Origin: Pseudomonadota bacterium | Lineage (GTDB): Bacteria > Pseudomonadota > Alphaproteobacteria > Rhodobacterales > Rhodobacteraceae | Direction: 5' to 3' | Assembly: GCA_021813365.1 (NCBI GenBank) | Contig: JAKALB010000008.1 | Location: 1 to 43,494, forward strand | DNA length: 43,494 bases | Shown: positions 1 through 43,494 of the stretch, one piece after another | Position numbering within the stretch: the stretch's first letter is position 1 | Layout of the letters: each line of letters opens with the position of its first letter | The notes under the pieces: model-generated | What the model was told of the DNA's origin: nothing | Seen by the model: the letters and a program-made list of their open reading frames with translations, nothing else | Databases searched by the model: none | Program-made: the position numbers and the translations under genes

Positions 1-195
1 TGGACGCTGAGCCGACGGGCCGACGGGATGCGCGTCACGGGCGGGCGGGTGGAAGGTTTCACCTCTTACTCCGCCACCGGCTCGACCGTGGCGGAACTGG
101 CAGCACAGACCGATGCCAGCCTGCGGCTGATGCGGATTCTGGCCGACCGGATCGTCATGCGCCTGCAGGCGACCGCCACCACCTGGACGCCATGA
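1..195 (+). CDS. lptE: LPS assembly lipoprotein LptE, C-terminal fragment
   Basis: The reading frame is open from the first base and ends in TGA at 193-195, giving the last 64 residues of a protein cut off by the window edge. The tail (YSATGSTVAELAAQTDA, then RLMRILADRIVMRL) matches the end of alphaproteobacterial LptE, the outer-membrane lipoprotein that plugs LptD and helps insert lipopolysaccharide. The lipobox end is outside the window. Its stop overlaps the holA start codon (ATGA), and the lptE-holA order is the usual one in proteobacteria, which supports the call. The assignment rests on this short tail plus context. Confidence 0.8.
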   Translation, partial: WTLSRRADGMRVTGGRVEGFTSYSATGSTVAELAAQTDASLRLMRILADRIVMRLQATATTWTP

Positions 196-1214
196 AGCTG
201 TCGGGTGCCGATGCCAGCCGATATCTGGCCAAGCCGGACCCGGCGCGCGCCGGGCTGCTGATCTTTGGTGCCGACGCGATGCGGGTGGCCGACAGGCGCA
301 TTCAGGCCGTGGCCGCGCTGATCGGGCCGCAGGGTGAGGCCGAGATGCGGCTGACCCGGCTTGCAGCGGCCGATGTGCGGAAAGACCCGTCCCGTGTGCG
401 CGACAGCCTTTCGGAAGTGGGATTCTTCCCCGGCCCCCGGGTGGTTCTGGTCGAGGACGCGACCGACGCGCTGGGCGAGGTGCTGATCGAGGCGCTGGGC
501 CTGTGGCGTCCGGGCGATGCGGTGCTGGTGGTCACGGCCGGCGGGCTTGCGGCCAAATCCGCCCTGAAGGCCGGCTTTGAAAAGGCGCCGAATGCGGTGG
601 CCATCGGCCTGTACGACGACCCGCCGTCGCGTGACGAGATCGACGCGATGCTGCAGGCCGCCGGGCTGACCCGGATCGACGGTGCGGCGATGGGCGAGCT
701 GATGCTGCTTTCCAGGGAGCTGGAGCCGGGCGATTTCCGCCAGACCGTGGAAAAGCTGGGGCTTTACAAGTTGGGCGATGCCACGCCCCTGACAGCCGAG
801 GAGGTGCATGCCCTGGCCCCCAATGCCGGCGAAACCGACGAGATGGACCTGGCGGCTGCCATTGCCGAGAGCCAGCCCGCCCGGCTGGGCCCGCTTTTTC
901 GCCGTCTGCAGGCGCAGGGCGTGCAGCCCGTGGGGCTGCTGATTCAGGTGCAACGCTATTTTCGGGCGCTGCATGCGATCGCCAGCGATCCGGCCGGGCC
1001 CGGGATCGGCGCGAGGAAGACCTTCGGCTTCGGCAACCGCCGCGATGCAATGGCGGCCCAGGCCGGCCGCTGGTCGCTGAAAAGCCTGGAATCGGCGCTG
1101 ACCCTGCTGGTGGAAACCGATCTGACGCTGCGGTCGACATCCAGGGCGCCGGCTTTCGCCCTGCTGGAGCGTGCCCTGCTGCGGCTGGCCATGCAGAACC
1201 GGGACCGGCGATGA
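192..1214 (+). CDS. holA: DNA polymerase III subunit delta
   Basis: This 340-residue protein has the length and layout of HolA, the delta subunit of the clamp loader, which opens the beta sliding clamp during replication. The N-terminal part (roughly residues 1-130, with RVVLVEDATDALGEVLIEAL and a following VLVVTAGGL strand) matches the DNA_pol3_delta AAA+-like domain. The C-terminal helical part includes LLIQVQRYFRALHAIAS and ends in the typical ALLERALLRLAM helix. The ATG at 192 overlaps the lptE stop, so the two are probably translationally coupled. Nothing looks broken. Confidence 0.93.
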   Translation: MKLSGADASRYLAKPDPARAGLLIFGADAMRVADRRIQAVAALIGPQGEAEMRLTRLAAADVRKDPSRVRDSLSEVGFFPGPRVVLVEDATDALGEVLIEALGLWRPGDAVLVVTAGGLAAKSALKAGFEKAPNAVAIGLYDDPPSRDEIDAMLQAAGLTRIDGAAMGELMLLSRELEPGDFRQTVEKLGLYKLGDATPLTAEEVHALAPNAGETDEMDLAAAIAESQPARLGPLFRRLQAQGVQPVGLLIQVQRYFRALHAIASDPAGPGIGARKTFGFGNRRDAMAAQAGRWSLKSLESALTLLVETDLTLRSTSRAPAFALLERALLRLAMQNRDRR

Positions 1215-1369
1215 CCGACCTGATCCCGACCCTGACCCAGACCCTGACCCAGGCCCCGGCCCTGATCGGCCATGACGCCATGGCATGGCCCGCGTGCCCT
1301 GGCCGCCGCAAGCGCCGCACCCGCGCTTCACCCTGGTTCCCGCCCGCCAGGCCGATGGCCAAGCCATGA
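1211..1369 (+). CDS. possible 52-aa small ORF after holA
   Basis: An ATG at 1211 overlaps the holA stop (ATGA) and opens a frame of 52 codons to TGA at 1367-1369. The product begins MTDLIPTLTQTLTQ, where a tandem 12-bp repeat (ACCCTGACCCAG at 1229-1240 and 1241-1252) encodes the repeated TLTQ, and it ends in an Arg/Pro-rich stretch. I recognise no family. The coupling geometry is the only real support, and the composition is what a random GC-rich frame would give, so it may be non-coding. Confidence 0.22.
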   Translation: MTDLIPTLTQTLTQAPALIGHDAMAWPACPGRRKRRTRASPWFPPARPMAKP

Positions 1370-1376
1370 GCCGCTG

Positions 1377-1724
1377 ATGCCCAAGATCAAGGATCCGATC
1401 GACGACTTCCTGCAACCGCTGATGAAACTGGGGCGGAAATTTCCCGATGCCGAGGGCCATGTGCTGTGGGCCGAGGCCGACGCCTGGGTGGAACAGGACG
1501 ACCTGGACGAAGGTCTGGATGGCGATGAGATCGGCTATTATGCCGAGGGTCTGCTGCTGGAAGGCTTTGCGCTGATCTGGCAGGCCATCGCGGCCGAGGA
1601 AACACCCGAGGAGATCGAGCATATCCTGATGTTCTTTCAGGAAAATCCGGCCGACGCCGCCCCGCCCGTGCCCGAGCCCGCGACCGGCTGGCGCATCGCC
1701 GCCCAGGGCCGGTGGCCGAAGTGA
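1377..1724 (+). CDS. hypothetical acidic protein, 115 aa
   Basis: The frame extends upstream to 1272, but the leading part is low-complexity Arg/Pro sequence. The ATG at 1377 begins a well-behaved acidic protein (MPKIKDPIDDFLQPLMKLG). It is rich in Asp/Glu (EADAWVEQDDLDEGLDGDEI) and predicted mostly helical, with no signal peptide or membrane segment. I do not recognise a family. Its end overlaps the following HPP gene by 13 bases, so the two are probably co-transcribed. The codon usage is like its neighbours and I believe it is real. Confidence 0.6.
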   Translation: MPKIKDPIDDFLQPLMKLGRKFPDAEGHVLWAEADAWVEQDDLDEGLDGDEIGYYAEGLLLEGFALIWQAIAAEETPEEIEHILMFFQENPADAAPPVPEPATGWRIAAQGRWPK

Positions 1725-2791
1725 GTTTCTGGCGCAGCCTTGGCCCCGCCGTTCCCCGCCCCGCCGCGCCGGAAACGCTGAGAGCGGCGCTTGGGGTCGC
1801 GCTGGGGCTGTTTCTGGTCGGGCTGGGGCTGGCCTGGGCGCATCCGCAGATGTCGCAGGTGCTGCTGATCGCGCCCTTCGGCGCCTCGGCCTATCTGATC
1901 CTTGCCGTGCCCTCATCGCCGCTGGCCCAGCCCTGGGCGGTGGTGGTGGGCAACACCGTCTCGGCTCTGGCGGCCCTGCTGATCCTTCTGTTGCCGATAC
2001 CGGGCCTGGCGCAGGCGGCGCTGGCCGTGGCGCTGTCCGTGCTGCTGATGGCGCTGGTGCGCGCCCAGCATCCACCGGGTGGCGCGGTGGCGCTGATCAC
2101 TGTCCTTTTGGCGCTGGCCGGCCATCCGGCGGGCTGGGGTTGGCTGGCCAATCCGGTGGCGCTGGGCTCGGCGCTGCTGGTGGCCTTCGGCATGATCTGG
2201 GCCGCGCTGACCGGGCGGTCCTACCCGTTCCGCGCCCCGGCCGCGCCGCCCGCCACCCATGGCACCGCCGACGCTGCGCCGCTGCGCCGCCTGGCGCCCT
2301 CGCCACAGGCGCTGGCCGCGTCACTGGCGCAACTGCGGCTGGCCGCCAACATCGGGGTCGAGGATCTCGCCCGCCTGATCGACCGCGCCGAATCCCTTTC
2401 GCCCGACCTGGCCGGCGGCGCCCTGCCCGCCCGAGCGATCATGTCGCGCGACGTGGTGGCCGTGAGCCCGGAAACCCCGCTGCCCGACCTGGCCGCGCTG
2501 TTCCACGCCCATGGCTTCAAGAGCCTGCCGGTGCTGGACCGCCATGGTCACTATCTGGGGCTGGTGCGGCTGCAATCGCTGGCCGGCATATCGAACCCGC
2601 AACTGACCGCCGCCGACCTGACAAGCCCGGCGCGCGGCCTGCCGCCCGAAGCCAGCACCCAGGATCTGATCGACCTCCTGGCCGACGGCCGGCAGGAGGC
2701 CGTGCCGATCCTGGACGGCGACAGGCTGGAGGGGCTCATCACGCGATCTGATCTGATCGCCGCGCTGCTGCACGACCTGGGCCTGCGCTGA
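1712..2791 (+). CDS. HPP family membrane protein with paired CBS domains
   Basis: This 359-aa protein starts with GTG at 1712 (a second GTG lies at 1721). Residues about 25-165 form several hydrophobic helices and contain the family signature HPPGG at 120-124, typical of the HPP family, some of whose members transport nitrite. Residues about 240-355 read as two CBS motifs (RAIMSRDVVAVSPETPL and LTSPARGLPPEAS, each followed by a PVLD or PILDGDRL segment). CBS pairs usually bind adenine nucleotides and gate an attached domain. The transported substrate cannot be told from sequence. Confidence 0.85.
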   Translation: MAEVSFWRSLGPAVPRPAAPETLRAALGVALGLFLVGLGLAWAHPQMSQVLLIAPFGASAYLILAVPSSPLAQPWAVVVGNTVSALAALLILLLPIPGLAQAALAVALSVLLMALVRAQHPPGGAVALITVLLALAGHPAGWGWLANPVALGSALLVAFGMIWAALTGRSYPFRAPAAPPATHGTADAAPLRRLAPSPQALAASLAQLRLAANIGVEDLARLIDRAESLSPDLAGGALPARAIMSRDVVAVSPETPLPDLAALFHAHGFKSLPVLDRHGHYLGLVRLQSLAGISNPQLTAADLTSPARGLPPEASTQDLIDLLADGRQEAVPILDGDRLEGLITRSDLIAALLHDLGLR

Positions 2792-2809
2792 CATTCGAGG
2801 ACACATCCG

Positions 2810-3265
2810 ATGCAAGACCCGACCTTTGCTCGCCTGCATGCCGACTGCGCCGCCCTTGGCACGCGGCTGTTCACCGTGACCATCCAGGACGAGGCGCACG
2901 ATGTCGCCTGGCGTGCCTATACATCGCATCCGGTGGAATATCCGGTTTCCGGCACCAAGCCGCTGACCCGCGACGGCTGGTATGACCATTGCATCACCGG
3001 GCAGCAGACCTTCGTGGCGAATTCCACGCCGGAATTCGCCCGGTATTTCCCTGACCATGCCCTGATTTCGTCGCTGGGCCTGGGATCTTGCATCAATATC
3101 CCCGTGGTCCATCTCGGCCGCGTGCTGGGCACGGTGAACCTTCTGGCGGAAGACCGGCATTTCACCCCCGCCCGGCTGGCTGCCTATCAGGCGATCGTCG
3201 CCACCCAGGCCGCCGCCCTGGTGGCCGCGATGTCGGCCGCGGGCCCGCCCGAGGCCCCCGCGTGA
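2810..3265 (+). CDS. GAF domain-containing protein
   Basis: A 151-aa cytoplasmic protein consisting of a single GAF fold. The central part (GWYDHCITGQQTFVANS, then SLGLGSCINIPVVHLGRVLGTVNLL) follows the GAF beta-strand pattern and ends in the usual helix (LAAYQAIVATQAAALVAAM). GAF domains bind small molecules or act as dimer sensors; a stand-alone GAF gives no output domain to infer the signal. It is not clearly a free-methionine-sulfoxide reductase, because the Cys arrangement of that family is not evident. It begins 18 bases after the HPP gene and is probably in the same operon. Confidence 0.75.
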   Translation: MQDPTFARLHADCAALGTRLFTVTIQDEAHDVAWRAYTSHPVEYPVSGTKPLTRDGWYDHCITGQQTFVANSTPEFARYFPDHALISSLGLGSCINIPVVHLGRVLGTVNLLAEDRHFTPARLAAYQAIVATQAAALVAAMSAAGPPEAPA

Positions 3266-3385
3266 ACCCGCTACCCGAGGCTTCGGCGCGAACCCGCTGC
3301 CACACCGGACCCAGGCAAAAGATTCGCCAGGCCGTCGCTGCCCGGCGCGCGGTTTTGTCTTGCGAAACGCCGCTTCTCACGGCAA

Positions 3386-3394
3386 ATTTGATCA
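3386..3394. promoter_or_regulatory. ATTTGATCA site upstream of the ABC importer
   Basis: ATTTGATCA contains the palindrome TGATCA and lies about 57 bases before the binding-protein start codon, in a locally AT-rich patch. The same 9-mer followed by a similar tail (TC, then CGGTC) occurs upstream of gabD at 23760-23768. A TTGCGA at 3360-3365 with CAAATT 17 bases later could be the promoter. Operator function is inference. Confidence 0.35.
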
Positions 3395-3450
3395 TAATCC
3401 GGTCGAACCGGCCCCCCGGCGCAAAGTCGCCATCATCAGGGAGCACTGCA

Positions 3451-4611
3451 ATGCAGATCATGAAAACCGCCGGCACGCTGGCCTTGTCCATCGCGCTGGC
3501 CGGCACGCCCGTCTTGGCCGAGGTGCCCACCGCAGTGGGTGATGGCGAAGGCGCGCTGAACATCGTCGCCTGGCCGGGCTATATCGAACGTGGCGAAAGC
3601 GACAAGGCCTATGACTGGGTCACCAAGTTCGAGGCCGACACCGGCTGCAAGGTCTCGGTCAAGACCGCCGCCACTTCGGACGAGATGGTGTCGCTGATGA
3701 ACGAAGGCGGCTACGACCTGGTCACCGCCTCGGGCGATGCCAGCCTGCGTCTGGTTGCCGGCAAGCGTGTGCAGGCCATCAACATCGACCTGATCCCGTC
3801 CTGGAAGAACCTGGACGACCGCCTGAAAGAGGCGCCCTGGCATTTCGTCGGCGGCGTCCACTATGGCGTGCCCTATCAGTGGGGCCCGAACGTGCTGGCC
3901 TATTCGACCGACGTGTTCCCCGAGGCCCCGAAGTCGTGGTCGGTGGTGTTCGAGGAACAGACCCTGCCCGACGGCAAGTCGAACGTCGGCCGCGTGCAGG
4001 CCTATGATGGGCCGATCTACATTGCGGATGCCGCGCTGTACCTGATGGCGCACAAGCCGGACCTGGGCATCACCAACCCCTATCAGCTGACCGAGGTTCA
4101 ATATGCCGCCGCGCTGGATCTGCTGCGGGGCCAGCGCAAGCTGGTGGGCCGCTATTGGCACGATGCGGCAATCCAGATCGATGACTTCAAGAACGAAGGC
4201 GTCGTGGCCTCGTCTTCCTGGCCCTATCAGGTCAACCTGCTGAAGAGCGAAGGCGCGCATTTCGACCAGACGATCCCGGAAGAAGGGGCGACCGGCTGGG
4301 CGGATACCACGATGCTGGCAACGGATGCCGCGCATCCGAATTGCGCCTACAAATGGATGGAGCACACGCTGTCATCCAACCTGCAATCCGACCTTTCGGT
4401 CTGGTTCGGCTCGGTCCCCGTGGTGCCGGCCGCCTGCACGGATGGTTCGGGGATGCAGACGGCCGAAGGCTGCGCCGCCAACGGCGCCGATGCCTTCGAC
4501 AAGATCCACTTCTGGACCACGCCGACCGCGAACTGCGATGCCGGAGAAGCCATGTGCGTGCCCTATTACCGCTGGGTCAGCGACTATATCGGGGTGATCG
4601 GCGGACGCTGA
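3451..4611 (+). CDS. ABC transporter periplasmic binding protein (PotD/PotF-like, polyamine type)
   Basis: The frame is open from 3088, but the ATG at 3451 has an AGGGAG ribosome site seven bases upstream and starts a signal peptide (residues 1-23, cut after PVLA), so I chose it; ATG at 3460 is an alternative. The 386-aa protein begins its mature part with LNIVAWPGYIERG, the typical first strand of PotD/PotF-type proteins, followed by YDLVTASGDASLRL and HYGVPYQWGPNVLAY. It should capture spermidine, putrescine or a related amine in the periplasm and deliver it to the permeases encoded downstream. The exact ligand is not deducible. It heads a four-gene operon. Confidence 0.88.
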   Translation: MQIMKTAGTLALSIALAGTPVLAEVPTAVGDGEGALNIVAWPGYIERGESDKAYDWVTKFEADTGCKVSVKTAATSDEMVSLMNEGGYDLVTASGDASLRLVAGKRVQAINIDLIPSWKNLDDRLKEAPWHFVGGVHYGVPYQWGPNVLAYSTDVFPEAPKSWSVVFEEQTLPDGKSNVGRVQAYDGPIYIADAALYLMAHKPDLGITNPYQLTEVQYAAALDLLRGQRKLVGRYWHDAAIQIDDFKNEGVVASSSWPYQVNLLKSEGAHFDQTIPEEGATGWADTTMLATDAAHPNCAYKWMEHTLSSNLQSDLSVWFGSVPVVPAACTDGSGMQTAEGCAANGADAFDKIHFWTTPTANCDAGEAMCVPYYRWVSDYIGVIGGR

Positions 4612-4636
4612 TCGCACAGCGACAACGATGGTGAGA

Positions 4637-4663
4637 CCGCGGGCCGCAACCGGCGGCCCGCGG
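4637..4663 (+). terminator. strong intercistronic hairpin after the binding-protein gene
   Basis: CCGCGGGCCGC (4637-4647) pairs perfectly with GCGGCCCGCGG (4653-4663) around the loop AACCG, an 11-bp all-GC stem 25 bases after the binding-protein stop. No T-run follows. In binding-protein transporter operons such hairpins commonly protect the upstream mRNA and reduce read-through, giving more binding protein than ATPase or permease; that role is inferred here. Confidence 0.6.
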
Positions 4664-4757
4664 GCCTTGCCGCCCTCTCCCAACACGCCCGAAGCCGGGT
4701 GCCGGGCCCCGCGCCCACGCCCCCGCCATGGCCAACGGAAGCCCAGAACGAGCGCCC

Positions 4758-5744
4758 ATGACCCTTGCCGTCGAATTCCAGAAGGTGAGCCGCCATTTCG
4801 GCCAGGTGAAGGCCGTGGACCGGGTCGACCTGGCCATCGCCGAAGGGGCATTCTTTGCCATGCTGGGGCCGTCGGGATCCGGCAAGACCACCTGCCTGCG
4901 GCTGATCTCGGGCTTTGAAACCCCGACCTCCGGCACGATCCGCATCATGGGCGAGGATGTCAGCCGCACCCCGCCGCATCTGCGCAACGTCAACACCGTC
5001 TTTCAGGATTACGCGCTGTTTCCGCATATGAACGTGCGCGACAATGTGGCCTATGGGCTGATGGTCAAGGGCGTGGACAAGCGCAGCCGCCTGGACCGGG
5101 CAGAGGAGCTGCTGGCCCAGGTCAAGCTGGCCGGCTATGGCGACCGCAAGCCCGGCCAGCTGTCGGGCGGCCAGCGCCAGCGTGTGGCCCTGGCCCGCGC
5201 GCTGATCAACGAGCCGCGTGTGCTGCTCCTCGACGAACCGCTGGGCGCGCTGGATCTGAAACTGCGCGAGGCGATGCAGGACGAATTGAAAGCCCTGCAG
5301 AAACGCCTCGGCATCACCTTCGTCTTTGTCACGCATGACCAGAACGAGGCGCTGTCGATGGCCGACAGCCTGGCGGTGTTCTCCGAAGGCCGCATTGCCC
5401 AGATCGGCACGCCGGCCGACATCTACGACCGTCCGGCCACGCGCTTCGTGGCCGATTTCGTGGGCTCATCGAACGTGCTGCCCCCCGGCCTGACCCGGGC
5501 GCTCGGCGGTCCTGCCGCCTGGGCCAGCCTGCGCCCCGAAGCGACCCGCCTGTCCGCCGCCGGCCCGGTGACGGGCACCGTCACCGCGCTGCGCTATCAG
5601 GGTGCCGGCACCCGGGTGCTTCTGACCCTGCAGGGCACCGACATCGCGGCCTTCGTTCCCGCCGGCCAGCCGTTGCCCGAGCCCGGCAGCACCATCGGCA
5701 TCGCCTTCGACCCCGCCGCCCTGCATGTGATGGAGGGCGCATGA
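4758..5744 (+). CDS. ABC transporter ATP-binding protein (PotA-like)
   Basis: ATPase of the polyamine-type importer. Counting from the ATG at 4758 (328 aa; an in-frame ATG at 4728 would add ten residues with no better ribosome site), the Walker A motif GPSGSGKTT is at 37-45, the Q-loop Gln at 83, the signature LSGGQRQRVALARAL from 135, Walker B LLLDE at 156-160, the D-loop GALD after it and the switch His at about 193. A C-terminal TOBE-like domain (about 240-325, GTVTALRYQGAGTRVLL) is typical of PotA. It powers uptake through the two permeases that follow. Confidence 0.92.
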   Translation: MTLAVEFQKVSRHFGQVKAVDRVDLAIAEGAFFAMLGPSGSGKTTCLRLISGFETPTSGTIRIMGEDVSRTPPHLRNVNTVFQDYALFPHMNVRDNVAYGLMVKGVDKRSRLDRAEELLAQVKLAGYGDRKPGQLSGGQRQRVALARALINEPRVLLLDEPLGALDLKLREAMQDELKALQKRLGITFVFVTHDQNEALSMADSLAVFSEGRIAQIGTPADIYDRPATRFVADFVGSSNVLPPGLTRALGGPAAWASLRPEATRLSAAGPVTGTVTALRYQGAGTRVLLTLQGTDIAAFVPAGQPLPEPGSTIGIAFDPAALHVMEGA

Positions 5745-5770
5745 GGCCCGCGCCACCCCCGACCCGCCCC

Positions 5771-5829
5771 CTTCACCTTGCCGCAAATATCCCGGGGGTG
5801 AGCGCGCAGCGCGAGGGGGCTGGCCCCCT
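5771..5829 (-). repeat. GGGATATTTG intergenic repeat, copy A
   Basis: Read on the minus strand, a GC palindrome (plus-strand GGGGGC TG GCCCCC, about 5815-5828) is followed by CCCGGGATATTTG and CGGCAAGGTGAAG. It fills most of the 103-base gap between the ATPase and first permease genes. It matches four other copies in this window over the invariant core GGGATATTTG and the trailing GTGAA-type segment. Confidence 0.75.
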
Positions 5830-5847
5830 GCGATCGCGGGGCCGGGC

Positions 5848-6786
5848 ATGACCGCTCCGGCCATCCTGCCCGTCCGGGGCCCCGGCGACCGGTTCACCGC
5901 GCTGATCTGGCGGCAGCCGCGTGTGCTGCTGGCCCTGATGCTGGGCCCGCCGCTGATCTGGCTGGGCGTCGTCTATCTGGGGGCGCTGATCGCCCTTCTC
6001 TGGCAGAGCTTCTATTCGATCGACGAATTCTCGGGCCTTGTGGTGCCCGAATTCACGCTGAAGACCTATGCCGAACTGCTGCGGCCGCAGAACTTCGACA
6101 TCTTCCTGCGCACCGTGTCGATGGCCGCGCTGGTGTCGCTGGCCTCGGGCGTGCTGGCCTTTCCCATCGCCTATTTTGCCGCCCGGCACGCCCGAGGCCG
6201 CTGGAAGGCCGCGTTCTACCTGGGCGTGATGCTGCCGCTGTGGTCCTCCTACCTGGTCAAGGTCTATGCCTGGAAGCTGATCCTGGCCAAGGAGGGCATC
6301 GTCACCTGGGCGGCCGAGGCCACCCATACCACCGCGGCCCTCGAGGGCCTGCTGGCCTTGCCCGCCATCGGTGGCAATTCGCTGTCGACCAGCTATATCG
6401 GCACCTTCCTGGTTTTCGTCTATGTCTGGATGCCCTACATGATCCTGCCGATGCAGGCCGCACTGGAGCGGGTGCCGACTTCGATGCTGGAGGCCGCCGC
6501 CGATCTGGGCGCGACGCGGGGCCAGATCTTCCGCACGGTGATCCTGCCGCTGGCGCTGCCCGGCATCATCGCCGGGTCGATCTTCACCTTCTCGCTGACC
6601 TTGGGCGATTACATCATCCCCCAGATCATCGGCACGTCGAAGACCTTCATCGGCATGGCGGTCTACCAGTTCCAGGGCACGGCCGGCAACGTGCCGCTTG
6701 CCGCCGCCTTTGCCATGATTCCGATAGTGATCATGCTGATCTATCTGGCCATCGCGCGCCGCATGGGGGCCTTCGATGCTCTCTGA
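5848..6786 (+). CDS. ABC transporter permease (PotB-like)
   Basis: First inner-membrane permease of the polyamine-type importer, 312 aa. An N-terminal transmembrane helix (about residues 30-55) is followed by a periplasmic stretch and five further helices. The cytoplasmic EAA loop is clear ([14 protein letters not shown] followed by [15 protein letters not shown]), which docks on the ATPase. Its longer N-terminus and order ahead of the second permease are typical of PotB. It is separated from the ATPase gene by an intergenic repeat and overlaps the next permease gene by 11 bases. Confidence 0.9.
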
Positions 6787-7582
6787 TCGCGCCAGTCCGG
6801 GGCTGAAGCTGGCGGCGGGGGCGGGCCTCGCCTTCCTGCATCTGCCGATCCTGCTGATCTTCCTCTATGCCTTCACGACCGAGGAGAAGTCCTATGCCTT
6901 CCCCCCGCCCGGACTGACGACCCAATGGTTCGGCATCGCCTGGAACCGCGAAGACATCTGGCCACCCCTGATCCTTTCGCTGCAGGTGGCCGCCATCGCC
7001 ACGGTGCTGGCGCTGATCCTGGGCACGCTGGCCGCGGGCGCCATGGCGCGCAGCCGGTTCTTCGGCCAGAACCAGATCGCGCTGCTGCTGATCCTGCCCA
7101 TCGCCCTGCCCGGCGTGGTGACAGGCATTGCGCTGCGTTCGGCCTTTTCCATGCTGGACATCCCCTATTCCACCTGGACGATCATCCTGGGCCACGCGAC
7201 ATTCTGCATCGTCATCGTGTTCAACAACGCCGTCGCCCGGATGCGCCGCCTGTCCGGCGCGATCCTCGAAGCTTCGGCCGACCTGGGCGCCAATGCCTTT
7301 CAGACCTTCCGCCACATCCTGCTGCCCAACCTGGGCACCGCGCTGCTGGCCGGGGGGATGCTGGCCTTCGCCCTGTCCTTCGACGAGGTGATCGTGACCA
7401 CATTCACCGCCGGCCAGCAAAGCACGCTGCCGATCTGGATGCTTGAGGAACTGGTCCGCCCGCACCAGCGCCCGGTGACCAATGTGGTGGCCATCGTGGT
7501 CTTTCTGGTGACGGTGATCCCGATCCTGCTGGCCTACCGCCTGACGATCCGCGGAACCGAGATTGCGGGTGGGGGCAAGTAG
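6776..7582 (+). CDS. ABC transporter permease (PotC-like)
   Basis: Second permease of the importer, 268 aa with six predicted helices. The first helix is at about 12-35 ([22 protein letters not shown]) and the EAA motif is [20 protein letters not shown]. The ATG at 6776 lies inside the end of the first permease gene, so translation is probably coupled. The order binding protein, ATPase, PotB-like, PotC-like makes a complete importer. It is the last gene of the operon. Confidence 0.9.
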
Positions 7583-7647
7583 GCCACCCGCGCTGGACGG
7601 CGATTCCGCCCCGCTCGGCGCGCCCCCGTTCGAGAGGACTGACAACG

Positions 7648-7809
7648 ATGCCGCCAAGCGGCGGCACCGGCTGGCCTGGCCACGGCCTGCCGGCAACTTT
7701 CCTGCGGACCCGGGTCGTGTCCCGCAGCAGTGGTCGGGGCAATTCCCGCTTCCGGCAGCCGGGGTCGACATCCCGACCGCTGCGCATCCGGTCCCCCGGA
7801 ACGGCCTGA
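7648..7809 (+). CDS. possible 53-aa Arg/Ser-rich small ORF
   Basis: In the 261-base gap after the transporter operon, an ATG at 7648 is preceded by a good ribosome site (GAGAGGA, nine bases upstream) and opens a 53-codon frame ending TGA at 7807-7809. The product (MPPSGGTGWPGHGLPATFLR at its start, then basic and Ser-rich) has no recognisable fold. The ribosome site is the only real argument; the composition is also expected of random GC-rich sequence. I see nothing else in this gap. Confidence 0.2.
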   Translation: MPPSGGTGWPGHGLPATFLRTRVVSRSSGRGNSRFRQPGSTSRPLRIRSPGTA

Positions 7810-7843
7810 TGATCGCGCTTGCCGCAGAGGACGGTCTGCGCCG

Positions 7844-9013
7844 TCATCCGACCAGTCGCGCCGCCGCGCGCCCGGCCCAGCGCCCGGTGGCGAGGCATCC
7901 GGTCAAGAGATACCCTCCGGTCGGCGCCTCCCAGTCCAGCATCTCACCCGCGACCCAGATGCCAGGCAGCGCCTTCAGCTCGAGCCCGGCGGTCACGCCC
8001 GCCCAGGCCACGCCGCCCGCCGACGAGATCGCCTCTTGCAGCGGACGCGGACCCTGATGGCGCACGGGCAGGGCCTTGACGGCCAGGGCGGGGTCCATCT
8101 CCCGGCCCCATTCCATGACCAGCGCCACCGCCGCTGGCGACAGGCCCAGTCTCCGCAAGCGGTTCGCCAGGCTGTCGCCCGGCTTCATGCGGGCCAGCCT
8201 TGCCGCCACGTGCTCTGCCGACAGGTCGGGCAACAGATCCAGCAGCAACGCCGCACCTTCCCGCACCGCCCGACTGACCAGATAGACCCCCCCGCCTTCG
8301 ATCCCCCGGGAGGAGATGACAAACTCGCCGCGTTGCCGCTGTCCGTCTGCCAAGAGAGCCACGTTCTTGACCGCCGCGCCGAAATGCCGGGCCATGAACG
8401 GCGACCAATCCACCGCGAAGCCCATGTTGGCGGGCCGGAACCCCACCACCGGAACACCCCGGTCGCGCAGCCAGGGCAGCCAGGCCCCATCGCTGCCCAG
8501 CCGCGGCCAACTGGCCCCGCCCAGAGCCAGCACCACACGCGGGGCGGATCCGCACCGCTCGCCCGCGGGCGTGTCGAACACCAGGCCCTCGCCGCGAAAC
8601 CCGACCCAGCGCCAGCGGGTGCGCAGTTCCACCCCCAGACCCTCCAGCCGCGCCGCCCAGGCCCGCAGCAGGGGCGAGGCCTTCATGACCTCGGGAAAGA
8701 CCCGGCCCGAGGATCCCACGAACACCTCCTGCCCCAGGCCGCGGCACCAATCGACCACCTGATCGGGGCCGAAGGCGCGCAGCATGGGGTCCAGCCGGGG
8801 CTGGCGATAGGCCGCCAGAAACCGGGGCAGGGGTTCGTTTCTCGTGATGTTCAGGCCGGATTTTCCCGCCATCAGGAATTTCCGGGCCGGGGTCGCCTTG
8901 GCTTCGGCCACAACGACGCGAAGCCCGGCGCGGGCAAGTTCCTCGGCCGCCATCAGCCCTGCCGGGCCGGCTCCGATGACCAGCGCATCCGGTGAATGCA
9001 AGACGTCAGCCAA
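7844..9013 (-). CDS. FAD-dependent oxidoreductase, HI0933/TIGR03862-like
   Basis: A 389-residue flavoprotein of the HI0933-like (BaiN-type) family. The dinucleotide-binding motif GAGPAG lies at residues 14-19 of the chosen start, and the family-typical ARKFLMAGKSGLNITRNE segment follows. Near the end, AISSAGGVAWAGV and GEMLDWEAPTGGYLL are the conserved second FAD-binding features. No ATG fits; the longer frame upstream belongs to the neighbouring gene, so I prefer the TTG at 9013, which has AGGGG eight bases ahead. The start overlaps the upstream small gene by eight bases. The physiological substrate of this family is unsettled. Confidence 0.82.
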   Translation of the reverse strand: MADVLHSPDALVIGAGPAGLMAAEELARAGLRVVVAEAKATPARKFLMAGKSGLNITRNEPLPRFLAAYRQPRLDPMLRAFGPDQVVDWCRGLGQEVFVGSSGRVFPEVMKASPLLRAWAARLEGLGVELRTRWRWVGFRGEGLVFDTPAGERCGSAPRVVLALGGASWPRLGSDGAWLPWLRDRGVPVVGFRPANMGFAVDWSPFMARHFGAAVKNVALLADGQRQRGEFVISSRGIEGGGVYLVSRAVREGAALLLDLLPDLSAEHVAARLARMKPGDSLANRLRRLGLSPAAVALVMEWGREMDPALAVKALPVRHQGPRPLQEAISSAGGVAWAGVTAGLELKALPGIWVAGEMLDWEAPTGGYLLTGCLATGRWAGRAAARLVG

Positions 9014-9323
9014 GCCGGGCGCCCCTGACTTCGACCGCGCGGTGCGCAGAGGGCATGGCGAATCCCGCCGCCTGGCAGAGGTTCCAGATCGCGAAAGGCA
9101 CCTGCGACTGATATCTGTTCCTGCCGTCGTCAATGCCCTGCACCCGGTATTCCACCGCGAAATCGACGCTCGCCTCGCCCAAGGCCCGCAACCTGCAATC
9201 CGGCCCGTCGGCGTCCTGCCGCGCGAAAGCCGGCCTGGCCACCGCAGGCGAGGCCAGCCGGCCCCTGGCCAGCACCAGTTCCTGTTCGAGGCTGCCTTGC
9301 AGTTGCCGGGCCAATCCATCCAT
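9006..9323 (-). CDS. orphan MscS-like C-terminal domain, 105 aa
   Basis: The ATG at 9323 has a very good ribosome site (AAGGA six bases before). The product has no membrane helix. Its second half (LGEASVDFAVEYRVQGIDDG, then RNRYQSQVPFAIWNLCQAAG and FAMPSAHRAVEVR) resembles the cytoplasmic alpha/beta C-terminal domain of small-conductance mechanosensitive channels, which usually ends ...IPFPQRDV. The pore-forming helices are absent and none are found upstream in any frame, so this is either a domain left after a deletion or a small soluble derivative. Its end overlaps the start of the FAD oxidoreductase gene. Confidence 0.5.
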   Translation of the reverse strand: MDGLARQLQGSLEQELVLARGRLASPAVARPAFARQDADGPDCRLRALGEASVDFAVEYRVQGIDDGRNRYQSQVPFAIWNLCQAAGFAMPSAHRAVEVRGARLG

Positions 9324-9478
9324 GTCACATCCTTGCGGCCATGCCGCGTCCGGAACCTTCCTTAACCCGTCCCGGTCGCGCAAGAAACCCTGCTGATCCC
9401 CGCGCTCTCGCCCGATCCGACCCTCGCACCGCCGCGCCTGCGGGCCACTCCCCGGGATGCGCGGCCCCGGCCGGCAAT

Positions 9479-9517
9479 CCCCGGTGCCCAGCCCCGGTGC
9501 CCAGCCCCGGTGCCCAG
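9479..9517. repeat. tandem repeat, 3 x 13 bp
   Basis: The unit CCCCGGTGCCCAG occurs three times without change at 9479-9491, 9492-9504 and 9505-9517. It lies in non-coding sequence, so the copy number may vary between strains by slippage. Confidence 0.85.
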
Positions 9518-9591
9518 ACGCGCGCAGGGAAACCGCCGGCTTCGCAAGGCGATTTCTCGCCGCTGCGCGTGCCGCGCAACCGGCGCGGATG

Positions 9592-9645
9592 TTGGGGGTT
9601 TCACACCCCCAAACCCCCGTGGGATATTTGTGCCAAGGTGAAAGG
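9592..9645 (+). repeat. GGGATATTTG intergenic repeat, copy B
   Basis: An 8-bp perfect hairpin, TTGGGGGT (9592-9599), loop TTCAC, ACCCCCAA (9605-9612), is followed by CCCGTGGGATATTTG and TGCCAAGGTGAAAG. It has the same palindrome-then-core layout as the other copies and faces copy C, 26 bases away, in inverted orientation. Confidence 0.8.
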
Positions 9646-9671
9646 GTGGTGGCGCCGGACGACCGGCTGCC

Positions 9672-9721
9672 ATTCAACTTGGTGCAAATATCCCGGGGGG
9701 TCTGGGGGGCCGGCCCCCCAG
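9672..9721 (-). repeat. GGGATATTTG intergenic repeat, copy C
   Basis: On the minus strand a fully symmetrical 20-base GC palindrome (9702-9721, CTGGGGGGCC and its complement) is followed by CCCCGGGATATTTG and CACCAAGTTGAATG. It begins 13 bases downstream of the stop of the small membrane protein gene, so the palindrome could also act as its terminator. Confidence 0.8.
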
Positions 9722-9734
9722 CCTGCGCCGGGGC

Positions 9735-10064
9735 TCAGGCCCGGGCGTTCAGCGTCTCGACATAAAGTCGCAGTTCCTCGGCCTCGGCGCGGGCGGCACG
9801 CAGCCCGTCCATCGTGGCGCGCAACTCGGCCTCGGCCTGGGCCAGCTGGCTGCCCAGTTCCGTCTCGCGGCTCTCCAGGAAGGCCAGCGCCTGGTCGCGC
9901 ATTTCCTCGGCGTCGTGCAGATCCTGCGCCATGCGGTCGATTTCGTCGACATCGCCGCCCGCCACGCGGATGAAGCGATGCACCAGCCAGTGCGAGAACC
10001 AGCCCAGGCCGAAGGCTAGGATCAGGACGATGGCGGTGACCAGAATGAAGGCGGTGCGGGTCAT
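9735..10064 (-). CDS. small membrane protein with coiled coil, 109 aa
   Basis: The frame is open from 10241, but the ATG at 10064 starts a clean N-terminal membrane anchor (about residues 4-26, FILVTAIVLILAFGLGWFSHW). It is followed by a long charged helix (EIDRMAQDLHDAEEMRDQAL, then RETELGSQLAQAEAELRATM) predicted to form a coiled coil. The product would be an inner-membrane protein with a helical rod. No named family is recognised. It lies 55 bases after the OmpA-family gene on the same strand and may belong to its transcript, suggesting an envelope role, which is inference. Confidence 0.7.
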   Translation of the reverse strand: MTRTAFILVTAIVLILAFGLGWFSHWLVHRFIRVAGGDVDEIDRMAQDLHDAEEMRDQALAFLESRETELGSQLAQAEAELRATMDGLRAARAEAEELRLYVETLNARA

Positions 10065-10119
10065 GTCTGATCTGTCGCCTTCGCCGGCCGCTGCGTCAAG
10101 GTGCCGGGCGCCCGGTGCA

Positions 10120-12117
10120 TCAGGATTTCGGCCGTTTCTTTGGCGCGATGGTCCTGGTCTGCGGGGCGAAGGACTGGCTGTCGGTCGCGTCGGGTGCCGG
10201 AACCGCGCCGGGTGAGCGGGTTTCGCCCGCCGGGGTTGCATCCGCTTCGGCGCGCTGGGCCGGCGACACGCCGCCGATCAGGGTGAATTCGATCCGCCGG
10301 TTCGCCTCGCGCCCGGCGTCGGTGTCGTTGTCGGCGATGGGCTGCGCCTCGCCATAGCCCACGGCGCGCATCGCGCTGACATCGACCTGGCGGCCCTGCA
10401 GGGCGACCATCACCGCCTCGGCCCGGGCCTGGCTGAGCGCGCGGTTGCCGCCCTCGCTGCCCTGGGCATCCGTGTGACCGCCGATTTCCATGCGCAGCCC
10501 ATTGCAGTCCTTCAACGCGGCGGCGATGGCGTCCAGAACCGGGGCGGAGGCACCGTCGATCTCGGCCGATCCGGGGTCGAAGCCGATCTTCTTTCGGGCC
10601 ACAACGGCATTCACCCGGGCCAGACAGTCTGCCGGCGTGGGCAGGGCGGCCAGCGGGTCCAGATCCTTCACATAGGTCACGTCGAGTGCAAAGGTCTGGC
10701 CCTGGCCCAGCCCGTCGGACAGGATCTGCGAGATCCTGGCGCGGGCCGCCCTGGAGCCCGTGTTGCCGGTCAGGATGACGGTATCGGCCCTGACCTTGAG
10801 ATGGCCGTCGTGCAGTTCGGCCAGTGCCTTCAGGCCGGTCAGCACCCGTTCGGGCCAGCCGTCGGGCAGGGTCGGGTCCGTGGCCGTGGCGGCATAGACC
10901 CGATCCAGCCCGAATCGCGACCTGGCAAAGGCGGTGACGGCGTTCTGGGTCAGTTCGTTCGGCACGCGACCGCGCAGCTCGATCCGGCCGGTCGCGGCCA
11001 CGTCTGCGGTGAATTCGGCCGGACCCGCGGGCAGGGCATCATCGGTCCTGGTCAGCTTGGCATCCAGCGAGAACACGTCGGGCAAGGCGTTGCGCAGATC
11101 GCCCACCACGCGGTCGAATTCGGCCTGGTCCACACCGGGGCCCGCCAGCAGGGTCACGTCGGCATCCGAGAAGGTGACGGACGCCACGGCCAGTTTCCCG
11201 ACCGCCGCGATCGAAGCCGCCGTCGCCTCGGCCCAGCGGGGCGAGGGCACGCCCATGCCGACCGTGCAGGTGGCCCCCGCGTCCGCCCCGACAGCCTGGC
11301 CCGCGCTCAGGATGCGACGGGCGGCGGCATCGGTGTCGGCAGAACAGGCGTCGAACCGGGCGCCCCTGGCATCCTTGACGAAACGCAGGGTGAAGGGTGT
11401 GAGCACCGGCCGGGGCGCGGCGATGTCCAGTTTCAGCGGCATTCCCTTGGGCGCGGCATCGGCCAGCTGGCCTTCCAGAGCGGCCTTTTCCTCGATACTG
11501 TCGACAACCGCCGTGATCGCCACCCCGTCCATCGCAACCGAGATCTTCGACCGCGGCAGCAGAGCCAGCGCCCTGGCGGCAAAGCCCAGCGCGGGCTCCC
11601 AACCCTCGGGTGCCGGATAGTCGGCGGTTTCCAGCATGTCGGCGGGTTTGGCATCGCCCGTGAGAGCCTGGGCGGCGGCGGACAGCTCATCCTTGCCCGC
11701 GCCGGCGGGCAGCAGGCCGATCAACTGGATTCCGTCCTGATTGCGCAGGATTTCCACCGAAAACCGTGGTGGGACCACCGGGGTTGCGGGCGCCACGTCC
11801 ATTCGGTCGCGGAGCCGCCCGGCATCCACCACCTCGCCCGCCACCGCCAGAGCCCGGGCGCGGGTTGGTTCGTTCGGGGCGGTGCCGACCAGCACGACCT
11901 TCAGCCCGTTGACGCGCACCTCGGCCCAATCCAGCCCCTGCAACATGAAGGCCCGCGTCACGGCCGTGTAGGCGCGGCTTTCCAGCACCGAAACGGTCGC
12001 CCAGGCGATGGTCAGCGACAGCGCCGCAAACAGCACAAAGACCGCCGCGCCGACCGGCCCGGGACCGGCCCTTTGCAGCCAGGTCAGGATCCTGGGGGCG
12101 TCGCTGGGTTCGGTCAC
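10120..12117 (-). CDS. OmpA family protein with membrane anchor
   Basis: A 665-aa envelope protein. I chose the GTG at 12117, which has AGAGGA six bases upstream, over the longer frame from 12156. A membrane helix at about residues 20-45 (AAVFVLFAALSLTIAWATV) anchors a long periplasmic region with BON-like segments (NGLKVVLVGTAPNEPTRARA and GRVPNELTQNAVTAFA). The last about 110 residues are an OmpA peptidoglycan-binding domain: IGFDPGSAEIDG, MEIGGHTDAQGS, ALSQARAEAV and the final REANRRIEF. It should tie the inner membrane to the cell wall. It lies downstream of ubiA on the same strand. Confidence 0.88.
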   Translation of the reverse strand: MTEPSDAPRILTWLQRAGPGPVGAAVFVLFAALSLTIAWATVSVLESRAYTAVTRAFMLQGLDWAEVRVNGLKVVLVGTAPNEPTRARALAVAGEVVDAGRLRDRMDVAPATPVVPPRFSVEILRNQDGIQLIGLLPAGAGKDELSAAAQALTGDAKPADMLETADYPAPEGWEPALGFAARALALLPRSKISVAMDGVAITAVVDSIEEKAALEGQLADAAPKGMPLKLDIAAPRPVLTPFTLRFVKDARGARFDACSADTDAAARRILSAGQAVGADAGATCTVGMGVPSPRWAEATAASIAAVGKLAVASVTFSDADVTLLAGPGVDQAEFDRVVGDLRNALPDVFSLDAKLTRTDDALPAGPAEFTADVAATGRIELRGRVPNELTQNAVTAFARSRFGLDRVYAATATDPTLPDGWPERVLTGLKALAELHDGHLKVRADTVILTGNTGSRAARARISQILSDGLGQGQTFALDVTYVKDLDPLAALPTPADCLARVNAVVARKKIGFDPGSAEIDGASAPVLDAIAAALKDCNGLRMEIGGHTDAQGSEGGNRALSQARAEAVMVALQGRQVDVSAMRAVGYGEAQPIADNDTDAGREANRRIEFTLIGGVSPAQRAEADATPAGETRSPGAVPAPDATDSQSFAPQTRTIAPKKRPKS

Positions 12118-12172
12118 GGGAAATCCTCTGGTTGGCCGGATCGTTCCTAGGGCCAAGCCCCGGCAGGATCAA

Positions 12173-13135
12173 TCAGACCAGGGCGGCCACGGCAAGAAAC
12201 AGCGCAACGATCAGGCCTGCATCGCGGTTGGCACGGAAGGCCATCATGCAGGAAAGCGGATCGTCCAGATCCAGCCGGCGCATCTGCCAGGCCAGGTGCC
12301 AGCCCATCGCCCAGATGCCTGCCAGGGCCAGCGGCAGCTTCGCGGGCCCCGCGTCGTCGGGCAGGGCCAGCACCACGGCCAGCATCAGCAGCAGCAGCGT
12401 CAGCCCGGCGAACAGCCACAGCCAGATCCGGCTGCGCTCGCCGAACAGGCGCGCGGTGGATTTCACGCCGATCAGCGCATCATCCTCCTTGTCCTGGTGG
12501 GCATAGATCGTGTCGTAGTAGAGCGTCCAGGATATGCCGGCCATGTACAGGACCACGGTCGACAGCTCGATCCGCCCCTGATGCGCGGCAAAGCCCAGCA
12601 GCGCCCCCCAGTTGAAGGCCAGCCCCAGAAAGACCTGCGGCCACCAGGTGAACCGTTTGGCAAAGGGGTAGATGCCGACCAGAGCGAGCGATGCGATGCC
12701 CAGGCCCACGGCGAACCGGTTGTAGGTGAACAGGATCGCGGCCGCGATCAGGGCCTGGGCGAGCATCCAGATCAGCGCGCCCGTCACCGTCACCTGACCC
12801 GAAGGCAGCGGGCGGCCTTTCGTGCGTGCCACCCGGGCGTCGATATCGCGGTCGGTGATGTCGTTCCAGGTGCAGCCCGCACCACGCATCAGGAACGCCC
12901 CCAGCCCGCAACTGACGACCAGCCAGACATCCCAGGGGCGGAACCCGCTGCCCAGCGCGGCCAGGCCCACGCCCCAGAGGCAGGGCACGAACAGCAGCCA
13001 GGTGCCGATCGGCCGATCCGCGCGGCTGAGCCTCAGATAGGGCCGCGTGGCGCGCGGCGCCAGCCGGTCCACCCAGTTGCCGCTGACCGCATCGGCCACG
13101 CCTTGCGCCTCTGGCATTCCCGGGGTCTGAGACAT
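12173..13135 (-). CDS. ubiA: 4-hydroxybenzoate polyprenyltransferase
   Basis: A 320-aa integral membrane prenyltransferase that attaches the polyprenyl chain to 4-hydroxybenzoate in ubiquinone synthesis. Both Mg-diphosphate motifs are intact: NDITDRDID in the first cytosolic loop and YDTIYAHQDKEDD in the second. The following KSTARLFG is also typical. The ATG at 13135 has AAGGGA five bases upstream, and that ribosome site lies inside the start region of the divergent rsmE gene; only 12 bases separate the two start codons. About eight hydrophobic helices are visible. Confidence 0.93.
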   Translation of the reverse strand: MSQTPGMPEAQGVADAVSGNWVDRLAPRATRPYLRLSRADRPIGTWLLFVPCLWGVGLAALGSGFRPWDVWLVVSCGLGAFLMRGAGCTWNDITDRDIDARVARTKGRPLPSGQVTVTGALIWMLAQALIAAAILFTYNRFAVGLGIASLALVGIYPFAKRFTWWPQVFLGLAFNWGALLGFAAHQGRIELSTVVLYMAGISWTLYYDTIYAHQDKEDDALIGVKSTARLFGERSRIWLWLFAGLTLLLLMLAVVLALPDDAGPAKLPLALAGIWAMGWHLAWQMRRLDLDDPLSCMMAFRANRDAGLIVALFLAVAALV

Positions 13136-13147
13136 AGGTTCCCTTCC

Positions 13148-13888
13148 ATGACTGCCGATGCGAAAGTCAGGCTCTATGTAGAGCAGCCGCTGGGGCCGGG
13201 GCAACCCGTTGCCCTGGACGAGGGCCATGCGAATTACCTCTTCAACGTGATGCGTCTGGCCAGGGGCGATCAGATCAGGCTGTTCAACCGACAGGATGGC
13301 GAATGGCTGGCCGTGGTGGAACAGGTGGGCAAGCGGCAGGGAATCGCGCGGGCCCTGGCACAGACAAGGCCCCACACGCCTCCGCCCGACATGTGGCTGA
13401 TCTTCGCGCCGATCAGGAAGGCCCGGCTGGACATGCTGGTGGAAAAGGCGGTGGAACTGGGGGCGGGCCGCCTGGTGCCGGTGCAGACCCGCTTCACCAA
13501 TGCCGAACGCCTGCGCCCCGACAAGATGCGCGCCCATATGATCGAGGCGGCCGAACAATGCGGGGCAACCTATCTGCCCGATCTGGCCGATCTGATTCCG
13601 CTGGACCGCCTGCTGTCCACCTGGCCGGCGGGCCGCCGACTCTACTGGGCAGATGAGGGGCTATCGGGCCGCGCCGCCGGGCTGAAGGCCGCGCTGGAGG
13701 CTGACAAGGGCACCCCCGCTGCCCTGCTGATCGGCCCTGAAGGCGGCTTTGCCCCCGAAGAGCGCGAGCAACTGCGCGCCCTGGCCTTCGTGACCCCGAT
13801 CTCGCTGGGCCCCCGGATCCTGCGCGCCGAGACCGCGGCGCTGGCTGCCCTGACGCTGTGGCAGTCTGCCGCCGGTGACTGGACATGA
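13148..13888 (+). CDS. rsmE: 16S rRNA (uracil-1498-N3)-methyltransferase
   Basis: A 246-aa SPOUT methyltransferase that methylates U1498 of 16S rRNA in the decoding region. The N-terminal PUA-like part has HANYLFNVMRLARGDQIRLF; the SPOUT knot shows KAVELGAGRLVPVQTRF, the conserved GPEGGFAPEE and the LGPRILRAETAALAAL tail. The ATG at 13148 has no clear ribosome site in the 12-base spacer to ubiA, so it may be translated from a leader that starts within ubiA. It overlaps the following acetyltransferase gene by four bases (ATGA). Confidence 0.93.
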   Translation: MTADAKVRLYVEQPLGPGQPVALDEGHANYLFNVMRLARGDQIRLFNRQDGEWLAVVEQVGKRQGIARALAQTRPHTPPPDMWLIFAPIRKARLDMLVEKAVELGAGRLVPVQTRFTNAERLRPDKMRAHMIEAAEQCGATYLPDLADLIPLDRLLSTWPAGRRLYWADEGLSGRAAGLKAALEADKGTPAALLIGPEGGFAPEEREQLRALAFVTPISLGPRILRAETAALAALTLWQSAAGDWT

Positions 13889-14697
13889 CGCTGCACCCGG
13901 CGGACAAGGCCGATCATGCCGCGATCATTGCGTTCCTGCGGGCGCATGAGGCGTCTTCGATCTTTCCGCTTGCCAATCTGGTTGGCAGCGGCCCCAGCCC
14001 GCAGCAGCTGTGGCGCGTGGGCATGGACCGGGTGCGGGGCGTGATCGCCCTGGGCAGCAGCGGCTTCCTGATGCCGCAATGGCCGGGCCTGGATGCCGAT
14101 GCCGTGCTGACCGGCCTGAAGGGCCAGCGCGTGGCGGCCGCGATCGGCGAGGCATCGCAGATCGAGGCCCTGTTGCCGCATCTGCCACAGCCTCGGCATC
14201 TCAGCCGCGAACCGCTGTGCACCCTGGCGCTGGATCAGCTGGCGATGCCGGATCCGCAGGGCACCGTCCTGGCTCCGATCCGGGCCGAGGATGCCGAGAC
14301 GGCGATCCGGTTCCGCCTGGCCTATGACCGCGAAACGATGGGCCTGGCCGAAGGCCCGGCCCGCGCCAAGGCAGAGGCCGATGTGCACCGCTGGATCGCC
14401 GGGCAAAGTCACCGCCTGCTTTGGCGCGACGGTCAAGCCGTGGCGATGACAGGGCTGAACGCCCGGCTGCCGGACGTGGTGCAGGTGGGCGGGGTCTACA
14501 CGCCCCCCGATCTGCGCGGTCAGGGCCTGGCTCGCCGCGCCGTGGCCCTGCATCTGGACGAGGCGCGGGCGGCGGGCGCCCAGCGAGCTGTCCTGTTCGC
14601 CGCGACGGAGGCCGCCCTGCGTGCCTATCGCGCCATCGGTTTCGGCCAGATAGGCTGGATGCGCCTGGCCCTGTTTTCCGGGGCGGTGTTGCTATGA
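13885..14697 (+). CDS. GNAT family N-acetyltransferase
   Basis: A 270-aa protein with a divergent N-terminal half and a clear GNAT acetyltransferase domain at about residues 140-265. The acetyl-CoA-binding motif is VGGVYTPPDLRGQGLARRAV, followed by RAVLFAATEAALRAYRAIGF, the usual C-terminal strand-helix. The acceptor substrate cannot be predicted. It overlaps rsmE and the next membrane-protein gene by four bases each, so the three genes form one translationally coupled operon. Confidence 0.82.
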   Translation: MTLHPADKADHAAIIAFLRAHEASSIFPLANLVGSGPSPQQLWRVGMDRVRGVIALGSSGFLMPQWPGLDADAVLTGLKGQRVAAAIGEASQIEALLPHLPQPRHLSREPLCTLALDQLAMPDPQGTVLAPIRAEDAETAIRFRLAYDRETMGLAEGPARAKAEADVHRWIAGQSHRLLWRDGQAVAMTGLNARLPDVVQVGGVYTPPDLRGQGLARRAVALHLDEARAAGAQRAVLFAATEAALRAYRAIGFGQIGWMRLALFSGAVLL

Positions 14698-15266
14698 CCC
14701 TGATCCGCCCCGAGGCCCGCGAGGCGCTGCGCAAGGGCCAGGACCTGATCGTCGCCGGCGGCCTGGCAATCCTTGGCCTGTGGCTGGCCTGGCTGGGCGG
14801 CTACCTGCTGCTGCCGCTGGGGGTGGCCATCGTGATCCTGAGCCTGATCCTGGCGCGCATGGCCTGGGCACGGATGCGTTTTTCGCAAACCGTCCTGACC
14901 CCGGGCGTGGTGGAGCTGGACGAGGCGCAGGTGGGTTATCTGGGTCCGACCGAGGGCGGATTCCTCTCGCTGGAGGAACTGGTGGAACTGCGGCTGATGG
15001 CGATGCAGGGCCGCCGGATGTGGCGCCTGAAACAGGCCGACGGTCAGGCCCTGCTGATCCCGGTCGACGCCAAGGGAGCGGAACGGCTGTTCGACGCATT
15101 CGCTGCCCTGCCCGGCATGGAGCTGGGTGCGCTGATGCGGGCGCTGGATGTGGCGCCGGGTGGTTCGGCGGGCGCCGCCGCGGCGCCGAACCTTTCGGAA
15201 ACCCTGGTTGTCTGGCGCAGGCCGGCCCAGGCCCGCCTGGCCATTGGCCCGCGCGGCCCGTCTTGA
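14694..15266 (+). CDS. hypothetical membrane protein, 190 aa
   Basis: The ATG at 14694 overlaps the acetyltransferase stop (ATGA). Two hydrophobic helices at about residues 19-37 and 38-56 (LIVAGGLAILGLWLAWLGG, then LLLPLGVAIVILSLILARMA) are followed by a soluble domain with a PH-like beta pattern (FSQTVLTPGVVELDEAQVGY, GFLSLEELVELRLM). I do not recognise a named family. A role with the preceding genes is not evident. Confidence 0.7.
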   Translation: MTLIRPEAREALRKGQDLIVAGGLAILGLWLAWLGGYLLLPLGVAIVILSLILARMAWARMRFSQTVLTPGVVELDEAQVGYLGPTEGGFLSLEELVELRLMAMQGRRMWRLKQADGQALLIPVDAKGAERLFDAFAALPGMELGALMRALDVAPGGSAGAAAAPNLSETLVVWRRPAQARLAIGPRGPS

Positions 15267-15321
15267 CTCGCGCCGCAGGGCAATACACCTGTTGCACCTC
15301 GAATTCGGAAAGGCTCCATGA

Positions 15322-16668
15322 ATGTCCATCCCCCAGTCCGGCGGCGGCCCGATCGAAGATTTCGCGGAGCTGGCCGAGCTTCTCGCTTCGGGTTGCAAAC
15401 CCAAGTCGGAATGGCGCCTGGGCACCGAGCACGAGAAATTCGGCTTTCTGACCGACAGCCACCTGCCTTTGCCCTATGCGGGTCGGCGGTCCGTCTCGGC
15501 GCTGTTTGACGGGCTGATCGCCAGATACGGCTGGGCGCCGGTACGGGAAGGCGACAATATCATCGGCCTGACCCGCGATGGCGCCAACATCAGCCTGGAG
15601 CCCGGCGGGCAGTTCGAACTGTCGGGCGCCCCGCTGGCGGATGCGAACGCGACCAGGGCGGAACTGGAAAACCACCTGACCGAGGTGAAATCCATCGCAG
15701 ATCCGCTGGGCATCGGTTTCATGGGCATAGGCGCGGCGCCGGAATGGCGCCATGACCAGATGCCGGTCATGCCCAAGGGCCGGTATCGGCTGATGACCGA
15801 ATACATGGGCCAGGTCGGCACACATGGCACGCAGATGATGTATCGCACCTGCACGGTCCAGGTGAACCTGGATTATGCCTCGGAAGCCGACATGGTGCAG
15901 AAACTGCGTGTGGCGCTGGCGTTGCAGCCGGTGGCGACCGCCCTTTTCGCCTCGTCCCCCTTCTTCGAGGGCAGGCCGAACGGGCACAAGAGCTGGCGCT
16001 CGCGCATCTGGCGCGGGCTCGACGACAGCCGCACCGGCATGCTGCCCTTCGCCTTTCAGCCTGGAATGGGATTTCAGGCCTATGTCGACTGGGTGCTGGA
16101 TGTGCCCATGTATTTCGTCTACCGCGACGGCAGATACATCAACGCGCTGGGCCAGTCGTTCCGCGATTTCCTGAAGGGCGAGTTGCCCGCCCTGCCCGGC
16201 GAGAAGCCGACGCTCTCGGACTGGGCCGATCACATGACCACGGTCTTCCCCGAGGCGCGGATCAAGAAATACATCGAGATGCGTGGCGCCGACAGCGGCG
16301 ATGCCCCGCATATCGTGGCCCTGCCCGCCTTCTGGACCGGGCTGATGTATGACCAGACCGCGCTCGACGCCGCCTGGGACCTGGTGAAGAACTTCGACAG
16401 CGAAACGCGCGAGGAACTGCGGGTGGCGGCATCGGTCGACGGGCTTCAGGGCGAGGCAGGCGATGTGAAGCTGATCGACCTGGCGCGCGCCGCCGTCGGG
16501 CTGGCGCACATGGGTCTGGTGTCGCGTGGCCTGAACGAAGAGCGCCTGCTGGCCCCCCTGATGCAGTCCCTGGCCACGGGCAAGACCCAGGCCGACAGGT
16601 TGCTGGAGCTGTACAACGGGCCCTGGGGCCGCAGCCTGGCGCCGATCTACGAAGCGACCCGGCTCTGA
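15322..16668 (+). CDS. gshA: glutamate-cysteine ligase
   Basis: A 448-aa enzyme of the plant/alphaproteobacterial GCS2 type, which makes gamma-glutamylcysteine in the first step of glutathione synthesis. Recognisable features are EWRLGTEHEKFGF near residue 30, the ISLEPGGQFELSGAPL substrate-binding segment near 90, TCTVQVNLDYASEADM, and GRYINALGQSFRDFL. I chose the ATG at 15322; ATG at 15318 is out of frame. The length fits the family. A short 55-base gap separates it from the membrane-protein gene, so it may have its own promoter. Confidence 0.93.
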   Translation: MSIPQSGGGPIEDFAELAELLASGCKPKSEWRLGTEHEKFGFLTDSHLPLPYAGRRSVSALFDGLIARYGWAPVREGDNIIGLTRDGANISLEPGGQFELSGAPLADANATRAELENHLTEVKSIADPLGIGFMGIGAAPEWRHDQMPVMPKGRYRLMTEYMGQVGTHGTQMMYRTCTVQVNLDYASEADMVQKLRVALALQPVATALFASSPFFEGRPNGHKSWRSRIWRGLDDSRTGMLPFAFQPGMGFQAYVDWVLDVPMYFVYRDGRYINALGQSFRDFLKGELPALPGEKPTLSDWADHMTTVFPEARIKKYIEMRGADSGDAPHIVALPAFWTGLMYDQTALDAAWDLVKNFDSETREELRVAASVDGLQGEAGDVKLIDLARAAVGLAHMGLVSRGLNEERLLAPLMQSLATGKTQADRLLELYNGPWGRSLAPIYEATRL

Positions 16669-16681
16669 TCGGCCCAGCCAA

Positions 16682-16698
16682 CTGACTGGCCCAGTCAG
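16682..16698. terminator. inverted repeat between convergent genes
   Basis: CTGACTGG (16682-16689) and CCAGTCAG (16691-16698) form an 8-bp perfect inverted repeat 13 bases after the gshA stop, between gshA and the convergent DUF805 gene. No T-run is present; a bidirectional terminator is plausible. Confidence 0.45.
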
Positions 16699-16749
16699 CC
16701 TCGTCGGCCGCCGGGAGCCGCCGCGCGGACCCTTCGCCGAACCGGCCGC

Positions 16750-17238
16750 TCAGGCCGGGCCGGCCTGGACGGGATCGGGCGTGGTCACCGGATCGGGGCC
16801 AAAGCGGTTCGCGCCAACGGTGCCACGGGTGACGGCGAAGATGAGCAGCACGATCCAGCCGATCATCGGCACGAAGATCAGCAGCATCCACCAGAAGCTG
16901 CGGTCGGTGTCATGCAGGCGCCGCGACCAGAGCGCCAGCGCCGGGATCACGTTGAAAAGGCTGAACAGGCCCGACAGCGGCCCGCCATTGGCCTGGGCGC
17001 ACCACCCCATGCCGCCCGGCGTGAAATGCATGTTCCGGCCCCAGCTTCCCATCATGTCGCAGGCGCCAAACCGCCCGGTGCCAAAGAGAATGCCGTCCAC
17101 GAAGGACAGGACAGTGCCCACCAGGACGGTGAACAGCACGAACCACCAGAATTCGGCCCGGCGCGCCCTGCCCTCGAAGGTGAAATACTTGCGATAGACC
17201 CTGCGGACCGCCTGCTGGATCGTCGGCTCCTGTTCCAT
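16750..17238 (-). CDS. DUF805 domain membrane protein
   Basis: A 162-aa inner-membrane protein. The start VRRVYRKYFTFEGRARRAEF followed by WWFVLFTVLVGTVLSF is the DUF805 signature, and the later SLFNVIPALALWSRRLHDT and RSFWWMLLIFVPMIGWIVLL segments complete the family pattern of four helices. An insert with three Cys (CDMM, WCAQ) lies in the loop. Start: ATG at 17238, preceded by a GGGGGG stretch; ATG at 17253 would add five residues. Function of the family is unknown. Confidence 0.88.
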   Translation of the reverse strand: MEQEPTIQQAVRRVYRKYFTFEGRARRAEFWWFVLFTVLVGTVLSFVDGILFGTGRFGACDMMGSWGRNMHFTPGGMGWCAQANGGPLSGLFSLFNVIPALALWSRRLHDTDRSFWWMLLIFVPMIGWIVLLIFAVTRGTVGANRFGPDPVTTPDPVQAGPA

Positions 17239-17347
17239 GCCATTGCCCCCCATGACCGCCGCGATGCTGCTGCACCGTCGACAGAGCGCAGTCTGCGCCG
17301 ACGCCGCGCAGGTCGCAAGTGGCTGCCCCGCCGCCCGGCCCGGCGGT

Positions 17348-17962
17348 TCAGAGCTTCTTCTCGCCGATCCTGGGTTCGGTTCCGGCCTTCAGTCGCTTGA
17401 GGTTGGGGGCGTGTTTCCAATAGATCAGCAGGGTCAGCACCACGACCAGCACCAGCATGTGGCCCTGGTGGAAGATCACCAGCCAGGCCGAGGTCATGGC
17501 TGCGGCCACCAGCGCCGACAGCGAGGAGATGCGGCTGATCGCCGCCGTCACCGCCCAGGTGGCGCAGGCCGCCAGGCCCACGCGCCAGTCCAGCACGATC
17601 AGCGTGCCCAGGAACGTGGCCACTCCCTTGCCGCCCCGGAAGCCCAGCCAGAGCGGGAAGAGATGGCCCAGAAACGAAGTCAACGCCGCAAGCTGGGCCG
17701 CATCCTCGCCCACCAGCCCACGGGCGATGGCCACCGCCACCCCGCCCTTGGCCGCATCCAGCAGCAGCGTGGCCAGCGCCGCGGCCTTGTTGCCGGTCCG
17801 CAGGACATTGGTCGCTCCGATATTGCCGGAACCCAGCTTGCGCAGGTCGCCGAGGCCCAGCGCCCGGGTGATCACCACACCGAAGGGGACGGACCCCAGC
17901 AGATAGGCCAGCACCGCGGTCAGGACCAGCGCCAGGCCCGAGGAAGCGATATCCGGCATCAT
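17348..17962 (-). CDS. plsY: acyl-phosphate:glycerol-3-phosphate acyltransferase PlsY
   Basis: A 204-aa integral membrane enzyme that transfers an acyl group from acyl phosphate to glycerol-3-phosphate, the first step of phospholipid synthesis. All three PlsY cytosolic motifs are present: GSVPFGVVIT, GSGNIGATNVLR and GFRGGKGVAT. The ATG at 17962 overlaps the stop of the upstream dihydroorotase homologue by one base (TGATG), indicating coupled translation; GTG at 17965 is an alternative. It is the last gene of the pyrB cluster. Confidence 0.93.
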   Translation of the reverse strand: MMPDIASSGLALVLTAVLAYLLGSVPFGVVITRALGLGDLRKLGSGNIGATNVLRTGNKAAALATLLLDAAKGGVAVAIARGLVGEDAAQLAALTSFLGHLFPLWLGFRGGKGVATFLGTLIVLDWRVGLAACATWAVTAAISRISSLSALVAAAMTSAWLVIFHQGHMLVLVVVLTLLIYWKHAPNLKRLKAGTEPRIGEKKL

Positions 17963-19248
17963 CACACCCCCGCACCCGGAACACGGTAGACCTGAGAGCC
18001 AGCCACCCAGGTGGCCAGCACCTTACCCTCCATCCGCGCCCCGTCAAACGGCGTGTTCTTGGCCTTCGACAGCAGTTTGAACCGATCCAGCACGAAGGGC
18101 GCCGCCGGGTCGAACAGCACCAGGTCGGCCGGTGCGCCCACCGACAGCCGCCCCTGGGGCAGACCCAGACGCTTGGCCGGGTTCAGCGCCAGCGCCCGGA
18201 ACAGTTGCGCCAGGCTCAATTGCCCCGCGTGCACCAGCCGCAGCGCGGCAGGCAGGAGGGTCTGCAAGCCCACGGCGCCGCTGGCTGCCTCTTCAAACGG
18301 CAGTCGCTTCGATTCCTCGTCGGCCGGGGTGTGGAAGCTGGCAATCACATCGATCACCCCGTCCGCCACGGCCTGCACCATCGCCCTCCGGTCGTCTTCC
18401 GACCGCAAGGGTGGGGTCAGCTTGAAGAAGGTCCGGTAATCGCCCACGTCGAACTCGTTCAGAGTCAGGTGGTGGATCGACACCCCCGCCGTCACATCCA
18501 GCCCGGCTGCCTTGGCGCGTTCCAGCGAAGGCAGGCTGAGCGCGCAGGTGATCTGGTCGGCGTGATAGCGCACGCCGGTCATCTCGGCCAGGCCCAGGTC
18601 GCGGTCCAGACCGATCCGCTCTGCCATGGGCGAGACCGAAGGCAGGCCATAGAGGCTGGCAAACTTGCCATGCGTCGCCACCGTGCCTGCCGAGAGGCCG
18701 GGTTCCTGCGGATGGCCGACGACCAGCGCGCCCAGGCTGCGGGCATAGGTCAGCGCCCGGGCCAGCGCCCTGGTGTTGGTGGCGACCTGGAACACATCGC
18801 TAAAGGCGACGGCGCCCGCATCCAGCAGAAATCCGATCTCGGTCATCTCGGTCCCGGCCCGGCCCTTGGTCAGTGCCGCCATGTGGCGGATGCGGACAGG
18901 TGAAGCCTCGGCCACGCGGCGGGTGACGAATTCCAGCGTTTCGGGCGTGTCGATGGCGGGGTTGGTGTCGGGCCGGGCGATGATCGTGGTCACTCCGCCC
19001 GCCGCCGCCGCCAGCCCGGCCGAGCGGAACGATTCCTTGTGCCGTTCACCCGGCTCGCCGATCTTCACGCCCCAGTCGACGATGCCGGGGGCCAGGCAAT
19101 GCCCGCCGCAATCCACGACAGTCGCTCCCTTCGGGGTGGGGCCGTCGATGGCCTGGATCAGCCCCGCCGCAAGGGTCAGGCTGCCGGTCTCCTCGCGCCC
19201 GGTTTCAGGGTCGATCAGGCGGGCATTCATCAGGTGCAGCGGCATCAT
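17962..19248 (-). CDS. dihydroorotase homologue, probably non-catalytic (PyrC'/PyrX-like)
   Basis: A 428-aa amidohydrolase-fold protein of the dihydroorotase family (residues PGIVDWGVKIGEPGERHKES, GGVTTIIARPDTNPAID, KGRAGTEMTEIGFLLDAGAV). The key catalytic residues are missing: the metal-binding HxH after PGxxD is replaced by GVK, and the DHAPH motif with the catalytic Asp reads SFHTPAD. In Pseudomonas an inactive homologue of this kind (PyrC') is a structural partner of PyrB. Its place near pyrB supports the same role; an active dihydroorotase would then be encoded elsewhere. Start: ATG at 19248 or the adjacent 19245; the frame upstream to 19392 is not protein-like. Confidence 0.8.
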   Translation of the reverse strand: MMPLHLMNARLIDPETGREETGSLTLAAGLIQAIDGPTPKGATVVDCGGHCLAPGIVDWGVKIGEPGERHKESFRSAGLAAAAGGVTTIIARPDTNPAIDTPETLEFVTRRVAEASPVRIRHMAALTKGRAGTEMTEIGFLLDAGAVAFSDVFQVATNTRALARALTYARSLGALVVGHPQEPGLSAGTVATHGKFASLYGLPSVSPMAERIGLDRDLGLAEMTGVRYHADQITCALSLPSLERAKAAGLDVTAGVSIHHLTLNEFDVGDYRTFFKLTPPLRSEDDRRAMVQAVADGVIDVIASFHTPADEESKRLPFEEAASGAVGLQTLLPAALRLVHAGQLSLAQLFRALALNPAKRLGLPQGRLSVGAPADLVLFDPAAPFVLDRFKLLSKAKNTPFDGARMEGKVLATWVAGSQVYRVPGAGV

Positions 19249-19306
19249 GGCAGGCCCATTTCGTGCAATATGCAGTGGAATCCGACTCTGCCGGCGGGCG
19301 CCATGC

Positions 19307-19426
19307 TCAGGCCCCCATCCAGACGAAAGCCACGACGAAGACCGCCAGGAACACCAGTATGCCGGCGGCGACCATTCCGCTGATGCGGGCATCGGACATC
19401 GGGGGCTTTTCGGACCGCTTGCTCAC
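19307..19426 (-). CDS. 39-aa single-helix membrane peptide between pyrB and pyrC homologue
   Basis: A GTG at 19426 overlaps the pyrB stop by four bases (GTGA) and opens a 39-codon frame ending TGA at 19307-19309. The product has a short basic N-terminus ([14 protein letters not shown]) and one strong membrane helix ([20 protein letters not shown]). Overlap with pyrB, the helix and the conserved-looking spacing suggest a real small gene of the pyr operon. An inner start at the ATG of MSDARI is possible. The function is unknown. Confidence 0.62.
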
Positions 19427-20385
19427 ACCATCACCCCCACCGCTGCCCGGCCGCGCTCGGCGCGCAGGTTGCGCGCGAGAAGGTCCATGCAGGCCATGCG
19501 CACGGCCACGCCCATTTCCACCTGTTCCTGGATCACGCTGCGGTTGATGTCGTCGGCCAGCTCGCCATCGATTTCCACCCCGCGGTTCATCGGGCCGGGG
19601 TGCATCACGATGGCATCGGGATGGGCCACGGCAAGCTTTTCGGCGTCCAGGCCGTAACGATGGTAATATTCCCGCTCGGAGGGAATGAAGCCGCCGTCCA
19701 TCCTCTCCTTCTGCAGGCGCAGCATCATCACCACATCGGCGCCCTTCAGTCCTTCCCTCATGTCGTCGAACATCTCGCAGCCGAAATCGGCGGCACCGGG
19801 GGGCATCAACGTGGGTGGGGCGATCAGCCGCAGGCGGTTTTCCATCTTGCCCAGCAGGATCAGGTTCGACCGGGCGACGCGGCTGTGGGCGATGTCGCCG
19901 CAGATGGCGATGGTCAGCCGCTGCAACCGGCCCTTGGCGCGGCGGATGGTCAGGGCGTCCAGCAGCGCCTGCGTGGGGTGTTCATGCCGTCCGTCGCCTG
20001 CGTTCAGCACCGCGCAGTTGACCTTCGAGGCCAGAAGGTTGACCGCCCCCGACGAAGGGTGGCGGACCACCAGAAGGTCGGGCCGCATCGCATTCAGCGT
20101 CAGGGCCGTGTCGATCAGCGTCTCGCCCTTCTTCACGCTCGATTGCGCGACCGACATGTTCATCACGTCGGCTCCGAGCCGTTTGCCCGCCAGTTCGAAG
20201 CTGGCCTGGGTGCGGGTCGAGTTTTCGAAGAACATGTTGATCTGGGTCATGCCCGCCAGCACATCGGCGGATTTCACCGTGCGGCGGTTCAGATCGACGT
20301 AACGATCGGCCAGATCGAGGACAGTGACGATCTCGGACGGCGACAGCGACTCGATCCCAAGCAGGTGGCGGGCGCGGAAGGTCAT
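19423..20385 (-). CDS. pyrB: aspartate carbamoyltransferase catalytic subunit
   Basis: A 320-aa enzyme forming N-carbamoyl-L-aspartate from carbamoyl phosphate and aspartate in pyrimidine synthesis. The carbamoyl-phosphate motif [16 protein letters not shown], the HPTQALLD segment and the [11 protein letters not shown] aspartate-binding loop are all intact. The frame runs upstream to 20556, but the ATG at 20385 starts the family-typical [15 protein letters not shown] and lies about 20 bases downstream of a plausible promoter. It heads the operon pyrB, 39-aa peptide, pyrC homologue, plsY. Confidence 0.95.
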
Positions 20386-20412
20386 GGGGTTTCTCCGTCC
20401 GGGGTTGGGCGG

Positions 20413-20441
20413 CTTATGCCAAAGCCGGGGGCGCTGGGCAA
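20413..20441 (-). promoter_or_regulatory. putative sigma-70 promoter of pyrB
   Basis: On the minus strand TTGCCC (20436-20441) is followed after 17 bases by CATAAG (20413-20418). This would start transcription about 20 bases before the pyrB ATG. No attenuator-like T-run is seen in the short leader. Confidence 0.45.
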
Positions 20442-20470
20442 TGGCGGCATGAAGGGACCGCGGCTGCGCC

Positions 20471-20495
20471 GGGATATTTGCGGCAGGGTGAAAGG
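20471..20495 (+). repeat. GGGATATTTG intergenic repeat, copy D
   Basis: GGGATATTTG followed by CGGCAGGGTGAAAGG, in the divergent region between pyrB and the uracil-DNA glycosylase gene. Unlike the other copies it lacks a clean palindrome just upstream. Confidence 0.7.
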
Positions 20496-20536
20496 CGCAG
20501 TTTCGCCCGGCGCCGGGCTGCCTTAGGTTGAGGCGC

Positions 20537-21397
20537 ATGGGAATCGCAGACGACATCCTCAGCCATCCTTCGGCGGCCCTGGCGGCATTGGCCTACCAGC
20601 TGGACCTGGGCGCGGACGAGACGATCGGCGACACGCCCATCGACCGCTTTGCCGAAGCCGCGAAACCCGCGCCTGTGGCCATGACCGCCCGCGGCCTGGC
20701 GCCGACACCGGCATCCCGGCCGGGCAGAACCGACGCCGACGCCAGCCCCGACCCCGGCCCCGACCCCGGCCCTGACCCCAGGGTCGACCCTGTGGCCGTG
20801 GCCCGCGCCATGGCGGAGGCGGCGGCTGATCTGGACGGGCTGCGCCTGGCGATTCAGGGCTATGATCTGTGCGACCTGAAGAAGGGTGCCCGCAACACGG
20901 TGTTTGCCGATGGCAATCCCGGGGCCCGCGTGATGATCGTTGGCGAAGCGCCGGGGCGCGAGGAAGACCTGGAAGGCCTGCCCTTCGTGGGCCGGGCCGG
21001 GCAGCTGCTGGATCGGATGTTTGCCGCGATCGGCCTGTCGCGCCGCAGCCCCGATGCCCAGTCCGCGCTTTACATCACCAATGTGATGCCCTGGCGCCCG
21101 CCGCAGAACCGCGAGCCCGACGCGGGCGAGATCGCCATGATGCGCCCGTTTCTGGAGCGGCACATCGAGCTGGTCGACCCGGTGCTGATCGTGGTCATGG
21201 GCAACACGCCGTGCCAGGCTCTGTTGAACCAGAAGGGGATCCTGCGCCTGCGCGGGCACTGGATGCAGGGCCTGGGCCGGCCGGTGATGCCGATGACCCA
21301 CCCGGCCTATCTGCTGCGCACTCCCGGCGCCAAACGCGAAGCCTGGGCCGATCTGCAACAGATCGAAGCCCGGCTGAAGGAAAACGAAAAGGTATAG
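20537..21397 (+). CDS. uracil-DNA glycosylase, family 4-like
   Basis: A 286-aa base-excision repair enzyme that removes uracil from DNA. Motif A is [20 protein letters not shown] and motif B contains HPAYLLR; between them is [20 protein letters not shown]. The N-terminal about 105 residues are extra, with a [11 protein letters not shown] linker. Canonical family 4 enzymes hold a 4Fe-4S cluster with four Cys, but here only two Cys exist (in YDLCDLKK and NTPCQALL), so the cluster is probably absent or altered. The ATG at 20537 has GAGG just upstream; a TTG at 20528 is an alternative. Confidence 0.85.
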
Positions 21398-21400
21398 GAC

Positions 21401-21943
21401 ATGAGCCGCATCGACGAGACCCGCGAATTCATCCCCGTCCGCATTGCCGTGCTGACCGTCAGCGACACGCGCACCATGGCCGAGGACCGATCTGGCGATA
21501 CCCTGGTGGATCGCCTGACCGAGGCCGGCCACCACCTGGCCGCGCGCGGCATCGTCAAGGATGACCGCGCGGCGATCGCCGCCCAGTTGCGCGCCTGGTG
21601 CGCCAGCGACGCGATCGACGTGATCCTGACCACCGGCGGCACCGGCCTCACCGGGCGTGATGTCACGGTCGAGGCACACCGCGATGTCTATGAAAAGGAA
21701 ATCGAGGCTTTCGGCACGGTGTTCACCTGGGTCTCGTTGCAGAAGATCGGGACTTCGGCGGTGCAAAGCCGGGCGACGGGCGGGGTGGCCATGGGCAAAT
21801 ACCTGTTTGCCCTGCCCGGCAGCCCCGGCGCCTGCCGCGATGCCTGGGATGAAATCCTGAAAGGCCAGCTGGACTATCGCCACCGGCCCTGCAATTTCGT
21901 GGAAATCATGCCGCGTCTGGAGGAACACAAGCGCCGCAAGTAG
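21401..21943 (+). CDS. moaB: molybdenum cofactor biosynthesis protein B
   Basis: A 180-aa MoaB/MogA-fold protein acting in molybdopterin adenylylation or a related step of molybdenum cofactor synthesis. Key motifs are AVLTVSDTRTMAEDRSGDTL near residue 15, ILTTGGTGLTGRDVTVEA near 80 and the ALPGSPGACRDAWDEIL nucleotide-binding end. It begins three bases after the glycosylase stop, so the two genes are likely co-transcribed although unrelated in function. Confidence 0.9.
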   Translation: MSRIDETREFIPVRIAVLTVSDTRTMAEDRSGDTLVDRLTEAGHHLAARGIVKDDRAAIAAQLRAWCASDAIDVILTTGGTGLTGRDVTVEAHRDVYEKEIEAFGTVFTWVSLQKIGTSAVQSRATGGVAMGKYLFALPGSPGACRDAWDEILKGQLDYRHRPCNFVEIMPRLEEHKRRK

Positions 21944-21972
21944 GCCGGCCGGTCAGCCATCCCACTGGCAGG

Positions 21973-22791
21973 CTATGGCGCGGGGCAACCCTTGATCTCG
22001 ACCGCGCGATTCTGGGCCAGCACCGTTACGGTCACGCCCGAGCGGTCCAGCGCAAAGGGCTTGCCGTCCGGCGGCACCAGATCGGCGATGGCGGTCAGCG
22101 CCTGGCCTTCCCGGCGGGTGACGGATTGCGAGACCCATATGTCGGGCTCGCTGGCTTCGAAAACCACGGTTTCGTCGGCGCCCTGCACCGGCAGGTCGAG
22201 CCTGGCGGTGACACGCAACCCGTCGTCGATGGGGGTCAACTGGCAACCGACCGTCACCAGACCCGCCGCCTTGCCGGTCTGCGGCTCGGCCTTCAGGGCG
22301 GCGGCAATGGCCTGATCCGGCGCGCCGGGGCCGGACAGGCTGGCCGAAAGATCCAGCGTGGCGGGCATGCAGATGTCATGGCAGATGCCAAGATCCATCC
22401 GCAGCGCCAGATCCACAGGCCGGGTGGCATCCATGGCCGCCACCTCGACCGGCAGGGTCAGCTGGTCCAGATAACCGATCGATTCCATCCCGTTCAGCGA
22501 AATCACCTGCGGGGCGGGCCAGTGCAGCACCACGGCCTTCAGATTCCGGCTGCCCGACCAGTCGAAGACCGGGGGAATCCCCGCCTCGCCGGGGGCGCGC
22601 CAATAGGTCTTCCAGCCGGGTGCCAGCGTCAGGCTGATCGCGGCCATGTAGCGCCCGTCGGGCACCCGCCATCCGGGCAGCAGGCGGGCCGACAGGACAT
22701 CATCCTGGGTTTGCGCCCGCAGGGTGGCGGTGGCAATCAGCAAAAGGGCAAGGGCCAGGGAAAGCGGGCGGGGCAGCATGTGCTGGACCAT
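21973..22791 (-). CDS. periplasmic DsbD-alpha-like domain protein
   Basis: A 272-aa secreted protein with a signal peptide (about residues 5-26, LPRPLSLALALLLIATATLRA). The mature part matches the N-terminal domain of the thiol-disulfide reductase DsbD (LAPGWKTYWRAPGEAGIPPVF, then DLGICHDICMPATLDLSA with the Cys pair). The membrane and thioredoxin domains of full DsbD are absent. It may receive electrons from a separate CcdA-like partner or act with cytochrome c maturation; this is inference. Starts at 22791 and 22779 are both possible. It converges with moaB. Confidence 0.8.
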   Translation of the reverse strand: MVQHMLPRPLSLALALLLIATATLRAQTQDDVLSARLLPGWRVPDGRYMAAISLTLAPGWKTYWRAPGEAGIPPVFDWSGSRNLKAVVLHWPAPQVISLNGMESIGYLDQLTLPVEVAAMDATRPVDLALRMDLGICHDICMPATLDLSASLSGPGAPDQAIAAALKAEPQTGKAAGLVTVGCQLTPIDDGLRVTARLDLPVQGADETVVFEASEPDIWVSQSVTRREGQALTAIADLVPPDGKPFALDRSGVTVTVLAQNRAVEIKGCPAP

Positions 22792-22896
22792 AGGCGTTGC
22801 GCCGGCATTGGGAAATCACATTTCGGCCATCGGCGCCAGGGTCGGGCTCGGATGGCGCTCGGCTGCCGGCCTGGATCACATTCGCAAGGTCGGGGC

Positions 22897-22924
22897 TTGT
22901 GAGCGGGCCGCGAAGGCATACATT
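22897..22924 (+). promoter_or_regulatory. putative sigma-70 promoter of yqgE
   Basis: TTGTGA (22897-22902) is followed after 16 bases by TACATT (22919-22924). The predicted leader of about 60 bases contains a 12-bp direct repeat, GGAACCGTCGGG, at 22932-22943 and 22949-22960. Confidence 0.45.
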
Positions 22925-22991
22925 CCTGACAGGAACCGTCGGGGCATCGGAACCGTCGGGCCAGCGTCAGGGGCTGTGTCGGGGGGCAATC

Positions 22992-23546
22992 ATGGATCTG
23001 ACCGGCAAGATCATCATCGCCATGCCCGCTCTGGGAGATCCGCGCTTTGCACATAGCGTCGTCCTGATCTGTGCCCATTCCGAGGATGGCGCCATGGGGC
23101 TGATCGTCAACAAGCCGATGGACGATCTGACCTTTGCCGAGTTGCTGACTCATCTGAACATTCCCCAGGCCCCTGCCGGTCGCGACATTCGTGTGCATTT
23201 CGGTGGCCCCGTGGAGCGCGGTCGCGGTTTCGTGCTGCATTCGCCCGACTTCACCTCGGGCGGGGCAACGATGGAAATTCCGGGCGGTTACGCCATGACC
23301 GCCACGCTGGACATCCTTGAGGCGCTGGCCCGCGGTCAGGGCCCGGCGCGGGCCGTGCTGGCGCTGGGTTATGCGGGCTGGGGGCCCGGCCAGCTGGAGG
23401 CCGAGATCCGCCGCAATGACTGGCTGACCGGCGACATCTCGGACGATCTGGTGTTTTCGCCCGACAACGCCGGCAAATGGGCCCTGGCGCTGAAGGGCCT
23501 TGGGATCGAGCCGCTGACCCTGTCGGCAACGGCGGGACGGGCGTGA
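22992..23546 (+). CDS. YqgE/AlgH family protein
   Basis: A 184-aa cytoplasmic protein of the YqgE/AlgH (DUF179) family. The start DLTGKIIIAMPALGDPRFAH, the LICAHSEDGAMGLIVNKPM stretch and VHFGGPVERGRGFVLHS are diagnostic. The ATG at 22992 has a GGGGGG ribosome-like site four to five bases upstream; the frame upstream to 22797 is not part of the family. The molecular function of this conserved family remains unclear. Confidence 0.92.
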   Translation: MDLTGKIIIAMPALGDPRFAHSVVLICAHSEDGAMGLIVNKPMDDLTFAELLTHLNIPQAPAGRDIRVHFGGPVERGRGFVLHSPDFTSGGATMEIPGGYAMTATLDILEALARGQGPARAVLALGYAGWGPGQLEAEIRRNDWLTGDISDDLVFSPDNAGKWALALKGLGIEPLTLSATAGRA

Positions 23547-23606
23547 AAACACTTGTCAGACCGGAGAGCGGCGCGCCAGAATTCCGCCGTTTCCGCGGAG
23601 GTTCGG

Positions 23607-23765
23607 ATGCGCGGCCTGACCGCTTTGCTCACGATCACCTGTGTGGCCCTGCCCGCCGCCGGCCCCGCCCTGGCCAATGCCCGGATGAGGCTGCCCTGTT
23701 TCGGTCGATCAATTTTGCCGGCCTGGCCGGGTTTGACCGGGAATAGCCTGTCAGGCCAGATTTGA
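23607..23765 (+). CDS. possible 52-aa secreted peptide or truncated gene start
   Basis: The ATG at 23607 has an excellent ribosome site (GGAGG, six bases upstream). The first 23-25 residues (MRGLTALLTITCVALPAAGP, then ALA) form a textbook signal peptide, but only about 28 residues follow (NARMRLPCFGRSILPAWPGL at their start) before TGA at 23763. It is either a small secreted peptide or the surviving 5' end of an exported protein cut by a deletion. I recognise no family. The rest of the 330-base interval between yqgE and gabD holds only the sites listed separately. Confidence 0.42.
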   Translation: MRGLTALLTITCVALPAAGPALANARMRLPCFGRSILPAWPGLTGNSLSGQI

Positions 23766-23768
23766 TCA
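23760..23768. promoter_or_regulatory. ATTTGATCA site upstream of gabD
   Basis: The same ATTTGATCA 9-mer as upstream of the polyamine-type importer, here 108 bases before gabD. A TTGACC at 23733-23738 lies about one promoter spacing upstream, with only weak -10 candidates (CCAGAT). A shared regulator of amine uptake and catabolism would explain the match, but this is inference. Confidence 0.33.
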
Positions 23769-23814
23769 CATTCTCGGTCCAGCGCCGATGCCACGCTGGA
23801 CTTTCGCACGCCTG

Positions 23815-23829
23815 TCGGGCAAAGCCCGA
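23815..23829 (+). other. small hairpin and tandem 12-mer in the gabD leader
   Basis: TCGGGC AAA GCCCGA forms a 6-bp stem at 23815-23829. It is followed at about 23840-23863 by a tandem 12-mer GCTGAACGAGAC repeated twice, directly before the AGGAGG-like ribosome site of gabD. These may influence translation; no known riboswitch is recognised. Confidence 0.4.
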
Positions 23830-23876
23830 TCCATACTTGCTGAACGAGACGCTGAACGAGACGAGGAGGCCCCCAG

Positions 23877-25355
23877 ATGCTCGATTCCGTGACAGACCTG
23901 CGCGCGCTGCTGAAAGATCCCTCGCTGGTGCCCGGCAAGGCCTATGTGGCGGGTGAATGGGTCGATGCCGCCGATGGCAAGACCTTTGCCGTCACCAACC
24001 CCGCCCGGGGGGACGTGATCGCGCATGTGCCGGATCTCGGCCGCGCCGATGCCGCGCGTGCCATCGCCGCCGCCGATGTGGCCCGCAGGGAATGGGCCGC
24101 CCGCACCGGCAAGGAACGCGCCGCCGTGATGCGGAAGTGGTTCGAGCTGTGCATGGAGAACCAGAACGATCTGGGCATCATCCTGACGGCCGAAATGGGC
24201 AAACCCCTGGCCGAGGCGAAGGGCGAGGTCGCCTATGGCGCGTCCTACATCGAATGGTTCGGCGAGGAGGCCAAACGCGTCTACGGCGAGACCATCCCCG
24301 GCCACCAGCGCGACAAGCGCATCACCGTCATCAAGCAGCCCATCGGCGTGGCCTGCTCCATCACGCCCTGGAACTTCCCCAATGCGATGATCGCCCGCAA
24401 GGTCGCCCCCGCGCTGGCCGTGGGCTGCGGCTTTGTTGCCCGCCCCGCCGCCGAAACGCCGCTGTCGGCCGTGGCGCTGGCCGTGCTGGCCGAGCGCGCA
24501 GGAGTGCCCAAGGGCGTGTTCTCGGTCATCACCTCCAAGCGGTCGTCCGACATCGGCAAGGAGTTCTGCGAGAACCCCGCCGTGCGGAAACTGACCTTCA
24601 CCGGCTCTACCGAGGTCGGCCGCATCCTGCTGAAGCAGGCGGCCGACCAGGTGCTGAAATGCAGCATGGAGCTGGGCGGCAACGCGCCCTTCATCGTTTT
24701 CGACGACGCCGATCTGGACAAGGCCGTCGAAGGCGCAATGATTTCCAAGTTCCGCAACAATGGTCAGACCTGCGTCTGCGCCAACCGGATCTATGTGCAG
24801 GCCGGAGTTTATGACGCCTTCGCCGCCAAGCTGGCGGCCGCGGTCAACAAGCTGTCCATCGGAGACGGGCTGAAGGAGGGTGTCACCGTCGGCCCCCTGA
24901 TCAACGAAAGCGCCGTCGAAAAGGTCGAGGAGCATATCTTCGACGTGCTGGCCGGCGGCGGCAGGGTTCTGACCGGCGGCAAGCGGCACGAACTGGGCGG
25001 CACCTTCTTCCAGCCGACCGTGCTGACCGGCGTCACGACCGGCATGAAGGTGGCGAACGAGGAAACCTTCGGCCCGGTCGCGCCTCTGTTCAGGTTCGAG
25101 ACCGAGGAAGAGGCCATCCATCTGGCCAACAACACGATCTTCGGCCTGGCCAGCTATTTCTACGCCCGCGACATCGGCCGGATCACGCGCGTGCAGGAGG
25201 CGCTGGAATACGGCATGGTCGGCGTGAACACCGGCCTGATTTCCACCGAGATCGCGCCCTTCGGCGGCGTCAAGCAATCGGGCCTGGGCCGCGAAGGCAG
25301 CCATCACGGCATCGAAGACTATCTGGAAATGAAATACATCTGCCTGTCGGTCTGA
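23877..25355 (+). CDS. gabD: NAD(P)-dependent succinate-semialdehyde dehydrogenase
   Basis: A 492-aa aldehyde dehydrogenase that oxidises succinate semialdehyde to succinate, the last step of GABA and putrescine breakdown. The substrate/cofactor segment ITPWNFPNAMIARKVAPALA, catalytic Glu in MELGGNAPF and catalytic Cys in NNGQTCVCANRIYVQ are present, as is the final FGGVKQSGLGREGS. The usual Lys of the KPA cofactor motif is Arg here (VARPAAETPLSA). The ATG at 23877 follows a GAGGAGG ribosome site. It is closed by a good terminator. Strong GabD-like similarity, though related semialdehydes are possible substrates. Confidence 0.87.
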   Translation: MLDSVTDLRALLKDPSLVPGKAYVAGEWVDAADGKTFAVTNPARGDVIAHVPDLGRADAARAIAAADVARREWAARTGKERAAVMRKWFELCMENQNDLGIILTAEMGKPLAEAKGEVAYGASYIEWFGEEAKRVYGETIPGHQRDKRITVIKQPIGVACSITPWNFPNAMIARKVAPALAVGCGFVARPAAETPLSAVALAVLAERAGVPKGVFSVITSKRSSDIGKEFCENPAVRKLTFTGSTEVGRILLKQAADQVLKCSMELGGNAPFIVFDDADLDKAVEGAMISKFRNNGQTCVCANRIYVQAGVYDAFAAKLAAAVNKLSIGDGLKEGVTVGPLINESAVEKVEEHIFDVLAGGGRVLTGGKRHELGGTFFQPTVLTGVTTGMKVANEETFGPVAPLFRFETEEEAIHLANNTIFGLASYFYARDIGRITRVQEALEYGMVGVNTGLISTEIAPFGGVKQSGLGREGSHHGIEDYLEMKYICLSV

Positions 25356-25387
25356 CCGGCTCCGGGCCCGGTTGGTCTGAACGGATC

Positions 25388-25412
25388 GGGGCCGGGGCAA
25401 ACCCGGCCCCTT
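25388..25412 (+). terminator. terminator hairpin after gabD
   Basis: GGGGCCGGG (25388-25396) and CCCGGCCCC (25402-25410) form a perfect 9-bp stem with loop GCAAA, followed by TT. It lies 33 bases after the gabD stop and separates gabD from the SDR gene. Confidence 0.65.
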
Positions 25413-25553
25413 GGCCTTGCCGCTGACCGGGCGATGCGGCCCTTGACCTGGCCGGTGCCTGGCCCTCTTCTGTGAACAGCCACGGCCGGGCCAGAAGGGC
25501 GCAGAACCCCGTCCGCACGCACCTGCGCCAGGGCCGGAACGGGAGGCGTCAGG

Positions 25554-26288
25554 ATGACAGCCAAGCGCATTGCGGTGGTGACCGGGGCGGCCGGCGGGAT
25601 GGGACGGGCCATCGTCGACCAGTTGATCGCCGATGGGCTGCATCTGGTGGGAGTCGACATCGACGGTGCCGCGCTGGCCGACATGGCGGCGGGCCGCCCG
25701 ACCTTTACGGCCGAGATCTGCGATCTGACCGACCCCGGCGCCATCGCCGCCCTGTTCGCCCGGATCACCGCCAGCTTCGGCGGTGTCGATGTCCTGGTCA
25801 ACAACGCCGGCACCTGCTTCATGTCGGAATTCCCCGATATCCCCGCCCAGGAATTCGAGCGGCAGATGGCGGTCAACTTCGGCTCGGCCTTCCACTGCTG
25901 CCAGCACGCGGTCAAGGCGATGGCGGGGCGCGCGGGGGTGCGCAAGATCGTCAACATCTCGTCCAACGGCGCCTACAACTTCGACGTCTTCGACCCGCCG
26001 CACTACCGCGCCTCCAAGGCCGCGATGGACACCCTTACCAAGGATCTGGCCCGCCGCTATGCGCGCGACAGGATCGCGGTCAACTCCATCGCGCCGGCCA
26101 TGACGGAAACGCCGCTGTTCAATGTCCTGACGCCGGATGTCCTGGACCGCGCCATTGCCGCCATGCCGCATGGCCATGCGATGCGGCCGCGGGAAATCGC
26201 CGCCTGGGTCGGGTTCCTGATCTCGCCGGCGGGCGATGTCTGCTCGGGCAATGTGATCATCCTGAACCAGGGCCGTGATGTGCGGTAA
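25554..26288 (+). CDS. SDR family NAD(P)-dependent oxidoreductase
   Basis: A 244-aa classical short-chain dehydrogenase. The cofactor motif is TGAAGGMG (residues 10-17), followed by the NNAG motif at about 83, the catalytic Ser in VNISSNGAYNF and the YRASK active-site Tyr-Lys pair. The late segment SIAPAMTETPLFNVL and the SGNVIILNQG end are typical. The substrate is unknown. It lies seven bases ahead of an aminotransferase gene and is surely co-transcribed with it, so the pair may act on one keto/amino compound. Confidence 0.88.
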   Translation: MTAKRIAVVTGAAGGMGRAIVDQLIADGLHLVGVDIDGAALADMAAGRPTFTAEICDLTDPGAIAALFARITASFGGVDVLVNNAGTCFMSEFPDIPAQEFERQMAVNFGSAFHCCQHAVKAMAGRAGVRKIVNISSNGAYNFDVFDPPHYRASKAAMDTLTKDLARRYARDRIAVNSIAPAMTETPLFNVLTPDVLDRAIAAMPHGHAMRPREIAAWVGFLISPAGDVCSGNVIILNQGRDVR

Positions 26289-26294
26289 CGGCCG

Positions 26295-27413
26295 ATGAAG
26301 GTCACGATCCACAAGCTGTTCGGCTACCTGCTGGACACCGCCGGAGACGCGCCACCGGAATGCGTGCTGGGTCTGTCGCTGTCTGCCCCGCCGCGTCTGC
26401 GGGAGTTCATGGCCGATCTGGACCCCGATCTGCCGCTGGACTGGAACGGCGCCAGTTTTCAGGGTCTGCCCGCGCTGCGCGACCGCGTGATCGCGGCGAC
26501 GGGCCTGGCGGGGCTTTGCACCGCCGATGACGTGCTGATCACCGCCGGCGCGGCCGAGGCGAATTACCTGTGCTTTCGCCAGATTCTGAACACGGGCGAC
26601 GAGATCGTCACCGACAGCCCCGGCTGGCCGCAGGCGGGTGTGATGGCCAGAGCCATCGGCGCGCGGCTGGTCACTGTCAAGCGGCACGAGGCCGACGGCT
26701 GGCGGATCGATCTCGATTCCCTGTCCCGCGCCGTTACCGACAAGACCCGGCTGATCTTTCTGTCCAACCCCAACAATCCGACCGGCGCGCTGATGGATGC
26801 CGCCACCCTGGCGCGTATCGTGCAGATCGCCGACCGCGTCGGCGCCTGGCTTGTGGTCGACGAGGTCTATGCCGGGCTGGAATGGCAGGGGCCCCGCGCG
26901 CCTTCGATCGCCGGCCTCTACCCGCGTGGCATCACGACGGGATCGGTCAGCAAGGCGCTGGGCCTGCAGGGCCTGCGAACCGGCTGGATGATCTGCCGCG
27001 ATCGGCACATGCTGATGGACGGCGTGATCCTGCGCGAGAATTCCAGCGAGATCATGAACATCCTGGGCGAACACATCGCCGCAATCGCCCTCGGCGCCGA
27101 ACGCCTGGCCCCCGCCCTGGCCCGCGCCCGAGCCGAAGGCGCCGCGGGCCTGGCCATGCTGAACCGCTTCATCGCCGACCAGCCCCGGCTGTCCTGGGTG
27201 CCGCCCCAGGCCGGACTGATCGGCCTGGCCCGCCTGTCGGGCGAAGCGGCCGAGCCCTTTGCCCGCCGCCTGCTGGCCCCACCCTGGCGCACCTTCCTGT
27301 TGCCGGGAAGCGCATTCGACGAACCCGCGCATATCCGGCTGGGCGTGGGCGGCGGTGGCGCCGTGCGGCTGGAGGAAGGCCTGCGCCGGCTGGCGGCCTG
27401 TCTGGCCACCTGA
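26295..27413 (+). CDS. PLP-dependent aminotransferase, class I/II
   Basis: A 372-aa fold-type I aminotransferase. Visible are the cofactor-binding ITAGAAEANYLCF segment, LIFLSNPNNPTGAL, VVDEVYAGLEW and the Schiff-base Lys in TTGSVSKALGLQGLRTGWM. The C-terminal HIRLGVGGGGAVRLEEGL contains the usual carboxylate-binding Arg. The amino donor and acceptor cannot be stated. It follows the SDR gene after six bases, suggesting a two-enzyme module near gabD, possibly for amino acid or amine catabolism. Confidence 0.85.
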   Translation: MKVTIHKLFGYLLDTAGDAPPECVLGLSLSAPPRLREFMADLDPDLPLDWNGASFQGLPALRDRVIAATGLAGLCTADDVLITAGAAEANYLCFRQILNTGDEIVTDSPGWPQAGVMARAIGARLVTVKRHEADGWRIDLDSLSRAVTDKTRLIFLSNPNNPTGALMDAATLARIVQIADRVGAWLVVDEVYAGLEWQGPRAPSIAGLYPRGITTGSVSKALGLQGLRTGWMICRDRHMLMDGVILRENSSEIMNILGEHIAAIALGAERLAPALARARAEGAAGLAMLNRFIADQPRLSWVPPQAGLIGLARLSGEAAEPFARRLLAPPWRTFLLPGSAFDEPAHIRLGVGGGGAVRLEEGLRRLAACLAT

Positions 27414-27593
27414 AGGCGCAGCAGACCCAACCCACTGAAAAGACAGGCGCTATCTCATATCAACGCGGCGATTTTGCATAGCTGGCCGCTTTGGCCCACA
27501 TCGGTGACAAGGCAAACAGACGCGGCAAACGGACAAGGCAGACAATTCAGCCATGCCGGACAAGCCACGCCATGACATGAAAGGATTCCGCAA

Positions 27594-28070
27594 ATGCTGC
27601 CCGCCATGCTGAACTCGACCCGCAAGATCACCACCGCCGGCGTGACCGCCGTCATGATCTCGGCCGCAGCCACCGCTCCGGCGCAGGCCTGGGGTTCGAA
27701 CGAACAACATTTCGTGGCCGGTGTCGCCACGACGCTGGCGCTGGAATACATCTTCAATCCGAAAATGTTCGGTGTCGGCCGTCGCGCTGCCCCGCCGGCC
27801 CCGGTCTACTATACGCCGGCGCCCGTCTACACCACGATCAGCGTGTATCAGACGCCCGCGGCCAGTGCCTTCAACAGCTATGCCAGCAATGAACGGATGC
27901 ATATCCAGTCGCGCCTGGCCTCGCTGGGCTATTACCACGGCTCGATCGACGGTGCCTTTGGCCCGGCCACCTACAGCGCGGTGCAGGCCTATGCCTCGAA
28001 CACGGGCAAGCTGTCGCTGATGTCGAGCCAGGCTGGGGCCTTCACGATCTACGACGGCCTGCTGTTCTGA
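27594..28070 (+). CDS. secreted peptidoglycan-binding domain protein
   Basis: A 158-aa exported protein. The signal peptide covers about residues 1-32 (ending APAQA before WGSNEQ). The middle is Pro/Tyr-rich (APPAPVYYTPAPVYTTISVY) and the C-terminal part is a PG_binding_1 domain (MHIQSRLASLGYYHGSIDG, then AFGPATYSAVQAYA). It probably binds cell-wall peptidoglycan. The ATG at 27594 has AAAGGA eight bases upstream. The 180-base upstream region is comparatively AT-rich, with repeated GACAAGGCA motifs, and should hold its promoter. A strong terminator follows. Confidence 0.82.
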   Translation: MLPAMLNSTRKITTAGVTAVMISAAATAPAQAWGSNEQHFVAGVATTLALEYIFNPKMFGVGRRAAPPAPVYYTPAPVYTTISVYQTPAASAFNSYASNERMHIQSRLASLGYYHGSIDGAFGPATYSAVQAYASNTGKLSLMSSQAGAFTIYDGLLF

Positions 28071-28110
28071 CCATTGCCCCCCGGTCCGGACTGACAAAGG
28101 CAGGCCTGAA

Positions 28111-28146
28111 GGCCGCGCGGCGCTCCCCCGCGCGGCCTGATTTTTT
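28111..28146 (+). terminator. Rho-independent terminator after the peptidoglycan-binding gene
   Basis: GGCCGCGCG (28111-28119) pairs with CGCGCGGCC (28129-28137), and TGATTTTTT follows. This is the clearest intrinsic terminator in the window, a 9-bp GC stem plus a run of six T, located 41 bases after the gene. Confidence 0.88.
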
Positions 28147-28281
28147 GCACGACCGCCGGCACGGGCCGGTCGCGCGCATCAGCCAGGCAAAAGAGCCATG
28201 GGCGATGCGGAGGTTCGGGCGGGACGGCAGCAAAAGGGCGCGCCCTGCGGCGCGCCCCCCGTGGTCAGGCTGCGTCCGGGA

Positions 28282-28752
28282 TCAGGCGTCGAGCTTCTGC
28301 GCGATCGCCGGGGCAACGCCCTGATCGCTGGCACGGCTGATCTCGATCCGGCGCGGTTTCAGCGCCTCGGGCGTTTCGCGCACGAGATCGATGTTCAGAA
28401 GGCCGTTCTCGTGGCTCGCGGCCACGACGCGCACGTGATCGGCCAGCGCAAAGCGGCGCTCAAAGGCGCGGGTGGCGATGCCCCGGTGCAGATAGGTCTT
28501 TTCCTTGGCATCAGGCGCGCGGCGAGCCGAGACGAAAAGCGCCCCGTCCTTCACCTCGACCGACAGTTCCTCGGGCGAGAAGCCGGCGACCGCGATGCTG
28601 ATGCGATAGGCGTCCTCGGCGGTCTTCTCGATGTTGTAGGGCGGATAGGTCGGCTGCGCCACATCGGCGCTCAGCACACGATCCATCAGGTCGGCGATAC
28701 GGTCAAAGCCAACGGTGGCTCGGTAGAGCGGTGCGAAATCAAGCGTTTGCAT
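28282..28752 (-). CDS. hsp20: small heat shock protein Hsp20
   Basis: A 156-aa alpha-crystallin family chaperone that holds unfolding proteins during heat stress. The N-terminal FAPLYRATVGFDRIADLMDR is typical of IbpA-type proteins, and the alpha-crystallin domain covers about residues 38-130 (YPPYNIEKTAEDAYRISIAV, VKDGALFVSARRAP, FERRFALADHVRVVAASHEN, GLLNIDLVRE). The ATG at 28752 has a perfect GGAGG site, which is itself part of a proposed thermosensor hairpin. An RpoH-type promoter lies upstream, so the gene should be controlled both at transcription and at translation. Confidence 0.94.
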   Translation of the reverse strand: MQTLDFAPLYRATVGFDRIADLMDRVLSADVAQPTYPPYNIEKTAEDAYRISIAVAGFSPEELSVEVKDGALFVSARRAPDAKEKTYLHRGIATRAFERRFALADHVRVVAASHENGLLNIDLVRETPEALKPRRIEISRASDQGVAPAIAQKLDA

Positions 28753-28842
28753 GTCATCCTCCAGATGAGCGATGTCAGGTTGTGCCCTCCCGCTCAGGGA
28801 CGGGCGAGTGCCGCGGCAGAACCCGTCATGGCATCCTGCCGC
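28753..28842 (-). ncRNA. ROSE-type RNA thermometer in the hsp20 leader
   Basis: The minus-strand leader folds into three hairpins. The first has a 7-bp stem GCGGCAG/CTGCCGC (plus coordinates 28836-28842 with 28813-28819). The second pairs GCCC-g-TCCC with GGGAGGGC (28784-28805). The third places UCGCU (28768-28772) opposite the ribosome site GGAGGAU (28756-28762), with C-G, U-A and C-G pairs, then a G-G pair, a C-A and a U-U. UCGCU fits the U(U/C)GCU motif and the G-G opposition of ROSE elements known from rhizobial small heat shock genes. Heating would open the ribosome site. Confidence 0.68.
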
Positions 28843-28849
28843 ACTGATC

Positions 28850-28878
28850 AGTTGGGAACCGGCCCGCCCGGTTTCAAG
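28850..28878 (-). promoter_or_regulatory. RpoH (sigma-32) type promoter of hsp20
   Basis: On the minus strand CTTGAAA (28872-28878) is followed after 14 bases by TCCCAACT (28850-28857), close to the heat-shock consensus CTTGAAA / CCCCATnT. Predicted transcription starts around 28842, at the base of the first leader hairpin. Confidence 0.65.
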
Positions 28879-28889
28879 GGGTTTTGGGC

Positions 28890-29702
28890 TCAGGGAGAGG
28901 GCTTGATGAGCTTGGCACCGCCCGCGCCCAGCGCCCCGCCGCCCACCAGGACGCCGACCTTGCCCCTGGGCGACACGCTGGCCAGTTCGGCGGCCAGTTC
29001 GGCCTGCAACGCCGCCAGCGGATCGGCCACCGCCGAGGCCAGCGCCACCTTCTGTCCGTTCGCCTCGGCCTTGGCGGAAATGACCGAAACGACGGCTGGC
29101 CCCGCTGGCTCGATCACGAAGATCGGCGCCCCCGATGCGCCGAAGTCCACATCGCAATCCAGCACCAGCATCTCGTCCTGCTGCGCCAGCACCTGACAGA
29201 CCTGCTGCAGCGAGGGCGCTTCCGAGCGGGTTTCGGCATAGGACACCACGGCCACCTGGGCGTTTCGACCGGGCGCGGGCGCCATCGGGAAGGGCTGAAC
29301 CTTGGGCAGGCGGATCGGCTGATCCAGTTGCAGCAGGGCCAGATCGCGGGACACGCGAATGCTCTGGTCCGGCGTGCCAAAGACATAGCCTGGATAGATG
29401 ACCGCCGCGCGGACCCCCCGGTAGGCCTCGGCCCGTCCGTTGCGCCAGCCATCCAGGAACTGCATTTCGGTCACCGGATAGCGCTCGGCGGTGGCCTTGT
29501 CGAACAGGCAATGCGCCGCCGTCAATACCAGATCATCCGCCACCAGGGCCCCGGTGCAAAATTCGTCCTGACCGAACAGCAGCTTGCCCACCCCCAACCA
29601 CGCGCGGCCGGCGTCGCCGGTCTGCAGCTTGACCAGGGGCGTTTCGGCCAGCGCCGGAGCAGCCAGCAGGGCAAGGCAAAGGGCAAGACGATACAGCGGC
29701 AT
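28890..29702 (-). CDS. trypsin-like serine protease, secreted
   Basis: A 270-aa exported protease of the trypsin (S1) family. A signal peptide covers residues 1-19 (MPLYRLALCLALLAAPALA). The catalytic triad is visible: His in LVLTAAHCLF, Asp in SRDLALLQLD and Ser in DVDFGASGAPIF. Cys pairs flank the His and Ser regions. The C-terminus is a Gly/Ala-rich tail (GVLVGGGALGAGGAKLIK). The usual GDSGGP reads GASGAP, a variant common among bacterial members. It lies upstream of hsp20 on the same strand and may take part in envelope protein quality control, which is inference. Confidence 0.85.
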   Translation of the reverse strand: MPLYRLALCLALLAAPALAETPLVKLQTGDAGRAWLGVGKLLFGQDEFCTGALVADDLVLTAAHCLFDKATAERYPVTEMQFLDGWRNGRAEAYRGVRAAVIYPGYVFGTPDQSIRVSRDLALLQLDQPIRLPKVQPFPMAPAPGRNAQVAVVSYAETRSEAPSLQQVCQVLAQQDEMLVLDCDVDFGASGAPIFVIEPAGPAVVSVISAKAEANGQKVALASAVADPLAALQAELAAELASVSPRGKVGVLVGGGALGAGGAKLIKPSP

Positions 29703-29802
29703 TAACGGCGATCCTTTGCGTCACCCTAGGGCAGCACGATCGCGAAGTCTCACCAAAATCGCGGGACTTGGCGGCCCGGTTCGGCGCCGCTAGTCTTGCC
29801 GC

Positions 29803-30519
29803 ATGAACCCGATCGGCCTGATCAACCCCGATTTCACCTCTTTCGACAGCCTGGCGCTGAGCGTGCTGATCCTGTCCTGGCTGATCATCGGCCGCCTGAT
29901 CGAAGTGCCGCCAGCCCGCCGCCTTTCGGTGTCGGTCATCATGCAGGACTACCGCCGCGACTGGATGGTGGAATTCCTGACCCGCGACCCCCGGATCTTC
30001 GACATTGCGCTGGTCGAGAGCCTGCGGCAATCCACCGCCTTCTTTGCTTCGGCCTCGATGATCGCCATCGGCGGCGGCGTGGCCATGATCGGCAATTCCG
30101 CCACATTGCAAGGCCTGGCTGCCGATCTGACTCTGGCGCAGGCGTCCGACCTGATCCGGCTGAAATTCATGCTGATCGTCGGGCTCCTGGCCAATGCGCT
30201 GCTGAAATTCATCTGGTCGCACCGGCTGTTCAGCTATTGCGGCGTCGTCATGGCTGCCGTGCCGAACGATCCCGCGCACGAAAACGCCCGGCTGCGGGCG
30301 CGGCAGGCCGCCGAGATCAACATCCAGGCCGCACGGAATTTCAACCGCGGCCTCAGGTCGATCTACACCGCGCTGGGGGCGCTGGGCTGGCTGATGGGGC
30401 CCTGGGGCCTGCTGGTCGGCACGGTGCTGACCCAGGGACTGCTGGTCCGGCGCGAGTTTGCCAGCCAGAGCCGCACGGTCATGCTGGCCCGACAGCTGAC
30501 CGACGACGGCCTTCGGTGA
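29803..30519 (+). CDS. DUF599 domain membrane protein
   Basis: A 238-aa inner-membrane protein. The family pattern is clear: an N-terminal helix (LALSVLILSWLIIGRLIE), the cytosolic RRDWMVEFLTRDPRIFDIAL segment, a helix-rich middle (FFASASMIAIGGGVAMIG; LMLIVGLLANALLKFIWSH-like) and the later RQAAEINIQAARNFNRGLRS. The function is unknown. Its 3' end overlaps the convergent membrane-protein gene by 41 bases. Confidence 0.83.
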   Translation: MNPIGLINPDFTSFDSLALSVLILSWLIIGRLIEVPPARRLSVSVIMQDYRRDWMVEFLTRDPRIFDIALVESLRQSTAFFASASMIAIGGGVAMIGNSATLQGLAADLTLAQASDLIRLKFMLIVGLLANALLKFIWSHRLFSYCGVVMAAVPNDPAHENARLRARQAAEINIQAARNFNRGLRSIYTALGALGWLMGPWGLLVGTVLTQGLLVRREFASQSRTVMLARQLTDDGLR

Positions 30520-32554
30520 TCCAGGCCGCGACCAGCGCCAGACCCGCCAGCATCAGCCACAGCACCGCCGGCAGCAGCGGAGCCACCCGCAGATCGCCCG
30601 TCACATAGGCGCCGCGCGGCGTGATGCCGATCCAGCCACGCCCGATGGCCGGGCGACCCGGCCGCACCTGGCGGATGTCGGGCATGCCCGTCTCCAGCGC
30701 CACCACACCGCCCTCAGCGGATCTGGCCACCGGGTCGAGCAGGGCAGCCGTCGCCAGCGGATCTTCATATTCGCGCGGCGTTGCGGTGCCCAGGGCCACC
30801 ACGCGGCTGAGATCACCGTCCTTCAGCCGATACAGGCCCAGCGCGGTCGCGGGCATCCTGGCCACGAACCGGCCCGGCCCATCCGCCATCAGCGGCACGT
30901 CCTGCGTCTGCCCATCCGGCCCCGTTACCGATACCGGACCGGGCGGTGTGTCGGCCACCGTGCGGCGTTCGATCAGCAATTGCCCGGCCTGGGCCAGCGC
31001 GGTCAGATTTTCTTCCTCGAGTTCGGGCTCTTTCAGCATCCAGTGCGCCAGGCGCCGCAACATCTCGATCAGCGGGCCGCCACCCTCGAAGCCGCGCCCC
31101 CAGAGCCAGGCCTGATCCGAGGCCAGAACCGCCACGCGCCCCTGACCCACCCGGTCCAGCACCAGCAGCGGGCGGCCCTGGGGCCCCTGCATCACCACCT
31201 GGCCGCGCAGCACCTTCAGTTCGATCAGCCGGAACCAGCGGCCCCAGCCGCCCGGCGGCGCCAGCCTTTCCAGCCCTTCGGTCACCGGATGGCGGCGGCC
31301 AAGGTCGGTCAGATCCGGCCGGAAGCCGCCCTCGATCACCTGCGCCGTGGGCTCTACCGGCAAAATCTCGGCCAGGGGCGTGCGATACAGGCTGTCGACA
31401 TCGGCAAACTCCGGCCCCGCCGCCACCAGCACCGTGCCGCCGTCCTTCACATACTGCACCACGTTGTCGATGTAGCCCATCGGCAGGATGCCGCGCATCG
31501 CATAGCGGTCAAAGATGATCAGATCGAACGAATGGATCTTCTCGACGAACAGTTCCCGCGTCGGAAAGGCGATCAGCGACAGTTCGCTGACCGGCGTGCC
31601 ATCCTGCTTTTCCGGCGGGCGCAGGATGGTGAAATGCACCAGATCGACGCTCGGGTCGGATTTCAGCAGGTTGCGCCAGACCCTTTCGCCTGCATGCGGC
31701 TCTCCCGAGACCAGCAGCACCCGCAGCCGATCGCGCACGCCGTTGATTTCCACCACGGCGGTGTTGTTGCGATCGGTGATTTCGCCGGCGCCGACGGGAA
31801 CCGAGAATTGCAGCACATTGGCCCCGGCATGCGGCAGGCGGATCGGCAGGGTCAGATCCTGGTTGGTGGGGACGGAAAAGGTTTCGGGAGGGGCATCGTC
31901 AAGGGCGATGGTCAGATCCACCTGGCCCTGCCCATCCGGCACCGCGCCCCGATCCTCGACCCTGAGCGACAATTGCACCTCTTCGCCCAGGATGGCAAAG
32001 GCCGGGGCCGAGTGGATCACCAGATGCCGGTCCCAATCCTTCGCATGGCCCGTCAACAGCACGTTCAAGGGCGCGGGCAGGTCCAGAACGGTTTCCGGAT
32101 CGTGAATCCGGCCATCGGTCACCAGGATTTCCCCTGCCACCCGGGCACGAGGTTCCTGTGCCAGCGCCTCGGCCAGGGCTTGCAGTGCCCGCGTGCCGCT
32201 GTCGTGGGGGCCGTCGGGGATCGTGACCTCACGCAACTCGGTGTTGGGCAGCGCCGCCACCCGATCGCGCAGCGCCTGAACCGCCGCAGCGGTCTGGGCC
32301 GCGCGGTCGCCCAGGCCCTGGCTCGACGATTTGTCGATCGCCAGGATCACCACATCGGCAAGCGGCTTGCGCTCTTCCTCCTGCAGCGATGGCCCGGCCA
32401 GAGCCGCCAGCAGGGCGACCAGCGACAGCGCCCGGAATGGCCAGCCGCGCAGGCCGCGCCAGACCGCCAGCACCAGCAGCGCCAGTGCCAGGCCGGCCAG
32501 GGCCAGCAGCGCCCAGTCCGGCACAAGCGGTGCGAACACCAGTGTCCGGGTCAT
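30479..32554 (-). CDS. membrane protein of the MoxR operon, 691 aa
   Basis: Two N-terminal helices (about 12-32 and 37-57) and one near the C-terminus (about 655-675) bracket a large periplasmic region. It contains a von Willebrand-like start (LADVVILAIDKSSSQGLGDR), a beta-rich middle (VEDRGAVPDGQGQVDLTIAL) and a class-I glutamine-amidotransferase-like fold (RLRVLLVSGEPHAGERVWRN, FDLIIFDRYAMRGILP, GGTVLVAAGPEF) without an obvious catalytic triad. Such proteins usually close moxR-DUF58-DUF4159 operons. The start overlaps the preceding gene by four bases (ATGA). The exact function is unknown. Confidence 0.78.
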   Translation of the reverse strand: MTRTLVFAPLVPDWALLALAGLALALLVLAVWRGLRGWPFRALSLVALLAALAGPSLQEEERKPLADVVILAIDKSSSQGLGDRAAQTAAAVQALRDRVAALPNTELREVTIPDGPHDSGTRALQALAEALAQEPRARVAGEILVTDGRIHDPETVLDLPAPLNVLLTGHAKDWDRHLVIHSAPAFAILGEEVQLSLRVEDRGAVPDGQGQVDLTIALDDAPPETFSVPTNQDLTLPIRLPHAGANVLQFSVPVGAGEITDRNNTAVVEINGVRDRLRVLLVSGEPHAGERVWRNLLKSDPSVDLVHFTILRPPEKQDGTPVSELSLIAFPTRELFVEKIHSFDLIIFDRYAMRGILPMGYIDNVVQYVKDGGTVLVAAGPEFADVDSLYRTPLAEILPVEPTAQVIEGGFRPDLTDLGRRHPVTEGLERLAPPGGWGRWFRLIELKVLRGQVVMQGPQGRPLLVLDRVGQGRVAVLASDQAWLWGRGFEGGGPLIEMLRRLAHWMLKEPELEEENLTALAQAGQLLIERRTVADTPPGPVSVTGPDGQTQDVPLMADGPGRFVARMPATALGLYRLKDGDLSRVVALGTATPREYEDPLATAALLDPVARSAEGGVVALETGMPDIRQVRPGRPAIGRGWIGITPRGAYVTGDLRVAPLLPAVLWLMLAGLALVAAWITEGRRRSAVGPA

Positions 32555-35325
32555 TGGCCGAGCCTTTCCAGCAGGGCCGGCACATGCACCTGGTCCGACT
32601 TGTAGTTGCCGGTCAGCACATACATGATCAGGTTCACACCGAACCTGTAGGCATATTCGCGTTGCCGTTCCCCGGCGCCGCCGCGGCCCACCGGCAGCAG
32701 GGGCACGCCATAGTCATCCACCGCCCAGGCCGAGGCCCAGTCGTTCCCGCCGATCACCACCGGCGTCACCCCGTCGTTCAGATTGCGGAACGGCATCCCC
32801 TTTTCCAGCGCGGCATCGGGCGGCGCGGCCTCGACCCAGACGGGCGCACCGACAAAGCGACCGGGAAAATCCTGCAACAGATAGAAGCTGCGGGTCAGCA
32901 CGTGATCCTCGGGCACCGGTTCGAGAGGCGGAATGTCCAGCCCCGCCGCGATGCGCTGCAGCGCCTGCGTCCGGGGCGAGGCGCCGCCCATTCCCGACCC
33001 GTCGCCGTCGCCGGTGTCGAACAGGATCATCCCGCCATTGCGCAGATAGCGGTTCAGCTTTTCATAGGTGGCCGCGGCCAGCGGCGCGGCATCCTCGGTC
33101 ACGGGCCAGTACAGGAACGGAAAGAACGCCAGTTCATCCCTGGCCAGATCGACGCCCATCGGCGCTTGCGGCTCCACGGCCGTCCGCGCCAGCAACTGGT
33201 CGCCCAGTCCGGTCAGCCCGGCCTTGCTGATCTCATCGACCGCCGGATCGCCGGTTTCGACATAGGCCAGCACGACGCCCTCGGTCGCCTGGATCGCACG
33301 CTGGTCCGCCGCATCCTGTGCCCTGGCCTGCGGCGCCGGCCCCAGGCTCAACGCCAGGCCCAGCGCCAGCGCCGCCGGGGCGCCCCGCGCCAGCCTGCCC
33401 GAAAGGCGCAGCGCCGCCAGAATGTCAAGCAGCGCCAGCAACAGCGCAGCCACCAGAAAGGCGCCCTTCAGATCTTGCGGTTTCGCCGCGGCAAAGCCCT
33501 CGATCGTCACGCCGGCGGGCCAGGCCATCGGCGACAGCACCTGCCCGGCTCCCAGCGCATTCACCGCCACTGTCCGCTCTGCCGTGGCATAGATGCCCGG
33601 CGGCACCGCCGCCACCGGCCCCGCCTGCAAGGTCGCCGCCAGAGCAGCCCCGGCCACGCCGGCCAGATTGCCTGCCCCCTGCATCTGCCCGAAGCCGTCC
33701 AGCACCCGGCGCGGCACAAAGGTCTGCCCCGCCAGGATTGCCGCCTGATCCTGCGAGCGCGTGGAAATCGACAGCCGCTCCAGCATCTGCACGAACAGGC
33801 CCGACAGCGGCAGGTTCGACCAATCGGCATTGGCGGTGACGTGGAAAAGCACCACCTGCCCCTGCCCCAGCGCCTTGCGAGTGACCAGCGGTGTCCCATC
33901 GTCCAGCGCGGCAACCGTGTTCGCGGTCAGCGCGGCGTCGGGCTCGGCCAGAACCTGCGTCTTCACCTGCAGATCCTCGGGCAGCACCAGCCCGTGAAAC
34001 GGCGAGCTTTCCGGGAACGCGGCCAGCGTCTTGGGCGCGCCCCAACTCATCGCGCCGCCGACCGACTTGCCACCGCCGCGCAGCCGGACCGGCATCAGCG
34101 GATCATCCGCCAGCCGGACCGGATCGGCCGCGGCCAGCCGCGGCCCCGCAAAGCGCAGCAACAGGCCGCCTCGGCCCACCCAATCGGCCAGACCTTTCGT
34201 CTCGGTCTCGGTCAGTTGCGCCACATCGGCCAGCACGATCACATCGGGCCTGGCAGGCAGCACATCGCCGACCCCGCCTTCGATCAGGACGGCATCGGGC
34301 TCCAGCGCCTTGCGCAGGTAGTGCAGGGGCGACAGCAGTTGCAGCCCCTCCTTGTCGGCAGCATCGCTGACCAGCGCCACCTTGCGCCGCTTCAGGCTGT
34401 CATCGGTCAGGGCCACCGCCCCGGCATGGGCCGCGCCATCCAGTTCGAACCGCTGGATGCGGTTGCGCAGTTCCGGCGGCAGGTCGATCCTGGCCTCGGC
34501 CCGCGTCGCGCCCTTGCCAAAGGCCAGCACCGCGCGACCCAGGTCGCGTTCCACGCCCGACGGGTCCGGGCCCAGGGCCACCACCTGCACATCCGCCGCG
34601 GGCCCGGCGAAGGGCCGTTCGGCGCCGACCGTGATCGCCCCATCGGCAAAGACCGGGGTCCGCAGCGCCACCAGATTCGCGCGGCCCAGCGTCACCGTGA
34701 CCGGGCCACGCGCCAACAGGGCCGCCGTCAGGTCGGACGTGCCAGGCGCATCCAGGCCATCCGAGAGCCAGCGAGTCTCAAAGCGCCCCTCGGGCAGGGC
34801 GGGCAGCCAGTCGGCATCGCGGGCCCGCGCCCAGGCGCGCGGTTGCAGCGCGGCCAGCCGGCCCGCCCAGGTATCGGCGCTCTGGAAGATCAGGGGTTCG
34901 GGGGTATCGGCCAGATTGGCCAACGCCACCGGGCGGCCCAGCCGCTGCGCCTGCGCCAGCAGGTCGGACAGGTAGGCACTGCGCGCCGTCCAGTCTGCGG
35001 CGGCGGCCCAGGTGCCATCCACCAGAATGACCAGTGGCCCGCTGCCGGGCCTGTCGGCCTGCGCAGGAGCCAGCACCGGCCCGGCAAAGCCGATGATGGC
35101 CGCGCCCACGGCCAGGATGCGCAGCACCAGCAGCCACCAGGGTGTGCGGTCGGATGTGGTGTCGCGGTCGTCCAGCCCGATCAGCAGCGCCACGCCGGGA
35201 AACCGGCGCAGGACCGGCGCGGGCGGAATGGCGCGCAAGAGCCACCACAGGATGGGCAACGCCAGCAAGGTCAGCAACAGCAAGGGCGCGTCGAACCCCA
35301 GGCCCACTGGCAGGAGACCCGTCAT
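32551..35325 (-). CDS. DUF4159 domain protein with BatA-like N-terminus
   Basis: A 924-aa membrane protein. The N-terminal GFDAPLLLLTLLALPILWWL helix and the following LRRFPGVALLIGLDD match the BatA-type aerotolerance domain, with a second helix at about 60-80. A VWA-like segment (GPLVILVDGTWAAAADW) follows, but its metal site is not the classical DxSxS. After a further membrane helix pair near residue 650, the C-terminal about 220 residues are DUF4159 (ELAFFPFLYWPVTEDAAPLA, GGMILFDTGDGDGSGMGG). Start: ATG at 35325, overlapping the DUF58 stop by four bases, rather than 35358. Confidence 0.85.
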   Translation of the reverse strand: MTGLLPVGLGFDAPLLLLTLLALPILWWLLRAIPPAPVLRRFPGVALLIGLDDRDTTSDRTPWWLLVLRILAVGAAIIGFAGPVLAPAQADRPGSGPLVILVDGTWAAAADWTARSAYLSDLLAQAQRLGRPVALANLADTPEPLIFQSADTWAGRLAALQPRAWARARDADWLPALPEGRFETRWLSDGLDAPGTSDLTAALLARGPVTVTLGRANLVALRTPVFADGAITVGAERPFAGPAADVQVVALGPDPSGVERDLGRAVLAFGKGATRAEARIDLPPELRNRIQRFELDGAAHAGAVALTDDSLKRRKVALVSDAADKEGLQLLSPLHYLRKALEPDAVLIEGGVGDVLPARPDVIVLADVAQLTETETKGLADWVGRGGLLLRFAGPRLAAADPVRLADDPLMPVRLRGGGKSVGGAMSWGAPKTLAAFPESSPFHGLVLPEDLQVKTQVLAEPDAALTANTVAALDDGTPLVTRKALGQGQVVLFHVTANADWSNLPLSGLFVQMLERLSISTRSQDQAAILAGQTFVPRRVLDGFGQMQGAGNLAGVAGAALAATLQAGPVAAVPPGIYATAERTVAVNALGAGQVLSPMAWPAGVTIEGFAAAKPQDLKGAFLVAALLLALLDILAALRLSGRLARGAPAALALGLALSLGPAPQARAQDAADQRAIQATEGVVLAYVETGDPAVDEISKAGLTGLGDQLLARTAVEPQAPMGVDLARDELAFFPFLYWPVTEDAAPLAAATYEKLNRYLRNGGMILFDTGDGDGSGMGGASPRTQALQRIAAGLDIPPLEPVPEDHVLTRSFYLLQDFPGRFVGAPVWVEAAPPDAALEKGMPFRNLNDGVTPVVIGGNDWASAWAVDDYGVPLLPVGRGGAGERQREYAYRFGVNLIMYVLTGNYKSDQVHVPALLERLGQ

Positions 35326-36218
35326 CCGCGCCCTCCCTGCACGGCGCGGTAGAGCCATTGCAGCCCCTCGGTCGCCGGGGCGCCTGTGGTCAGCAGGTGA
35401 AACCGCCCGCCGGAGTGCCCGGCCAGCCGGGTCAGTTCATCCTGCCGTTCGCCGAGGCGCTGTCGATACCGCGCCCGCAGATCACCCGCCTGACGGGTTT
35501 CATGCGCCAGCCCGCCACCGATCGACCGGAAGATGACGCGCCCCTGATAGGGAAAATCCCGCTCTGCCGGGTCCAGCACCTGCACCAGCAGCGCCCGTGC
35601 GCCGCGATTGGCGATATCGGCCATGGCGCGCAGGATCGGACCGATATCGCCCAGGAAATCCGACAGCAGCACCACCAGCGAGCGCGCCTCGACCCCGGCC
35701 GTCAGCGGCGGCGCATAGTCGTCGGGGGCTGCGCGCCCGGCCAGGGCCTGGGCCAGCACCTGCGCCTGCGACCGGCCGGACCGGGGTGCGATCGCCGCGC
35801 CCGGATCATCGCCCGCATGCGCCAGCCCCACCCTCTCGCCGCCGCGCAACAGCACCAGCGCCAGCGCCAGGCCCAGAAGCCGGGCACGGTCGACCTTTTC
35901 GGGCAAGCCCTTGGCCGAGGCGAAATGCATCGACTGCCCCTGATCGACCCACAGGGTCACGGACTGCGCCGCCTGCCATTCCAGTTCCCGGACGAAATGC
36001 GCATCCGACCGCGCGCTGCGCCGCCAGTCGATGCTGTGCGCCGCATCGCCGGCATGGGCCGGGCGGTATTGCCAGAAATCATCCCCCATGCCCGCGCGCC
36101 GCCGCCCGTGTTCGCCCAGGATCACGGTCGCCGCCAGATGCTCGGCATCGGCCAGCAGGGGCGGCAGGACAGCGCCCAGGCCCTCGGCCCGGGCCCGCAG
36201 GGACGAAACTGATCTCAC
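35322..36218 (-). CDS. DUF58 domain protein (MoxR partner)
   Basis: A 298-aa protein with the DUF58 signature (GDDFWQYRPAHAGDAAHSID followed by WRRSARSDAHFVRELEW) and a VWA-like fold afterwards (SVTLWVDQGQSMHF with a degenerate metal motif, SLVVLLSDFLG, ARALLVQVLDP). DUF58 proteins work with MoxR ATPases, apparently as adaptors in assembly or maturation of other complexes. It overlaps both neighbours by four bases, so the operon is translationally coupled. Confidence 0.9.
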   Translation of the reverse strand: MRSVSSLRARAEGLGAVLPPLLADAEHLAATVILGEHGRRRAGMGDDFWQYRPAHAGDAAHSIDWRRSARSDAHFVRELEWQAAQSVTLWVDQGQSMHFASAKGLPEKVDRARLLGLALALVLLRGGERVGLAHAGDDPGAAIAPRSGRSQAQVLAQALAGRAAPDDYAPPLTAGVEARSLVVLLSDFLGDIGPILRAMADIANRGARALLVQVLDPAERDFPYQGRVIFRSIGGGLAHETRQAGDLRARYRQRLGERQDELTRLAGHSGGRFHLLTTGAPATEGLQWLYRAVQGGRG

Positions 36219-37219
36219 GCCGCCGCCTCGCGACCCAGCGACTTGTGCATGGCGCGGTCGATCACGTCACCCAGGGTCTCGCCGCGGGCGCGGGCGGCAA
36301 AGCCCAGCGCCATCCGATGGATCAGCACCGGCCGCGCCAAAGCCGCCACATCCTCGCTCGCCGGAGCCAGGCGGCCCTGCAGCAGCGCCCGCGCCCGGAC
36401 AAGCAGCATCAGCGCCTGTGCCGCGCGGGGCCCGGGGCCCCAGGCCAGCGTGCCGTCCAGATCGCGGCCCTCCGGCTCTCCGGGCCGGCAGGATCGCACC
36501 AGGTTCAGGATCGCCTCGACCACCGTCTCGCCCACCGGCATCTGGCGGATCAGCCCCTGTGCCTCGGTCAGGGCCTCTGCGGTGAACACCGCATCGGTGG
36601 TCGAGGTTTCGGCCCCCGTCGTTGCCAGCAGGATCGCGCGTTCGTCGGCACGGCTCGGGTAATCGACGTCGATCTGCACCAGGAACCGGTCCAGCTGCGC
36701 CTCGGGCAGGGGATAGGTGCCTTCCTGTTCGATCGGGTTCTGCGTGGCCAGCACATGGAACGGCGGCCCCAGCTTGCGGTGCTGACCGGCGATGGTGACC
36801 TCGCGCTCCTGCATCGCCTGCAGCAGTGCCGATTGGGTGCGCGGGCTGGCGCGATTGATTTCGTCGGCCATCAGCAACTGGCAGAACACCGGTCCTGGCA
36901 GGAAACGGAAGGCCCGACCGCCATCAGCAGCGGTTTCCAGCACTTCGGATCCCAGAATGTCCGCAGGCATCAGGTCAGGCGTGAACTGGATGCGGTTGGC
37001 CGACAGGCCCATCACGGTCGACAGCGTATCCACCAAGAGCGTCTTGCCCAGCCCCGGCAGGCCCACCAGCAGCGCATGGCCCCCACCCAGCATCGCCGCG
37101 AGCGCCAGTTCAACCACCCGGTCCTGGCCGATGAACCGCCGCGCCACGGCCAGCCTTGCCGCCTGCAACCGATCCCCCAGCGCCTCGATCCGGCGCACCA
37201 GTTCTGCGGCATCACTCAT
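36215..37219 (-). CDS. MoxR family AAA+ ATPase
   Basis: A 334-aa AAA+ ATPase. Walker A is GLPGLGKT near residue 55, Walker B is LLMADEINRASPRTQSALL near 115 with the family-typical continuation MQEREVTIAG, sensor 1 is VLATQNPIEQEGTYPLPEAQ, and the arginine-finger region LDRFLVQIDVDYPS follows. MoxR ATPases act as chaperones with VWA/DUF58 partners encoded nearby, exactly as here. The ATG at 37219 has an AGGAGG site and a good promoter 23 bases further up. It is the first gene of the four-gene minus-strand operon. Confidence 0.93.
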   Translation of the reverse strand: MSDAAELVRRIEALGDRLQAARLAVARRFIGQDRVVELALAAMLGGGHALLVGLPGLGKTLLVDTLSTVMGLSANRIQFTPDLMPADILGSEVLETAADGGRAFRFLPGPVFCQLLMADEINRASPRTQSALLQAMQEREVTIAGQHRKLGPPFHVLATQNPIEQEGTYPLPEAQLDRFLVQIDVDYPSRADERAILLATTGAETSTTDAVFTAEALTEAQGLIRQMPVGETVVEAILNLVRSCRPGEPEGRDLDGTLAWGPGPRAAQALMLLVRARALLQGRLAPASEDVAALARPVLIHRMALGFAARARGETLGDVIDRAMHKSLGREAAA

Positions 37220-37248
37220 GACTTTCCTCCTGCGGCGTCTTATCTGAC

Positions 37249-37277
37249 ATTAGAGCCAATCCTTCTGCCCGGCACAA
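37249..37277 (-). promoter_or_regulatory. putative sigma-70 promoter of the moxR operon
   Basis: On the minus strand TTGTGC (37272-37277) is followed after 17 bases by TCTAAT (37249-37254), five of six matches to TATAAT. Transcription would begin about 23 bases before the moxR ATG. Confidence 0.58.
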
Positions 37278-37301
37278 ATGCCAAAAGCCAGGAGCGCGCA
37301 A

Positions 37302-37877
37302 ATGATCGTGAAACCGCAGGCCGATGACCTGGCCGCCGCCGTGACCAGGGCGGCCGGCAAGGGCCCGCCGCCCGTGCATCTGTGGAACCCGCCCTTCTGT
37401 GGCGACATCGATATCCGCATCGCCCGCGACGGCTTGTGGTATTACCTGGGCACGCCGATCGGTCGACAGCCGCTGGTGGATCTGTTCGCCTCGATCCTGA
37501 AGGTCGAGGATGGCCAGTATTTCCTGGTCACGCCCGCGGAAAAGGTGCGCATAAGGGTCGAGGATGCGCCGCTCTTCGTTGTGGATGCAGAGGCCAGGGG
37601 GCAGGGCAAGGATCAGCAGATCAGCTTTCACACCCGCACCGGCGACGTGGTCGTGGCGGGCCCGGACCATCGAATCCGGGTGGAACGCGACCCCGAGGAT
37701 GGCGAACCCTCGCCCTATATCCACATCCGGCGCGGGCTCGAGGCGCGGATCGACCGGAAGACCTTCTACCGGCTCGTCGACCTGTGCACCCACGAACCGC
37801 TTGACGGCACCTCATGGTTCGGTCTCTGGTCCGGTGGCTGCTTCTTTCCCCTGATTCCGTCGTCCGAATTGAGCTGA
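37302..37877 (+). CDS. DUF1285 domain protein
   Basis: A 191-aa cytoplasmic protein of the DUF1285 family (PPVHLWNPPFCGDIDIRIAR, then DGLWYYLGTPIGRQPLVDLF, YFLVTPAEKVRIRVEDAPL). DUF1285 genes often lie next to moxR operons, as here, in divergent orientation. I chose the ATG at 37302, with AGGAG nine bases upstream; ATG at 37278 would add eight residues. Its stop overlaps the start of the hydroxypyruvate isomerase gene (TGATG). The biochemical role is unknown. Confidence 0.88.
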   Translation: MIVKPQADDLAAAVTRAAGKGPPPVHLWNPPFCGDIDIRIARDGLWYYLGTPIGRQPLVDLFASILKVEDGQYFLVTPAEKVRIRVEDAPLFVVDAEARGQGKDQQISFHTRTGDVVVAGPDHRIRVERDPEDGEPSPYIHIRRGLEARIDRKTFYRLVDLCTHEPLDGTSWFGLWSGGCFFPLIPSSELS

Positions 37878-38650
37878 TGCCCCGTTTCGCCGCCAACCTG
37901 ACCATGCTGTTCACCGAAGTGCCGCCGCTGGATCGCGCGGGTCTGGCGGCACAGGCCGGGTTCGATGGGGTCGAGGTGCTGTTTCCCTATGACCTGCCGG
38001 CCAGGGACTGGGCGGCCTCGCTGGCGGGCATGCCGGTCGCACTGATCAACACGCCGCCGGGCGATTGGGCCGCGGGCGACCGCGGCCATGCCGCCGTGCC
38101 GGGGATGGAGGAAAAGTTCCGCGACGGTTTCCTGCGCGCGGTCGATCTGGGCAGCCGGATCGGCGCGGAGCGCATTCATGTGATGGCGGGCGTGGCGCGC
38201 GGGCCGCTGGCCGAACAGACCTATGTGGAAAACCTGACCTGGGCGCTGGAACAGGCGCCGGACGTGGCCCTCTGCATCGAGCCGCTGAACGTCGACGACA
38301 TGCCGGGCTATTTCCTGAACGATTTCGACCAGGCTGCCCGCATCCTGACCGATATCGCCAATCCCCGCATCGGTCTGCAATTCGACCTGTGGCACGCAGC
38401 CCGCATCCACGGCGATCCTCAGGCCGTGTGGGAGGCGCATTGCGACCAGGTGGCCCATGTGCAGATCGCCGGATTCCCGAACCGGGCCGAACCGGGCGGC
38501 GGCGGTTTCGACCTGACGGCGCTGTTTCGCGCGCTGGACAACCGCGAAGATCCGGTCTGGGTCGCGGCCGAGTATCGCCCGGCGCGGGCCACGGTGCACG
38601 GTCTGGGCTGGCTGAACGCGCTGCGCGCCCGCGACCGGCTGATCGGCTGA
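37877..38650 (+). CDS. hyi: hydroxypyruvate isomerase
   Basis: A 257-aa TIM-barrel enzyme that interconverts hydroxypyruvate and tartronate semialdehyde in glyoxylate metabolism. Typical features are [52 protein letters not shown] and the metal/substrate residues in [40 protein letters not shown] and AAEYRPA. The ATG at 37877 overlaps the DUF1285 stop by one base, so the two are coupled despite no clear functional link. Confidence 0.9.
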
Positions 38651-38748
38651 CCGACCGACCGGCCAGGCCAGGCCAGGCCAGTTGGGCATATTGCCCATCC
38701 TGCGGGCCATCGTTATTTTGCCTGAATGCCCCCTGGAAGGAGCCAGAC

Positions 38749-38934
38749 ATGCCGATCCCCGCCCCGGAAACCCAGAAAGTCACCACCTGGAAAGTCGCCT
38801 GTGACGGCGGCGAGGGCGCGCTCGGCCATCCCCGAGTCTGGCTGACCATCCCCGAGGATACCGGCTTTGTGGAATGCGGCTATTGCGACAAGCGGTTCGA
38901 GATCGACCGCGAACATGCGCATTCCGACCACTGA
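38749..38934 (+). CDS. zf-CHCC zinc-finger protein (NDUFS6-like)
   Basis: A 61-aa protein with the CHCC zinc pattern: Cys in WKVACDGG, His in ALGHPRVWL and the Cys pair in [11 protein letters not shown]. The family includes NDUFS6, an accessory zinc subunit of respiratory complex I that is also found in alphaproteobacteria such as Paracoccus. The ATG at 38749 has a strong GGAAGGAG site. It probably joins or helps assemble NADH dehydrogenase at the inner membrane; this is from family knowledge, since no complex I gene is in the window. Confidence 0.87.
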
Positions 38935-38940
38935 GGCCCC

Positions 38941-38983
38941 GGGGCTCTGCCCCGGACCCCGGGATATTTGTGAACAGATGAAG
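38941..38983 (+). repeat. GGGATATTTG intergenic repeat, copy E
   Basis: CCGGGGC TCT GCCCCGG (about 38938-38955) forms a 7-bp hairpin just after the zf-CHCC stop and is followed by CCCCGGGATATTTG and TGAACAGATGAAGG. It sits between the zf-CHCC gene and the convergent acetyltransferase gene; the hairpin may serve as terminator. Confidence 0.78.
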
Positions 38984-39089
38984 GTGCGGGAACGGCCAAG
39001 GTGATGCGAGCCGCAGCAAGGTTGCCCCTGCCGCAGAGGAACCGGGGCGCGGACCTATTCCCGGGATTTGCCCGGGCCTTGGTGCGGCG

Positions 39090-39539
39090 TTATCCCAGGG
39101 CGATGCGAAGCTGTGGGCCGGGTGGCGTCGAGTCTTCGGGGCCCGTCGTTCGTTCGGCCGATCCTGGGCCAGTGCGGGCGGGATGGGCATCCGCCATACG
39201 GAAATCGGCGGCTTCGGCCCGGGCCCGCGCCTGCGCCGCCGCCACCAGGGCGCGGCCGATGCCGGCGTGGCGGCGCCATTCGTCGACGAAAATCTGGATC
39301 AGCTCATGCCCGATCCTGCCGGTCACGCGATTGCGGCGGCGAAGCACCAGGGCACAGCCCACCAGCCCCTCGGGCTCGGCCGCGACCCAGATGCGGGCCT
39401 GGTCCAGATCGAAGGTCTGATGGTGCAGGGCTTCGAGGGACATCAGCGGGATGTCGCCAGGCTGGCGGTTCAGCAGAGCGAGCATCCGGTGCACCTGTGG
39501 CAGGTCGTCGGGAACGGCTTCGCGGATGGTCGGGATCAT
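39090..39539 (-). CDS. GNAT family N-acetyltransferase
   Basis: A 149-aa acetyltransferase. The N-terminal IREAVPDDLPQVHRMLALLN and the acetyl-CoA motif IQIFVDEWRRHAGIGRALVA are typical GNAT features. The end is unusual: after ARAEAADFRMADAHPA the sequence turns into a Pro/Thr/Gly-rich tail rather than the usual helix and strand with a FY-GF motif, so the C-terminus may be degraded or have frameshifted. The start at 39539 has only a weak ribosome site. A structured 5' region lies upstream. Substrate unknown. Confidence 0.75.
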   Translation of the reverse strand: MIPTIREAVPDDLPQVHRMLALLNRQPGDIPLMSLEALHHQTFDLDQARIWVAAEPEGLVGCALVLRRRNRVTGRIGHELIQIFVDEWRRHAGIGRALVAAAQARARAEAADFRMADAHPARTGPGSAERTTGPEDSTPPGPQLRIALG

Positions 39540-39580
39540 GGGTCATCTGCCTTCATGGGGGGCCCACAAGGCGCAGAACG

Positions 39581-39649
39581 AACCACCTTGCGGGCGGTTC
39601 AGGGGTCAAATCGGGATGCGATGCTGACCAACCGCCTATGAGGCGTTGG
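39581..39649 (-). other. paired hairpins upstream of the GNAT gene
   Basis: On the minus strand, CCAA-CGCC with a TCATA loop pairs with GGCG-(G)-TTGG (plus 39628-39649), and AACCGCC CGCAA GGTGGTT (plus 39581-39599) forms a second stem. The second stem has a G-U pair on the minus strand but an A-C mismatch on the plus strand, favouring a minus-strand RNA. A TTGACA box on the same strand is at 39716-39721. A structured leader or small RNA is possible. Confidence 0.35.
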
Positions 39650-39782
39650 TAAAGTACCAGTTCCGTGGGCGGCCAGCGTGCAGCATGGCGCCAGCTAGGC
39701 CCGGGACGGCCGCGTTGTCAACCGTCTGGCCAAGCAGGCCTGGCGCATGGCATGAAAGGGTTGCACGCGGTTGGAGACGGGC

Positions 39783-42596
39783 ATGGCATTCGGCAAGGGC
39801 AATCATCTGCATCTGATCGACGGATCGGCCTTCATCTTCCGCGCCTATCATGCGCTGCCCCCGCTGACGCGCAAATCCGACGGCCTGCCGGTTGGCGCCG
39901 TGGCCGGTTTCTGCAACCTGTTGTGGCAAGAGCTGACCGCCAGCCGCGGCAAGGACGGTCCAACCCATCTCGCCGTGATCTTCGACGCCGGGGCCAAGAC
40001 GTTCCGCAATGACATCTATGACCAGTACAAGGCCAACCGCCCGCCGCCGCCCGAAGACCTGCGCCCGCAGTTTCCCCTGACCCGGGCGGCCACCCGCGCC
40101 TTCAACGTGGTCTGCCTGGAAGAGCCTGGCTACGAGGCCGATGACATCATTGCCACGCTGGCCAGGAAGGCGCGAGAGGCCGGAGGCACTGTGACCATCC
40201 TCAGCTCGGACAAGGATCTGATGCAGTTGATGGGCAATGGTGTCGACATGTTCGACCCGATGAAGAACCGGCGACTGACGCTGGACGACGTGCGGGAAAA
40301 GTTCGGAGTCGGCCCCGACCGCGTGGTGGATGTGCAGGCGCTGGCCGGAGATTCGGTCGACAACGTGCCGGGCGCACCGGGGATCGGCCTGAAGACCGCC
40401 GCACTGCTGATCAACGAATATGGCGATCTGGATACGCTGCTGGCCCGGGCGGACGAGATCAGGCAACCCAAGCGGCGCGAGGCGCTGGTGAACCATGCCG
40501 AGCAGATCCGCATCTCGCGCCGCCTGGTGCAACTGGACGATCACGCCCCGATCCGCCTGGACCTGGACGCGCTGGAGCTGAAGCCGGTCGAGCCCGGCCC
40601 GGTGATGGAATTCCTGAAGGAGATGGAGTTCGCCACGTTGATCCGCCGGGTTTCGGAGAAACTGAAGGTCGAGGCGCCGGTGCTGGAGGCGGGCAAGGGA
40701 TACGAAGTCGTCGGTGCGCATGAGGCGAAGGGGCAGCAGGTCGAAGACGCGCGTCAGCCCTTCGACCACGCCGGCTATCTTTGCATCCGCGATGCTGCGG
40801 CCTTGCAGCGCCTGATCGACCGGGCCTGGGAGCGGGGCTATCTGGCGGTCGATACCGAGACCACCAGCCTGGACGAGATGAAGGCGGAAATCGTCGGCAT
40901 TTCCCTTGCGGTCGATCCGAACCAGGGCGCCTATCTGCCGGTGGGCCACCGGGTCGGCGAAGGCGGGCTGCTCGGCGATGAACGCGCGCCCGGCCAGATG
41001 CCGCTGGCCGAGGCTCTGGCGGCTCTGAAACCGATCCTGGAGGATCCTTCGGTTCTGAAGATCGGCCAGAACATGAAATATGACGCCAAGATCTTTGCCC
41101 GCGCCGGCATTCGCATCGCACCGATCGATGACACGATGCTGATGTCCTATGCCATGCATGCGGGCCTGAACAACCATGGCATGGACGAGCTGTCGGAAAA
41201 GTTCCTGGGCCACAGACCGATTCCGATCAAGGACTTGATCGGCACGGGCAAGGCCGCGATCACCTTTGACCGGGTGCCCATCGACCTGGCCACGCGCTAT
41301 TCGGCCGAGGATGCCGATGTCACCCTGCGCCTCTGGCAAACCTTCAAGCCCAATCTGCACAAGGCCCGTGTCACCACCGTCTATGAAACCCTGGAACGCC
41401 CGCTGGTTCCTGTGCTGGCCGATATGGAAATGGCCGGGATCACCGTGGACCGACAGGTTCTCAGCCGCATGTCCGGCGCCTTCGCGCAGAAGATGGCGGC
41501 GCTGGAAGACGAGATCCAGGCCCTGGCCGGAGAGAAGTTCAACGTCGGCTCGCCCAAGCAGCTGGGCGATATCCTGTTCGACAAGCTGGGCCTGCCGGGC
41601 GGCGAAAAGGGCAAGACCGGGGCTTATGGCACCGGCGCCGATGTGCTGGAAGACCTGGCCACCGAACACGAACTGCCGGGAAAGGTGCTGGACTGGCGGC
41701 AGCTGGCGAAACTGAAATCGACCTACACCGACGCGCTGCAGGATCACATCAACCCGGAAACCGGCCGCGTCCACACCAGCTATTCCATCACCGGCGCCGT
41801 TACCGGCCGCCTCGCCTCGACCGACCCGAACCTGCAGAACATCCCCGTCCGCACCGAAGAAGGACGCCGCATCCGTGAGGCCTTTGTCGCGCCGCCGGGC
41901 AAAGTGCTGGTGTCGCTGGACTATTCGCAGATCGAGCTGCGCATCCTGGCGCATATCGCCGATATCCCGGCACTACAGCAATCGTTCCGCGACGGCATCG
42001 ACATCCACGCCATGACCGCATCCGAGATGTTCAACGTGCCCCTTGACCAGATGACTCCGGAAATCCGCCGCCGCGCCAAGGCGATCAACTTCGGCGTCAT
42101 CTACGGTATTTCCGGCTTTGGCCTGGCCCGCAACCTGCGCATCCCCAAGGCCGAGGCGCAGGGCTTCATCGACCGGTATTTCGAACGTTTTCCCGGCATC
42201 AAGGAATACATGTCGGCCACGGTGAAGTTCGCGCAGGAAAACGGCTTCGTCCAGACGCTGTTCGGGCGAAAGATCCACACGCCCGAAATCAATGCCAAGG
42301 GCCCCGGCCAGGGCTTCGCCCGCCGCGCGGCGATCAACGCGCCGATCCAGGGCACCGCCGCCGACATCATCCGCCGCGCCATGATCCGCATACCCGCCGC
42401 CATCGCGGGCATACCTGCCAGGATGTTGCTGCAGGTGCATGACGAGCTGGTGTTCGAGGCCGAGGCCTCCGCTGCCCCGGCGTTGATCGCGGCCGCCAAG
42501 GCCACGATGGAAGGTGCCGCTCACCCCGCCGTCGATCTGAAAGTTCCCCTGATCGTCGAGGCGGGCGTGGGCAGAAACTGGGCCGAGGCGCATTGA
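39783..42596 (+). CDS. polA: DNA polymerase I
   Basis: A 937-aa three-domain polymerase for repair and Okazaki fragment processing. The N-terminal 5'-3' exonuclease has LIDGSAFIFRAYHAL, AVIFDAGAKTFRNDIYDQYK and EEPGYEADDIIATLA. The 3'-5' exonuclease keeps its acidic residues (YLAVDTETTSLDEM, GQNMKYDAKIF). Polymerase motifs A (LVSLDYSQIELRILAHIAD), B (RRRAKAINFGVIYGISGFGL) and C (LQVHDELVFEAE) are intact. The ATG at 39783 has GGAG eight bases upstream. Full length, so nothing suggests loss of any activity. Confidence 0.96.
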   Translation: MAFGKGNHLHLIDGSAFIFRAYHALPPLTRKSDGLPVGAVAGFCNLLWQELTASRGKDGPTHLAVIFDAGAKTFRNDIYDQYKANRPPPPEDLRPQFPLTRAATRAFNVVCLEEPGYEADDIIATLARKAREAGGTVTILSSDKDLMQLMGNGVDMFDPMKNRRLTLDDVREKFGVGPDRVVDVQALAGDSVDNVPGAPGIGLKTAALLINEYGDLDTLLARADEIRQPKRREALVNHAEQIRISRRLVQLDDHAPIRLDLDALELKPVEPGPVMEFLKEMEFATLIRRVSEKLKVEAPVLEAGKGYEVVGAHEAKGQQVEDARQPFDHAGYLCIRDAAALQRLIDRAWERGYLAVDTETTSLDEMKAEIVGISLAVDPNQGAYLPVGHRVGEGGLLGDERAPGQMPLAEALAALKPILEDPSVLKIGQNMKYDAKIFARAGIRIAPIDDTMLMSYAMHAGLNNHGMDELSEKFLGHRPIPIKDLIGTGKAAITFDRVPIDLATRYSAEDADVTLRLWQTFKPNLHKARVTTVYETLERPLVPVLADMEMAGITVDRQVLSRMSGAFAQKMAALEDEIQALAGEKFNVGSPKQLGDILFDKLGLPGGEKGKTGAYGTGADVLEDLATEHELPGKVLDWRQLAKLKSTYTDALQDHINPETGRVHTSYSITGAVTGRLASTDPNLQNIPVRTEEGRRIREAFVAPPGKVLVSLDYSQIELRILAHIADIPALQQSFRDGIDIHAMTASEMFNVPLDQMTPEIRRRAKAINFGVIYGISGFGLARNLRIPKAEAQGFIDRYFERFPGIKEYMSATVKFAQENGFVQTLFGRKIHTPEINAKGPGQGFARRAAINAPIQGTAADIIRRAMIRIPAAIAGIPARMLLQVHDELVFEAEASAAPALIAAAKATMEGAAHPAVDLKVPLIVEAGVGRNWAEAH

Positions 42597-42660
42597 TGCC
42601 CCCGGAGCGGCACCCTGGCGGGCGTGGGCCTTCGCCAAGGCACAGCCACACCCTGGGGAG

Positions 42661-42676
42661 GGCCGGCACGCCGGCC
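42661..42676 (+). terminator. possible terminator hairpin after polA
   Basis: GGCCGG CACG CCGGCC forms a short GC stem 64 bases after the polA stop, with no T-run. Weak evidence. Confidence 0.3.
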
Positions 42677-42747
42677 GTTCGGGCCTCTCGTGCCGTGAGC
42701 GCCACTTGGCCCGATCTGCGCTTGCCGAAGGCCTGGGAGGCAGGGTC

Positions 42748-43314
42748 ATGATCGACCCCGTCCCCTTTTCCACCCCGCAAGACTGGTGGAGCTGGCTGGC
42801 CGCACACCCCGACGCGACCGAAGTCTGGCTGCTGTATCACAGGAAGGGCAGCGGCACCTCCTCGATCGACTGGCCACAGGCTGTCGAGGTCGCGCTGGCG
42901 CATGGCTGGATCGACGGCATCCGCAAGACGGTGAACGACAGCCAGTGGATACAGCGTTTCACCCCGCGCAGGACCGGCAGCATCTGGAGCGCCAAGAACG
43001 TCGCCACCGCGCAGCGTCTGATCGACGAAGGCCGGATGACACCGCGGGGTCTGGCGGCGGTGCAGGTGGCAAAGGCCAACGGCCGCTGGGGCCTGGCCTA
43101 TGCCGGGGGCGGCGAGGGCGCCGCCGTGCCGCGGGATTTCCTGGATGCGCTGGCGCTGGGGCCGCAGGCGGCGCAGGCAACCTATGCCACGCTCGACAGC
43201 CGCAACCGCCATGCGATCTACCACCGGCTGGCTACGGTCAGGCGCCCGGAAACCCGCGCCCGGCGCATCGCCGATTTCATCGACCGCCTGTCCCGCGGAG
43301 AGCGGTTCCACTGA
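42748..43314 (+). CDS. YdeI/OmpD-associated family protein
   Basis: A 188-aa cytoplasmic protein. The family pattern is clear: VPFSTPQDWWSWLAAHP, EVWLLYHRKGSGTSSIDW, VALAHGWIDGIRKTVNDSQW, then QRFTPRRTGSIWSAKNV and LIDEGRMTPRGLAAVQVAKA. Members have been linked to bacteriocin or peptide protection, but the biochemical activity is not established. The ATG at 42748 has a GGGAGG site. It lies 151 bases after polA and could have its own promoter. Confidence 0.87.
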   Translation: MIDPVPFSTPQDWWSWLAAHPDATEVWLLYHRKGSGTSSIDWPQAVEVALAHGWIDGIRKTVNDSQWIQRFTPRRTGSIWSAKNVATAQRLIDEGRMTPRGLAAVQVAKANGRWGLAYAGGGEGAAVPRDFLDALALGPQAAQATYATLDSRNRHAIYHRLATVRRPETRARRIADFIDRLSRGERFH

Positions 43315-43452
43315 TTCCCGACCGCTATCCGCCGGTCTTGACCGTTTGCGCCCAAGCTCGCGTCTGGCGTGCCGCATGGCTTGCTGCGCTCTGGCCACGG
43401 CCGCGCAGGCGGCCGATCGCCTGGACAGGGCGCGCGCCTGCGCGCGGCAGCA

Positions 43453-43494
43453 CCCCGCACCACACCGGACCCCGCACCACACCGGACCCCGCGC
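43453..43494. repeat. tandem repeat, 17-bp unit, running off the window
   Basis: CCCCGCACCACACCGGA occurs at 43453-43469 and 43470-43486, and CCCCGC continues to the window end, so more units may follow. The preceding 138 bases after the YdeI-like gene hold no gene I can support. Confidence 0.75.

Follow-up and report, generated by a model that had tools for sequence, protein, structure and literature searches.

A Probable ROSE-Type RNA Thermometer behind an RpoH-Type Promoter in the hsp20 Leader of a Rhodobacteraceae Bacterium

Introduction

The DNA analyzed here, a whole stretch of 43,494 nucleotides that we call the window, carries on its minus strand an hsp20 gene whose 5' leader can be drawn as a series of hairpins, the last of them lying over the ribosome-binding site. 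An earlier note, made from the sequence alone, had read here an RpoH promoter followed by a leader that acts as an RNA thermometer of the ROSE type, and the question is whether that reading stands when the leader is compared with those of relatives and with the known ROSE families. In passages of PMC3669281, ROSE elements are defined by a U(U/C)GCU sequence that imperfectly pairs with the Shine-Dalgarno (SD) sequence in the gene-proximal hairpin, and are described as having three to four hairpins, or two in Pseudomonas. The part of the same paper on the P. aeruginosa ROSE reports that single deletions stabilizing the hairpin, one of them being that of G39, lower expression and inhibit ribosome binding.

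Results

The hsp20 Gene and Its Neighborhood

The hsp20 gene (28282–28752, minus strand; ATG start codon at 28752–28750) encodes an IbpA-like small heat-shock protein of 156 aa (PF00011, E 4.2e-19). The protein is closest to IbpA, with a score of 145 bits against the NCBIfam IbpA model, which is under the cut-off of 212. Of 61 relatives searched at E 0.001, 51 have some Hsp20, and an hsp20 of the window's type was found at E 1e-40 in 168 of the family's 179 genomes; within the window's genus, 11 of 16 genomes gave a match at E 1e-45 and 5 of 16 were without one. We assembled 130 leaders, comprising 30 loci from the search of the 61 relatives and 100 of the 168 family genomes taken in rank order, with genomes already sampled being skipped and one genome (G204), whose match starts at residue 11, being left out; this sample leans toward better-scoring relatives.

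Upstream of hsp20, on the same strand, is a gene for a trypsin-like protease (28890–29702; PF00089/PF13365), whose reading frame ends at 28890, its stop codon being 11 nt ahead of the −35 box of hsp20 described below. A scan for terminators gave nothing between the protease gene and hsp20, so that read-through from the one into the other is possible. The protease gene appears to be a conserved neighbor of hsp20. A C-terminal peptide resembling GAKFVKP-stop precedes hsp20 in 60 of the 130 leaders, as compared with one on the reverse strand.

An RpoH-Type Promoter

The earlier note had placed two promoter boxes ahead of a three-hairpin leader, and both are present on the minus strand, namely CTTGAAA (28872–28878) as the −35 element and CCCAACT (28850–28856) as the −10 element. 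The spacing between them is 15 nt, with TCCCAACT being obtained when T28857 is included. We found that the boxes are kept among the orthologous leaders: 128 of the 130 have [CG]TTGA[AC] between −165 and −95, as compared with a mean of 9.65 of 130 in shuffled upstream regions, and a CCCA-type box lies 15 or 16 nt past CTTGA[AC] in 118 of the 130, the exact CCCAACT being found in four. The arrangement that marks RpoH (sigma-32 type) promoters, CTTGAA-N15-16-CC..T at fixed spacing, is found here, and a sigma-70 scan found none.

Boxes of the form CTTGAA-N15-16-CCTATAT are presumably those of RpoH1 in S. meliloti, and RSP_1572 of R. sphaeroides is, we assume, an Hsp20. The former, as given in part of PMC4843759, resemble the −35 element of the window, and the latter belongs to the RpoHI regulon according to part of PMC3441632. 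From the boxes and their spacing, we infer that hsp20 would be transcribed with RpoH, from a putative start region at about 28844 (28841–28847).

Leader Architecture and Computed Folding

With this start, the leader would be about 92 nt long. It can be folded into three hairpins, each with one unpaired G on its 5' side, and all the listed pairs were checked to be standard pairs. Hairpin 1 (28813–28842, minus strand, as are the following) has 12 pairs, a bulged G28832 and the loop AUGAC, and hairpin 2 (28784–28805) reads GCCC-G-UCCC-UGAGC-GGGA-GGGC, with G28801 bulged. Hairpin 3 (28755–28774) reads CAUC-G-CUC-AUCUG-GAG-GAUG, with G28770 bulged or opposed. Since CAUC-G-CUC, which contains the ROSE motif UCGCU (28768–28772), pairs with GAG-GAUG in this hairpin, the SD sequence GGAGG (28758–28762) is covered, four of its five bases being paired; GGAGGAU lies at 28762–28756, and the ATG comes 2 nt past the end of hairpin 3. 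The setting of UCGCU against the GGAGGAU ribosome site, as read in the earlier note, is thus present. The same note had described a G-G opposition as the mark of ROSE elements, and here the outcome is divided: the same G stands in the Rfam ROSE consensus, but it is drawn there as a single bulged G, and sequence alone cannot tell whether G28770 is bulged or opposed to a G.

The folding energy of the window's leader alone gave a z of −1.95, with 9 of 200 shuffles being as good, and the best computed fold at 37 °C (−41.9 kcal/mol) is not the three-hairpin fold (−40.1 kcal/mol), the gap being 1.8 kcal/mol. Because the z is modest and the best fold differs, energy does not settle the three-hairpin fold; the relatives do. 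The computed probability of the SD pair C28769–G28759 was 0.32 at 37 °C, and the ensemble probability that the SD of the window is unpaired rose only from about 0.11 at 37 °C to 0.15 at 50 °C. Over the 130 leaders, the SD was unpaired at 25 °C with a mean of 0.26, as compared with 0.40 when the upstream sequence was shuffled, and the gain in exposure from 25 to 45 °C was 0.036, hardly above the 0.024 of the shuffled control; these computed openings are to be read with the caveat that nearest-neighbor energies take no account of the non-canonical pairing in ROSE elements.

Conservation and Compensatory Change

In 129 of the 130 leaders, UYGCU lies no more than 45 nt from the start codon. For the analysis of covariation, 54 leaders (L001–L029 and every fourth of the 100 family leaders) were aligned by sequence only with MAFFT, L030 being excluded as a leader that differs. 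In this alignment, 90.3% of the cells in the three hairpins were paired, as compared with 82.0% in shuffles, and two-sided changes were seen in 18 of 25 pairs (9.9 in shuffles) and in 116 cells (42.8 in shuffles). None of 500 shuffles matched these values, and every measure fell when the partner was shifted by 1–3 columns. Similarly, in the 43 leaders from outside the window's genus, two-sided changes were found in 17 of 25 pairs and in 86 cells, as compared with 34.7. Compensatory changes occurred in all three hairpins, both with and without the window's genus. They affected 6 of 8 consensus pairs in hairpin 1; in hairpin 3, columns 105/120 changed from C-G to U-A in one of the 54 leaders and to U-G in two, and columns 110/117 from C-G to U-A in three of the 54 and to U-G in six.

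Under a stricter tree-based null (40 simulations, 130 leaders), one pair of hairpin 2 was clearly significant, beating all 40 null alignments, and was followed by a second hairpin 2 pair (E 0.075) and one hairpin 1 pair (E 0.125). No pair of hairpin 3, whose core hardly varies, was significant among the 130 leaders under this null. The earlier note had looked to covariation of the hairpins, above all of the UCGCU/GGAGG pairing, as a test of its reading. Compensatory changes are there in all three hairpins, but the core UCGCU/GGAGG is nearly invariant, so that the test is hard to apply to this pairing; some of the changes that it does have are two-sided.

Covariance Models and Spread of the Element

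We built a covariance model, R1, from the 54 leaders, the window included; it covers the −10 box and the first codons, and part of its score comes from these. A second model, R2, was trained without the window's genus. With R2, the window scored 63.5 bits (E 4.5e-15), and all 10 other supplied leaders of the genus were recovered; R1, at E up to 1, matched one place in the window, the hsp20 leader. R1 matched 80 of 80 named loci, the best 80 among the matches listed, each match ending 9 nt inside hsp20, with some of these loci lying on contigs that had also supplied training loci. Pseudorhodobacter, Rhodobacter, Tabrizicola and Gemmobacter are among the best named records listed.

Over 289 alphaproteobacterial genomes, R1 gave 120 places in 104 genomes. 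Among the stronger loci, 29 were checked and all have hsp20 downstream, as do 10 of 20 loci drawn from the 22 weakest places (G279:C248 and G391:C23 were left out). The ten weak loci without hsp20 comprise two before clpB (L181, L190), one before rpoH (L188) and seven others (L178, L183, L184, L189, L191–L193), which we took for chance. We also noticed that a second, more distant hsp20 of the window's genome has a shorter element (L142:1501–1576, plus strand; G000:C164), which scored 24.0 bits with R1 and 24.5 bits with R2 and shows two hairpins by eye; two more R1 matches in this genome (L143, L144), at 13 bits, are without hsp20. The pattern CTTGAA..GGNYGCC..GGGNYC matched 40 of the 61 relatives, and its matches outside hsp20 leaders were tentatively read as background, the reversed-pattern control also giving matches.

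Searches with Rfam Models

In what follows, we take RF00435 (ROSE) to be the rhizobial sHsp family and RF01832 (ROSE_2) to be that of the ibpA leader. At gathering score, Rfam gave no match in the whole window, and a search of 401 bases at E up to 10 gave no ROSE, the two matches being weak ones to snoRNAs. With lax filters on 117 bases, the scores were 17.7 bits for ROSE_3 (cut-off 43) and 16.7 bits for ROSE (cut-off 45), so the search with the Rfam ROSE covariance model that the earlier note had proposed goes against it, as the window stays under the gathering scores. Sub-threshold matches to ROSE, ROSE_2 or ROSE_3 were found on the leader in 6 of 20 relatives (L003, L009, L014, L015, L019, L021).

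RF00435 matched 14 of 61 family genomes at E up to 1, none above the cut-off. Over the 289 genomes of the class, it matched 75 places in 69 genomes, one of them above the cut-off. Among these places, 45 overlap same-strand R1 matches, with a 5' offset of 14–19 nt in 44 of the 45, and 30 have no R1 match. R1 was built without sight of the Rfam seed, and the overlap of two independently built models indicates that both often find the same element. RF01832 gave weak matches in 37 of the 289 genomes, none above its cut-off, while the E. coli control scored above it; by our reading, its weak places fall together with those of R1 in two cases only, in G094 and G323. Failure at the gathering score is a test of membership in the Rfam models rather than of ROSE kind, the cut-offs missing nearly the whole class sample.

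The Hairpin-1 Pattern on clpB and rpoH Leaders

The weak R1 loci before clpB and rpoH have the hairpin-1 pattern, GGAYGCC-loop-GGGNCC, in common. At the two clpB loci, the pattern comes after an RpoH-type promoter (L181:101–180 and L190:101–201, both plus strand). We collected 117 clpB leaders (L334–L390, L391–L450) from 30 and 27 further loci and 60 stretches; the sample is uneven, as the 30 loci are relatives of one genome (G320) and the remainder lean to high ClpB scores, and 4 of the 117 leaders begin a codon off. The pattern was present within 120 nt in 37 of the 117 leaders, and with CTTG 25–60 nt upstream in 32. Sixty dinucleotide shuffles gave 2.5 (maximum 6) and 0.33 (maximum 2), respectively, and the reversed-pattern control gave 1 and 0. 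In 26 leaders, the spacing from pattern to CTTG was 33–40 nt; these represent nine families, with 17 of the 26 in one. The third pair of the hairpin in these 26 was A-U in 15, C-G in two, U-G in one and A/G in eight, and as the last were taken for a slip of the pattern register in GGGG runs, the covariation evidence for clpB is weak.

Among the relatives of G320, the pattern was found in 19 of 30 clpB leaders and in 12 of 30 rpoH leaders, the latter being the best-matching locus of all 11 genomes of G320's genus and one doubtful case. It was absent from the clpB leaders of the window's genome (G000), G217 and G094 (L431–L433). L432 and L433, which belong to the window's family, seem by eye to have another kind of G+C-rich hairpin after the CTTG box.

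Several observations made by eye bear on what follows hairpin 1. A second hairpin often seems to come after it in clpB leaders. Four clpB leaders (L341–L344) have UCGCU 26 nt ahead of the start codon, within the last 70 nt, and this sequence can be drawn opposite the SD so that one G bulges out, much like the ROSE of hsp20. R2 at E up to 10 gave no match in L341–L343 and only two weak ones, of 12.5 and 14.4 bits, in L344. In rpoH leaders L304–L314, the 11 best-matching loci of genus g307, an imperfect hairpin can be drawn over the SD after the pattern, so that the mRNA of the sigma factor may have a thermometer of its own. On 20 clpB/rpoH loci, Rfam gave no ROSE match except in clpB leader L413, which matches ROSE_3 at 32.8 bits (cut-off 43). 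The portions consulted of the literature on clpB with RNA thermometers contain no thermometer on clpB.

Since a UCGCU/SD hairpin can be drawn in the four clpB leaders and another SD-masking hairpin in the rpoH leaders, RNA-thermometer control may extend to the disaggregase and to the heat-shock sigma factor. We regard it as an evenly balanced proposition that ROSE features reach beyond sHsp genes, with hairpin 1 and its bulged G near RpoH-type 5' ends forming a module of hsp20, clpB and, in one genus, rpoH, and with clpB and rpoH maybe being thermometer-controlled.

Discussion

The data presented above make it very probable that hsp20 has an RpoH promoter and, as its leader, an RNA thermometer of the ROSE type, and the central claim of the earlier note is supported by the comparative evidence. 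The window's leader has the features by which ROSE elements are defined, with UCGCU (28772–28768) standing imperfectly against GGAGGA, three hairpins, a number within the two to four of ROSE elements, and a register common with ROSE. In the mechanism that we propose, heat would increase RpoH activity and with it the transcription of hsp20. At normal temperature, the UCGCU strand would pair with GGAGG imperfectly, with one bulged or opposed G, and block ribosome entry; upon heating, the weak hairpin 3 would melt first and translation would begin, while the G+C-rich hairpins 1 and 2 would remain folded and serve as a scaffold or stabilizer. Melting and translational control are thus predictions from sequence and its conservation.

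A different role for the same hairpins is conceivable, in which the leader is chiefly the site where Hsp20 represses its own translation as a means of sensing aggregation, temperature sensing being secondary; both functions may coexist. The IbpA-like nature of the protein fits this, as does the repression by E. coli IbpA of its own translation via the 5' untranslated region of the mRNA, described in part of PMC10474464, and the conserved hairpins 1 and 2, without any need to melt, would suit a protein-binding platform. However, that description concerns gammaproteobacteria and a conserved arginine, and the conserved UYGCU/SD hairpin is a thermometer signature according to passages of PMC3669281; we consider self-repression as the chief role unlikely.

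Lower still in our estimation, and quite improbable, is that the leader is a stable structured 5' end which shields the mRNA and holds down basal translation, heat control being transcriptional only, via RpoH. The conserved RpoH-type promoter alone would give heat induction, hairpins 1 and 2 are G+C-rich, the predicted opening of the SD with heat is small, and the hairpin-1 pattern recurs in clpB and rpoH leaders, close to their 5' end, with UYGCU in only 4 of the 37 pattern-bearing clpB leaders. Against this stands the near-universal retention of UYGCU in hsp20 leaders (129 of 130), in register with the ROSE families tested experimentally, as reported in part of PMC3669281. A perfect helix would repress equally, and the kept imperfection therefore argues for melting. 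As for coincidental hairpins in G+C-rich intergenic DNA, a folding energy just 1.95 sd under shuffles for the single sequence would agree with them, but the explanation is refuted by the conservation of the leader, by its compensatory changes and by R2, which found the window with the genus kept out of its training, and we reject it as having virtually no likelihood.

The thermometer reading of the hsp20 leader thus documents, with covariation, a ROSE lineage that Rfam cut-offs miss in the window's family and much of the Alphaproteobacteria. The 5' hairpin shared with clpB and rpoH leaders offers a testable extension of RNA-thermometer control past small heat-shock proteins.

Dual control by ROSE and RpoH of sHsp genes is already known from rhizobia, S. 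meliloti sHsp operons having ROSE elements and being also rpoH-dependent, as stated in part of PMC3989490. Closer to the window, the Roseobacter Nautella sp. R11 is stated to have ROSE-like motifs upstream of ibpA and hspD (PMC3230580, in the part compared). The clade, the gene class and the stated ROSE-like thermometers are the same, whereas that text gives a single-sentence statement without sequence or structure.

Among the Rfam families, RF00435 has a hairpin 1 (CCGG..-bulged G-CC..GG..CCGG) in register with the window's, and its last hairpin, UYGCUC..GGAGGA with a bulged G, is also in register, this gene-proximal hairpin masking the SD in both. It differs in the middle hairpin, which is a long unbulged stem in RF00435 and GCCC-G-UCC/GGA-GGGC in the window, and the window's last hairpin is shorter; the score is 16.7 against 45 bits. 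In ROSE_2, the first hairpin, GCCU-G-UCC..GGA-AGGC, is nearly the window's hairpin 2, and in the last hairpin, as aligned to L019, UCGCU stands opposite AGGA, but the model is without a counterpart of hairpin 1. The claim of the earlier note that the upstream sequence is unlike the rhizobial examples was therefore half right, as hairpins 1 and 3 are in register with RF00435 and hairpin 2 has a close counterpart in ROSE_2. The consensus of ROSE_3 (RF02523) opens with GGGAUGCC..GGGUCCC, the hairpin-1 sequence of the window, and contains UCGCU, but has two hairpins only; on the window, the model aligned hairpin 1 correctly and then used hairpin 2 as its last hairpin. The element thus unites features that are split in Rfam, namely the hairpin 1 known from both ROSE and ROSE_3, the hairpin with which ROSE_2 opens and the common UYGCU hairpin, and this joining suggests that ROSE, ROSE_2 and ROSE_3 belong to one old family.
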